This document shows, piece by piece, positions 1 through 64,000 of a stretch of DNA of 64,000 bases. This DNA comes from Mortierella sp. BCC40632 (lineage: Eukaryota; Mortierellomycota; Mortierellomycetes; Mortierellales; Mortierellaceae). Position numbers and translations under genes: made by a program. Below the pieces are notes generated by a model that saw only the letters and a list, made by a program, of their open reading frames with translations, was not told the DNA's origin and made no database searches. The stretch is taken from positions 1,761,001 to 1,825,000 of the forward strand of contig WAEK01000003.1 in assembly GCA_011634665.1 (NCBI GenBank), in the 5' to 3' direction. Every line of letters starts with the position of its first letter. Within the stretch, counting starts at the first letter, position 1.

Positions 1-1269
1 CAAGATGAGAGTCAAGGACCGTCTGCAGAGGCATCATCTTCGAGTGCCATCAAGGCATCTGGTATCGCCTCTTCATCTTCCTCCTCCTCGAATCTTTATG
101 CATCCCCTCTTTTAGTCAGTGATGTCAGTACCGGTCAGGGCATTGGATCTGGAGCTTCGACACTTGTCACACGATTGAGTGACGAAAGTAGTCGAGTCCT
201 ACAAGGGGGCTTGCCTTCTTCTCAGACAATGTCAACATCTTCTTCCAGGACATCGAATCATTTCAAATCGGATTCTTTGACCGCGGGACAGAGTGGACAG
301 AAACCTCCTGCTCGGGATATCTCTGCATTATACCCACGACCCTCTCAGACTCATCTCTGGAGGAGACAAAGTGAACCCTTGTCCACGTTGTTCAGTTTGA
401 ATACTGGAGGACAACAGGGAACAAGTCTTTCAACTGCCACTGCATCCTCGACTATGGGTGGTTTGAGTACGACTACTGTCAACAGCTCTCATCAAAGGGT
501 ATCCAGCGAGTCGGTGCGTGCTCAGGAGCAGCGGTTGAGTACGAATCGATCCATTTCGGAAAGTACAAGTCGTCCTAGTATTTTGTCCGCTTCCGCCTCG
601 ATTTCGACCTCCATGTCTTCTGTATCCCAGAACGCAACCCCTGGATCTGACCTACGATCGTTTATGCCTCTGGAGAGTGCGTATTCGATGGATTATAGCA
701 GTGTCAATACGAGTACGGGATCCAGGTCTGGAATAGATGGAGACAGTGGTGTTAGTAGCAGTAGTCCGACTACAGCCATTTATCCATCGGCCTCTTTGTC
801 GATGGGCGGTGCTATGCCTTATCGAAGCTATCACGGGTTCCCTTCTTCGACCACGACGGCAACTACATCGTCTGCGTCCATCAGCAAACGAATGTCGACG
901 ACGGTTGGATCGAGTTCTCATGGATATAGTCGATCAGTTCATTCGACCATTGGCAGCAGTACTGGACAGGGTGAAAAGACTAGTACCAGTGCTACAACCA
1001 ATTCAGCAGCCGCAGCTAGTACTGGTGTCAACATGAGCACGAGTCCTTTGACGAGTCATCCTCCATATCAATACAACCAACCAACCCACAACTTCTTCAC
1101 CAGTGCGGTGACGATGGGTTGTACGACGACCCTGGCTGGTACAGGGATCCAAGTCCTCGGGAGCACCATCACCATGGTCACGGCCGATAACAAGAGAATT
1201 CTTCTTCGACGAAGTGAGCCCTTGATTCTGAGTGAAGGCGTTGGAGAAGAAAAGGCCGCCCGTATGTAA
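1..1269 (+). CDS. 5'-truncated Ser/Thr-rich protein, function not recognised
   Basis: An open frame runs from the first base to the TAA at 1267-1269, so the gene starts upstream of the window. About 422 residues are visible. They are dominated by Ser, Thr, Gly and Ala, with no recognisable catalytic domain, membrane segment or coiled coil, and look intrinsically disordered. The last 30 residues are less biased, with RILLRRSEPLILSEG near the end. In the final 150 bases a second frame also reads plausibly (acidic, then His-rich, ending in a stop near 1189), so a small intron or a different C-terminus cannot be excluded. The gene is tail-to-tail with the F-box gene. I do not recognise the family. 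The coding call rests on length, on the lack of the long A/T and GA runs typical of spacers here, and on continuity with the window edge. Confidence 0.6.
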   Translation, partial: QDESQGPSAEASSSSAIKASGIASSSSSSSNLYASPLLVSDVSTGQGIGSGASTLVTRLSDESSRVLQGGLPSSQTMSTSSSRTSNHFKSDSLTAGQSGQKPPARDISALYPRPSQTHLWRRQSEPLSTLFSLNTGGQQGTSLSTATASSTMGGLSTTTVNSSHQRVSSESVRAQEQRLSTNRSISESTSRPSILSASASISTSMSSVSQNATPGSDLRSFMPLESAYSMDYSSVNTSTGSRSGIDGDSGVSSSSPTTAIYPSASLSMGGAMPYRSYHGFPSSTTTATTSSASISKRMSTTVGSSSHGYSRSVHSTIGSSTGQGEKTSTSATTNSAAAASTGVNMSTSPLTSHPPYQYNQPTHNFFTSAVTMGCTTTLAGTGIQVLGSTITMVTADNKRILLRRSEPLILSEGVGEEKAARM

Positions 1270-1735
1270 TACAACAAACAAACAAACAAGCAAGCAACAA
1301 CAGCTACAATACACACTTTCTCTCTCTCTCTCTCTCATCTCTTTTTCTTGTCATCTTATATCTCAATAGCTAGGTTTTCCCTCTTTCTCCTCTAAATAGC
1401 ACCCCCTTTTTTTTCCCTTCATCTTTAGGCTACAACATACAACACTTACACATAATGAACATAAATCTTTCGCCTACTTGCTCTCTCTCTCTCTCTCTCT
1501 CTCTATTTCTCTGTCTCTGTTTGAGTTTTTTCTTTTTTTTTCTCGTCTGTATCTTGACACTGCATTTACCGAGTTGATTGGATTATAAAAATAATAATAA
1601 AAAAAATAATGGGGTGGGAATACAAGTTCTATATCACAATGTAAAAAAAAAAAGAAAAGAAAAGAAAGAGAAAAGAAAAGGAAAGGATAGATGGAAAGAA
1701 AGAAACAACAACAACAACAACAACAACAACAGACT
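1270..1735. other. Convergent intergenic spacer, 466 bp
   Basis: This is the 3' flank shared by two tail-to-tail genes. It holds two CT dinucleotide runs (about 1316-1336 and 1481-1503), T- and A-rich runs, and a CAA repeat at about 1705-1730 just before the F-box stop codon. No coding potential or RNA gene was seen. Confidence 0.6.
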
Positions 1736-2985
1736 CTAGTCAAACAAACTAAACTCGGGAATAAGATTCACAGGCAACAAGGGTGGTGGATGATGTGATC
1801 CAGGTCCCGATCCAATTCCCGTAGCAACAACAGCAGAAGCAGCAGAGGCAGCCGCAGTAGTCAGGTAATGCGCCGGGTAGGCCGTCGGGATCGATCCCAT
1901 AGAACTAAACATGTGTGTAAGAGAAATAGATCCAGGGGGTGTCCTTGGACGATTCATATGAATCGGTTGTGGTTGAACCACCGTCAAAGAATCCTCAGAG
2001 GACAATGATGCCTCTCCAGAGGATGGTACCGTCGTCGCCACTGCGTTGGAGGAAGAAGAGGCACCATTGACCGTAGTAGTGGATCCAGAGACAACTGACA
2101 TAATTCCATTGGACCCAGTGATCGTTGTCATGGTTGAAATCGTTGTAGACCCACGCACGAGTTTGGCCCGCTCACGTTCTAGAATGGTTTGGTGGTTGAT
2201 AAAAGGTGGTGATCGCAGTGCTTTACATGCACCACAGTTCTTGACACATTGCCAACACCGTTCCTGGGGTGCATTGCAGAACCGACACCGCTCTTGAGAC
2301 CAGACAATATTGGTACAAGGGGGTGATGCGGATGTGGAAGGTGGATTCGAGGCAGAGGTAGGTGGTGGAGTAATGGGTAGAGGAGTGGAACCAGGTGGAG
2401 GTGCCCAATGGAGACCACCCCCATAGTGCTGAGCTCCGCCATTGGCTTGATTCGGAGGAGCAGTGTCCTGGGCAGATCCTGAAGAGGATACAATCGGTCC
2501 AGGGCATGGATGAATATCCAAAGTAACTCCATGAGTGTGTCCCTTTTGACTAGAAACAATGACTCCCTTGTGATCCGGGTTGTTGCGTATGGACAAATCA
2601 TCCTGAACTTCTTTTGACAAGGGTAAAGCGACTGCTGCTCCGACTATTGTGATATCATTCAAGACTTGTTTGAATCCAAGAATGTCTTCTTCTTTGGTCA
2701 TATAAGGATGAAAGATCTCCCATCGACGAAGACGAAGGCTATGAGGCAAGATATCTTCATTCCTGAGCATATCCCTGAGCATGGAGGCATCGTTGGCAAG
2801 ACTGGTTTGGTGACGACGATAACGAGAGGAGAGGAATTCTAGGTTGGGGAACTTTATCAGCATGACCAATGGAGAAGGGAATTGAGAAGAATCTGTAGAG
2901 TCCATATAAATCTAAAGAGAAAAAAGGACATGTTTTTAGGGTGTGGTTAGCTCTTCTCTTGTTTTCTTTTTCTTTTTCTTTCTGC

Positions 2986-3024
<39 letters not shown>

Positions 3025-3741
3025 CACCTCGCGTGATCTCAATTGCATTCAAACATAAAAATAAAGGCCCAACATTTACCTCGCGGACAAAATCAACCAA
3101 TCGATTCTCTTTACGGAACCGACGCAGGACAGCATAAATCTCCGAGATCAGGGACCGACTTCCTCCTCGATCTCGATCCCGTTCATTCTCTTGATGCTTC
3201 AACCGTTGATCTTTTTCTTCCTTGTCTTGATCCTTTTCCTCTTCTTCCGATTCACTCGACTCCCAATCTGATCCAGATTTGTTGCCCATCGACTTTTTCT
3301 GTGTTGGATAAAGTCTTTTTCTTGGATCCCGCTTTTTGGCAAAGACAATCTTGGAAGAATCAGATGCTGACACAGATGATCCGCTCGATTCTGCCGTTGT
3401 TGTGGTCGATCCACTGGCCAGTGCAGTAGCCGCAGCAGTAGTAGTGGTTGTGGTAGTAGTGATAGCGGTGGTGCCATCAACAGCAACAACTGGAGCTGTC
3501 AACTTGGAAGATGCAGAAAAAGAAGCTAGATTGGCGTATTCTGACAAGGGCACGAACCGGACTCTTTTCCAAGCATCTGGCAAGTTCAAGAGAAGATAAC
3601 GATGATACCGGCAAGTGTCGAGGAATCGAAAGATGGCCAAAATGTCAAGATAGCTCATCACTTGGAGAACCAATTCTGGGGGGAGTTTAGCAAAGATGGA
3701 TCTTTGATCGATCCATTGAATTGGATAAAGTGGAGGAGCTT

Positions 3742-3773
<32 letters not shown>

Positions 3774-3796
3774 TGATCCTGGGCGTGAGTGTCCAT
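1736..3796 (-). CDS. F-box protein with a C-terminal Cys cluster
   Basis: Two exons, 3796-3080 and 2911-1736, are joined by a GTAAAT...TTTAG intron (2912-3079). The frame is continuous and gives 630 residues. After a short polyGln run, residues about 35-85 form an F-box (IFAKLPPELVLQVMSYLD...), the Skp1-binding motif of SCF ubiquitin ligases. An Asp/Glu/Lys-rich low-complexity stretch follows. The junction reads FVRE|IYMD and leads into PNLEFLSSRYR, the kind of sequence seen after F-boxes in fungal LRR-type F-box proteins, but no full LRR array is visible. At residues about 437-475 (plus strand 2219-2325) lies a compact Cys cluster, CRFCNAPQERCWQCVKNCGAC, that looks metal-binding. By family it should select substrates for ubiquitination; the substrate is unknown. 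The Ser/Thr-rich C-terminus looks disordered. The start was chosen as the first ATG before the polyGln and F-box. Confidence 0.82.
2989..3022. repeat. (GA)17 microsatellite inside the F-box gene intron
   Basis: A pure GA/CT dinucleotide run lies in the 168-bp intron. On the coding strand it reads as a CT tract downstream of the donor. Likely length-polymorphic. Confidence 0.9.
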
Positions 3797-4591
3797 GAGT
3801 ATGAGATAGAGTGGTGGATAAAGCTCTGTATGGATTTTTGTTGGAGATGGAGGGTTGTTGTATCAGAGGCTCGTTCACGAAACCCCTAGCTGTTTCTGAC
3901 TTTTTTTACGCCGACGAGCATGAGAAGGAGGAGAGGAATTAGTCCAACGAGTTGATCTCATTCCAAAAAAAAAAAAAAAAAAAAAAAAAAAGTCGAGCCT
4001 AGTCAATGAAGCATTGCTTTTGCTTTTTACCTTTCTGGGTCTTTTGTGTGGGGATTGCGTTTGAGAGGGAAAAGGGACGGGTGCTGGAAAAAGAGGAAAC
4101 AAATGGAGGACAGGATGTTTAAGTAGGAAAGAGGAAATGCAATGCACCTCAGCTTTGTCAGCAGAACTTCTTCATGAGCCTAAACACTTTTTTTTTTCTT
4201 CTCTCTCTTCTCTCTCTCTCTCTCTCTCTCTACCAGAAAGCGTTGTGCTGTACGTGGCCCCTGGATTCGTACGTGGTCATATCCTCTGCCTCCCCCCTCC
4301 CCCTCACTCTCGCTCTGTGCGCAGCGATACTGCAAGACGTTGAACAACACGCGCAGACAGACAATGAATATGTTGTAATATGTCTGAGGAGGGTTGTGAG
4401 CCTATCATGGCGATGGCCTTTCAGGTATTTAGAAAAGGTATGGACCAAAAGAAAGAAAGAGAGAGAAAAACCAGACTCGGTCCCAGACCAAGAATGCTTG
4501 CTTTTATGCTAAATGTCCTTTTTTGTTTTTTGTTGTTTTTTTTTTCTTCGTTTTTTCTTCTTTTTTTTCTTCTATGCCATGTGTGTATCCA
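3797..4591. other. Intergenic spacer and F-box gene promoter region, 795 bp
   Basis: This lies between the F-box start and the stop of the upstream DUF726 gene, both on the minus strand. It contains an A run of about 26 nt (3965-3990), a CT run (about 4200-4232) and several T-rich blocks around 4520-4570. No open frame with family-like content was seen. Confidence 0.55.
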
Positions 4592-5376
4592 CTACCTCCG
4601 TCGAGAATAGCTTTCTACAGGAGAGACAGGTGTTGGAATTGCCGAGGATGAATTATTCGCCTCTTCAATCGCTGCCTTGAGCGCTGCCATCTCTTCAGCA
4701 GACAGGCCCTTGATCGAATCTAGATCGGGTATCTTGGCCTTGGGTGCCGGTCTCCGGAACGCTGCCTCCAGTTGCATCTTTTCACTATCTGATAACGAAG
4801 CCGAATTGGCCAACTCGGCCTTGGAGGGCATCATCGGCTTAGGAGCCTTGAGTCGTTCATTCGGATTGATCTTGAGTGACCGTTGATAAAGAATCGCCTC
4901 TTCCTTATCCAAGAAGGACTCGGACGTGATCTTGAGTCCAATCAGCTTCATCAACAAGGGAACCTTGACTCGATAATCCAGATGTCCCTCCACATGTTCC
5001 GTCAAGTCCTTGTTGGTCACGCCAGGAACATTGTTGATCGGTCGAAGTCCCGCCACTGTGCCCAGACCTCCTGTCGTCGCTCGGAACAAGAATCCTAGGA
5101 CCCAGTCATTGCGAAGATAACCATTCACGAGTTCTCCTGCGACAGCACTCCTGGCCTGTCGCCATTGGCTCTCGGAGGCCGTAACGGGTGCGCCAAACAG
5201 ATAGACATCCTCGACAATGCCATAAGCATCCAATCTTCCGAGTTCCAACAGGCAGTAAAAGATGACTCGAGCTCCAAGACTGTATCCAACCTATGATGAG
5301 AGGAGAGGAGAACGGTACAATATGCTTGTTAGATCCTAACATGTCGCGAATTTTTTTTTCCCCATTCTATTGAAGC

Positions 5377-5415
<39 letters not shown>

Positions 5416-5810
5416 AGAGAGAGAGAGAGAGAGAGAGAAGGAGAGAGAGAGAAGGAGAGAGAGAGAAGGGAGAGAGAGAGAAGGAGAGAGAGAGAAGGAG
5501 AGAGAGAGGGCCAAGATTTACCAGAGTTGCAGGTCGGAAACCAAGATAAGATCTCATCAACAACGAATCAGCCAACACAAGACCCGCGAGTTTGGCACGA
5601 TCCAGAGCAATACTCCAAGGATTATCGATCAAATAACCCAGACGTGTCAATGCCATGGGCCAGGCAAGCGCCGAGAGAAGCGCCGAGAGAAGCGTGTGCT
5701 TCAAGATTTCCTGTGCAGTCAAAGTGATCACCTCGGTCGCCAGCAATCCAAGAGCGTTTCCCACTAGATATGTTGACGGTTAACAATAAAATGTATAGAA
5801 AGAAAGAAAG

Positions 5811-5849
<39 letters not shown>

Positions 5850-8123
5850 AGTGGGATAAACAAACAAAATTCTGTCCACTACTCCCTAAACGGAAAAGGA
5901 AAAGAAAAGAAAAGAAAAGAAAGTATGAAAGAATCACTTACGCTGCATCAACATCTCTGGTTCCCAGAGAAGAGCAAAATGATCTCCATTGATAGCATCC
6001 AAGGTCGAGAATGGTAACGAGGCATCCTCCTCTCCAATATCAAGCCATCCAGAAATCGTCAGAATCACATTCGCTCGCTTGTGGTCATGAATCGACACAA
6101 ACTCAAACGTATCAATCCCTGCCGTCCGTCTAGCCATCTTTTTCATGGCCAATCCAGATCCTGTCACGGCAGCTCCACTCGTGATCACAGCAATACCTCC
6201 ACTCCCCGCCAAAAACGCCGAGGCTGCTGTGGCTGTGGCACCTGTGATATGAGCTCCCGCAAGAGCGGCTCCAATTCCTGCTCCAATTACCGGTGCAAAA
6301 AGTCCTGCAGAAAGTCCCAGGACCAAACCACCTCCTACAGTGGCCAAACCCATCATGATCATTCGTCTCTTGCGAGATTCTCGATTCCTGGAAGTTGTAT
6401 CGGGCTTCAAGAGACCATCCGAGGAAGGGGTCGATTCCTGTTGGAGTTGCTTCATGATGGCCTTTTCCAGGATCACGATCTCGTCCCATTCCAACCCAAG
6501 ATACTGTCCCACAGTCTTTAACAGGACACGCGCACGAGCGTCATAGACGGAATCCGAGATGGAAATCAAAAACAGATCGGCAATCATTGTCCAGCGTAGG
6601 TCGACAGTGATGGCTCTTTGACTACTGATGGATGCTCGAGAACTCGTGACCGAGGATTCATAAGTTCCGCTGTCGGTCGAGATTGCTCCAGAGGATCGCT
6701 CACTCGATTGAGACGAAAAGGAAGGTCGAGGGACACTGTTGCTGACCACTGAGTCCGAGTCATGTGACGCTGCTGCTTCGCCCATTCCCCCTTGAGTCAT
6801 GGAGGAAGGGAGGGATGATTGCCCCTGACCCGCACCAGAAGGAGAAGCAGGAGAAGGGGGAGAAGGAGGAGGAGGAGTTTGTTGAAAGGTGGTGAGGCTG
6901 GCATTTGAGAAATGGCGAGAGTGGCGTGGCATGGGTGAGGAACGACCTGAGGTGGACAGGCCCGCCTGGTCCACCTGTTGGGAAGAGACAACACGTTGGG
7001 TGCCATCGGCGACAAAGGATTCGAGGAGATCCTCTGGCTGGATCATCATCTGAGGCAACTGCGCGATAGTCCTTTGGGCTGATCGGGGATTGGGAGAGTC
7101 ATAGAAGGAAAAAAAAAGAAAAGAAGAGAGATAGATGGTGTGAGCAAGAAAAGAAAGAAAATAGGCCGTGGGTATAATTACCGAGCAGAGAAAAGAAGTG
7201 AGAAAGAAAAAGGGAAAGGGAAAGGGAGAGAGAGAGAGAGAGGAGACGGACCAATCTAATCGATTACGATCCCCGATCCATTCTTTCTGCACCCAGAAAG
7301 ACAAGGTTTTCCTGCAAAACATATTAATTTTTTTGGCCTCGAAATAATTATGAGCACTTCTCTCTTTCTCTCTCTCTTTCTCGCCCTTTTCTTTTTCCAC
7401 AAGGGTACAAAGGAGAACGAGAGAGAACAGGAAAGACCGCAGAAAAAGGCATGGCCAATAAAAGAGTCCTTTAAAATAGGATCGACAGGGACTGGGAAAA
7501 AAAAAAAATGAAAGAGAAAGAATGTGTGTGTGTGTGTGTGCATTTCCTGTCCGAACGTAAACCTCCTCATCTCTCAAATCTCTTTTCTCTCTCTCTCTCT
7601 CTCTTTCTCCGTCTCTTTCTGCGGAGCAATGCGTGCACCCAAATCAGACACTTTTTCCCTTTTTTCTTTTTTTGTTGACCGCCCTGTTAACCCGTTGCTT
7701 TTTGAAGAAAAAAAAAAAAAAAAAAAAAAAAAAGATGGAGGAAAGAAAAGGTGGGGAGAACAAGTGCTTGAATTCCTCTCTTTCACCACAGTCACCATCC
7801 ATTCAAGAGACATGCATAGAAAAGAGAGAGCAAGAAAAGAAAGAGAACACAACAGCAATCACAGCAGCAACAACAACAACAACAACAACAACAACAGCAA
7901 TAACAAAACTTACTGCCCGAGTCAATATCAAGGTGTCTTGACAGTTGGTTAATGAGCTTGGAGACAAAGCTCTCCAGGCTCTGCTTCGCGTGTTCTGCCT
8001 CCTTCCCCTCCAGTGCCTGGAAAAGACGGTTGGCCGTAACAAGGCAAAGGCCAGCATACGCAAACGCCTGCCCTTCGGTCAAGATATCCTTGGATGCTCC
8101 AATCTCACACGGGGCACTATTGC

Positions 8124-8157
<34 letters not shown>

Positions 8158-8619
8158 GGTATTGCTAGTGTTGTTAGTGCTGTTGTTGTTATTGTCGTTG
8201 TCGTTGGCTGTAGCATCTGTAGAAGTAGTGCTGGAAGAATTAATGGAGGTCTCAACAGTCAATTCTGCCGACGGTTCTGCCGAAGAGTCCTTGGGCAAAG
8301 CCCCAAGCGACCCTGGTGAAGCAATAGCAGGGTCAGAGGGGCTTTGACATTCTAGAGTCGGAGCCTGACTCATGGGTTCAACAGCGGCGGCGGCGGCGGC
8401 GTTGGTTGTGGTGGTAGCAGTGGCAATGGCTGTGGTGGTCATGGAGGATGCAGCGGTAGTGGGGGATACACTAACAACAGAAGCAGAAGGTGTGGAAGGT
8501 TCAATGTTGTTTGGATATCCTGCCTCGGCGTGTTTTTCTTGTGGTACGGTGCAGAGGGTCGACGTGTCAATTGTACCATGGGTTGTTTGCTCAACCATTG
8601 TTGTTGTCATCGGTGCCTC

Positions 8620-8658
<39 letters not shown>

Positions 8659-9051
8659 AGTGGTGGTGGTGGTGGTGGTTGAGAGCGAGGATGAAGAGAC
8701 AGCAGTGGCAATGACAGGCGCAGAGGTTGAAGCAGAGGTAGAAGGAGAAGAAGAAGAAGGAGGAGAACAAGAAGAAGAAAAGGACGAAGAAGAGAGAGAG
8801 AATACAGGCTCGACAGCAACGGCCTTGGCATGCACAGCAACAGCAGTCGGAATACTCGGCTGCTTCTTTTCCCGGGGAAGATCTTTGTCCAGAAGAGGGC
8901 TGTGGCCAATATGTGTCTCTGTTGTGTCTGTGTCGTGGCTATGGTCGTGGCTAGGGTCGTGACTAGGGTCGTGGCTATAGTCGTGACTAGGGTTGTTGGT
9001 GTAGCTATTGCCTAGATCAGCTACAGGGTCTCGGACAATGGTCTCTCCCAT
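4592..9051 (-). CDS. TMCO4/Mil1-like DUF726 alpha/beta-hydrolase membrane protein
   Basis: Four exons (9051-7914, 7078-5942, 5763-5522, 5290-4592) join in one frame to 1071 residues. Introns are 835, 178 and 231 nt, all GT-AG. The N-terminal ~380 residues are low complexity: a His/Asp/Ser repeat, polyThr, polyAsn. The conserved part starts near TIAQLPQMMIQPEDLLE. A Gly/Ala-rich hydrophobic region at about 619-700 looks membrane-embedded, as in TMCO4 and yeast Mil1 (YFL034W). The nucleophile elbow GYSLGAR spans the last exon junction region, with Ser about 843 in the GxSxG motif, and LFGAPVT follows. The family is a predicted lipase-like hydrolase; yeast Mil1 is linked to clathrin-associated traffic. 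The substrate here is unknown. The 835-nt first intron is long for this window and a small extra exon inside it cannot be excluded. The start ATG is the first in the exon, just upstream of the His/Asp repeat. Confidence 0.85.
5379..5509. repeat. Imperfect GA-rich satellite in the third intron of the DUF726 gene
   Basis: Long GA runs are interspersed with GGA units, occupying over half of the 231-nt intron. On the coding strand it is a pure pyrimidine tract shortly after the donor. Confidence 0.85.
5809..5846. repeat. A homopolymer in the second intron of the DUF726 gene
   Basis: A near-uninterrupted A run (T on the coding strand) lies in the 178-nt intron 5764-5941. Its exact length is prone to sequencing error. 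Confidence 0.8.
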
Positions 9052-10009
9052 GGAGCCTGTGGAAAGAGGAGAAAGGATGGTGATCTCTTTTACTTTTGAA
9101 TGAGCACCAGTCGCCTGCGAGCTGGAGTCGTCGAGAGAGAGAGTCGAGGGTCCCTCGGGTGGGTCTCTGTCGTGGGGGTGATCCTAACCGCGTTGAGGAA
9201 TGAGAAAAAAGGAAAAAAAAAAAGGGCGATGGGACGATGCAGAACAAGAAAGAAGAAGAAAGAATCGAGGGGGATCGGTCAGAAACCAAAGAGCCAAAAG
9301 GAAAAAGCACCGGCCAATTGGCGACGAATCGCACGGGGTAGACTGGAATGGGTTGCGAGCAGAGCAGGGCTCGAGCAACGCATTCAGAGGAAGAAAGAGA
9401 GGACAAGAGATGGAGATGAATGCATTCGCAAGTGGGATGTGAAGGTGCAGTTACCATTGTGCGAGTCAAGAGAGAGAGAGAGAGAGAGAAAGAGAGCAGG
9501 GGAGTGCAGTTGGAGGACAGGGGACAGAAGGACAGGGGGGAGCGTTGGGTCGGGTGAAGGTGTGAGCAGCAGCGGCTGCCCGAAGAGAATCTCTGAGTGG
9601 ACGAGAGTGAGAGAGAGTGAAAGAGAGAGAGTGAGAGATAGGCCCTGAAAAAGATAAAGTCCCGAGATGAGTATGTTGTCTGAGCGACAGTTACAAAATG
9701 TCACGGATGAAGAAAGAGGAGATGACAGGGACAAGGGCCGAGGGATGGAGAATGCAATGGAGATGAGAGGAAAAGAGAGAGAGTGAGAGAGAGCGAGAGA
9801 GAGCGAGAGAGAGAAAGAGAAAAGAGAAAGAGAGAGGAGCTCTTTCAGAAGAGAAGAGAGAGTGCGTTCAAGAGACAGACAGACAGACGAGGCAGACAGA
9901 CAGACGAGGCAGACAGACAGAAAGGCAAGGAGGAGGAGGAGGACCAACACAACAGAGTGGAGTGGAGTGGAGTGGAAAGGGAAGGGGCAAGCGGGGAGAG
10001 CCCCCACTC

Positions 10010-10044
<35 letters not shown>

Positions 10045-10731
10045 ACTTTCTCTCTCACTTCTCTCTCCTCTTCTCCTCTTCTCTTCTCTTTTTCTGGCCA
10101 CCGACACCAACCTATTATTATCCCCGGGTCCCCTTTGGCCAGGACGGGCGATGCACCCATGACATCGACGGTGATACACATCGCACATTCCACTCCTCAT
10201 TCGCGTGTTGTCCTTTAGCCCTGTTGTTCACCATTACCCAACTTTCCACTTCCCATCGCCCATTTTTTTTTTTTTTTTTTTTTTGACTCTCAAGGCATGA
10301 CATGGCCCAACAGTTGCACCCATACCAAGATCGTGGCATTTTGCGGCCATGCATGACCCCCGGTAGTACCATGCGAGTCATATAGGGTCCAGAGCATTTG
10401 AGCGCCAATTAAGCTACACGTTGTTGAGATGGAGCACTAACTGGGTCTAAACAGGGAAAAAAAGGGGGTTGGTTGGAGGAGGGAGGGAGGGAGGGGAAGG
10501 GAGACCATCATGGTAAGGGTTCCTGACCGTATGCGTGTCCAAGACAGGGAGAGAGAGAGAGAGAGAGAGACTGGAACTTAAGCAGAAGAAAAAAAAACAT
10601 TGGGATTCATGGTCATTTCATGACGATCCATTGTGTATTGAGCGCACAGCTCTAACTCTCCCTTGGATTGGACCGACCACAAAAAGGTGGTCGCTGCACC
10701 CTGTGCCCTGATGGTCGTTTCCTCCAGAGTC

Positions 10732-10733
<2 letters not shown>

Positions 10734-10779
<46 letters not shown>
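10734..10779. repeat. (CT)23 microsatellite
   Basis: A pure CT dinucleotide run followed by TTTC units, in the gene-poor region. Confidence 0.9.
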
Positions 10780-10791
<12 letters not shown>

Positions 10792-11929
10792 AGATGTCTT
10801 GCATCTCGGGTGTTCAATTGCCTCCTCAACAAAAAAAAAAAATAAAAGAGAGAGAGAGATATAGAGAGAGAGAAAACTCTTTCTTCGGAGGTTTTGAATA
10901 TGGTCAAGGTCTCTTTTACACTCACGTAAGCTGTTTCTTGAGTCCAAACAGTCCGATGGTTGCATTGATGCGCTTGGGCGAGCAGTCTTCCTGGAGAGGG
11001 AGAGCCTTGCTCAAAGGGGGGGAAGGAGGGGAATGGGGAGGAAGAGAAGGAAGGAAGAGGGAGAGAAGAAAGGTCAGAGTCAAAGAGTCGTCTTTTGGCC
11101 AACGCCTGCAAGAAGGGATTGGTCTGCAGCGAGCGACTGCAGGAACTACAGACACCGCCCACAATGAGGCTGAGGAAAATGTACATTTCATTATCATAAA
11201 GTCCCATGAAAAAAAAAATGGAGGAGCAGGGATGATTCATGTTTGGTGGAGAGGAGCGTCTTTTGCCGGTAATATTTGGACTGGAGAAAGCAATGCGAAC
11301 ATTGTCGAGTCATTGTCAAGACCTAGTGAATGGCTCTCCCTAATAAGAATAATAAAAAAAGGGTCGATCAAAATGGTTAGACGCGAATACCAAAACGATC
11401 ACAAGGTTGATGAAACGAGTTGGAAGGAAGCTGAAGAAGAACCGCAATCTTCTTCTAGATTGGGCCCATCCATCCCCTTATCGCACTTTTTCACTCTTCT
11501 GCTGCTGCTGCTGCTACTGTTGGAGATTGGGATCTGGATTGTTTTCCCGGCCATTTGACCCACTAACCTTAGAACGTCCTTAATTTTTTTTTTCTTTTTC
11601 TTTTTTCTTTTGAGCATGTCGACACAAACACAGCTGCGGGCTCCTTCCATGTCGTGGATCAAGAGGACACCTTTGCTCTTTTTGACATTTCTTTTGTTGC
11701 GCTGATTCATGAGCAGCCTGAGGTTTATTTCTTTGTTTTCACAGTCGTGTGGTCTTTGAATGCAAAAAGTCGCTCTCCAGAGAACCCGCTCTTTTTTCTT
11801 TTTTCTTTTTTTTATTTCATGAAATGAAAGCCCAGAGTGTGATTCTACAAATAAACGACCCCACGTCAGAACCAAGTTGGATACAAAAAAAAGGGCTGTC
11901 TACAGCAGCAAGGAGAGAAGAAAGGACCA

Positions 11930-11933
<4 letters not shown>

Positions 11934-11971
<38 letters not shown>
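11934..11971. repeat. 38-nt T homopolymer
   Basis: An uninterrupted T run, the longest single-base run noted in the window. It lies in non-coding sequence. Confidence 0.85.
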
Positions 11972-11972
<1 letters not shown>

Positions 11973-14619
11973 GAGAGATGTGCAAGGGTCAGTATAGAAG
12001 ACCTGGTCCCTTGGAGAATAATTTATTTTTTTCTTTGAGTGACATCTCAAACTATCAGTACCCACCAGGAGGAATCTACAATGAACTATGGGTTCTGGCT
12101 TGATCACTCTTCTCTGATTTGAACTCACTCTCCCCCCTCCTCCGTCTGTGCGCACCCAGATAGAAACAATGCGTCGCATAGGATCGGCCTTTTCAGATCC
12201 TACTCTCCCTCCCCTTTTGCATATTTTAGAACAATGGACCCTGATGGAGAGGAAGCCTGGATCTGTTTATAATTTCCTGAAACATCGGCCCATTTTCAAC
12301 CAATTCCTCCGGTCCATCTTTTGCTTCAGGATATCCTTGCTGTGGATCACAGAAATAGAAAAATGTAACAAAACAGGCAGGGGATTGGCTTGCTTTTATT
12401 TTTGTTTGGTTATTTGGTCATCCTCCTTCTTTCTTTTCTGGATCCTCTGCCCCAGGCGCGTGATTTGGCAAGTTATCCATGTCTGAGAACCTTTGCTCGC
12501 CAATCGTCGATCCCAGGAATGGCCACATTTCACCATTGTCGCAATGCTGCAATGCAAACTCTTGTAGTGAAGACCTTCCGAGCTATATTTATAAAAAAAA
12601 AAAAAAAAAAAAAAATCCCAGGGATGTGCTTATCTGACATTTGATACGGTAACTCAAATAATCAGTGTCAAGAGGCATCCAAGTCCGAACTCAAGTTCAA
12701 GCCCAGGTCCAAGCCCTAACCCATTCGAGACTAGAAAAAAAATCTATATACTGCTTTTCTGTATTAGCTCAAGAGATCGAGTGAGTATGCGGACATTTTG
12801 TATCGAGCTCTAGCTTGTCCAAACACTCCTATGACTGTAACTAGCACAGCCACTGGGCAGGGTCCAAGAAATCTAGCAGCCTCCGCTTTCTCACCGCATT
12901 TGTGTTGCTCGAAAAAAAAAAAAAAAAAAAAAAAATAGAAGAGATGTCATGCCGCTCAATGTTTTTCAGCCAAGGGGTGTGAAAGGGACTTGATATTTAG
13001 AGACAGCTACTAGTCCAGGCACTTCGAGACAGCAAATAACCAGTGGTGTTAGCATATGAAGCCTTATCAACTGATGGCGATTCACTGACGCAGCCGACAC
13101 GCCAAACAGGTATCATTTGAGAACAGAAGAGTCACTCTATCCTCAATTTGCAAAAATAAACAAGGACACTGTTTCCTCCCTCCCATGGGTCCTTCAGTCT
13201 TTGCTCGCTAAACTGAACCCTTCACGTGGTGTTGACCGATCTCCGCCTAGGCTTTCTTCCTTCTTTCTTTTCTTTGTATCTGCCAAAGCATATCCTTTGC
13301 TTATCAACGATCTGCCATCAGTCAGAGCCAACTTTTGTTCTTTTCGTGACAAAGAGCCCATATTCCTTAGCCCGACACTCATCCAGCCATGTCGCCATCT
13401 CGCACTGATACCAGGACTGTAAACTACTGTAGTCTGATGGCTCAAACAATACTGAGGGAGCATGCACACGACACACACCCATGCGCGCGTGCAAGACAGC
13501 AAAGAAACACCAACCAAATGGTTTTTGTTTGTACATACACTCTTTCTATACACAAACTGCAGAGAGGGAGATTTGATGATAAGTAGTCTATACTAGACTA
13601 CCGAGAATGTACCTCTTTTGTTTTACCAAGGATACCCATCGCAAAGAAGGAGGCCAGGAAAATGTATATGCTTAGTGGCCCGACTTTTTTTTTGGGGGGG
13701 GGGGGCCTAGTCCTCCTCCTGTTCCCTTCTACCCTTCTTTACTCTTTTATGCTGGATAAATTCTATGCTTCATTAAGGTACCCTGTTGGATAGCCTCGCA
13801 AAAAAAAAAGCTAGTCTACCTATTTGGTAAGACATTTGAAGCGTGACTCCACGCTATAGATTGCCACGGATTGTCAGAAAGGAGAGAGTCATCTAGCATA
13901 AAACACACACACACATGGCTGACAAAAAAAATATCGTCATTATACATGCTTTCATTTTTTTTTCTGGACCATCCTATTCCGCAAACTCTTTTGTTTTAGA
14001 CTGCAATCGCCTCTTTCCCAGAGACAAAGCAGAAATAAGAGTGACCCAAATGAGTTCTGGAACCAGAAAGAGAGCGAGAGAGTTTTTTTTTTTGTAGCAG
14101 CAGCAATGAAGTGGGACATTTTCTCCATATGGATTCAGCCCATCCCTTTTCACTCTTTTTTCAGCTATCCATGCACTCGATATCTGGTTCGAAGAGATGA
14201 GAAATATGGATCCAGAAATTGCAATCATTTCCCAAGGTAATAAATTCTAGTTTGACGGAAACAATAATGAGCATGGTTTACCAAAGAGCAAGAAGGTGAG
14301 ACAAATGAAGAAGGGAAGTGAGGGGGAGGGGAGGTTTCTTCCTTCCCTCCTGCATGGTCATTGCGGAACAAATTCATAGCTTGCTCTATGTCGAACAATG
14401 AGCGGGTTCGATTTTCAGTGGGATGATACTGACCTCATATCTTTTTTATTATTTTTCTGATAGGTATATATCACTCTTACTAGGGGCTGAGGTAATTTTT
14501 TTTTCTATAGTCTTTGCCACCAACCAAGGCTATCTCTGACACTATCACTGAGATGCTAAATGGATATCGAGACTTTAAGCAAAGCAGTGAAGGGGAAAGA
14601 TAAGGTGGAATATCCTCTA

Positions 14620-14651
<32 letters not shown>

Positions 14652-15401
14652 GGCTCTCCAATTGGCATTTCAAATTCTCGTTGTAGACTTTTTGCCTCCT
14701 AGTCAACGCGATCTGTGGAAAAGGTCATCCCCCCCCCTCCTCGCCACCTGATGATTATTGTTCAGAGAACAACAACAACAGCTGCAACAGTAGTACTAGG
14801 GATGTCGAGAAGCATTACATGCAGATATCTGTACCACAATAGCCAAAAACTTATTTTTTTTTTTTTTCCCCCCCCTCTCCCCTATTCTTCTCTCCCGTTT
14901 GAAAAGGTAAAAAGAAGAAATGGTCATCAAACCTTGATCCTACTTTTGAAAATGCAAGAAGGCAAAAACAAGTGACCAGCTATGCGAGCTGCAAGTAGGT
15001 CATAGCAACACTAAACAACAACAAAAAGAGAAAGGATACCTCTCCCCATCCCTCTCGTCATTCTTTGCAGGTTCAACATGGAAGCACTAGGGGTTGATTT
15101 TTCTTCTTCTTTTTATTGCTGTGTCTGCGGTAGAAAAAGAAGGGAGGAAACTTGCTTGGTAGATTGTCAGGATGAGTGATGATGACAATGTTGTTGTTGT
15201 TGTTGCTGTTGTTGTTGTTGTAAATTGCATCGCCTCTCCTTCTCCTTCTTCTCCTAGCCACCGCCTTTTGCTGAATGAGGATGGTCAATTTACTCTACCC
15301 CAAACAACAACAATACATCCCTCATCACACGCTTCTTCTTGGAACCTTCTCCCTCTCCTTTCCCCTCTCCTTTCTCCCTTCATGCTTGTGACGATTGGTA
15401 A

Positions 15402-15404
<3 letters not shown>

Positions 15405-15469
<65 letters not shown>
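15405..15469. repeat. (AG)32 microsatellite
   Basis: A perfect AG run of about 65 nt, the longest perfect dinucleotide array noted. It lies about 0.8 kb downstream of the arrestin-like gene's stop codon. Confidence 0.9.
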
Positions 15470-15472
<3 letters not shown>

Positions 15473-16251
15473 AAGAAGAGGAAGGAGAAAGGGATTGAAA
15501 GACAGTGCTGCAGTCAATTCACATTTGACCAACCCGAAACCATTTTTATTTCATTATCATTTTTTTTGCTATCCAGTTCGATTTTTTTTTTTTGTTCATG
15601 GAACAAGGTATATTACAAAAAGAATAATAGCATTGGCAAGGAGTAGAGTCTCATATATATATTTTTCTCGTTGATATATTTTCAAATTGCTGTTAGGGGG
15701 TTTTTTTCTTTTTCTTTTTCTTTAAAAAAAAGGACTTTGGAGAAAGGCGGAAACTGGGCCCGCATTGAATAAAAGGTAGCCTCCTGGGATATACAAAATA
15801 GTTAAAAAAAAGGGGGGGGAGGGGGGGAAGGGATTGAAAAGGGTAAAGGGAGAAGGAGGAAGGGGGAGTTACTTTTTCTTTTTTTGTTGTTGTTGGACAC
15901 TATATACTCGATAGAAACAGAACGTGCCTGCAAATGGAATAAATTGGATCCACATCCGGGTAGATCCAGAACTACCATAATCCTGCGAGGCACGAATAAA
16001 GAAAAAAAAAATAAACGAACATAAAAAAAGTAAAAAAAAAATAAAGACGTGCGGGGTAAGAAGCCCCGAGGGGAAGGGGTATTCGCTCGTTCTTTTCTTT
16101 TCTTTTTTTTTTTTTTTTGTGTGTGTGAAGAAAGTGGAGGAGGAAGGGGGAAAGAGTGATGGGTATCGCTGCAAGAGATGTCGCCCGCAAGAAAGAAGAG
16201 AAAAGGATAAAAAAAAAAAAAGAGTCAACACCAAAAGGGAGAGACCTCTTC

Positions 16252-18631
16252 TTAACGTCGGTATTCGGGCAGCTGATCATCAAACAGCACCGGGAGTGGT
16301 CCAGCCTGGCGCACAAGTGCAAAATGTGGATCATGCGCATGGTAAGGATCCTCCTCACGACAGGTTCGCAATGCCATTGGGAACTGTGAAATGGTCGCAT
16401 GAAGAGTCGACACGGCAGGTGGAAGATATGCCTGGTAATCTGGCAACATGGGTGCAGGAGGAGGAAGAGTTGGTCTAGGTGCCACTATTTCGACTTGGGC
16501 TAAAAAAAAAAATAAAAAAGAAAAAAAAATAAAGAGAATAGAAAGTTGCAATCGATGTTAGAACAGATCTTGGAAACGTCCCTCCCTTTCTTCTCACAAC
16601 CCTTTTTCAATACATACTTTGGCTCTTGATCTCTTCAGCTTGACGATCCTTCTCCTTGCCTCCCTTGATTCGAATACATAGCGTCAATGTGTAGTTGATT
16701 TCAATGTACTTGGCCTTGGTCGTCGGAGTGAGGACCAAACCCGCAGCAGAATCCGCGGCCGGGATCTTGACATTTACAATCCTCTCCCAACTTCCAAACC
16801 TCAATGGCCAACCCTCATTTCCAAGACTGACGGCCATCACTTTCTTGACAACACGTTGGGTATCTGACATACCCTTGACACGAGTAATCAACTCTTGATC
16901 CAACTGGAAGTGAGCTCCCAGGATCACGGCCTGTTGACCTTCATAGACCGTTCCGGGCAAGAATGGGTGGAACTGAATCTTGATCGGAAGAGACTGTCCC
17001 AAAGTCAAGTAACGGGATGAAAGGGACCAGGAGAAGGGGATCGATTTTTTCTTGCTAAACTCATCGACCCACACAGGTTGGACCCGTGGTCCTTCGATCT
17101 CGGCCAGGTCCACGTTGGTGTTGAGGACATGGATCGACTGCGTGGTGGTCATGAGTGGAGTCGAAGGAAATGCAGGAGCAGATGTTGTTGAGGACGAGGA
17201 CGAAGGTGGGTTGACACTGCTCGGTGGGGGCGAGGGTGGCAGTGAGGCTGCAGGCGAAGGTGGAAGCGAAGTCGGGGGCGAGGGGAACATGGACGCAGTA
17301 ATCTGTCCAGTCGTGATCGGCGGGGGCAAGGGCGGACGCGATGACACCGACGACACCGAAGCGAGTGAAATCGAAGACATGAAATTAGTCGTCGACAACA
17401 AGGAGACAGATGGTCCGGTGTACTTGACTAGTCTAGCCTGGAAAATGTACCGCATCCCGCCCCGGGAGTGCTCACTCGATGAAGGCCAGAGAGGATCGAT
17501 GACAGTCTCGACCTCGCGGTGGTACCTGCCCTTGGGAATCATGCCAGGCCTGCGGTAACCATCAATGGGAAGCACCCAGCGATGCTTCTTGAAGACCTCG
17601 TCCGTGTTCAGGCGCGTGGTCTCTCCAGTAAAGGCCTCATTGGAGACTAGGAACGGGGGTGAGAGAAAGACAGAGCAGAGTCAGGATCGAGGGCTCAAAC
17701 GCATATAGAGGAGGAGGAGAAGAGGAACGGGAAGATTTTTTTTTTTTTTTTTCGTCCAGGGCGAATGGTTTGTATTGGGATGGGTAGAACAGAGACTAAA
17801 TAAAACGGTGAGGCACGCATAGGAGAAGGGGGCAAGGATGAGCAGAGACCGCCTGGGAGAGAAGGGTCAAATGGGAGCAATGAACAGTGAAAAATAGGGG
17901 ACCAAGAGAGAGAAATGGAGAGAGAGAGAGAGAGACGCGGTACCAATGCTCGTGGGACAAGAAAAATTGAACCAGGCGGATGTATTCGTCCCTCCCGTTT
18001 GAGTATGGATTGGGCGAATGTGGTTCGCTCCAGTAGTAGCTGGGTGAGAGGACAAAAAGGCACGGTCTGGTATTTTCATGTATATTTAGGCCAAACAAGC
18101 GAACCAGCGCACAGCAGGCACCTGGGAATTCGGGTTTGAAGTAAACACAGTGCCTCCAATGAGAGAAGAGGAGGTCCGAACAAAAACCACGAGAGTGCCA
18201 TACATTGGCAGGGTGGCACCAACATCCGAGCTGTCAAAAAAAATAATCCCCCTCTCCTCCTGTGAGGTCTGTCCCTTGCTGCCTCAAAGAGATAGGACCT
18301 TACCTGTCATGGTAGACGCGGCAATAGCCGTAAAGGTAATCTCAATCTCATCTCCAGGACAGTCGCTTGGAGTCTCAAAGACAACAGTCGCCTTGACGAT
18401 CGCAGGTGCCTCAGGGCTACCATAGAACAATGGTAGCTCCTTATGACCAATCTTGACAGACTGGTCCGAGTGCACATGGATCGTCAGAGACTTTTGTCGT
18501 TGGCGCTTCTTGTTGTTGCTGCTGCTGCTGCTGCCAATGCTACTGTTGCTGCTGCCACTGTCACTGCTGCTGTCATTTCCACCATGGTTGGATGATTTGG
18601 GCGCCTTGGATCGAAAGAGACTGATGGGCAT
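16252..18631 (-). CDS. Arrestin-like (alpha-arrestin type) protein
   Basis: Three exons (18631-18304, 17646-16618, 16499-16252) join without frame loss to 534 residues; introns are 657 and 118 nt. The N-terminus has a Ser/Asn run followed by an arrestin-N beta-sandwich: LTIHVHSD, then FETPSDCPGDEIEITFTA, then KKHRWVLPI after the first junction. A Pro/Ser-rich loop separates it from an arrestin-C region with SRYLTLGQSLPIKIQFHPF and later YIEINYTLTLCIRIKGG. The C-terminus is Pro-rich, with LPDY and LPEY motifs but no clear PPxY in the sequence read. Alpha-arrestins are adaptors that recruit ubiquitin ligases to membrane transporters; the cargo here is unknown. Both domains are divergent, so the subfamily is uncertain. 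The long first intron carries GA and T runs. Confidence 0.78.
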
Positions 18632-21593
18632 GGCGAATGGAGGAGCAAGGGAGAGTGGGTGAGCTCAGGGTCGAAGGAAGGTACAGTGGGGCGCTGTCCT
18701 GTTGGGACGACAAGGTCGATGATGTCGGTGGTCAATGCCTGAGGAACGTTTGTTGCGGCTGTATGTGAGAGAGATTGTGTGAGAAAGAGAGTGAGAGACA
18801 GGGTCCACGCGGAGGAGCAAAGGTATAGGGACGGAGAGCAAAGGTGAAAGAATAGAAATGAAGTGGTGGAAAAGGAAAAAGAGAAGGGAAAGAAAAAAAA
18901 AAGCGAGGATTGCAAAGTCAGAAGCGGTGGAAACAAGGTAAGGATGCTAATGCCGCGGCGATGGGAAAGGACTCGAGGACATTAGCGAGCAAGGTGTGGG
19001 GACGCGGAAAGAGGAAAGGAAGAGGAAAAGAGCAAAAGAGAGCAGGTCGCGGCGATATATATCGGTCCTGAGACGCACCTACCCTGCCGCAAGACAATAG
19101 GCACAGGGACAACTGGACAGAGGCAGGCCGTTGGGTGACGGTGTCACTCTCCCTGGCCTGAAAAGGGTGGCTCTGGTTGTGTTATTCAGTCGTTGCCGTA
19201 GTCTAGTGCTAGTGTTGTCTGAACCAAGCATTACATGCCTCTCTCTCTCTCTCTGTCTGTCTGTTTGGTGAGCCCAGACCAGTCTCCTCTCTACCGCCTC
19301 TCTATTACCATGAGCTAATGTTGTTTGCTCTGCATCTCTCCCTCTCTCTCTCTCATTTCTCACTTTTTCGTCTCACTTTTACATTCTCTCTTTTGTGCCT
19401 GTCCGTTAGGTTGGGGTTAGGAAGAAGGGCCAATGACTCCTTTGCGAGGCGAAAGATGCAAAAACAAACACAATCAAATACCCTGACCCATGGTCATGGA
19501 ATGCCGCCTATAAGAATGATAGAGTTGAGGGTCGATAGTAGTCTGTACCATGGCCACGACACCACTGTTGACTGCCGTCCTTATTGCGGCATCGATGCGC
19601 CGTGAAGAGGCATTGAGTGGAGGGGTGGATGCATGCGCGTGCAGGTCGAAAAGCCCCGATGTTGATTCCCTCTCTTTTTTCTTCTTCTTCTTCTTGTCTC
19701 CCAGGCGAAGAGAAGAAGAAGAAAAAAAGACGTTGAACCATGGACAAGGCCTTTGCTCAGATCATCATCGCTTTCCCTTCCCTTTTTTTCCCTCGCGAGT
19801 ATTTTGCAGTCTGTGCGTTTCACAGAGTGAGCATGGGTAGAAATTCACCGACCACCACTGACCATGATCTCTCTCTGGGCCGAGAGTGCGCGGCATAGTG
19901 GCTCTCCTCTTTCCTAGGATGCCTTTCCTTTCCTTTTTTTTTTCACCGGCCCTTCCCTCCTTGCGTATGCGGACCCGTACCCGCGCCCGGAGATATATCA
20001 AAACATGCAAGCCCGAGAGCATCCAAATAGCGCACCTAGAAACATCATTGGCTTCTCTTTGCCTACCAAAGCCCTCATTCTTTTTTTTTTACAAACAGTG
20101 GTCGAGTTCCGTTAGTAGTGCGAAGAGAGACAGAGAGAGAGAGCACCGGTTGCCCATCGCTCCAATAGATGCCTCTATTGATGACCCTAAAAGACCTACT
20201 TACCACCAGCTCTCACTTTTGGTCATTCTCGCTCTTTTTTTTTTTTTTTTCTTTTTTTTCAGCGAGTCGCTCTTGTTCGTCTGTCTCTTCTCTCTCTTTT
20301 CCTTTCAGGATTGACCAGAGTATAAATAAATATGACAAAGAAGGATGGGAATGAACCTCCATTCCATTCCAACTCCCAAAACTCCATAACGGAGGACACG
20401 ACATGGGTACCCAATCATCCTTTTTGGCATAAGGAATGTCCTGTCTTGTCTTCATTAGGGTCCTCTGCATTCCCGATTGGCACCCTGAAACTCTATTGGA
20501 TCCCTCCTCCCCCTCCCCCTCTCACTTTCTTCCCTCCTTCATCGATCCAGGCACAAGATGAGAGGCCCTTTTTTGGGGGGGAATGCTGGCAGCCTCTTGG
20601 CCTCCCTTTCTCTCTCAAAATTTAGCATGACTCCAGGAGAAGGATCATCGCTCATATTCGCTGGCGTACACTTCGTGAGCTTGACAAAAAAACAAAAATG
20701 AACATTCGCTCGGCACAGGTCTCTATTTTTTTTTTTACTCGCTAATAGGTACCATTTCACTGTTTTTTTTTTGGAGTCTTTGCGTGCATTATTAACAGTG
20801 GCTCAGTTGAGAAGAAAAGAGGGGGGAGAGGAGGAAGAGGAAAGGAAGTTGCATTAATGCAAGCGTTGGGAGGAGAAAGAGAGAGAGGAGAGAGAGAGAG
20901 AGAGAGAGAGAAAAGTCAAAACAGTTACTCTCCTCTCCTATAGGACCCATCTTTACGGTACATGGTTCATATTGTTCGTTCGGGTTTTGCTGACCAACTT
21001 TTTTGTTTGTCCTACCATCACCGCCTCCCCTCTCTCTCTTTCTCTCCTCCTCCTCCTCCTCCTCCTCCTCCTCCCTCCTCAATGTTGAAAAGAGTAAAAA
21101 GGTGAGAAAAAAAAAAAAAGAAGCTCGATCTACTCGGACAATATGCAAAGTCGGGGTATTACCGGACGAAAAAAAAAAAAAAAAACACCAACAAGAGGAG
21201 TATGTTGGGCGCGAAGGAGAGGAAACGGCACGTTCAACGCGCGCGCGTTTGTGTATGTGTGTGCGTGCGCCTGTTTGTACCAGTCCTAACGGTCCAAGAG
21301 TTAAGGTTTTCATGCTGCTGACCAAGGGCCTTTGTCCCCCCCCCCTCTTCCTCCTCCCCCTTCCTTCCTCTCACCCCTTCTTGCGATAAGCAAAAAAAAA
21401 CAAACAGTATAGACGTGAAAAGAAAAAAAAAAAAAAAAAAAACTAGGAGAAAGAGGCGGTGAAAAAGTATGGACCAAGAAAGAGGGGTTGCATCTTGGAA
21501 TTTGAACCAAAAGGTCAACAATTGAAAGTAGCGGGTCCTGCTTGTCCGCCCGTTTGCTCTTTGTACGAGTTGTTGATTGTGAGCAGCCTTTTT

Positions 21594-21641
<48 letters not shown>

Positions 21642-22047
21642 GTTTATATCTCCGTAGTGGGCAATTATTACATGTTGATCTGACAGCCCATGTTTGCATG
21701 GAGCATCACAACACTCTTCGCAATTGATTCAGTCTTTGCCGAAAGGATAGTAGGTATTGTCTAGGTCGCTGGTCGTTCTGGAGGTAGAAAAGAGGAGAGG
21801 CTGAGGACCCAGGACTGTGGCCAAGACACCAATCTCAACATCACTTTGCGGCGCTTCACTCAATGTTCCGGAAATTAGACCAAAAAAAAAAAAAAAAAAA
21901 AAGTCTCGTTAGAGATGGGTAGGAGGTGGTGGTCATACCTCCTTGATGACACGTTCGATCGACTTGGGATGCGTATTTGTATATTTGTATATATGTGTGT
22001 ATGAGTGTGTGAGAGTGAGTATGTGAGTGTTGGTGTGGGTGTATTTA
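18632..22047. other. 3.4-kb spacer with no gene seen
   Basis: This runs from the upstream side of the arrestin-like gene to the 3' end of RPC82. It contains CT tracts (about 19230-19262 and 19335-19353), GA tracts (about 20880-20912 and 21595-21635), a (CTC)n tract at about 21046-21078, and many A or T runs. A TGTG/GAGT-rich tract at 21970-22040 abuts the RPC82 stop. No conserved coding frame or RNA gene was recognised. Confidence 0.5.
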
Positions 22048-24240
22048 CTAAAAATCTCTGAATGTCATGACCATCTCTGCAAGTCTCAACTCTTGAATCT
22101 CGAGCTGTTCTAATATTCCATTCAGCTTATTAATCTCAGCCTTTTCCGCCGCATTCAACAACGCATCGTTCGCCTTCACATCCGTCCGCTCACACTTTTC
22201 CAAAAGAACAGACCGCCGAGTACGCTCAACAAACCGACGCTGCCTCAGGTTGGCCATTGCATGATAGAGATTCTCGCTCAACGAGTCTGCAGCCCGAGGT
22301 AATACAACCTCCCACAAGTAAAAAGTCCTGGATGGGGTACGGTCGTTTGTCTTTGGGACTTCTTGCAAGTTCAGCACTCCAAAAGTACAAAGCGTCGTCA
22401 ACTTTTCACGTACATCCTTGACAGGCATCATGGAAAACTTGGAGATTTGCTTTTCTTCAAGCTTGCCCTTGTCAAGGAGCATGTTGATAATCCGGACATA
22501 GGGCAAGCCGTACCGCGTCGCAACAATGTCCTGGATAAGATTCTTTTTCAAGATCTTGTTGGCCAACTCGAGTTGAATAGAGTATTGACCACTGCGTCCT
22601 GCATCCTTCTTCAAGATCTTCATCAGGTCGTCTTCAAGAATCTGCATATACTTCTCAAGACATTCGCTCGCTTTAGGCTTGGCGCTGTTGAAACCCAAGT
22701 CGGCAACATCAAACTCGAGTGTGTCTACCAAGTTGATGTCGGCTGGAAGAGTGTTGAACAAAAGCATGGTATTAACGGGTGTCGACAGACCCTCTTTGCA
22801 ATTGATCATTTTCTCCTCGGCAATGCTCAGAATAGCCTCCATGATCTTTCTGGCAGTTGGATTTAGACGAGTCTCGTAAAGACCAGCGATTTGCTAGTTT
22901 GGTAATGGATAAACAAAAAGGGGTGGGAGATATTATTAGAGATATGCCAAAATACGGCACACGTTGGAGGACAGAATATCACTCATTGACCGGGGCGGGA
23001 CGTAAAGAAAGAGTTACCATGTTGCGCCACCGAATAATGAATCTGTCAAAGTTAACCTTGAAGAATACATCTCGTTCGACTTCTTCAATAATTTGAAAGT
23101 CACCATCTGTCAACTTGCGACGCTTATCGGTGCCATAATCATCCATGCCATCCGAGACTGTATCCAGTGTACGTTTCTAATAAAGAATTGGACCAGAGAG
23201 GGTATCAGACGCTGACCCAGCAAGAGTGACTCTTACGAGGTCCTTTAAGAGAGGACAAAATTTCCAAAAGAAAAAGAATGAAAGAAAGAAAGAAAGAAAG
23301 AAAAGATAATTACCAGGCCAACAATGGTGTTTCTGTTCAACTCCTGTCCCTTTTGCGCTACAATGTTTCGGCGGATGGTGGCCATTTCAGCGGCTGTCGG
23401 TGGCAATGTCATTTTGTCCGTCTCTTTCTTTTCCTCGGCCATCTCGCGATCAATTGGAGCCAACGAGTCCGAGGGTCTGACTGCAATAAGACATTTTTCC
23501 TTGACCATCCTGGTAAAGACCTTTTGGATTAATTGAGCGCCTAGATCAAGTCATTCATGGAATTGGTTACGTTGTTGGTCTTTGCTCTTTGGAAATCCCT
23601 CTCCCTCTCCCTTTCTTTCTTTCTTTCTTTTTCAAGCATCAACTCATGACAAGAGAGTAATAGGCCATTCTTACGGGCTGTTCGGCCACCGGATGCTGGC
23701 TTCGCAGAGTTGTCGCCAATCAAGTCCGTAACTCTTTGCTTTCCATGAACGAGGACGCTTAAAATCACTTCTTCTCCTTCGCGATCGAACCATAGCTTTG
23801 AGTATTGGAGCACCTTGGGAATCAATGCTCGATGCAACGTCTCCTTTTTGTCCATCTCATAATAGGTCACCACCCTGTTTCTTTCCTCTGACTCTGCATA
23901 GTAGGCGATATTGTGTTGGATCAGAACCAAAAGTGACTCTCGGACTTGACGCGGCTTGAGCTCTGTGAACTTTGTAATCAAAGGGACGGGCATGCGCCCC
24001 TTTCTGATGAGAACATTGGCGACTTTCTATGATGATGCAAATGGAACACCATGGGAGGAGAAAGGAAAAGAGAGAGGAATATCCATTTAATAAAGAGAAG
24101 AGACCCTTTTCTTTTTCTACAGGTTGCTCGAGTGTGCCTCGGACATTGTCGACTCCTCTGTGAATTGACCGCCTTTTTGGGTTTTACCTCGACAATGGGG
24201 CCAAAATGCTCCTTTATGATTAGGCGACACAGGCGATTCT
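22048..24240 (-). CDS. RPC82: RNA polymerase III subunit RPC82/POLR3C, 5' end unresolved
   Basis: Five exons are visible: 24240-24188, 24026-23675, 23540-23314, 23176-23018 and 22893-22048, joined by GT-AG introns of 124-161 nt in continuous frame. The protein starts at ENRLCRLIIKEHFGPIVE, the first winged helix of POLR3C. It continues through LKPRQVRESLLVLIQHNIAYY (abbreviated here), then VFTRMVKEKCLI, then ISKFSMMPVKDVREKL and QEVPKTNDRTPSRTFYLWEV, all diagnostic. It ends in the C-terminal coiled coil and EIQELRLAEMVMTF. In Pol III this subunit forms a heterotrimer with POLR3F and POLR3G homologues that acts in promoter opening and initiation. No ATG occurs in frame before a stop upstream of the first exon shown, so a short upstream exon carrying the start must exist; I could not place it. 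The gene is divergent from CK2 alpha. Confidence 0.93.
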
Positions 24241-25356
24241 CTAGTAGAAAATGGGCCAAAATGGTTAGCCAGAGCTAGAGCTCACAGCTTGAAGCTTTTC
24301 TTTTTTTCTTTTTCTTTAAAAAAAAAACTCTTGGGTAAAAGACTCAAGGCCTGGGGCTCTAACCATGGGTGCTCATTTGCGATCGTTATGTTGCTTGGGA
24401 GAAAGAGGTCAAGCCTAGAACCGAGCACAAGGCTTGCCTCTCAAAAAAAAAATGTTTACTTGGTTTGGGCTTAACAACTCAGCCACCTCAGAGCCTCGAC
24501 CATGCTTGGCGAAGAAGGCTGGACCAGACCCATTCAGTCATGGAGACCTCTCTGCTCTTGACCCTTGAAGGGGGTCATTGCAAGCATAGATACGGAATGA
24601 AGATACAAAGGGGTGCGCGGCAAAGGCTCTAGCCGGTTACCATGGGCGCTTCAGAGTTCTCATCTATCCAAATACACTGGCTAGAATGGTACATGAGAGA
24701 GAAGGAGAAGACTATCTAGTCCTAGCTGATCTCTGTCTCCTTGTCAGTTGCAACAGAGTGGCACCTCTGAGCAAGCCGTGATTTGGTGAAGCCATGCTTG
24801 TGGAAGAAGAGGGATGGGCATGGTGGATCACATGGGCGGTCGTGGCAAAGGAGCAAGAGAGAGAGTGTGTGTGCGGCGTCGTTATTTCCGGACGAGTGGT
24901 GGTGAATGGACTCTATTTCCATGCGCAGAGTTTTTTTTTTTCTTCTTCTCTTGCTCTCTCACTTCAGCTGCTGGCTGGTGGGTTTGAGGAGGTCGGTAAA
25001 CACAAGTCGATTACCTTTTGGTCTCTCCATTCTCTCTACCTACCTTTCTGCTCTTCCTTTTTTTTTTTTTTTTCTCTCTCTCTCTCTCTTCCTCTCCTGT
25101 CGTCCTTCCATTTTTCCCCTTTTTTGTGCTCGACTCCTGCTGTCGTTCTCTCAGCCGCTCTCTTTCTCTCTCTTTCCTTTTCTCTCTTCTCCCCCCTTCA
25201 CCCCCGCTCGTCATCCTTTGACCTTTTTTTGCGAGCCTGACGACACTCTCCATCTTTTCTTTTTTCTCTCTCTCTCTCTCTTTCTTTCATCTTCCTTTTA
25301 TTATTTTTTTTCCCTTCTTCATTGGACCGCTCTTGTGGATATATTGAGGGACTGAA
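24241..25356. promoter_or_regulatory. Divergent RPC82 / CK2-alpha intergenic region, 1.1 kb
   Basis: This is the region between the first visible RPC82 exon (minus) and the CK2 alpha ATG (plus). It should hold both promoters and the missing first RPC82 exon. The 400 nt before the CK2 alpha ATG is strongly pyrimidine-rich on the plus strand, with CT runs at about 25075-25090 and 25267-25281. No individual TATA or factor site can be asserted. Confidence 0.5.
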
Positions 25357-26486
25357 ATGCCGACAGGAAGCATCGCTCGAGTATACGCGCACGTCAACGA
25401 GTCGCACCAAAAGGAGTACTGGGACTACGACAATCTCCAGGTTCAATGGGGGTAAGGCTTGCCCCGTTCACATACACTCTCACACACACACTTCAGTCTT
25501 CCCTCTCCTTCCCGTGATGCAGGACCGAATCAATGCAAAAAAAAAAAAAAAAAAAAAATAAGAGCCATTTTAGGGAACAAGGTCAATCCAATTGAGATGA
25601 GTCCTTGTTGTGATATGGCTCTTTGGGTCATCTACTTTTCATCCTTGGCTTCAGTGCTCTCGATCCGTCGATAGTCGACGAATCTCGGATACTGGATGGG
25701 CTTTTCTAGTCGAAAGAGAGACGAAGATATTATTGTTGTTATTTTTCTTTCTTTCTTTCTGCTTTCTCTGTCTGATTCCCTCCCAAGACTCGGACAATTG
25801 GATGACAATGTGGGTGGCTGGGCATGATGAGGTGGCAACCCTCTTTCGTCGGGGATTCGTCTTCTCTCTCTCTCTATCTCTCTTCTCTATCTCTCCTCTC
25901 TCTCTTTCTTTCTCTCTCTCTCTCTCTCTTTCTGGCTGCGCTCTATCTTCTCCCTAATCCCCAGGATTGGTTGGCACGAGCTCGAGCTCGAGCGCGAGAA
26001 AGCTACAGCACATGGATCGGCTCACTTCGCCTTGACCCTTTCCACGAGCAACACCCTGTTTCTTCAGGAGCCTTTTTTTTTTTTTTTTTTTTTCTTCAGA
26101 AGAAAGAAGGGAAAAAAAAAAAAAATAACGAGGCAACTGACCCTATCTATTTTGTACTCCTTCATCCTCATTGGTGTATTTCTTCTCACATACCCTTCTC
26201 TTCTTCCTTGTCCTCTTTTGTATATTTTTTAATTAGGGTCCAGGACAACTATGAAGTTGTGCGCAAGGTTGGGCGAGGCAAATACTCGGAGGTGTTTGAA
26301 GGATTCAACACTGTCACAAACGAAAAGTGCTGCATCAAGGTCCTCAAGCCTGTCAAGAAAAAGAAGATCAAGCGTGAGATCAAGATCCTTCAGAACTTGG
26401 CCGGAGGTCCTAACGTCATTACTCTCTTTGATGTTGTCCGTGATCCACAGGTACACCCTACATTGACTTGCTCGAGTTTCTTTTTG

Positions 26487-26527
<41 letters not shown>

Positions 26528-28035
26528 TTTTATTACTATTATTCGGTTTTCGACTCTTGGAGAGAGGGGGAGAGAAAGAGAAATAAGAGAAAAAGGTGGA
26601 AAGAAAAAAGAGAAAAGGGAAAAGACTGGCTGATAAGCAGGATGCTAGCGAGCATGTGTCACGACCAGAAGAAGGAAAAGGAAAAAGAAAGAAAAACAAT
26701 ACGCTGTTTCTATTTTCAAAAGGACCCGACGATCGAATTTGAGCTTACAGAGACAATATAGTTTATCAGGAGCTGATAACATCCTTCCCGAACCATTCAG
26801 CGACCGGGAATCATATTTCAAATTTCTCACCTTGCCTCGCTCCCTCTCTCTCTATATCTCTTTGCTTTCTGCTCCCCCTCCATTCTCATAGTCCAAGACT
26901 CCTTCCTTGATCTTTGAGTGCGTCAACAACACCGACTTCAAGATCCTCTACCCCAAGTTTACCGACTTTGATGTCCGTTACTACATTTTTGAGCTTTTGA
27001 AGGTAATGTGAATGGATCCACAGCATGTGGCGTGGTATGGCTATGTCTATGTGTACTGGTCAGGTCTCGACGAATGAAAAGAGTAACCGCCGACTGGCTA
27101 GAAGAAGAAGAACGAAAAAAAAGTTCTCTAACAATCCCATCACTCTACTCAACCTCCATATCGACATGCACTAGGCTTTGGATTTCTGCCACTCTAAGGG
27201 TATCATGCATCGTGATGTCAAGCCCCACAATGTTATGATTGAGCATGAGAAGCGCAAGGTAGGCTATCATGCTGAACAAGACGCAACTAATTTTTATTTG
27301 TTTATTTTGTTTAAAAAAGAACTATAGTAGAGTCTAACGTGATTTATCTGGCAAATGCGACTTGTCGTTTTTGAATATACCCTTTTTTTTTTTCTTTTCT
27401 TACTTTAGTTGCGTCTTATTGATTGGGGTCTTGCAGAGTTTTACCATCCCGGCACGGAATACAATGTCCGTGTCGCTTCTCGCTATTTCAAAGGACCCGA
27501 ATTGCTTGTGGACTTTCAGGAATACGACTACTCCCTTGACATGTGGAGCTTGGGAGCCATGTTTGCCAGCATGGTAGGACAATTATGGATCTACGCAACT
27601 CAGCCCTAGGATTGTATAAAAGGAATAACCTTACCTCATCGCTAACACAACTATTGGCATTCTCTTCTTTTTATTTATCGTCTCTCCAAACAGATCTTCC
27701 GCAAGGAGCCATTCTTCCATGGACACGACAACTATGACCAATTGGTCAAGATTGCGCGCGTTTTGGGAACAAATGAACTATTCGCGTATCTGGAGAAGTA
27801 TGATCTCGAGCTGGATGTCCAGTATGACGAGATTCTTGGACGTTATCCACGCAAGCCCTGGAGCAAGTTTGTGACGCCAGAGAACCAGCGTTTTGTGTCG
27901 AACGCAGCGATTGACTTTTTGGACAAGTTGTTGCGATATGATCATCAGGAGCGTTTGACGGCTGCAGAGGCGATGGAACATCCTTACTTTGATCCTGTCA
28001 GAGCCGCCGCCGCCAAGTCACAATCGCCGCAGTAG
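25357..28035 (+). CDS. CKA1: Casein kinase 2 catalytic subunit alpha
   Basis: Six exons (25357-25451, 26237-26450, 26892-27002, 27175-27258, 27409-27573, 27694-28035) join in frame to 336 residues, the usual CK2 alpha length. Visible features are the Gly-rich loop GRGKYSEV at 44-51, the ATP-binding Lys66 in CIKVLK, the CK2-type basic cluster KKKKIKRE at 72-79, and the catalytic loop HRDVKPHN with Asp154. The CK2-specific DWG, in place of DFG, is at 173-175. The C-terminus contains the conserved HPYF. CK2 is an acidophilic Ser/Thr kinase, usually an alpha2beta2 holoenzyme, acting in nucleus and cytosol on transcription and cell-cycle substrates. Introns are GT-AG; the first (785 nt) and second (441 nt) carry CT, T and A runs. 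The gene name is by analogy; whether the genome holds a second alpha paralogue is not visible here. Confidence 0.97.
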
Positions 28036-30755
28036 ATGAAAAAAAGAAGAAAAAAGAAAAAAGAAGAAAAAAAAAATTGGGCATGAACAGAATGGATAAG
28101 GAAAAGGCGGGATGTGAGAGAGCTCAAGATTATGTATGTGTGTGTTTGTATGAGTGAATGAGAGAGGAAGGGGTATTCTCTATTTTTTTTTTTTTTTTTT
28201 TTTCCCTCCATTATTATTATTATTATTATGTCTTGGGGACATGCTTGTTCAGAACATTTTTTACATCATTGCCACATTCGTCTGTTTTGTCTTTTTTTTT
28301 TTCTTTTTCTTTTTTTTCTTTTCTCTCCTTCATTCTTCCCTCTCTTTTTCTTTCTTTGTTTCTCCTGTCCACTCTTATTAAAACAATGTCGCATCAAATT
28401 CAAAAACTGGATGATACCAAGAAGATAGATTGATAGATCGGTAGAGAGAGAGAGAGAAAGAGAGAAAGAGAGAAAAGGAAAAAAAAATAAAAAGGGTGTA
28501 AGGAGGAGAGCTGATGATGAATGGCGGTGGGAGGAGAAACTGAGAGAGAGCGAGAGAGGGGTGTTTCGAGTTGTCGGTTTATAAAGTCAAACGGGTTCTT
28601 GTCTCGCTGGTGATTGGACAGGAAGAGACGCGTGCTAGGCCCAACGGACCCAAAATAGCAGCAACTTGGATTCCCCATTCCTTTCCTCTCTCTCTCTCTC
28701 TCTCTCTCTCTTTTCTCTTTCTTTTTTTTTTTTTTTCTTTTCCTGGAGTCAAAACGCTCTCCTTTGGGTAGTGGACCAAGATAGCCTGCGAAAAAAAGGA
28801 GGAAAAAAAGAGAGAGAGAGAAATACTCAGAGAGCGTCCTGTAGTGCGTGAGGGTTGAGCAACGGTTGCTGTATCTTGATTGCTAAAAGAGATAGAAAGA
28901 TAGAGAGAGAGAATCCAACAAAGTCGTGAGTACTTTTTTATATTTTCTTTTTCTTTTTTATATATATACCTGACCTAACATGACCTGACCTGACCTGAGG
29001 ACGATTTGGTTTCGATTGTTTTTTTTTCTTCTTCTTCTTCCAAACTGCGCTCATCGGAGGTCATGTACACATTGCTCAATTGCTCAAAATGCGCTATCCT
29101 CTTTTTTTTTTTTGAAAAAAGGGCGGAAGGTCAAAAATTTTGGGATGAACTCGGGGGGAGGTAGGGAAGAAGAGGAGAAAGGAGGGAAGGACAGTGAGAG
29201 GAAAAAAGAGGACGAGGAAGAGGAGGAAGGTGATCCGAGCTGATTGATTGAGCTCAAAGAGAGTGATATATAATGTGTGTGTGTTGACAAATTAATTCAT
29301 TGCAACGAGACCTACAGGGCCCAAACAGTCGGTTCATTTGGAAGTAAAGAATGAAAAGAAGGCGAAAGTGAGAATGAGAGAGAAACAGAAAAAAATAAAA
29401 AGTGAGTTGGCGGGGTATCATGTCATTCATTCGCACTACATACAAGGTTAAGAGCAACAAAAAAAAAAAAAAAAAAAAAAAGAGAGAGAGAGTGAGAGAG
29501 CAGACTGAGTGATTGAGTGTGTGACTGAGTGGGTGAGTAAGTGAGAAAGAGTGTGTGAGTGAGTAAGAGTGAGAGAGTGAGAGTGAGAATGAGTGTGAAA
29601 AAGAGAGGAGGAGAGCAAAGGTAAAAATACACAACACCGAGCAAAAAGAGCAAACCTGGCTTTTCTGTTTTGTCACTGTCGCATGGTTGGGCAACATGGT
29701 GGGACATGGTCAGGATGTGGTTAGGGCAACAAACAGAACCGTAAGATGGGCCCCCACATTGGCGCTTGTGCTCGGTCTGCAGCGATCATGCAGCAACCAG
29801 CAGACAAGGGAGGCGGGGGGAAAGTGAGGTGACCCCGCCGACCTGCGGGGACGAGGAAAAGAATCCTCGGCGGGGACGGCGGGGGAGAGAGAGTTGGAAA
29901 CACGGGAGGGGGAGAGCAAATGTATAGAGGGACAATGGGGTTGGGGGAGGAAGAGGAGGAAGAGGGAGGTGGAGTTGGATGGGAAAGAGAGGATGGAGAG
30001 AGACAAAGAGAAAGAGATCTCTTCTTCTTCTTCTTCTTCTTCTTTTCCTTTTTCTTTCTTTTCTTCTCTCTTTCCTTCTCTAAGGAGGAAGGGGTGGGGT
30101 TGGATGGGGTTTTTCTCTCTCTCTCTCTCTCTAGACGATCGAGGGGTGTGATTTCTTCTCCTTTTTTTTTTTTTTTTGAGGAGGCATCAACACTGGGAAC
30201 GGACGGGGCTTTGGGAGGATGGATTGATTGGATTGCCCATCGGGGATGGATGCGATCTATCTCTCTCTCAATAGATCTCTATCTCCTATATATCTATCTC
30301 TCTTCTTTTCTTCTCTTTTTCCATTTTTCTTTTCTTTCTCTTCCGGACTTTTTAATATCCATACATCGGGATTTTTATTTGTCTTTCATCCTGATTATTC
30401 GTTGTTTTCTTCGATTCGGAGATCGATCAGTTTTGTTTTTTTCCATCCATCTTGCATCGGGGCCCCCGGCATCGGCGGATCCCTCCCCCCTTTTGCGCGC
30501 GGATCCCCATCATCCTGACGACGATCCCAATGCCATCGCCACCGCCACCACCACCCCGCCGCATTCACCACCACCCACCGCCACGCCATCGCCGCTACCT
30601 GCTCCGTAGCAGCGTATTATATTACCCTAATACCACCAGTCCGGCCACCTTTTTTAATTTCTCTTGCTGTCACCTCATCGACTCTCTTTACTCGATCTCC
30701 ATCCTTCTACCCACCCCTACCCTGCCACACACCATAACCATTCGCGCTTTCGCTT

Positions 30756-30788
<33 letters not shown>

Positions 30789-31276
30789 CTTTCTTTTCAT
30801 TTTCACTGCCACTCTCTATCGTTCTCGACCCAAAAGCTCTTTGTAGGCCAATCACCCAACAGGTTTTTTTTTTTTTTTTTTCTTTCTCTTGAGGATCAAA
30901 GTTCCTGGAGAATTCGATCAGAGGCCCCACATTCGTTTCTCCTTCCTCAATCACTTTTTTCCTCACTTTCTCTTTCTCTCTCTCTCTTTCTCTCACTTGC
31001 TCTCCCCCTCTCCTCAACTCATTCCTCTCACACAAACACACAGACACACGCTCTCTGTCCCTGTCTACTGTCTCCGTCTTTTTTTTTGCTGCGGGGAAGG
31101 GTTGTCTCCTGTACGGTGCCGAGCCGGTGCGTGGACCCTGTGTGTGGAATGAACGGATCTGCTTGCCCCTGATGGATCCACTCCGAGACAATTCCATGGC
31201 GCCCAAAATGGGCGATGGAACAGTGCGCGTGACGGCGAGTCGAGAGTAGGGAGGAGAAGAGAGAGAAGAGAGAGAG

Positions 31277-31320
<44 letters not shown>

Positions 31321-31747
31321 AGAAAGAAAGAGAGAAGAAAAAAAAAAAAAAAAAGACGCGGCGTCTCCCCTTTTTCGAGGGGCACTCCGCCGGTATAGAT
31401 TCGGCCCCGTGCCTCTTCTCTTTCCTTTCTCTCTCTCTATCTCTCTCTTCTTTTGTTCCTCTTCCTCTTCTTCTTCTCTTCTTCTCTTCCTCTTCTCTTC
31501 TTCTCTCTTGCGAGATTACTGGCCCTGCCAAGGGGCCTTACATTCCCCAAGTCCATGTCGGGATGCATCTCTTGTTCCCACTCTTTCTCTCATTCGCTTT
31601 TTGATTCTTGATTCTTTCTTTCCCTTCACTCCACATACACTCACAAACATGCATAACTCTCTCCTCCTCCTCACTCAGGGGACCCCATGTCATCGAGAAA
31701 ACAGCCAAAGAGAAGAGTGAGCGAGAGAGAATAAAAGAAAGAAAGAG

Positions 31748-31804
<57 letters not shown>

Positions 31805-32423
31805 AGAGTGAAAGAGTGAAAATAAAGGGCGCCTGGTCTGGCGATCACCTGCCTTAATGGCCATGGTCTATGCAGCCGCCTGGTCCTCCATGCATATCTG
31901 CCTGGTACTATGCATCTTTCTCTCTCTCTCCTCTTTCCTCTCTCTCCTCTCTCTTTCTCTCTTTATACCCCTGTCACACTCCTCTCTATCTCTTTCTCTC
32001 TCCTTCCTCTCCCTGCCTGTCGTCACCACACTTGCAGGAACTCTCGGTCCATGCTGGCCATCGCCACCAATGCCCCGCCCCCTGTCATACCTTACCCCCA
32101 TCCCATCCCCCATTGCACATCCCCATTCGCCTCTCCGCCTCACTTACTCAAGACTAACGTCTGCTTCTCTTCCTTCTCCTCCTTCTCTTCCTCTTCCACC
32201 ACCACTCTCTCTCCTCCCAATCCAACCTCCCCTTCTTCCATTTCATTCCCATCTCCTTCTCCTTCCCATCCTCTCCACCGCCACCCAGATCTTCTAAAAA
32301 GACCTACTTGCCGCTTTTCCCGCCCCGCGCCGTTGGAGCCCTTGCCTGCCCCAAGCCCGCTGACATCCGCCGCCTCCTCCCTTTTGATATCCTCCCTTCC
32401 AACGGACCACCTGATCCACGTCC
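28036..32423. other. 4.4-kb spacer upstream of the coiled-coil gene
   Basis: No supported gene. The first part is the CK2 alpha 3' flank, with long T runs at 28180-28205 and 28290-28320. The middle holds GAGT-rich and GA-rich blocks (29480-29610, 31260-31320). The last kilobase is nearly all pyrimidine on the plus strand (31400-32300) and probably contains the promoter and 5' UTR of the gene starting at 32424. A short TGACC-type repeat at about 28970-28998 was noted without a known role. Confidence 0.5.
31751..31800. repeat. (AG)25 microsatellite
   Basis: A perfect AG run inside a region that is otherwise pyrimidine-rich, about 620 bp upstream of the coiled-coil gene start. Confidence 0.9.
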
Positions 32424-33584
32424 ATGAATCCAGAGCCATTCTCGGACAAGCCTTACTACCGTCACACCTCCGGAACCCTGTCCTCTGCAGACTACGAGGC
32501 TGCTGAAGATAGCCCCGCCACCTCCATGGACCGGAGCGCCACCCCTGGCTACGGCAAGAACTCTAACTCTCGATACCCCTCCGGACAGCCCTATGGTGCC
32601 GACTCTGTCTCCCCCTCTGGCTACCGACACGACAATGGCCCTCGTCGGGAGCCTGACTCGGCCACGGACCCACCAAAGTCAATGCAATCGCTGCAGAGTT
32701 CACAGCGTTACACGACGGAGCCAACTTTTGTTGTCCAGAGCGCCTCGACCCCTAACCGGGCCCATCCTTCGTCCTACCATACACGTGAGGCCCAGGGCCC
32801 ATACCAATACAATAGTGGGAGTGAAGAAGACCCAGTCCACTACTCTACTCAGGAACCAGCCTTGTTGGGCGACCTGCAACGGGCACCGTACAGGGTCCGG
32901 CGTGACTCGGGGCTTCCACCCATCAAGTTAAGTGCTGCCAAGAGACTTCCCCCCTTCACAGCTAGTCTCTCCTCGAATGCGACGGGATCCTTGATCGAGG
33001 AAGAAGATGAAGGTGATGAAGATGACGGGGACCCGTTTGGCAGCCGAGGTGAGCCATCCCACAGACGATTGGACCGTCAAGGCATCAAGAAGGATTCTGT
33101 CCCGGGGGTCGGCAAGGAGAGCGACCGAGGAATGGATCTCCGACAGATCAAGACTCAACCATCCAGGCACATCGAGAACAACAGTGGATCGGATCCAACA
33201 AGGTATGTAATGCATGTGTTGTGCATGTGTGTATGTGTGTAAATGTGGATGTGTATGTGTGTCTGTGTGTGTGTGTATGCGTGTATGTGTGTAGGAGGTG
33301 TAGGTGTAGGAGGTGTAGGAGGTGGTGTGCTGTTATTATTTTTCATGCTCCTTCGAATCGTATTGTTTAAAAAGCTCAGAATGGGGTTCGTGCCAGGTCA
33401 TGCCTCCAGTCATTGGAACGGCGATGGGTTTTGGGAATGGTCATCAGACCCGCACCCGCGCTTCCTTTCACCCGCGGCCCACCGGGCGTCCCATCCTCTG
33501 TTCCATTCGTCCGCGGGCGACTTCCCATCCTCCCAGCGGAAAGGCATGCATGAGAGTGTATATTCCGACAGACAGACAGAGAGA

Positions 33585-33624
<40 letters not shown>

Positions 33625-33654
33625 AGAAAGAACGAGAGAGAGAGAAATAGAGCG

Positions 33655-33712
<58 letters not shown>

Positions 33713-36700
33713 GCATTGGGCATTGGGGCGTTCAGTCAAGAGAGAGTTTGTGTTGTTTTTTAGTTTACCGCCCTTCCCTGTTGTTGTTGGTGTTCATTCG
33801 CGCGTGAGGTTGCAGGGTTTTTTTTTTTTTTTTTTTTTCTTTTTTCTTTTTTTTTTTTTTTTGCCGCGCCTGCTTTTCTTTGCACTCTGGCAGATGCAAC
33901 AACCAGAACAGGGGCGGTAGCCGCCCTCTTTTCCTCCTCGCCCTTAACCTTAATTGCGTTGGCCGTATTTTCTGTATGACCAGCGCTAAATGCACCCCTG
34001 GACAAGCCCCATGCAGGCCCGCGCTCTACTCCGTTTCCCTTTCTTTCTCTTTTCTCTCTCTCTCTCTCTTCTCTCTCTCTCCCTACTCGATCTACTTTCT
34101 CCCTCTGGAATGTACCTTGTGTTCTACGTGTGTGTTTGTTGAACCAACCAACTAACCGAATCAAACCCACAACAAACTCAAATAGCTCCTCGGCACTCTC
34201 TCCTACCCGGTCCTCACTCCTCCCATTCCCTTCTCTCCCCGCACGGACCGCCCTGCCCTCCATCTCGACCCAACAAGGGAACCATCCCCAGAACAACACC
34301 AACAACCCCGGCAACACCAGCCCATCCGCCGCACCTCGACGGGAGCTGGATCGTGGACCTGCTGACTTGAGTAACCCTAGTACGGGGCTTGCTGCCGCAC
34401 TGCTCGCTGGAAGAAATCAACTTGCAAAGACTCAACAGCAGGGCCGTCCACCCACACAGCCATCATCCCAGTCACAACAACGGACTCAACAACCACTGGG
34501 ACTAAAACTCTCAGGCACGGGTCGAAAGCTGAACCATGAGTCGACACAAGAGCCTCCCACCATCAGCACCGGCCACGTGCGCATCCCAGTTCCCGATATC
34601 ACCTCTCCCGTCACAAGAAGCTTTCGAAGCCCTCTCAACACAAAGCAGTCTGAGCTCGAGGGCAACCACGACCACCTGATCTATCAACGAAGAACATCCT
34701 TCACTCTCTCTCCAACCTCCTCCAATCCCGAGCTTGCAGAATCCCAGACCGATAGTCAATCAGGATCCTACGACACACCTCAGCCCGAGCACTCTCTTCG
34801 GAGAAATGGTGTCAAGTATGGCGCTCACTCTTATCGTACGGGAGGTCCCAGCATCTCCTCCAACATGTCTGCATTCTCAGACGACTACCGTCAACCCCGT
34901 CCTCGACCCCAGACTCGAGCTCAACATCACCACGAGTCGAGTCTATTGGGGACATCCTATGACTCGGCCATGTCTGGTCATCAGGATGGCGCTGGAATGC
35001 ATTCGCGGTATACCTATGCTGGAGATGAACTGGACCAAGGCTCTCTTCCAAGTCAGAGTTACACCGAGACCCTTCGCCTCCAAGCCCGGTACAACCAAAC
35101 AGGAGAACCTTCGAGTTACCCCCACTCTTATTCGAACCCCGGTCGATTCGGATCCTCCTTGGAATCAGACCGGATGCATTACCCAGGACAAGGTAACAAG
35201 AACATGGGTCACCGAGCAGAGAAACTTTCCCAGCATGATCACCGCTCGAATGGACGTTCAGACGTGACCCCTGTGGGATCGTATCCTCATACTTCTGGTG
35301 GTGGTGGCACTGCGGAATCGGTTCATTCTCTCGATGAAGCAGATGATCTACAGGATCAGCTGGCAACCGAGACTGAATATATCATGACTCGAAACACTGA
35401 ACTCCTCAAGATCTTGAGTATTCGGGATGAAGAAATCCAGACACTCCAACAGGAGCTGGACCATACCCTCCGAGTAATGCACGAGTACGAGGAAGATTTG
35501 ATGACAATGCACACTGCAGCAGCCAAGCCCTACGAGAGCTACCACAAGACATTGGATCAAATCGGACATGAGATGACACAGCAGGATGCACTTGTCCAGG
35601 GATACCAAATCGAAAACGAAAAGTTGACCAGTCAACTCAAGTCATCGATGGATCTCCGACAAGAGGCCGAGAAGCGACATTTGCGTACTGTAGAAAGTTT
35701 AAAGACCGAGATTTCTCAACTTCGCCAAGATCTCGAGAATGCTGATCAAGAGAGATATGGACGACTCGACCTGAGGGTGATGTTGAACGAATCTCAGGAT
35801 GCACATGAGCGATCACTTCAGAGTTTCAAGGACAAGGAAGAAGAATACATGGCCGAGGTTGGGGAGTTGAAGGCACAACTTCGATTGACAGAACAGACGC
35901 TCGAGGATGAGCGCAAGTCCAAGCTTGAGGAGATGCAAAAGATTGAAAAGGATTTCCAGGATGTCCGTGTCGGGTTTGAGATTATGATGAAACAGATGGA
36001 GAAGCATGGACATGGATCGACGTATGGATTGACCATCCCATCTATGTTGAAGCGAGGCTCTTGCTCATCGTCTGCGGATGATGGACAAGCTGATACTACA
36101 GCTGGAGCAGAACTTGAGCGAGACATTGGTCTTCTCAAGGCCTCTTTGCTTCATAGTCCAAGCAAATCCTCTGCGACTCAGTCCTCCACTCCTTCTCCAC
36201 CCTTGTCGGAGAAGCACAAGACGGAACGTATGGGTACTGCCCCTTCCAAGGACTTGGATCGCAAGTTGATTTCGACCGAGTCCTTGGTAACGGCCAACAC
36301 TGCTGACGGCTCTGCTGAAATGGAAAAGTCAGATCTTGAGCAACGGATGAGTAAATTCGAATCGGACATGCGACAGAGTCTTTTGCGAACCATTTCAATC
36401 GAGAGCCTTGCCAGTGTACGTTCCTCGACGGGTACGGCCATTCCGATGGCAGCTCAGGTAAAGAAGCGACTTCTTCAGAACCAAGTCTATCAACATTCAG
36501 GTCAGGCAGGCACCTCCAGAGACGACGTTCGGACGATGACCAAGAGCGAGGAACAAACTCTAGCCAACAAACTAAGGGACCGAATCGGTGTTCTGAGTGT
36601 TGAGAACAGAAAACTTCGTTTGGAGGCTGCGGCCTTGTCACAAACTCTGCGACATACACAGGCTGAACGAACTCGCAAGGTCACCAAGCTCGAGGAAGAA

Positions 36701-37957
36701 TTGGACAAGTTTGAGGATGCGGCCAACTTGAAGTTGGAAGACATCAACACGGACGAAGGTCAGCTCCGGGTTCGAAAGGTGATTCAGGGACTCTTGGTCC
36801 GAATCCGTACCAAGGAAGCCGAGACCGAGTTTTATCACAATGCCTATCTGGATAAGGTCTTGGAACTGGACCAGCTGGCGCTTGCAACTGGCAAGAGTCT
36901 AGGCATGGATGGATTGGGCGAGACTGTAGGAGAACTATCTGTTCAAACGGGTGAGGGTGCTACGGGAACAGTCAACTCGAGTGTGATCGAGGCCCTAGAA
37001 GCTCGAATGAAGGAACTGGAGAGATCTAATCTGGAGCTATCCTTTAGACTCGCAGCAGAGCAACGACGTGCCCAAGCAACCGAAAGCGAGAATGCAACCC
37101 TGGTGCGTGAGAAATTAACACTTGCACGAACGTTGGAGGACCGGATTGACCAACTTCAGGACAAGCTGAGTGCGGTAGAAATTGCAAAGGCCAAGTTGGC
37201 GGATGAGAACAGTGCGCTCAAGGAAAAGAAGCAACAGGGATTGTCTTCTGCCAATCATGAGAATGGCCAGGTCAATGGTCAGGGTGTGGACATGGATGAG
37301 TCAGCGAATACAGAGTCGGTCACCATCATGCGGACGCGACTTCTCTCGTTGACACGACAGCGAGATCAATTGCGAGAGCAACTCCAGGAGGCCTTTGATA
37401 TACAACTGGCCCTGAGAGATCAGTCTGCAGGAGGTGTACCAGACTGGACCGTGGATGACTTCAAACGGTTGGAACAAGCGCTTGAGGAAAAGTCGAGCGA
37501 GTTGGGGATCTGGAAGGAGCGAGCAGTTGCTTTGGAAAGAGTGGTTGAACGAATCCGGATGATCAAAGACCGACCAGAGCCGATCGGGTTGTCGATGGGA
37601 GATCGGTCATCGGCCCATGATAGCGACTCGATGAGCTCGTCTTCAGTGATTGGTAGTTCAGGACGCCGCCGACATCATCAGCAAGGCCCTGGCCAACATC
37701 ATACTTTGGAAGAGTTGGATCAAGTGGTGTTGAAGCTAGAACAACGTCTGGAGCGTCGTGACCAAGAGCTTCAAGAAGTGGTGATGGAAGCGAAGCGTCA
37801 GACAGACATGAGGCTTGAAGCGTGGAAAGCCAAGTGGGTACAGGTGGTCCAACGCAAGAATGCAGAGATCCATCGGTTCCAGACCGAGCTTGAGGCGTTG
37901 ATGGCGGCTGTTGATCGCGACCGTGCCCGGATGGCAGCCTCGATGAAGAAGCAATAG
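32424..37957 (+). CDS. Large coiled-coil protein, family not recognised
   Basis: Two exons, 32424-33202 and 34186-37957, join across a 983-nt GT-AG intron (AG|gtatgt ... aaatag|C) in frame to 1516 residues. The N-terminal ~650 residues are Ser/Pro/Gln-rich and look disordered, with a short acidic patch. From about residue 660 on, heptad-like stretches rich in Glu, Leu, Lys and Gln run almost to the C-terminus. They are broken by a Ser-rich linker near 900-1020 and a second near 1405-1430. A well-ordered segment, KVIQGLLVRIRTKEAETEFY, could be family-diagnostic. The architecture fits a cytoskeletal, polarity or spindle-pole scaffold, but that is inference; no motor, CAP-Gly or membrane domain is visible. 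The intron is long and carries a GA satellite and T runs. Confidence 0.8.
33585..33709. repeat. Compound GA/AAAG satellite in the coiled-coil gene intron
   Basis: Two near-perfect GA runs flank an AAAGAA/AACGAG-type imperfect stretch. It is purine-rich on the coding strand, unlike most intron repeats in this window, which are pyrimidine-rich on the sense strand. Confidence 0.85.
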
Positions 37958-38588
37958 TCGTAGAGGCCTGTAGACCTATTTCTTTTACTTTTTCTTTTTC
38001 TTTTTTATTTCGTTTTTCTTTTTTTTTTCTTTTTTCTTTTCCTTTCTTTCTTTCTTTACTTGTATACTAGTGATACAGCACAGCCATGTTATGTCGAATC
38101 TCTTCCATACCACTACTCTCGCATTTAGCTTCTATCCCATCCTCTGACACAACTCGTACATTTTCTTTTTCTCTCTTTTTTTTTTTTCTTCCTTTTTCTT
38201 TCTTATTTCAACCCTAATGCCGATCTGTAGAGCAGCTGCAATATACCCTATCAAGCCTCTTTTGTTAATTATTGCTGACCATGCTCCTGTGTTTGCCTTG
38301 AATGAATCACTAAATGTGTAGTGTAGCAGTGGAGCGCAGTACAGCGCATGGCGTTTGGTTAGTCCACGCACAGGCAACACAGCAGCAGATTGTGCGATGT
38401 CTTTTTTTTTTTATTTGGCTACCGTATTGCCTCATGTTTCTGACTCTACTTTATTCCTGTCTCCTTTGGGGGAAGGGGGGTAACCTTTGCTTTTTTCTCT
38501 TTTTCTACACATTTGTCTACTTTTGCCTTGACTCTTCATTTTTTTTCTTGAACCTTTGTCCTTAGCTACTCCTCTTTTCTCTCTCTCT

Positions 38589-38621
<33 letters not shown>

Positions 38622-39701
38622 CTACCAATGACCCACCACTGCCCCAGGCCCACTCTGACTAATGGCGATCGACAAACTTCCTCATCGCATTTACTGCAAC
38701 ACTCGTCTTTCCGAGGCGTTATTTCTCTCTCTCTCTCTCTCTTGCACTCCCCCTCCCCTGTCCATCAGAAAATTTTATTCGAGAGAAAAGTGAGAACGAG
38801 AGAGATGTTGACCCCCTTCTCCCCGCTCTCTTTCTTTGCTGACTTTTTTTTTTAATGTTTACGGGGGGGATGACTCTTTTTTTTTTTTTACTCCTCTCAC
38901 TCACATACTGTTCTCTTCTTTCTTCTCTGTCCTATTATCAGTTTTTTTTTTTTTTTTATTTTCTGGCCGCGCTCTCTCTCTCTCTCTCTCTCTTATTCTC
39001 CGCTCACTGTCTTGTCTACCACCACCCCCCTACCGCCGTTTTTTTTTTTTGTGGATGCATATAGAAAAAAGACACCAAGGTGCTTAGATGGATGCAACAT
39101 TTTGATTGTCTTTTTTTTCTGTCTGATTTGAATCCAACGGCCCAATAGCCGACACGGTCCTCGTCGTTCTACCCACTCAGGAGCGGAGATCAGTGTGTCC
39201 CCTTTGGTTGGGAGGAAAAAAAAAATACACACACACCCACACACAAAAAAAAAAAACTTTGTGTTGCGAGAGCAGTCGGTCCGGGATTTAACGGAATCAG
39301 CCAGGTAAGAATGGGATGAGTAAGAAGGAGTGGGGTTTGGACTAGAGAGGAGAAGAAAAGGAAGAAGGGGGAGAGGGTTGGAGTTGGAGTGGGGTGAGGT
39401 GGGGGTAGGAGGGAGGAGGAGGTTGGTGGCTGAGGTGAAGAGAGAGGAGAGAGAGAGAGATGTGGGGATGAAAGATGAGAGATGAAGAAAGAGTAGGAGT
39501 GAGTGAGAGATTGAATGAGTGAGCGAGTGTGAAAGTGTGGGTGAGAGTGAACTGGGTGAGAAGAGTGGAGAAGAGAAGAGAAGAGAAAGAAAGAAAGAAA
39601 AAAAAGGGCACCGTGTCAAGATATCCATGAGCGAAAGAGAGTGGGCACGGCTCCATCCCACGTTCGACAGAGGAGGGCTGCTCCCCGTCTGGTTCAGTCC
39701 G

Positions 39702-39746
<45 letters not shown>

Positions 39747-39820
39747 TGGGCAGTAATAATGCTTCGCCCTCGCACTACATTCCTCAGCGTCTTTTTCTCT
39801 TTTCTCTTTCTCTTTCTTTC

Positions 39821-39864
<44 letters not shown>

Positions 39865-40244
39865 CTCGAAGCACCTCTCACTGGTTCATCTGTCTACCCG
39901 CTTACACTAGTCTCTGTGCCCCACCCCCTTCACCATGCTCCATACTCCTCTTTTTTCGGTGTCCCTGCTCCTGCTTCTTCATCGCACGGCAGTCGCGTGG
40001 CTATAGGCAACGTCAGGGTGCAGGAGAAAAGAAGAAGTAAGAGGAGGAAGAGGAGGAGGAGCAGAGGAATGGTAGAGTAATGATGATCAATCTGCAGATG
40101 TGACCAAGAGAGTAAAAAAAAAATGAGAGAGAGTGCGTGTGTGTGTGTGTGTGTGCTGGGCGGGAGAGACGGTTCTGAGTCGGCCGCTGGTACGAGAATT
40201 TTTTTTTTCAACCGTCCAAAAGAGCAAAGGTGCTGATTTTTTTT

Positions 40245-40290
<46 letters not shown>

Positions 40291-40813
40291 CTCTCTCTCT
40301 CTCTCTCTCTCTTACTCTCTCTCTCTCTCTCTCTCTTTGCTCTCTCACTCTCTCTTTCTCTCTTTCTGATCGATCGACGGATCTGCATCCTCTTGGGTCC
40401 GCCACCATCATCACCCCACAATCTCACCCTCCGCCCAACCCCCTTTCTGCATCCGTTCGACTCTCTTCATCCGTCCTTTACTTCCATCCAGCTTCAGCTC
40501 TCTACGACTCGGCGCTACTCTTACCCCACCCCACCCCCTCTCTCCCCTACCTTCCTACTCTCCTTTCTCTTTCTACTCTTTCTCTCTCTCTCTTCTCTCT
40601 TCTCTCTTCTCTCTTCTCTCTTCTCTCTCTCTCTGTCTTCCTGCCGAACGCTGGTCTCGTCGGCTCATCTCCCATAGAGTCTCTGTCTCTCCATCCAGCC
40701 GACCGGTTCAACTCGATCCTGAAACGTCTGGTCGAGCATTTGGATCTGCTGTTGAAAGAGCCCAACTCTCCCAACCAGCTCTCCATCCACTGCCAACTCG
40801 GCCTAAATCACGA
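37958..40813. other. 2.9-kb spacer upstream of the CHD gene
   Basis: No supported gene. Pyrimidine-rich blocks occupy 37980-38060, 38570-38620 and 39700-39870. The interval 39290-39600 is purine-rich (GA/GAGT). The final 600 bp before the CHD ATG is again strongly CT-rich and likely contains its promoter and 5' UTR. Confidence 0.5.
40249..40345. repeat. Interrupted (CT)n tract upstream of the CHD gene
   Basis: CT runs are separated by a T8 block and single substitutions. Part of a pyrimidine-rich promoter or leader about 470-570 bp upstream of the start codon. Confidence 0.85.
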
Positions 40814-41193
40814 TGGATCCTAATTACCCATTCCAGGTAAGTCTTGTTTGTGTCTCTTCTAAAGATCCGCTTTTTTTTTCTCTCTCTCTCTCTCTTTCTC
40901 TTTCTCTTTCTCTTTCTCTTTATAAAAAAAAAAAAAAAAAAAGGCGACCCGATCAGAATCGACTCGGTGGGCTCGCAATCCGTTGAATCTGAGCCAGTGT
41001 TGCTCGAGACGCGCCTTGCAGCTGATCACCTCTCCCGCCATCCAGAACTTGTCTTTGATGTCGTAAATGCCCATCCACCCCTAACCTACCTAACACTAAC
41101 TGGAAATTCTCTTTCTCTCTTTCTTTTTCTTTCTACCTCTGGTCTCTCTGTCTCTAGGCGCGCATGCCTTCGAGCCAGCAGCTCCTTCTGCAA

Positions 41194-41225
<32 letters not shown>

Positions 41226-42114
41226 ACAACAGCAGCAGCAGCAACAACATGTAGCGCAGATGCAACAGATGCAACATGGTTACGCACATCATCTGACAAT
41301 GCATCACCATCCCCAGGTCGTTTCTCCACAGCTGCATCATGCTCATGTCAACCGCCAACTTCATGCCCAGCAACAGGCTCAACAAACTCAGCCTCAGGCC
41401 CAACACAGCCAGCACCTTGCACACCAGCTGTCTCCGCAACTAGAACTTCAGTCTGCTAATCTGACGCCCCAGCAGCAACAGTATCTCTTGCAGCAACAGC
41501 AGCAGTACCAGTACCAGCAACAGCAGCTCTTTCTCCAACAGCAGCAGCAGCAGCAGCAGCAGCAACAGCACTTGACTCAGCAGCCACAGCAGCAACAGCA
41601 ACAGCAACAACAGCAACCGCAGCAGCCAGATCAACAGCAACAGTATGCTTATGCTTCTCCTGTTCAATATGCAAGTCCTACTATGCCTTACAGTCAGTCA
41701 ATGTCTTTTGATTCAACAGCAACCAACTATACAATGGACCAGTCGCCTTTGACATCACCTCCGATCTCCTCGGCCCAAGTCCAAGCTCAGACATTGGCTT
41801 ACACGCAAGTGCAAGCTCAGGAAGTGGCTCGACAACAGCAAGAACTTGCTAGACAACAAGCCCTTGCTCGTGTCCAAGCTCAAGCTCAAGCTCAGGCTCA
41901 AGCGCAGGCCCAGGCTCAGGCGCAAGCACAGGCCCAGGCGCAAGCTCAAGCACAAGCACAAGCACAAGCGCAGGCGCAGGCACAGGCACAGGCCCAAGCA
42001 CAAGCGGCCCAGGCAAAAGTACAGGCGCAGCCTCAGATCCATACCCCGGCACAGCTCCAGGCGCGTAACCAGGCCAACTTTTTGGCTCGTCCAGCTACTG
42101 CAACGACTTTGCCA

Positions 42115-42145
<31 letters not shown>

Positions 42146-42797
42146 CATCACAGCAGCCGCAGTATCAGCAGCCGATTCAGCAGCCTGTAATACACCAGAA
42201 TGCCTATAGTCAGTTGCCAGCTCATCTTAATCAGCAGTTCATGGCTCAAGCTGGCATCGCCAACACCTCGGGAGTGGTTGCAACGTCAGTCATACCCAAT
42301 CAGACGTTGGCCCCTGCTCTTGTCCCTGCTCCTGCACCGGCTCCTGTTGTCGTAGTTCCTGCAGCGACAAATGCAAAGTCAGGAAGAGCCCAAGCCGCGA
42401 ATGCGCGTGGACGAGGTGCGGTAGTCAAGGCTAGTACGGTGACTCAGGGTCGACAGAGACGTGCAACGGTCAAGGCCAGCTATGGTGTGACGGAGGGATC
42501 GGAAGAATCAGAATCTGGTTCCAGTAGTTCTGGAGAAGAAGGCTCTTCTTCATCTTCTGAAGGAGAGATTTCTCACTCTTCGGAGGAAGAGTCCGATATG
42601 GAGTTTAAGGGCAATACACCTCCGCCGACCAAGAAGCCTGCCGCCAAGAAGAAGAAGGCAGCCAAGTCTGGTGGTAGTGCCTCTCATTGGGCGGTTCCTT
42701 ACGATCCAGTATTGGTACCGATGGGAAGCAAGACATTGGAAAAGATTTTGGCCTGGAGAACACACGAAGGTGTCGAGCAGCTTCTGATCAAGTACAA

Positions 42798-42833
<36 letters not shown>

Positions 42834-45800
42834 ATCTGGTTTGTTTATTTTCAAATATTGCTGTTGCTACCATTGTTTTTTCGAATCGCCCCTAATTATT
42901 CTTCTCCTGTTTGTGCCTCTTTGCATGTCACAACCTAGTTTTCGAGCTATCTTCATGTGGAATGGGTTTCTCGGAAACAGATCGAGAATAACGAGCACCT
43001 TGGCAAGAACCGTGTGAAAAAGTTTATGGAAAAGAATGGCCAACATTCCGACTATGAGTACTTTAACCCTGCTTTCACAAAGGTATGTTGGATGCGCTTG
43101 CGGACTATTTCATGTCGATCAAGGTTGATTCCACCAACAGTTGACTAACACAATACTGAACACTTGATAACAGGTTGACCGCATCATTGATGAAGGCGAA
43201 CTGGCGACACCGGATGGCGAAGTCCAGATCTTTTTCCTAGTCAAGTGGTGCAACACACCTTATGACGGATCAACGTGGGAACAACGCGACGATATCCTAA
43301 AGCTGGATGCCCAAAAAGTACATGAATTTTATGCGCGCAAGATCATCCCTGATGCCATGGCTGTACGTCAACTCCCTCGACCCCCTCGAGGTGCCTTCCG
43401 CAGGATGCAAGAGTCGCCCAACTTTAAGCATGGCAATCAACTCAGACAGTACCAGTTGGAAGGTCTCAACTGGCTTTTGGACTGTTGGTTCAATGGACAG
43501 GCCTGTATTATGGCTGATGAGATGGGTCTCGGAAAGACGGTGCAATCGGTGACATTTTTGAACGAGATCCATAACACGTATCATATCCGAGGACCGTTCT
43601 TGGTCATTGCACCTCTCTCGACAATACCTCATTGGCATCGCGAGTTCCAAGCATGGACAGACATGAACGTGATTGTCTTTCATGGCAATATTCCTTCGCG
43701 GAACCTGATTATTGATACAGAGTATTATTACAAAGATGCTCAGGGTATGATTGTACCTAACCTGTACAAGTTTGACGTGTTGATCACAACCTACGAAATG
43801 GTATGTCTCTTTTCTTTTTTTGTTTAATGTGTCAAGTCTAAGAGAAGAGCATCCGGAAGTAAGGTCTTTGCATCAGCTGAATGGACGTATTGGTACTAAT
43901 CACTGCTTATTATTGCTCTTTAACGACACTAGATTGTTGCTGCTTCTGCTCAGTTGAGACCCATTGCCTGGAGAGCTATTGTTGTTGATGAAGCTCATCG
44001 ACTCAAGAACTCGGTGAGTTTGTTGTCTTTTCCCTTTCCTAATTATGATGTTGTCATTGACATGAAATCATCAATTACTAATTAACGCCTCCTCCTCCTC
44101 CTCCTCCCCCCCCCCCTTGATAAACTTGAAATAGGCCTCCAAAGTCACCGAGATTCTCAAGACGTATAATCTGGAGCATCGTGTCCTTCTTACAGGAACA
44201 CCTCTCCAGAACTCGCTTGATGAACTCTTTGCGCTGCTCAACTTTTTGGAACCCAATCGATTTGTGTATGTGAAATCACTCAAGGATATGTTTCAGTTAG
44301 ACCTTGGCCTCTCTTTTCTTTTTCTTTTTCTTTTTTTCTCGCTCTCTCTATCTCTTGATGAGAAATTGGAACCTGACCCAACATATTATTTTTCATGGGT
44401 GTACCTGTTTTAATAGCAACGAAAAGACTTTCTTGGCCGAATATGGTAATTTGAAGACAGCCGCCGAAGTAGACAAGTTGCAACAGTTGCTTAAGCCCCT
44501 GATGTTGCGTCGTTTTAAGGAAGATGTCGAAAAGTCGATCCCTGTCAAGGAAGAAACGATCATTGAAGTCGAGCTGACAACAACCCAAAAGGCCTTTTAC
44601 CGTGCGATTCTCGAAAAGAACTTTGGGTTCTTGAAGAAAGGTGGCTCGACAGGACCTAGCTTGATCAACATTATGATGGAACTCCGCAAGTGTTGTATTC
44701 ATCCATACCTCATTGCAGGTGCAGAGGACAGGATTGTGGCCGAAAGGAATGCGGTCACGCCCGAGGCTCAGTACCAGAGTCTGATTGAGGCTTCTGGAAA
44801 GTTGGTCTTGATTGACAAGTTGTTGAAAAAGTTGAAAGAAGGTGGACACAAGGTGTTGATCTTTTCACAAATGACTCGATGCTTGGATCTTTTGCAGGAC
44901 TATCTTCGTGGTCGTGGGTACCCCTATGAGCGCATCGATGGTTCCATTCGAGGTGACATGCGTCAGGCTGCGATTGATCGATTCTCGACGACTCCAGACT
45001 CGTTTATTTTCTTGCTCTGTACGCGTGCAGGAGGTGTTGGTATCAACTTGACAGCAGCCGATACAGTCGTTATCTTTGACAGTGATTGGAACCCTCAGAA
45101 CGATTTGCAGGCCACTGCACGTTGTCATCGTATCGGACAGACAAAGCCCGTCCAGATCTACCGTCTCGTCACCCGCAACACGTATGAAAAGGAAATGTTT
45201 GACCGAGCCAGTATTAAGTTGGGTCTTGACAAGGCCGTTTTGCAAAAGATGGATGTCATGCCCAGTGATGACATGTCCGATATGCCCAAGCCCCCCTCAT
45301 CTCTGAGCAAGAAGGAGGTTGAGGAGCTTCTGAAGAAGGGAGCTTATGGTGCCATCTTTGAAGATGACGAGACCAGTGCCAAGTTCTGTGAAGAAGACAT
45401 TGATCAGATTCTGGAGCGTCGCACAACCATTATCCGACATACTGGTAACGAGAAGGGATCCGTGTTCTCCAAGGCAACCTTCTCCTCGACGCCCAGTGGA
45501 GAAGAGGTCGACGTCAATGACCCTCAGTTCTGGGACAAGTGGGCCGAGCGTGCTAATGTGGACATTCAGGACATTACCACCAAGGATCAGTTGATCATTA
45601 ACGCACCCCGCAGTCGTCGTCAAGTGCAACGCTTTGGAAAGGAACATGACGGATCTGACTCGGAAGACAAGGACTATGTATCTGATCCAGATTTCGAGGA
45701 TGCTACGGTCGAAAAAGAGACCAGAGATACGAGCAATCGCCGACGGGAGGCTCCTCGACCTTGGAGTATGGCCGAAAAGTTGATGTTTGAGCGCAAGTTG

Positions 45801-48800
45801 ATGATTTATGGCTATGGTCGCTGGGACCAGATGCAGGTCTTCTTCTCCCGTCGAACGGAGAAGGATTTGAACGCTGTGGGTCATTGTATGGTTCGACAGA
45901 TCATGCGTGACATGTCAACTGGATCTGAGGATGACAAGAAACTGGTCAAAGAACTCGATGTGGTTCTTTCGGAATGTGACAGTGCCAGTGGATACGAAGC
46001 TCCCACGGCGAATGATATTCCGTTTGACAAGGCCAGTAAAAAATCCACGATTGAGTTCAAGTCGTTCTTGCTCAATGCGACCCAAGAATATATCGATCAT
46101 ATCAAGAAGAAGGGTCGTAACCTTGTTCTTCGAGTTCAGTTGATTCATACGATCCGAACTTTGGTCCCCAAGGAATGGGAGGTGGCCAAGAACATGGTGA
46201 TCCCTCATGTCTCAGGTGTTCCCCCCTCCAAGTGGTGGGGCGATGAAGAAGACCGTGATCTGATGTTGGCGATTATCAAGTATGGTTATCTTGTGACTGA
46301 GCCTCAATACGAAGCTGTCCGAAATGACCCCGAATTTTGTTTCCATGGTCGAAAGTATGACCTGGGCAATGTCAATGAAGGGAACGAGGACGATGATGGT
46401 GAGGCACCTGCTGCTTCCACTCGTCGATCACGCCAGACGAGCTATGCAAAGTCGGATTTCAGCGATGATGATGTACTCCCATGGCCTTCCAAGTCAGATA
46501 TCGGACTTCGTTTGCGAAGAATCATCTCGGCTCTTCAGCGTCAGAACCAGATTGAACAACGCAAGTCGACTCTGGAAGAGAAGGACCGAAAGAAGGAGCG
46601 TCAACGTCTTGACCGTCAACGCCAACGAGAGGAAGCAGCCCAAGAGCGCAAGTACCAAAAGGAGCTCGAGATTGCTTCACGATGGACCAAGAAGGACAAG
46701 AACGAGTTTTACAAGACCATCACGTCCTTTGGTGTGGTTCGGCTGAGAGGTGGATCGAGACCTGGAACACCCAATGGTCGATCTCGTTCATCGGCATCTG
46801 GAGGATTCCACCCACATCATTCGTCGTCGTCGCATAGTCGTCGTCAATCTCGTCATCATCCACAAAGTGCGATTGGTCATGACTGGACACGGTTTAAGGA
46901 ACTGTCGGGCTTGACCAAGAAGCCGGATGAGGTGATGGAAGAATACTATCATCATGTGATGAAGGTTTGTCAACAAGTGGTGGACAAGCATGCAGCACAG
47001 GAAAGACATAGTCGAGAGTCGAGTATTACCAAGACGGACATGGCCTCGATGGCGGTTCCTGATGAAGATGAGGACCGAGATGATGATAAGGATGACAACG
47101 GAGGTGATGTTCCACCTTTGGACAAGGCGAAACGTGTATTGAAACGTGTCGAGACGATGAATATTATCCGAGATGATATCCTGACCAACCCAACTGTAAG
47201 TTTTCTCCCTTTCTCTCTCTTTTCAAATTTGCATTTTTGTATTTAAAAAAAAAAAAAAAAAAAAAAAGCTGCTTGACTGACTTATCTTATTATTATCGTT
47301 ATTAGCTGAACGATCTTTTGGCTGCCTCTAGACGGTCTCCAGGACTCCCTAGTTGGTGGAAGATTGGTATCCATGACAAGCCCTTCTTGAATGGCTTGGC
47401 CAAGCATGGCATCAATCGTCAGGATCTGATTGTCGAGGACGAGAAGCTGCCCTTTGCAGGCATCAATCGAAAGATGACCGCGGCCCTGAAAGAATACTTG
47501 GAGAAGAAGGCCACGCTTGGAGACCAGATGGAGATCGATGCTAAACCTGTAGTGGCCAAAGCCAAGCTGGAGTTTGAGAATGCGGACCAAGCGATGGATG
47601 GTGTTGAAAGCGCGGCCGATACCAAGGAGGCTGTGCCCTTGTTGGACGATGAAAAGATGGACAACACTATCCCTGTGGATGGCGGACGACCAGTCAAGGT
47701 CGAGAGCTCTTCGCTTGAACCATCCATGGAGAGCATGACAGTCGATCCTAACATCAAGGACGAAGCGACTCCAACTACAGAATCTTCTGCCGCTATGGAG
47801 GTCGAAAGATCGGCCTCCGAGAACCCTGAGGCAGTCAAGACTGAACATGCGGATGAGGACAGCAAATGTCTGGATGACCAAGATGCGAATGACCAATCCA
47901 AGGCAGAAGAAGCAACCCCTTCCACAGCATCTGCAGCACCCAAGTCTACTCCTGCTGCCCCAGCAGAGCCTGAAGAGTTTGTCTGGCTCAAGGAAGCAGT
48001 AGTTCTCCGTCGTATCGAGCATTTGATCGATATTGTCATGAACCCCAAGCCCGTTTCGAAAAAGAAACGTCGCAGCCATGCCGCTCAATTGGCGCTCAAT
48101 AACTCGTTGATGGCGAACCAGAGTAAGCTGAGCAAAGATGAAGATGGCAGTGACCTGGGAAGTGACCAAGATCGAGACGATCATGATTTGGACCGGGATG
48201 AAGATTTGTCTCTCAGAAAATACGCGACCCCAACGACCGAGAGTCCTGGTAGTAGCGCGGGTAGCAAGAAGCGAGGTCGGGCTGCCTCAGGAAAGAAAAA
48301 GTCGGCAGCGGCCAACTCGCTTGTCACCATTGTCCCGGATGCTGAAGAAGAAGATACGCAATCAGCTGGTGGAAAGGCTTCTGGTTTGAAGCTCCGGATC
48401 AAACTCAAGGTACCTAGTGCTAAAGGTGGAGCTGCAAGTGCACCCAAGGAGACCAAGGCCTCGAAAAAGAAGCGTGTTGCCGAACCCGAGGTAGTAGCGC
48501 GTAGCTCAAGTGGCTCAGACACGGACGAGATGATGGCACAGGCGAGTCGTCAGGTGGAATATCTGCAGCGCAAGATTATGGAAAAGAAACATACCAAGAC
48601 GAGTCGCAACTCGAGATCTCCACCTCGATATGAACATTCTCGCAAGTCCTCTTCTGTCTCGGTTTCGAAACGTCGTCGACAGGAACGCTCCTACTCGTCC
48701 TCATCCCACTCTGGATCCTCGTCATCAGGACATTCTTCTTCAGGATCGGAATCGTCGTCTTCCAAGGGTGACTCGACGGGTTATCGTTCGGATTCTGACC

Positions 48801-49693
48801 ATGGTGGTAGCCGACATCGCCACCAGCGCAAGTCGAGAAATGCTGCTGGAAAGTCGCGTCGGTATCGTAGGAGTTTGAGCCGAAGCAGGAGCCGAAGCCG
48901 AAGCCGAGACTGGAGCAGGAGTCGAAGCAGGAGTCGAAACCGTAGTCGTGGTAGGAGCATCAGCCGAAGTCTCAGCAGAAGCAGAAGCAGAAGCAGGGGT
49001 AGAGATAGGAGTATGAGTATGAGTCGGAGTCGAAGCAGAAGTTTGAGTCGAAGCAGAAGTCCCTCGAGAAACAACAAAAAGTCTTCAAGACCTTATATGA
49101 AGAAACGACCTCGTTCACCGGATCATTATCGACAGCATCGACGAGACCGTAGCCGGAGCAGAAGTCGAGACCGAAGCCATGATCGGAGTCGAGACCGAAG
49201 CCACGATCGAAGCCGAGACCGGGATCGAGCCTCGTCCTCGTCCAAGGGCTATAACAACCACTACCACCGTGGTAGCCACCATGGATCACCGTCGATGGAT
49301 CGAGGAGACCGCGAGCGCGAAAGGGAGCGGGAACATGATCGAGAGGGATCGTATCCTTATGGAGCATCGGCGTCCGCGTCTGCATCACCCATGTCATCGG
49401 TTGCACGGAATGTGACAAGCATGAGGTTGTCTTCGGCGTCTTCGTCACCACTGGTGGGGGGAAGCTCTGCTGTTGGAGTGAACCATCATCAGTATATGAA
49501 GAAGGCCAAGACGAGCAGTGATGGAGGGTCGATCCCGACGCCTCGACGACTTTCCCCTTTGAACAATACACATGGACAACAAGGATATGTAGATCGAGAG
49601 AGTGATGAGGAAGAGGAGGAAGAACAGGAAGAACAACTGGATGATGGGGATGATGATGATGAGGATTACAAGGAAGGCAAATATGCACACTAA
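40814..49693 (+). CDS. CHD-family chromatin remodeller, CHD6-9/Kismet-like
   Basis: Eight exons (40814-40837, 41158-42798, 42939-43082, 43174-43800, 43933-44013, 44135-44265, 44417-47195, 47306-49693) join in one frame to 2604 residues. The first exon encodes only MDPNYPFQ. An N-terminal polyGln/(Ala-Gln)n region precedes a Ser/Glu patch and a tandem chromodomain (about 528-660). The Snf2 ATPase follows: DEMGLGKT at 718-725, DEAH at 831-834, then [14 protein letters not shown] in the second lobe. [19 protein letters not shown] and [10 protein letters not shown] match the CHD6-9 subfamily better than CHD1 or Mi-2. A SANT-like segment ([16 protein letters not shown], about 1329 on) and [19 protein letters not shown] follow. 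A late [20 protein letters not shown] block is of the same type. The last ~280 residues are an Arg/Ser-dipeptide tail with an acidic end. Predicted nuclear ATP-dependent nucleosome remodeller. No BRK domain was recognised. Confidence 0.93.
41873..42008 (+). repeat. (Ala-Gln)n coding repeat in the CHD gene
   Basis: About 20 Ala-Gln dipeptides are encoded by mixed GCT/GCG/GCA/GCC and CAA/CAG codons, so it is a protein-level repeat rather than a pure DNA microsatellite. PolyGln runs flank it at 41190-41250, 41536-41640 and 42115-42145. Confidence 0.9.
42801..42830. repeat. A30 run directly after a splice donor of the CHD gene
   Basis: Exon 2 ends at 42798 and the intron begins GT followed at once by 30 A. 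The donor is therefore GTAAAA with no other 5' intron sequence before the homopolymer. Confidence 0.85.
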
Positions 49694-50010
49694 CTAATGG
49701 GTTATATCTCACTTTCGTTTTTTTTTTTTTTTCTACTCAATAAAAAAAAAAAAAAAAAAAAGGATACTGGGTCATGTGATTCTTCTTGGTGAGGTGGCAA
49801 AGTCTCTCTCTCTCATTTTTTGGAGACTCTTTCTTTTTTGTCAAACGATCAAGTTAAAACGCGGGAAAGCTTCGTCGGCTTTTCTTTCTTTTTTTTTTTT
49901 TTCTTGGATCACCTTTCGCGACGGGATCCATCAGGACAACACCGAGTCGTCTTTTTCTCTTTTTTTTTTTTCTTTTCTTTTCTTTTCTATTGGTCAAGGA
50001 AGGACAAGAA
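49694..50010. other. 317-bp spacer between the CHD gene and DUO1
   Basis: A very short head-to-tail spacer, almost all T-rich runs with an A20 run at about 49742-49761. It must serve as both the CHD 3' flank and the DUO1 promoter. Confidence 0.6.
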
Positions 50011-51143
50011 ATGGATGGCAGCATAGGGAACAGTAGTCCATCGGGCATGGATGCATTACTCTCTTCCGTTGCCTTTGATGAAGGATTACTCGAAACCCCA
50101 GCTCGACCTGCAGCAGGAAGACCATGGCATCTCGAAACGCCGGACACGTTCTCAACCAACCTGTTTACACCGACATCGCATGGACATCATACCATGGGCA
50201 GTCTCTTGGCCATTGGCAGTACAGGAAGTAGCGTCGGACACCTTGTGGGAGGAAGAGGAGGTGGAGGAATAGGACCAAGTCGAAGAACAAGCACAGGAAG
50301 GATCAGTGAAGAAAGTGAAGGACTTGGAAGTAGTCGAAGTGGTAGTTTGACAGGAGGACTTGGAAGTAGAGGTGGTAGTTTAACTGGAGACCGAACAGGG
50401 GCTACTACAACCACTACGACCACTACAACCACTACGACTACATCGTCATCGGGGAGGGAAGACAGTGATTACGATGCGGACAAGAACACGTTCCGTATCC
50501 CACAGTTGCCTAATCAACCTCTCCTCACATTGCAGCAACGACAGCAACAACAACTGCAATTACAGGCACAACAAGCACAACAACAACAGCAGCAGCGGAA
50601 GGAGCAACAAGAGCAACAGGAATCAAGGCGACTGTCTCAGGGAAGACCATCACTGACAACACAAGGACAGAGAGAGATCAATGAAACGACTCCTATCAAT
50701 ATCTCGAGCCGTGAAGTCAATACGACGACGACGACAGAATTGGGGACAGGGATGACAACGTCAACGATCGCCAGTGAATTGGAAGAGACGAGGAAGCTAA
50801 TAAAGGTTTTTGAGACGCTCGACTCTAGTCTTTTGGAAGCAAGGGACAAACTCAAGGTATGGGACAGAGGAAGGGGGAAGGGAAAAAAAAAAAAGTTGGG
50901 TCAATTGAGAAAGAGAAAAGAGGTATGGGCTGACAGAATCCCTGTGCCATCTTTCTCTTTATTTATTTATTTATTTTTCCACCCTTCATGGTTTCTTTTA
51001 AAAACTAGACATTTTACAAGACTGCAGACGAGACGAATACGTTGTTGGATATGTGGATTCGAGTTCTCTCACAGACGGAACATACACAAAAGCTATTAGA
51101 GGACCCAGACTGGGAAGGAAGGAGAATTGTATGTCTCGTATTC

Positions 51144-51174
<31 letters not shown>

Positions 51175-51797
51175 CTTTCCTGCTTGCTTACTTGTTCAGG
51201 CCAATGATGAAAGGAGCGGATCAAATTCTCTAACTAGATTTTTTTTTTCTTTTAAAAACAGGAGGACGAAAAATACCGAGAACAACAAGAGAGAAAGGCG
51301 GCCTATCAGCGAGCAGTGGAAGAGGCTAATTTGGGATATCATCAATACTCAAAAGGAACCCGTCACCTAGCTCATCATGGCCATTCAACTGTTCTTTCAG
51401 GAACCGCATCATCTCCCAGCACAGGCCGAACTGTTTCATCCCCGTCCTCGGGTGGATATCATTCTTCAGGAACAGGGTCCGGTTCTCAACAGCATGGTCA
51501 TCTCTTGTCTCCTTATCAGCAACAACACCGATCACAGATCCAAGGAGAGAGTCCCTCTCATTCTGGACTAGGTAGTGCCACAGTAGGAAGCCATTTGTTG
51601 TCTGTGGCTGGTGGTGGAGGAGGAGGTGGTAGTGGTGGTAGTGTGAGGGGGGATCCTAGCCCAGAACTGGCAAGTGGATCACAGCATTCTTCGACACTAA
51701 AGAGAAAATCAACTCCTGCCCTTGCAGCTGCGGCGCATGCCCATGCATCTGCCATTGCAGCGAGTAGAAAACGAACTGCCCTTGGTCCAAGTAGGTA

Positions 51798-51798
<1 letters not shown>
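50011..51798 (+). CDS. DUO1: DASH/Dam1 complex subunit Duo1
   Basis: Three exons (50011-50856, 51009-51128, 51262-51798) join in frame to 500 residues. The family signature sits across the exon junctions at residues about 260-340. An N-terminal helix carries LEETRKLIKVFETLDSSLLE, then TNTLLDMWIRVLSQTEHTQK and LLEDPDWEG, then a basic-acidic helix EDEKYREQQER. The LSQTEHTQ.LL.DP.W core is diagnostic for Duo1. The DASH complex forms rings or bridges around kinetochore microtubules and couples chromosomes to depolymerising ends; it is restricted to fungi. Flanking sequence is unusually long and low complexity (Gly/Ser, polyThr, polyGln at the N-terminus; Ser/Gly/Gln at the C-terminus), well beyond the yeast protein's length. 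The ATG was chosen because only a TTG lies further upstream in frame. Confidence 0.9.
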
Positions 51799-51828
<30 letters not shown>

Positions 51829-52452
51829 ATTTGGTTCAAGTAAAGTAACCGCAGCAGCGAGTACCCCCCCTCTCCCGTTGTGACTGTCCAGTGCTCTTTC
51901 TCAGAGGGTCCACAAAGTTCTTCACCCAACCCGATGATCGTTTCTCTCTCACACACACACTCTCTCTCCTCTTCCTTCTACACCCTTCATCATTGCTGCT
52001 TCCATCCTCCACTAATTCGCAACACAGAGCGTAACCTTTCCAGGTAGAATTATTAAACTACATTTTCTTTTTTTTTTTTTTTTTTTTTTTTCCTCTTTTT
52101 CTCGTGGACATGATTTTTTCTCGGGAATGCACAGTCCCCTCTCTCTCTTCCCCTTTCCTCCCTCCTCAACACCTTCTTCTCCCCTTTCTTTTTCTCTCTT
52201 CTCCCCTCCGCCATTGTCTCATGGCTGTCTCTGAGCACAGCTAAAACGACTGGATGCTCACAATGACCCATTCTGTTTGGTAGTTCTCCTAGTTGCTGCC
52301 CTTCTGTCCTGACAAGCTCAGCCCAAGAAGAAGCAAAATAGAATCATATTAATAATACACACCCAGTGAAATCTGAGTGTGTGTGAAAGTAAGAGAGAGA
52401 GAGAGAAAGAAAAAAAAAAAAAAAGTGAGAGAGAAAAAGAGAGAGAAAAAAA
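51799..52452. other. 654-bp spacer upstream of the RNA-repair gene
   Basis: It holds T runs at 51801-51829 and about 52069-52091, pyrimidine-rich sequence to 52200, and a purine-rich (GA/A) leader at about 52390-52452 immediately before the ATG. No coding frame was seen. Confidence 0.55.
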
Positions 52453-55400
52453 ATGGGGAACCCGTCAGATCACACTGGTCAGGAACCGTTTGACCTTGCT
52501 CTGACCCTCGCACGCGCCGCAGCCGCATTCAGGGACGCTGATTTTTTCGAATCCGCCATCCTCTTTTGGTCCTCGGCCCTCGAAGAAGAAGCATTGACCG
52601 AGGAAGAAGCAGAGAAACTCCAAGAGTCGATCCTAGACTTTGACCTCGAACAGGAATTGGGTCTGGACGTTCAAATCGATGAACCGATCGAACTCGTCTT
52701 TCCTCAACCATCCTTGTCGGATCAGCGGACGGTTTCTCTGGCTCAACGACATTGCTTGATCGCTCTCTGTTACCTGGCTCGACATATCAATGTCCGGATA
52801 GACGTCCTGCCCACCGGAAACGATACCCTCACGACCCTTGGCTCTCCTCAACGGGTCTATGGCTCCCTTACACAAGAACAAAAACAACGGTATCATGTCT
52901 TGCTCGCCATTGTTTTCTCTTCCTCTTCCAAGGCCTCGTCCGTCGATTTTACACCATCGTCCTCCACCCCCTCGACAAAGGCCCAGGAAGCCAACGAACG
53001 ACTCTTGTTACAACAGACAACACTTCGAGGGAATGAATCGACCGTGACCTGGCAAACCACACTTCCTCAGAAACGAACTCCTCATAACTTGCCTCGTAAC
53101 TTTTCATTCTTGAACCCAAGCGCTTGTACGGTAGCAGGATGTTCAATCCCAAGGAATGATTTGGATATTGATGCGTTGGAACAGGTGGGCTTTCGGTTGG
53201 TGATCACGATGATCAAGGAATCCCCTCTTTCTCAGTCCTGGTTCCAACAGCAGCAACAGCACCGTGGATCTGCTCCCAAGACCTCGACGGTCTCCCCGAC
53301 ACTGACCCAACACAAAAAGATCAAGAATGCATTTGTTCCGATCGAGAATCGAAAGGCTCCTCTGTTCCCTGAAGTCTTTGAGGTGTTGATGGGCTGGTGT
53401 GTGCGTGCAGGTGAACCCTTGGATGAGACAGAGAAGGAACAAGGGTCAAGACCTTTTGATCACGAGAGAGCGACATTGGTCCATTGTGGTGGAGGTAAAG
53501 GTCGAGCTGGGATTGTGCTTGCAGCTCATTTGATCCGATTTGGACCTCTTGGGACTCAACAGCATGGATATTGCTTGGAGTGTCTTTTGGATGAGAATGT
53601 TCATGCGATGGATTTGGATCAATTCCGTCGAGGACTAGGAGAACAGGCCTCGACCGTCGCCACTTTGCCCAAATATTGTCAGAGTCGAGACCGTGACCAG
53701 GAGGAGGAAGAGGAGGAGGAAGAGGAGGAGGAGAGTGAAGAAGAAGGAAATGAGTACACTGGATTGATCCGTCGAGTCCGGAACAGTCAATGCTTGAATC
53801 GATTCAAGCCCATGATGACTGCCAAGGAAGCCATGGCCCATCTACGGGCCCTGCGACCAGGAAGCATTGAAACGGTGGAACAAGAAAAGGCGGTTCGTGC
53901 CTATGGAGATTGGCTCTGGAAACGCTCGATGGTCAAGTCAACTCGACGAGCTACCAAGCCAACACTTTCGAAGGAAGAGTCTTTATTGACCCAGACGGCT
54001 CACGACGAGGGCTCGACTAGAGAAGGTCAAGAGTCTTTGGGTAATCTCTCCTCGAAGGACAAAAAAGACAAAAAGAAGGACCCTGTTTCGAAAGCACGAG
54101 CCCCCAAGACTGTGACCCCGACTCCTCCTGTCGAACCTGTGCAAGAAGATCTGTCAGAAGAGGATCAGGACCGAGCCCGGCGATCAGGAGGTAAAAAAGG
54201 CAAGAAAGGATCCAAACAAATGACGACCGAGGATTGTAAACCATTTGTACCGCCTCCAGCACACAAGATTATCAAACTTCCAGGCAGTGGCAAGGGATCG
54301 CATCATCAACACCATTTGATTGTCCAACACAATCTCCGAGCACGACAACTTCAAAGAGGTGAAAAATCGAAAAAGAAAAAAGGAGGTGGAGGTGGAGGCA
54401 ACAAGAATTTCAAGGATCGACCTTCTTTCCAGATCACGGGTACGGCCTTGACCTCACCACCACGGTTGATTGTGTTGACAGGATTACCAGGCAGTGGCAA
54501 GACCCATGTGGTGAATACGCTCTTGAGAGATTTCCCAGAACATTTTGTTAGTATCTCTCAAGATGAATTAGGATCTCGCTCAGTTTGTGAACGGTTATTG
54601 GCTCAGAATATGAGGCATCAGCAACAAGCCCTTGCAGCAAGAGGTCCCTTGAAAGCCTTACCGATGACTGTGTTTGTGGATCGATGTAATCCCACGAGGG
54701 CCGAACGTCGTGGATGGTATGAGGATGCTTTCCAACCGGATGAGACGGCCATGGTTTGGTTTACCTTGACTTCAGAGGCCTGTGTGGAACGAGTGGATGC
54801 CAGAGTGGATCATCCCACGGTCGCCCCAGGACGAGGACAAACTGTGGTGAATAGCTTTGTGAAATCATTCGAGGTCCCTCATCTGGGTAAGGAATCCTGG
54901 TGCAAGACCTTGATTGAAGTTGGAGATGACGAAGGTAGTGACCGATTGATTGAATTGTTGGGTGAGATGGCACGAGGGGTGGGAACTCCAATGTCGGAAC
55001 GGAAAATCTTGGATCAACAAGCTCAGCCTGCCAAGATCAGACCAGCTTTTATCCCTGCAAGTGTCTTGCAAAGGAAACGAGTCGGTGTTGGAAGTGGTGC
55101 AGAAGGATCAGGACCGAGATCGCCTACAAAGGGAAGCATGGACAGTGTGATCGAAGAAGACAGTGAAAAGGAAGAAGAAGAGGAGGAGGAGGGTCCCTCT
55201 GCTGGAAAGGAAGAGGAGGAGGAGGAGGAGGAGAATGGTGGAGAAGAGAATGATGAGGACGAGGAAGCGGATGAGGAGAACGAGGATAACAAAAAAGACA
55301 ATGAAGAAGAGGAGGATAGATCTCGTCCTGAAAAGGAACAACGGATTTCCACTGCCATTACAGGAGCGCTCCGATTTGCGACTCCTATTGGCCATCGACC

Positions 55401-56742
55401 AGCGGTCAAGAAGCCTGCGCGAGGAAGTTGGAAACAACCTGGTTCCGGTTCGTCAGACACTCGGGAGAATTCATCGACGGCGCCTTTGAGTCCCAAGGGA
55501 GTTTCGTTTGCGACCAACATGGTGTCGTACGATCGACCTCTTCAAAAGTATCCTAGAACACCTCATCTTTTCGATCCGCTCACCATTCGTCAGAGTCGAC
55601 CTTTGATTAGTTCTCGAACCAAGGAAACAGCGGACCAGGCCCAGGAGCGTCACTTGGAGGACGAGGAAGAAGGAGAAGAAGAAGCAACTTCTGATGACTT
55701 ATCGACTCCAAAACAAAGTGCAGCCATCAGTCGGAATGACTTACTCTTGCCTGACTCTGCATTGGATCAAATTCTGACCCCAAAAGCTCATCAGGTATTG
55801 ACAGTCGAAGAAAAGTTGGATGGAGCCAACATTGGGTTCAGTGTATTGCATTTCCGAGGGATGAATGGATTTGGAGGACAAGGAGGTCCTCCACCAAGAC
55901 TTCGAGTTCAAAACAGAAATCATTTTGTTCACCCGGATGATCATTGGCAGTTCAAGAAATTGGGACAGTGGATGGAAACGCATCGAGAAGATCTCTTGTG
56001 GCTCTGTGAAGGTCAATGGCGGTTTGAGAAGGATCAACAAGAAGAGGATCAGGAGGAGGAAGAGGATCGAGACAAAGAGGAAGAGCTTTCAAAGAAGACA
56101 GATCCTGCCGAGGACAAGGACGAGAACCAAGAGCCTGAAGAGAAACAAAAAGACAACGACAATTTTGATGATGCCGATGATGGAGATGGTGACGACGATG
56201 ACGAAGAAGAAGAAGAAGAAGAGTACATGGACGAGACCATGGTTCTGCAGGATGGAATGGCACCCTATGTCCTCTATGGTGAATGGATGTACGCTAAACA
56301 TTCAGTCGAGTATACGGGTCTTCAATCCTGGTTTGTTCCGTTTGATCTGTTTGATGTCAAGACGGGTACCTTTGTCTCACGAACCATCTTCCGAAACGCG
56401 ATTGCACGGACACGACTGGTCACGAACCCATCGTTGGAGATCCCTGTGGAGGTGAGAGGGGATGTGGATAGGATGGTAGAATGGGTATTGACCCAGCTAC
56501 AGAGTCGATCCAGGTGTATGCGAGAAGATGATAAAAAGGAGGATGAGGAGAAGGAGCGGGTCGAAGGGTTGTACTTTCGAGTGGATCAAGGAGACCGACT
56601 CTTGCACCGGGCCAAGGTGGTCCGATCAGATTTCATTGCAGGGGAAGAACGATGGGGGATGAAGGAGCAACGCGCGAACCAACTGCGGCATGATGCACAC
56701 TATGCAGGAATGTATGATGATGAAGAGGAGGAGGAAGAGTAG
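52453..56742 (+). CDS. Trimodular RNA-repair protein: cysteine phosphatase, PNK-like kinase, RNA ligase
   Basis: A single intronless frame of 1429 residues. Residues about 215-400 form a DUSP23-like cysteine phosphatase: NFSFLNPSACTVAGCSIPRN, then the P-loop HCGGGKGRAG with Cys345 and Arg351 (C-x5-R). Residues about 670-860 form a PNKP-like kinase: Walker A GLPGSGKT at 677-684, the SQDELGSR phosphoacceptor-side motif with Asp704, and VDRCNPTRAERRGWY. Residues about 1100-1429 form an Rnl2/RNA_ligase-type nucleotidyltransferase: motif I EKLDG with Lys1121, VQNRNHF, motif III YGEW with Glu1277, motif IV VEGLYF with Glu1371, and a motif V Lys at 1388. Acidic and basic low-complexity linkers separate the modules. 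The inferred job is healing 5' and/or 3' RNA ends and sealing them with ATP. Which end the phosphatase treats, and whether the substrate is tRNA, is unknown. The N-terminal ~210 residues are not recognised. Confidence 0.88.
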   Translation: MGNPSDHTGQEPFDLALTLARAAAAFRDADFFESAILFWSSALEEEALTEEEAEKLQESILDFDLEQELGLDVQIDEPIELVFPQPSLSDQRTVSLAQRHCLIALCYLARHINVRIDVLPTGNDTLTTLGSPQRVYGSLTQEQKQRYHVLLAIVFSSSSKASSVDFTPSSSTPSTKAQEANERLLLQQTTLRGNESTVTWQTTLPQKRTPHNLPRNFSFLNPSACTVAGCSIPRNDLDIDALEQVGFRLVITMIKESPLSQSWFQQQQQHRGSAPKTSTVSPTLTQHKKIKNAFVPIENRKAPLFPEVFEVLMGWCVRAGEPLDETEKEQGSRPFDHERATLVHCGGGKGRAGIVLAAHLIRFGPLGTQQHGYCLECLLDENVHAMDLDQFRRGLGEQASTVATLPKYCQSRDRDQEEEEEEEEEEESEEEGNEYTGLIRRVRNSQCLNRFKPMMTAKEAMAHLRALRPGSIETVEQEKAVRAYGDWLWKRSMVKSTRRATKPTLSKEESLLTQTAHDEGSTREGQESLGNLSSKDKKDKKKDPVSKARAPKTVTPTPPVEPVQEDLSEEDQDRARRSGGKKGKKGSKQMTTEDCKPFVPPPAHKIIKLPGSGKGSHHQHHLIVQHNLRARQLQRGEKSKKKKGGGGGGNKNFKDRPSFQITGTALTSPPRLIVLTGLPGSGKTHVVNTLLRDFPEHFVSISQDELGSRSVCERLLAQNMRHQQQALAARGPLKALPMTVFVDRCNPTRAERRGWYEDAFQPDETAMVWFTLTSEACVERVDARVDHPTVAPGRGQTVVNSFVKSFEVPHLGKESWCKTLIEVGDDEGSDRLIELLGEMARGVGTPMSERKILDQQAQPAKIRPAFIPASVLQRKRVGVGSGAEGSGPRSPTKGSMDSVIEEDSEKEEEEEEEGPSAGKEEEEEEEENGGEENDEDEEADEENEDNKKDNEEEEDRSRPEKEQRISTAITGALRFATPIGHRPAVKKPARGSWKQPGSGSSDTRENSSTAPLSPKGVSFATNMVSYDRPLQKYPRTPHLFDPLTIRQSRPLISSRTKETADQAQERHLEDEEEGEEEATSDDLSTPKQSAAISRNDLLLPDSALDQILTPKAHQVLTVEEKLDGANIGFSVLHFRGMNGFGGQGGPPPRLRVQNRNHFVHPDDHWQFKKLGQWMETHREDLLWLCEGQWRFEKDQQEEDQEEEEDRDKEEELSKKTDPAEDKDENQEPEEKQKDNDNFDDADDGDGDDDDEEEEEEEYMDETMVLQDGMAPYVLYGEWMYAKHSVEYTGLQSWFVPFDLFDVKTGTFVSRTIFRNAIARTRLVTNPSLEIPVEVRGDVDRMVEWVLTQLQSRSRCMREDDKKEDEEKERVEGLYFRVDQGDRLLHRAKVVRSDFIAGEERWGMKEQRANQLRHDAHYAGMYDDEEEEEE

Positions 56743-56850
56743 AGATAGAAGACTATGTATTTTGAAGAAACCACATGTAGAAAGATCATCCACACACACA
56801 TCAGAAAAAAAAGGGCACGAAGCACAAATAAACAATAAAGCAAGCGTAAC

Positions 56851-57054
56851 GGAACTTGGGTAGGGGTTGAGGTATGTCTTCATTAGATTGAACCTTGTTA
56901 CCAAGTCGAACCATTAACGATGCAGAATCAAACAATCTGAACATCCATGACTATCAGCAGAGGTCATTCTCGGGATAATATCCATCTAAAGAGCCTAGTT
57001 CAAGGACTCGAGGCAGATTCCTATGATCATGCTCAGTTTGAAGAACTACCTCGC
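56851..57054 (+). pseudogene. Decayed copy of the aspartic-protease propeptide exon
   Basis: This segment aligns almost base for base with about 58553-58762, which covers the end of intron 1 and the propeptide exon of the downstream protease, including the acceptor context gtatgtcttcattag. A one-base insertion (cattaacg here, cattacg in the intact copy) and further changes introduce frameshift and stop codons. No signal-peptide exon or promoter copy lies in front: only about 110 bp separates it from the ligase stop codon. It is non-functional as a coding exon. Confidence 0.85.
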
Positions 57055-57512
57055 GTAGTATAGTAATTGTAGGATGAAAACCTCAAGTCCCTTGGACGGA
57101 CATGACTCAAGAGATTTATAAAAGGCACCCCCTCCTCTCATTCAATAAATGATGGCTTCTTGTTATTCCCCTTTTATTTCCTGATCCGTTAGTGAATAGT
57201 TACTGTCTGGAGCAGGTCCGATCCTGTATCTTGATATTGTTCATTTGCGAGTCCTTCTGTCTTACATTATTCCTTTCGTTCTCTCATTCTGTTAGAGACA
57301 GTGAGACGCGTCGTATTGGGTGCATCCCCCTCTTTCACACCGGCAATCCCCAAGTACCCGCCAACCATCAAACCATCCACTCGTAGGCACGAAATTGACC
57401 AAGACATGCATGGTCCACAAAAGAGATGATTCTATCCATATGTTGTGTGTTATTGTCACGTCGCGATGCATGTCAGTCTTACAACTTTTGCAGTAGAATC
57501 GGCGCATGTCAA
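57055..57512. other. Unassigned sequence between two duplication relics
   Basis: About 460 bp with no recognisable gene and few simple repeats. It may be further degraded protease or ligase sequence or insertion DNA, but I could not align it to anything else in the window. Confidence 0.4.
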
Positions 57513-58012
57513 CACAGCTCACTTAGAGGAAGGTGAAGAAGCTCCCGATGCTTTATCGACTCCAAAACAAAGTGTTGCCATCAGTCTGAATGATTTACTC
57601 TTGCCTGACTCTGCATTGGATCAAAATTCTGACCCCAAAAGTCCATCGGGTATTGACAGCCAAGACAGGTACCTTCGCCTCACGGGCCACCTTTCGAAAC
57701 GCGATCGCACGGACGCGACTGGTCACGAACCCATCGTTGGAGGTCCCTGTGGAGGTGAGAGGGGGTGTGGATAGGATGGTAGAATAGGTATTGACCCAGC
57801 TACAGAATCGATCCAAGTGTATGCGTGAAGACGATCGAGAAAGGAGTGAGGAGAAGGAACGCGTCGAAGGACTGTACTTTCGAGCCAAGGCGGGCCGATC
57901 AAATTTCATTGCAGGAGAAGAACGATGGCGGATAAAGGAACAACGTGCGAACCAATTGCGACATGATGTACACTATGTAGAAATGCATGAGAAGGAGGAC
58001 GAAAGAGACTAG
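57513..58012 (+). pseudogene. Truncated, internally deleted copy of the RNA-ligase 3' end
   Basis: The first part matches about 55,650-55,806 of the intact gene (shared LSTPKQS, NDLLLPDSALDQ). It then jumps to about 56,363-56,742 (shared FRNAIARTRLVTNPSLE, CMREDD, FIAGEERW, KEQRANQLRHD). The skipped ~560 bp encodes motif I KxDG and motif III, so any product would lack the adenylation site. A one-base insertion after DSALDQ shifts the frame, a Trp codon has become TAG at 57785-57787, and the motif V segment has lost about 10 codons. The 3' flank to about 58090 also matches the flank of the intact gene (shared cacaaataaacaataaagca). Confidence 0.9.
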
Positions 58013-58218
58013 AGATAGAAGGGAAGAAACCAAAACTAGGGAGACCATCCACACAAATAAAAGATAAAGCACAAATAAACAATAAAGCAAGCGCAGCTAG
58101 CCCAAACGGAAACTTTTCCGCGTGAACGGGCACTCTTCTTCCCTTTTTTCCCACGCGCTCAGCGTTTCTCTCTTTTTTTCTCTCTCACTTTTTTTTCTTT
58201 TCTTCCTCCTTTTCTTCT

Positions 58219-58222
<4 letters not shown>

Positions 58223-58271
<49 letters not shown>
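58223..58271. repeat. (CT)24 microsatellite in the aspartic-protease promoter
   Basis: A near-perfect CT run ends 74 bp before the protease ATG. It matches the pattern of pyrimidine tracts just upstream of start codons seen elsewhere in the window. Confidence 0.85.
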
Positions 58272-58272
<1 letters not shown>

Positions 58273-58344
58273 AGTGACGAATATCGCCAATCTACAAGAC
58301 CCTTGTTCAAGAAGCTGTCTCTCTCTCATTCTCTATCCCTCCTT

Positions 58345-60055
58345 ATGTTGAACAACGGTGCCGTTTTTGCAGCAACAGGAGCCATTGTATCGTTGGCGAC
58401 TGTTGCTTTAGCATCCACTCGACCAGGGATGATTCGGTAAGAGAAAAGAAGACATTCCAATCGAACCGTTGTCCGATTTTTTTTTCTTCTTCTCATAAAG
58501 AGTAGTCCCAGTTCTAAGGCGACTCCTTTTCTGGCGTTATTATCGTATTCTTGGGAACTTGGGGGTGGGGGGGGGGGTATGTCTTCATTAGATTGGACCT
58601 TGTTACCAAGTCAAACCATTACGATGCAGAACCAAACAATCAGAACACTCATGACCATCAGCGGCGGTCATTCTCAGGACAATATCCATTTAAAGAACCC
58701 GGCACGAGTACTCGATCCCGACTCTATGATCATGCTCAGTTCGAAGGACTACCTCGCCAAGGACAGGAAAAAAAACTAGAGTAGAGAGTTGGAGCTGTAA
58801 GACAGTGATGAGCAGGGTCCAAAAGTGTTCGCTCACTCGAACATTGCTCCTTCATTGTTTCTTTCCAAAGTTCATGATTGATATCTGGCTAGGCACCCCT
58901 TCTCAGGAGTTTTCAGTTGAATTGTCGACAGGGACATCTACTCTTTGGGTACCATCCTCCAAATGCCGCCAGTCCTCGTCCTCCTCATCCCGACGGAACG
59001 CTCAAGAAGGACAACGACAACAGCGACAACAACAACAACAACAACAACGTCATCCAGGATTCGACTCTGAACGCTCACGCACATTTTCCACCAACGGAAA
59101 AACAGCTCGATTTAGTCTTGGTGGGACAGGCGAACATGGGGATGGAGCATTGGCCACACTCGAGGCATTGATCGGACGGGATCAATTACAGTTTGGAGAC
59201 ATGGAAAACGGTTGGTTGGTTCAGATTCCTGAACAATCCTTTGGACAAGTCCTTTCATGGGAGGAGAAACAAAAAGAACCTCAAGAAGGACCCTATCCTC
59301 GCTCGACTCTATCCTGTTCGAGGTCAAAGAGATTGAACCCTTACAAAGAAAAAAAAGATGAAGAATGCCCAGCCAATTTAGCAGCGGATGGAATCTTGGG
59401 GTTGGGATTTGATCTTCAATCTCCTACAGGTCAACCATTCTTGCATCGACTTTGGGATCAAGGGATTGTAGACCAACCCATCTTTGGACTCTATCTCGGT
59501 CAAAGAGGTGTTCCCTCGTCTAGTGAAATCACGATCGGTGGATTGGATCCACTCCATTACAAAGGTCAACGCCTTCAATGGCATGACCTAACTCGAGCCC
59601 CTCAAGGTCAATGGGCCATCGAATTGACCGCGTTTGCTTTGGGTCGAGAAGCCTACCAGGTGGAAGATGGGCATGTCTTGATTGATTTGGCATTCCCGGG
59701 AATTGCTCTCGCTCCTGAGGAGGCCAAAGCCCTGAATGCTCAATTGTTAGGTTCGGTCGAGACCGCACCTGGATCGGGTCTCTACCAAGTACCCTGTGAC
59801 CTGGAACCGACCCAACCAAGCTATGATCTGATCCTTCTCCTGAGTGAGACAGATTACCAACTGGGTCGCCAAGAGTATATTATAAAGGCAAAGACGGCCA
59901 CAGGGACAGAGGTCTGCTATAGTGCGATTGTGGGCATGTCGTTTACGGACATGACAGGAGGGATCTCGGCCATCCTGGGTCGAGTGTTTTTGGAAAAGTA
60001 TTTTAGTGCTTACGATCGTGCCAACCTTCGCATTGGCTTTGCTTTGGCTGCGTGA
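58345..60055 (+). CDS. Secreted pepsin-like (A1) protease homologue, probably inactive
   Basis: Exon 1 (58345-58436) encodes a signal peptide, MLNNGAVFAATGAIVSLATV, ending near a small-residue site. Exon 2 (from 58592, phase-matched) encodes a charged propeptide that meets an in-frame TAG at 58782-58784. Exon 3 (58871-60055) encodes the A1 fold: IWLGTPSQEFSVELSTGTST, LWVPSSKC, ADGILGLGFD, DQPIFGLYLG, and SAILGRVFLEKYFSAYD near the end. I found no GT donor that joins exon 2 to exon 3 in frame, so the gene may be broken or use an unplaced exon. In the first active-site motif the Asp of DTG(S/T) is replaced by Ser (TCG at 58925-58927). The second keeps Asp (59684-59686) but in DLAFPG instead of DTGT. 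With one catalytic Asp gone, proteolysis is unlikely. It could be a secreted pseudo-protease or a decaying gene. Confidence 0.72.
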
Positions 60056-60195
60056 GCTTTTTTTTTAAAAAAAGAAAGAATATTGTTTATTATGATGATT
60101 ATGAGAGTAGAGTGGAGTCAAGGGAAGAGAGATTGAAGGAATGAAAGAAAATAAAAAAGGGGGGAGTCAGAGGTGGAATGATAACTTTAGAACTT

Positions 60196-62268
60196 CTAGT
60201 TACCATGGCGATCCGAGCTAATGCTCGTACGTTGATAACTCTTGCGACGCGCTGTAGTATACTCAATTCCAGAGGCATTTGCCGCTCCACTCTCAGGAAC
60301 TGTATCGCTCAGGAACTGATCCTGAGTCACCATAGGTGGAGGAGAGGGAGTGGCCGAGCTCTGCATTTTGTCCGATGCCTTTTCATCCTCGAGCATGGTG
60401 TCTTCACCCTGACCATGCTCTGCCTTCTCCATTGGATCCTGTCGACCTGTAATCTTCCGGATCAACCGGACCAACCACGGTGGCAAAACACCCTCACCCT
60501 GAGGTCCCATCCTGAACGACATGCCTGGGTCCTTCTCATCCTTGTTGGGAGGAACCCATCGTCCTCGTGACAATTTTTCGATAATATAGACCGTGCCGTT
60601 GATGACCACAGCAGCCAAGAGACCTCCCAAGAGACCATAGGCAATGTTGTAGGTGAGAGGCATCATGGTCAAGGTCAAGAAGGCTGGGATGGCGTCGCCA
60701 ATGTAGTTAAAGTTGATCTCGGTCACCGACTTGGTCATCAACGAACCCACAAAGATCAGAGCAGGTCCCGTAGCCCAGGGTGGGATGGCCGAAAAGATGG
60801 GCGAGAAAAAGAGCGAGACAAAGAAGCAGAAACCAGTGGTCACGGCAGTCAAACCCGTTCGACCTCCCTCCGTGATACCGGCACCCGATTCGACAAAGGC
60901 CGTGACATCGGATGTACCAAAGACAGCGCCAAGAGAGACACAGAGTGCGTCCGTGATAAAAGCTGGGGTCGAGCCCTCAAAATCACCTGTCTTGGGATCC
61001 ATAAAGCCTGCAAACTGGGCCATCGAGAACATGGTACCGGTCGTGTCCAGAATGTCGACATACAAAAAGGTGATCAAGGTCAACCAAAACTCGCCCGTGT
61101 TCAACTGGAAATCCATGACGGCCAGCGTCTTTTGGATGGTGTGAAAGCTGACGACTTGTTTGAAATAATCGAAGCGAGCATTGCCGATTGCGTCGTAGGG
61201 GAAATAGGTGACAGGCGTACCACGGAACCAGGAGACGATGGCGACAAAGAGAATACCGATCAGGATACCACCCTTGACCTTGAACAGAAGCAAAATCGAG
61301 ATCAGGAACAAGCCCAGAACACCCATCCAGGTTGTGGGTGATTCCATCCGATGAGAGGTACAAACGCCCGAGGCGTCGAGATATTCGGGTGCACAGGCGC
61401 CCAAGCTAACCAAAGTTGCGGGGTCAGCGCGAATGAGACCGATACCAGCTGAGGACTGCATGCCGATGAAACAGAGATAGAGTCCAATACCGACGCCTGT
61501 TGCGACCTTGATGTTCCTGGGGATGCATCGAGCGAGCCATTGACGGAGTCCCAAGATCGAGAGGACCAAGAATACGAGACCTTCGATAAAGACGGCGGCG
61601 AGTGCTGTCTGGTAGCTGATCTTGCCGCTTCCAAACTTGCCAACAACAGTGTAGGTGAAGTAAGCGTTGATGCCCATTCTATAGGAGAGGAAAGGGGATG
61701 AGAAGGGGAAAGAAAAAGAAAAAGAGTCGTGTAAGGAACAACGACAGTCATTCAAGTCCTGTAGGAACTATCGATCGATCGAAAGTTTTTTTTTTGCTTA
61801 CCCTGGAGCCATGCCCAAAGGCAGGTTCGAAAAGATACCGATGGCGGTCGAGGCAATGGCGGCCATAGCAGCCGTGGCAACGATCAAATCCTTTCTGATG
61901 ACATCAACACAGGTCATGTACTCGTGGTTGCTAGCACAGTAGGCAATCCGGCCCATGCCACTCGCAGGAGGAGGGCCACCACCAGCTGCAATGCCGATCA
62001 TGCCCTGTGGGGAAGCAGCAGCACCTCCCTTGGCAGGATCCAGAGGGTCAAAGTCACAAACGCAGGTTCCGCCCGTGTCCGAGATGATGAGTGAGTTGAC
62101 CGAGATGATGTAGGCCATAGTGACAAAGGTGGCAAATCCAGCGCGGAGCTCTGTTGAGAACTTTGTGTTGGCACGCGCGCGAGGGTGGGACGAACCCTCG
62201 AGCATGAACCACCGGCCGATGGGAGAGCGGGCCACGGCCGTGTTGAGTCTGGAGACTAGTCCAGTCAT
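60196..62268 (-). CDS. AzgA-like purine (hypoxanthine/adenine/guanine) permease
   Basis: Two exons, 62268-61802 and 61678-60196, join across a 123-nt intron (CCAGG|gtaagc ... ctatag|A) in frame to 649 residues. N-terminal VARSPIGRWFMLEGSSHP, then TELRAGFATFVTMAYIISVN and SDTGGTCVCDF, are typical of fungal AzgA. The core holds about 12-14 hydrophobic segments, with NLPLGMAPGMGINAYFTYTV at the junction and ITEGGRTGLTAVTTG in the substrate region. The hydrophilic C-terminus is Pro/Ser-rich and cytosolic by expectation. AzgA proteins are plasma-membrane proton symporters for adenine, guanine and hypoxanthine; specificity here is inferred from the family. The start is the ATG before TGLVSRLNTA; the frame is open further upstream but only as CT-rich leader. 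It is convergent with the protease gene, 140 bp apart. Confidence 0.93.
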
Positions 62269-64000
62269 GACGAGTCCAGAAGAGGTAGGGGGTGGCGGAT
62301 GATAACCCTTGAGAGCGAGGGAGAAAGAAAGAGGAGGAAGAGAAGAAGAAGAGAAAGGGGAAAAAAAGAGAGAGAGGCCAAGAGAAAAAAAAAAAGAGAG
62401 AGAGAGAGAAAAGAGAAAAATGACCAACAAGAAGATAAGCTTTTAAGAAAGAAAGAAAAAAAAAAAAAAAGGGCGCAGCGCGGTGTTTCTTTCTGTTGTT
62501 GTCTCACCAACAGAGTCACGCCCGGGGGAGGAGGAGGAGTCCGGCGCGTTTCAGTCGCCGATCCGGAACCGAAATCAACCTCTCTCTTTCCCTCTCCCTT
62601 CTCTCTTTCTCTGAGTCTAAGAACGTTTAGGGTATGCCCCAGTAGGTGTGCCCTGGTGGGTGTAGCCGGAGGATGAAAAAAAAAAAAAAAAAATCAAAAC
62701 CATCAAAAATCAAAACCATCAAAGGACAAACAGGCAAGCCGAGTCGTTCCTTGTCTGGACCTTTTCTCTTTCTCTCTCTTTTCTTCATCTTCCAGCTTGC
62801 TCTTTACCCCCGCAAGACAATTGCTTACCCCTCCTCCTTGGCCTGGCTCCCCCAGACCTAACTGCCCCTTGGAAAGTGAGATTGGTCGCAGAACACAAGG
62901 TTGCATGGAATGAGAGAGATCCAACCCAACTTTGCAGCAAAAACAAGGCGCAAGCTCAGAGCCCTTTCTCTCTCTCCCTCTTTCTCTCTCTCTCTCTTTT
63001 TCCCTTAGGCTTTTTCGTCGGTAAGCTTTTCTCCTTTCCTTCCCTCGTGTTAAGTTGGCTAGGCTAGAAGCTCCTTTCAACAACAACAAAAAAAAAAGTT
63101 GGCATGGTTTTCTTTGTTGCCATGTGTCAAAAAAGATCAGAAAACAATGATGACTCGATCAACCTAACTTGCCCTTCTATGCCTTTTTGGTCCGACCTAA
63201 AAAAAAAAAAAAAAAAAAAAAAAGGAAAAGCCAAGATCGATATCCAGGAGGAACCCTAATCTCGACAGTAGTATTCAAACTCACCAAATCGGAGTCCTCG
63301 TGGAATGCGGCACCACACCACTACCACTTCCTCCACTTCAATCACGTCTCATTCCGAAGAGTAGTCGTCCAACACGCGCGGGGCCTACTCAATGACTCTT
63401 ATTGCGGGGAAGCTATTTTTTTTTTTTTTTTCCTTCATTTTTTTTTCTTGCCCTGACTTTTTTAACACAGTTGTAGCAGGATTCTATTTTCATTTGGATA
63501 CCCAAGAGGTGCCTGAGCCGGGGCTGAGCAGGCACACAACAGTCGTCTCATCTTTGCTGAATTAGGCGACTTGTCTCCGCCTTTTTTTTTTTTTTTTTTT
63601 TTTCCTCCGCAAACTACTTGACGAACGAACATGTACTGGATCCGATGTACGCGCTCGCGCATTTTTTTTCCCATTCCTAGGCTGTGGCGTAGATGGATCA
63701 TTCTTCTTTTCTCTTCTTCCACCACGTTCCCCTTTTTTTTCCTTTCCTCCTCCTCCCTCTTCCCCTTCCCCTTTGACTTGATTGTTGATCCTGGCACGTC
63801 CAATCACAGGCCCTTTTCGCATATGGGTCTTGGTCAATCAAACAAAAGGTTGGTTCCTTTTCTCCTTTGGCCGGCACTGCATTGATCGATACTGCTCTCT
63901 AGTTCCTATGTGAGAGAGCGAGAGAGAGAGAGAGAGAGTATTTTCTCGCTATACTATATACTCCTCTGACTCTAGGAGTGGTCATGGAAAGGCGATGGTG
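62269..64000. other. Upstream region of the purine permease, no gene seen
   Basis: Just before the permease ATG lies a polypyrimidine leader on its sense strand (62300-62430) and an A run at 62457-62470. Further out are A or T runs at 62677-62693, 63199-63224, 63416-63430 and 63581-63603 and a GA run at 63917-63938. No family-like open frame, tRNA or repeat element was recognised up to the window edge. Confidence 0.5.

What the first reader, a model, noticed from the sequence alone, without database searches (positions are those of the whole stretch)
52453..56742. One intronless gene encodes phosphatase, kinase and RNA ligase modules
The sequence shows C-x5-R phosphatase (Cys345), Walker A (677-684) plus PNKP-like DELGSR and NPTRAERRGW, and RNA ligase motifs I, III, IV and V in a single 1429-residue frame. 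By family knowledge these would cover end healing and sealing of broken RNA in one chain. The usual fungal tRNA ligase has a different set and order (ligase, kinase, cyclic phosphodiesterase). A DUSP23-type cysteine phosphatase as the third module is unusual. Other multi-domain fungal RNA-repair proteins with HAD-type phosphatases have been named (Swiss army knife), so the novelty lies in this combination, not in the idea of a fusion.
Basis: partly seen in the sequence, partly recalled or inferred. Interest (0 to 1): 0.88.

Follow-up and report, generated by a model that had tools for sequence, protein, structure and literature searches.

The report
Fungal all-in-one RNA repair protein
This Mortierella-type fungus has one large protein that looks able to clean up and rejoin broken RNA; it belongs to an already named family found in many fungi, but its lineage lacks one of the usual four enzyme parts.

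Summary
ORF 52453-56742 (+) encodes 1429 residues with a cysteine phosphatase (HC345-x5-R), a PNKP-like kinase and an Rnl2-type RNA ligase. Active-site residues are conserved in 36 of 36 Mortierella-type proteins, except one row with a gap from the end of ligase motif IV through V.

The claimed novelty is not. Pfam already names this phosphatase "PTP-SAK, Swiss Army Knife". All 121 proteins examined (window plus 120 listed relatives) carry all three modules, 119 in this order; they come from chytrids, Dikarya, rotifers, algae. Most non-Mortierella relatives add an N-terminal 2H cyclic phosphodiesterase.

What is distinct: (1) the Mortierella-type proteins lack 2H; the genome's only 2H-SAK match is a small, apparently secreted protein of another clade. 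(2) The phosphatase general-acid Asp of DUSP23 aligns to Asn in 120 of 121 proteins, making the assumed 3'-phosphatase role uncertain. (3) The phosphatase carries a four-cysteine insert, shorter in a chytrid-containing clade. Trl1- and Tpt1-type genes are also present, so this is an additional RNA-joining enzyme.

Best reading: RNA end-healing and sealing; what the phosphatase removes is the weakest step. New variant of a known kind, moderate interest.

The parts
52453..56742 (+). ORF, 1429 aa, 2H-less Swiss-Army-Knife-type RNA repair protein
52453..53067 (+). residues 1-205: helical N-terminal region of Mortierella-type proteins; no 2H domain found, no significant match to the TPR region of other SAK proteins
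   Evidence: AlphaFold helices (low confidence); hhalign and hmmsearch negative; 34 of 205 columns invariant in 36 rows
53086..53928 (+). residues 212-492: PTP-SAK cysteine phosphatase, interrupted by an insert
   Evidence: Pfam PF22784; own HMM, stretches 212-425 and 450-498; DUSP23 fold
53482..53505 (+). HCGGGKGR (344-351), nucleophile Cys345 and Arg351
   Evidence: 36 of 36 identical
53347..53349 (+). Asn299 (VPIENRKAP) at the position of the DUSP23 general-acid Asp
   Evidence: alignment of the relative P0061 to 4erc, 2img and 25xa; Asn in 36 of 36 and in 120 of 121
53566..53799 (+). residues 372-449: insert after the P-loop helix with C374, C377, C409, C447 (possible zinc site) and an acidic run
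   Evidence: four Cys columns invariant in 36 of 36
54460..54963 (+). residues 670-837: P-loop 5'-kinase (Walker A 677-684, QDELGS 703-708, DRCNPT 743-748)
55138..55347 (+). residues 896-965: acidic low-complexity linker
55720..56694 (+). residues 1090-1414: RNA ligase nucleotidyltransferase domain (motif I EEKLDG 1119-1124)
   Evidence: Pfam PF09414; own HMM; motif conservation
56005..56271 (+). residues 1185-1273: acidic insert inside the ligase domain
   Evidence: 0 of 66 columns invariant in 1191-1256
56278..56304 (+). ligase motif III GEWMYAKHS (1276-1284)
56560..56625 (+). ligase motifs IV (VEGLYFR 1370-1376) and V (HRAKVVR 1385-1391)
   Evidence: one of 36 rows has a gap from R1376 through motif V

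Best explanation
A Mortierella-type, 2H-less relative of the Swiss Army Knife (SAK) proteins: an intracellular RNA end-healing and sealing enzyme in one chain. The kinase puts a phosphate on a 5'-OH RNA end (inferred from PNK/PNKP-type sequence and fold). The ligase, of the Rnl2/NgrRnl kind, adenylates Lys1121 and joins 5'-phosphate to 3'-OH (inferred from motifs and fold). The cysteine phosphatase prepares the other end, most likely by removing a 3'- or 2'-phosphate left by a ribonuclease (inferred; the weakest step). Shown here: gene, modules, conserved active-site residues, and no detectable 2H cyclic phosphodiesterase in this lineage's proteins. Without 2H, cyclic-phosphate ends must be opened by another enzyme (Trl1's CPD domain is the obvious candidate) or are not the substrate.
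Against: The residue aligned to the general-acid Asp of DUSP23 is Asn in 120 of 121 family members, which would make hydrolysis of ribose phosphate monoesters hard unless another acid serves. No activity has been measured. No paper on a Mortierella SAK appeared in the listings of searches (searches listed 20 of 38 and 20 of 139), and the review recalled as the founding one was not held.
Confidence: 0.62

Rival explanations
1. The phosphatase module is an RNA 5'-triphosphatase/diphosphatase (DUSP11/PIR1-like) rather than a 3'/2'-phosphatase. The protein would then trim 5'-triphosphate RNAs to 5'-monophosphate and seal them, as well as rescuing 5'-OH ends through the kinase.
For: Asn replaces the general-acid Asp in 120 of 121 proteins; phosphoanhydride leaving groups need no strong general acid (chemical reasoning; that metazoan capping-type triphosphatases manage without it is recalled, not checked: searches did not find the papers). 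The Mortierella-type proteins show no cyclic-phosphate module.
Against: The nearest fold is DUSP23/VHZ, and no capping-type triphosphatase was among the rows shown. Most other relatives carry a 2H domain (77 of 85 by the Pfam column, counted by eye), which fits nuclease-made ends. Another residue could serve as acid.
Confidence: 0.2
2. The phosphatase acts on proteins or small molecules, or only holds phosphorylated RNA ends (an Asp-to-Asn phosphatase resembles a substrate trap), and regulates the kinase-ligase pair.
For: Asn at the acid position; the PDB records of DUSP23 call it a dual specificity protein phosphatase.
Against: Cys and Arg of the P-loop are invariant in 36 of 36, and fusion to kinase and ligase is kept in 121 of 121, as expected for an RNA-end enzyme.
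Confidence: 0.13
3. The fungus's main tRNA/HAC1 splicing ligase has been replaced by this protein.
For: It carries kinase and ligase modules in one chain.
Against: The genome also has a Trl1-type gene (CPD match E 1.2e-25, with kinase and ligase motifs read by eye in the same and the adjoining frame) and a Tpt1 match.
Confidence: 0.03

Closest known systems
Swiss Army Knife (SAK) proteins: 2H-SAK (PF22547) - TPR - PTP-SAK (PF22784) - AAA_33 kinase - RNA_ligase (PF09414)
   Same: All three catalytic modules, same order (119 of 121), HCGGGKGR loop also in 82 of 85 others (read), same Asn at the acid position
   Different: No 2H domain; different N-terminus; four-Cys insert with long spacing in the phosphatase; acidic inserts and linkers; 1294-1548 aa in the 35 orthologues, against 79 of 85 others at 1000 aa or less
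Fungal tRNA ligase Trl1 (ligase-kinase-CPD) plus Tpt1
   Same: Kinase and ligase in one chain; RNA joining logic
   Different: Different order and third module; Trl1- and Tpt1-type genes exist separately in this genome
T4 Pnkp + Rnl1/Rnl2, mammalian PNKP
   Same: PNK-type kinase, Rnl2-type ligase fold, healing-plus-sealing logic (PMC3400036 passages)
   Different: Their phosphatase is Asp-based (DxDxT; for T4), here a cysteine phosphatase; separate proteins in T4
DUSP23/VHZ
   Different: Single domain; Asp at the position where SAK has Asn
Giant-virus proteins A0A3G4ZM97 (Terrestrivirus) and A0A2H4UUE0 (Bodo saltans virus)
   Same: Foldseek match along most of the canonical SAK model (E 1.8e-60 over 909 columns; 3.0e-36 over 755)
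   Different: TM-scores over the whole are low (0.26 and 0.17-0.21), so domain placement differs or is flexible; sequences not examined

Membership tests
SAK (Swiss Army Knife) family | PTP-SAK phosphatase domain with active-site Cx5R | tested here: met
   PF22784 4.6e-25, 88.9 bits, cut-off 27; HCGGGKGR 36 of 36
SAK (Swiss Army Knife) family | PNK-type P-loop kinase (AAA_33) | tested here: met
   38.1 bits, cut-off 27; motif residues invariant apart from T684 (Ser in 34 of 36) and one E705D
SAK (Swiss Army Knife) family | RNA ligase domain PF09414 with motifs I, III, IIIa, IV, V | tested here: met
   77.9 bits, cut-off 27
SAK (Swiss Army Knife) family | order PTP-kinase-ligase in one chain | tested here: met
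   119 of 121
SAK (Swiss Army Knife) family | N-terminal 2H-SAK phosphodiesterase (four-domain form) | tested here: not met
   0 of 36 Mortierella-type proteins; 8 of 85 other relatives also lack it in the Pfam column. So it is filed as a 2H-less variant, not as the four-domain form
SAK (Swiss Army Knife) family | TPR region between 2H and PTP | tested here: inconclusive
   TPR in the canonical profile; the window N-terminus is helical in a weak model but has no profile match
Trl1 tRNA ligase | Trl1-type ligase, kinase and CPD domains in that order | tested here: not met
   No tRNA_lig_CPD match in the ORF; the Trl1-type gene lies on another contig
T4/PNKP-type polynucleotide kinase-phosphatase | HAD (DxDxT) 3'-phosphatase | tested here: not met
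   The phosphatase is Cys-based; no HAD family among the 19 families; the NCBIfam PNK-3'Pase model matched only the kinase part, 15.8 bits against a cut-off of 502.8
SAK (Swiss Army Knife) family | measured healing and sealing activity | not testable with these tools
   needs biochemistry

The most novel reading that the evidence does not exclude
The SAK phosphatase has discarded the usual general acid and works on 5'-triphosphate (or diphosphate) RNA, or traps phosphorylated RNA ends. SAK proteins would then join primary transcripts or viral and small RNAs as well as nuclease-cut RNA, and the 2H-less Mortierella form would be the lineage committed to that role.
Probability: 0.17. Interest if true: 0.68.

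Novelty: new variant of a known kind. Interest (0 to 1): 0.4.

Why it matters
It corrects the claim of a new domain combination and places the gene in a widespread RNA-repair family on which few papers turned up here. It gives two sharp, testable points about that family: a phosphatase without the expected general acid, and a fungal lineage whose proteins do without the cyclic phosphodiesterase. If the phosphatase works on 5'-triphosphate RNA, eukaryotes would have a single-chain route for joining primary transcripts.

Tried and rejected
Novel fusion: rejected; the window protein and all 120 listed relatives (of 138 found) carry the same three modules (weakest E 3.4e-11).

Fission of the 2H domain into its own gene: considered because the genome's only 2H-SAK match at E <= 1 is a separate gene. 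Rejected as a recent event: that gene, read with one inferred intron, begins with a hydrophobic signal-like stretch, and in a tree of 86 rows the 67 fused 2H domains lie on one side of a branch and the stand-alone proteins on the other (SH-aLRT 99; quick method, 127 columns, no bootstrap, with warnings of long branches). That tree used 18 of the 54 stand-alone hits plus the window genome's own, and 67 of the 69 fused proteins that pass a two-motif pattern (two incomplete pieces dropped; 16 of 85 did not pass). The hydrophobic score is crude: over 2.0 in 46 of 54 stand-alone proteins but also in 14 of 85 fused ones; no signal-peptide predictor was at hand.

Hidden degenerate 2H in the N-terminus: hhalign (probability 0.3%) and hmmsearch with filters off gave nothing. 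N-terminus as the SAK TPR region: hhalign 0.4%, undecided because AlphaFold was weak there. An earlier hhalign matched only at the edge of the phosphatase.

Counts of 2H among the 85 others differ by method: 77 by the Pfam column (counted by eye) and 69 by a two-motif pattern. The 14 changes of state on the tree may include truncated gene models. A loose C..C test there counted 16 of 85 as having the insert; the stricter one gives 10 of 85. One orthologue, P0031, departs in 42 of 43 columns of residues 450-492, so no column there is invariant; probably a faulty gene model.

Other genome matches: the PTP-SAK model also rings at two other places over its cut-off (31.8 and 31.5 bits) and four below it, and the kinase part at one (30% identity, E 3.6e-5, with a stop). 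They were not followed up.

Bacterial operon ancestor with all modules: of the 80 bacterial loci kept of 202, 10 had a kinase match near the ligase, 2 of them strong (L089, L094), and none had the phosphatase or 2H within the fetched flanks. The 24 viral-contig loci had the ligase alone.

A search for free-standing kinases gave 7 hits: 4 partial Mortierellaceae models and 3 unnamed. Phage records: 3 weak ligase hits. NCBIfam added nothing over a cut-off.
Full report
What is there. The + strand ORF 52453..56742 encodes 1429 residues in a stop-to-stop frame of 1437 codons. The window lies in a 49.9 Mb assembly of a Mortierella-type fungus: of the 35 closest relatives 31 are named, all under genera of Mortierellaceae, and 4 are unnamed. 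The stand-alone 2H protein of the same genome is 91% identical over 86% of its length to one of Lunasporangiospora selenospora.

Pfam finds PTP-SAK, AAA_33 and RNA_ligase, each over its curated cut-off. Across the window protein and 35 orthologues, the loop HCGGGKGR is identical in 36 of 36. So are G677, G682, K683, Q703, D704, L706, G707, S708, DRCNPT, R780, R784, E1119, E1120, K1121, D1123, G1124, G1276-E1277-W1278, Y1280-A1281-K1282-H1283, D1298, D1301 and E1371-G1372. One row has a gap from R1376 through ligase motif V, and single rows vary at E705, S1284, Y1374 and F1375. Conservation falls in the acidic stretches: 43 of 101 columns invariant in the first ligase half, against 0 of 66 in the acidic insert.

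It is a known family. The search found 138 relatives and listed 120. HMMs built from the non-Mortierella members found phosphatase, kinase and ligase in all 121 proteins, in the order phosphatase-kinase-ligase in 119; P0093 and P0109 differ (weakest match E 3.4e-11). By record names the relatives come from chytrids, Basidiomycota, Ascomycota, bdelloid rotifers and green algae, with one fern record that may be contamination. Pfam calls the phosphatase 'Swiss Army Knife protein, DSP-PTPase phosphatase domain' and the usual N-terminal domain 'Swiss Army Knife, 2H phosphoesterase domain'. A profile of canonical proteins also shows TPR between 2H and phosphatase. The review by Burroughs and Aravind (2016), where I recall such systems being surveyed, is not held; I saw only a sentence quoted from it in PMC11258130 (passages). 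No paper on a Mortierella or Mucorales SAK protein appeared in the listings of searches; two searches listed 20 of 38 and 20 of 139 papers.

What differs here, first: the 2H domain. It is absent from the 36 Mortierella-type proteins by Pfam and by an HMM of fused 2H domains with filters off, and no open frame of 30 codons or more in the window matches better than E 0.61. Of the 85 other relatives, 77 carry it in the Pfam column (69 by a motif pattern). The genome's single 2H-SAK match (3.6e-20) is a separate gene at G000:C12. Read with one inferred intron it encodes a chain that starts with a hydrophobic stretch and has two HIT motifs. Of 54 relatives found, 47 are named, all under Mortierellaceae genera, and 7 are unnamed, among them the four most distant. 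The stand-alone and fused forms separate on the tree (SH-aLRT 99). So it is probably a secreted enzyme of its own and not the lost domain set free. If exported it would also be kept away from this protein; that is inference from hydrophobicity, not from a signal-peptide predictor.

Second: the general acid. In alignments of the relative P0061 to VHZ and 25xa, the Asp of RIPDFCPP and PLPDFSAP falls on the Asn of LPVENYQPP. The matching residue is Asn in 120 of 121 proteins (101 by pattern, 19 read by eye from the printed segments) and Asp only in P0088. In the window it is Asn299 (VPIENRKAP), Asn in 36 of 36. That this Asp is the general acid of VHZ is recalled. Cysteine phosphatases that lack it act poorly on monoesters with bad leaving groups (established chemistry), so the 3'/2'-phosphatase role is not safe.

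Third: the insert. After the P-loop helix, Mortierella-type proteins have C374-x2-C377 ... C409 ... C447 (all four invariant in 36 of 36). 10 of 85 others, nine of them in one clade of ten rows that includes named chytrids, have a short CxxC...C...C there. A zinc site is likely but unproven.

How it most likely works. Many nucleases leave 5'-OH and cyclic or 2'/3'-phosphate ends; 2H enzymes open the cyclic phosphate to a 2'-phosphate (PMC9503650, passages), and phage, fungal and plant systems heal both ends before ligation (PMC3400036, passages). An Rnl2-type ligase seals 5'-phosphate to 3'-OH (established for T4 Rnl2, recalled). A chain with kinase, phosphatase and Rnl2-type ligase therefore fits healing plus sealing. 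In the canonical form the 2H module would open cyclic ends and the phosphatase finish the job; in the Mortierella form that first step must come from elsewhere. The genome has a separate Trl1-type gene (CPD match 1.2e-25, with P-loop and ligase motifs read by eye in the same and the adjoining frame) and a Tpt1 match (2.9e-28), so ordinary tRNA splicing need not depend on this protein. Genes annotated as RNA ligases rise in rotifers after fungal attack or radiation (PMC11258130, PMC10809525, passages); whether those are SAK genes was not checked.

Verdict. Observation confirmed, novelty claim not. What deserves follow-up is the substrate of the phosphatase and the lineage-wide lack of the 2H module.

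Noticed in passing
G000:C12:1403512-1403952 (L015 about 2693-3513, one inferred intron): Stand-alone 2H-SAK phosphodiesterase with a signal-like N-terminus; 47 of 54 relatives found are named Mortierellaceae, 7 unnamed.
   Followed up: partly
window:53347-53349 and the 121 SAK proteins compared: General-acid Asp of DUSP23-type phosphatases aligns to Asn in 120 of 121.
   Followed up: partly
window:53566-53799: Four-cysteine insert in the phosphatase, in shorter form in 10 of 85 other relatives, nine of them in a clade with named chytrids.
   Followed up: partly
BFVD A0A3G4ZM97 and A0A2H4UUE0: Giant-virus proteins that match the canonical SAK model along most of its length.
   Followed up: no
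L089 2896-4953 and L094 1630-3717: Planctomycete loci with a SAK-like kinase frame just upstream of a SAK-like RNA ligase frame.
   Followed up: no
window:44358-47246, 58805-60055, 60196-61677: Neighbours are an SNF2/CHD-type helicase part, an aspartyl protease and a Xan_ur permease; three other ORFs of the six scanned had no Pfam match at 1e-5, and no RNA-repair gene was among the six.
   Followed up: partly
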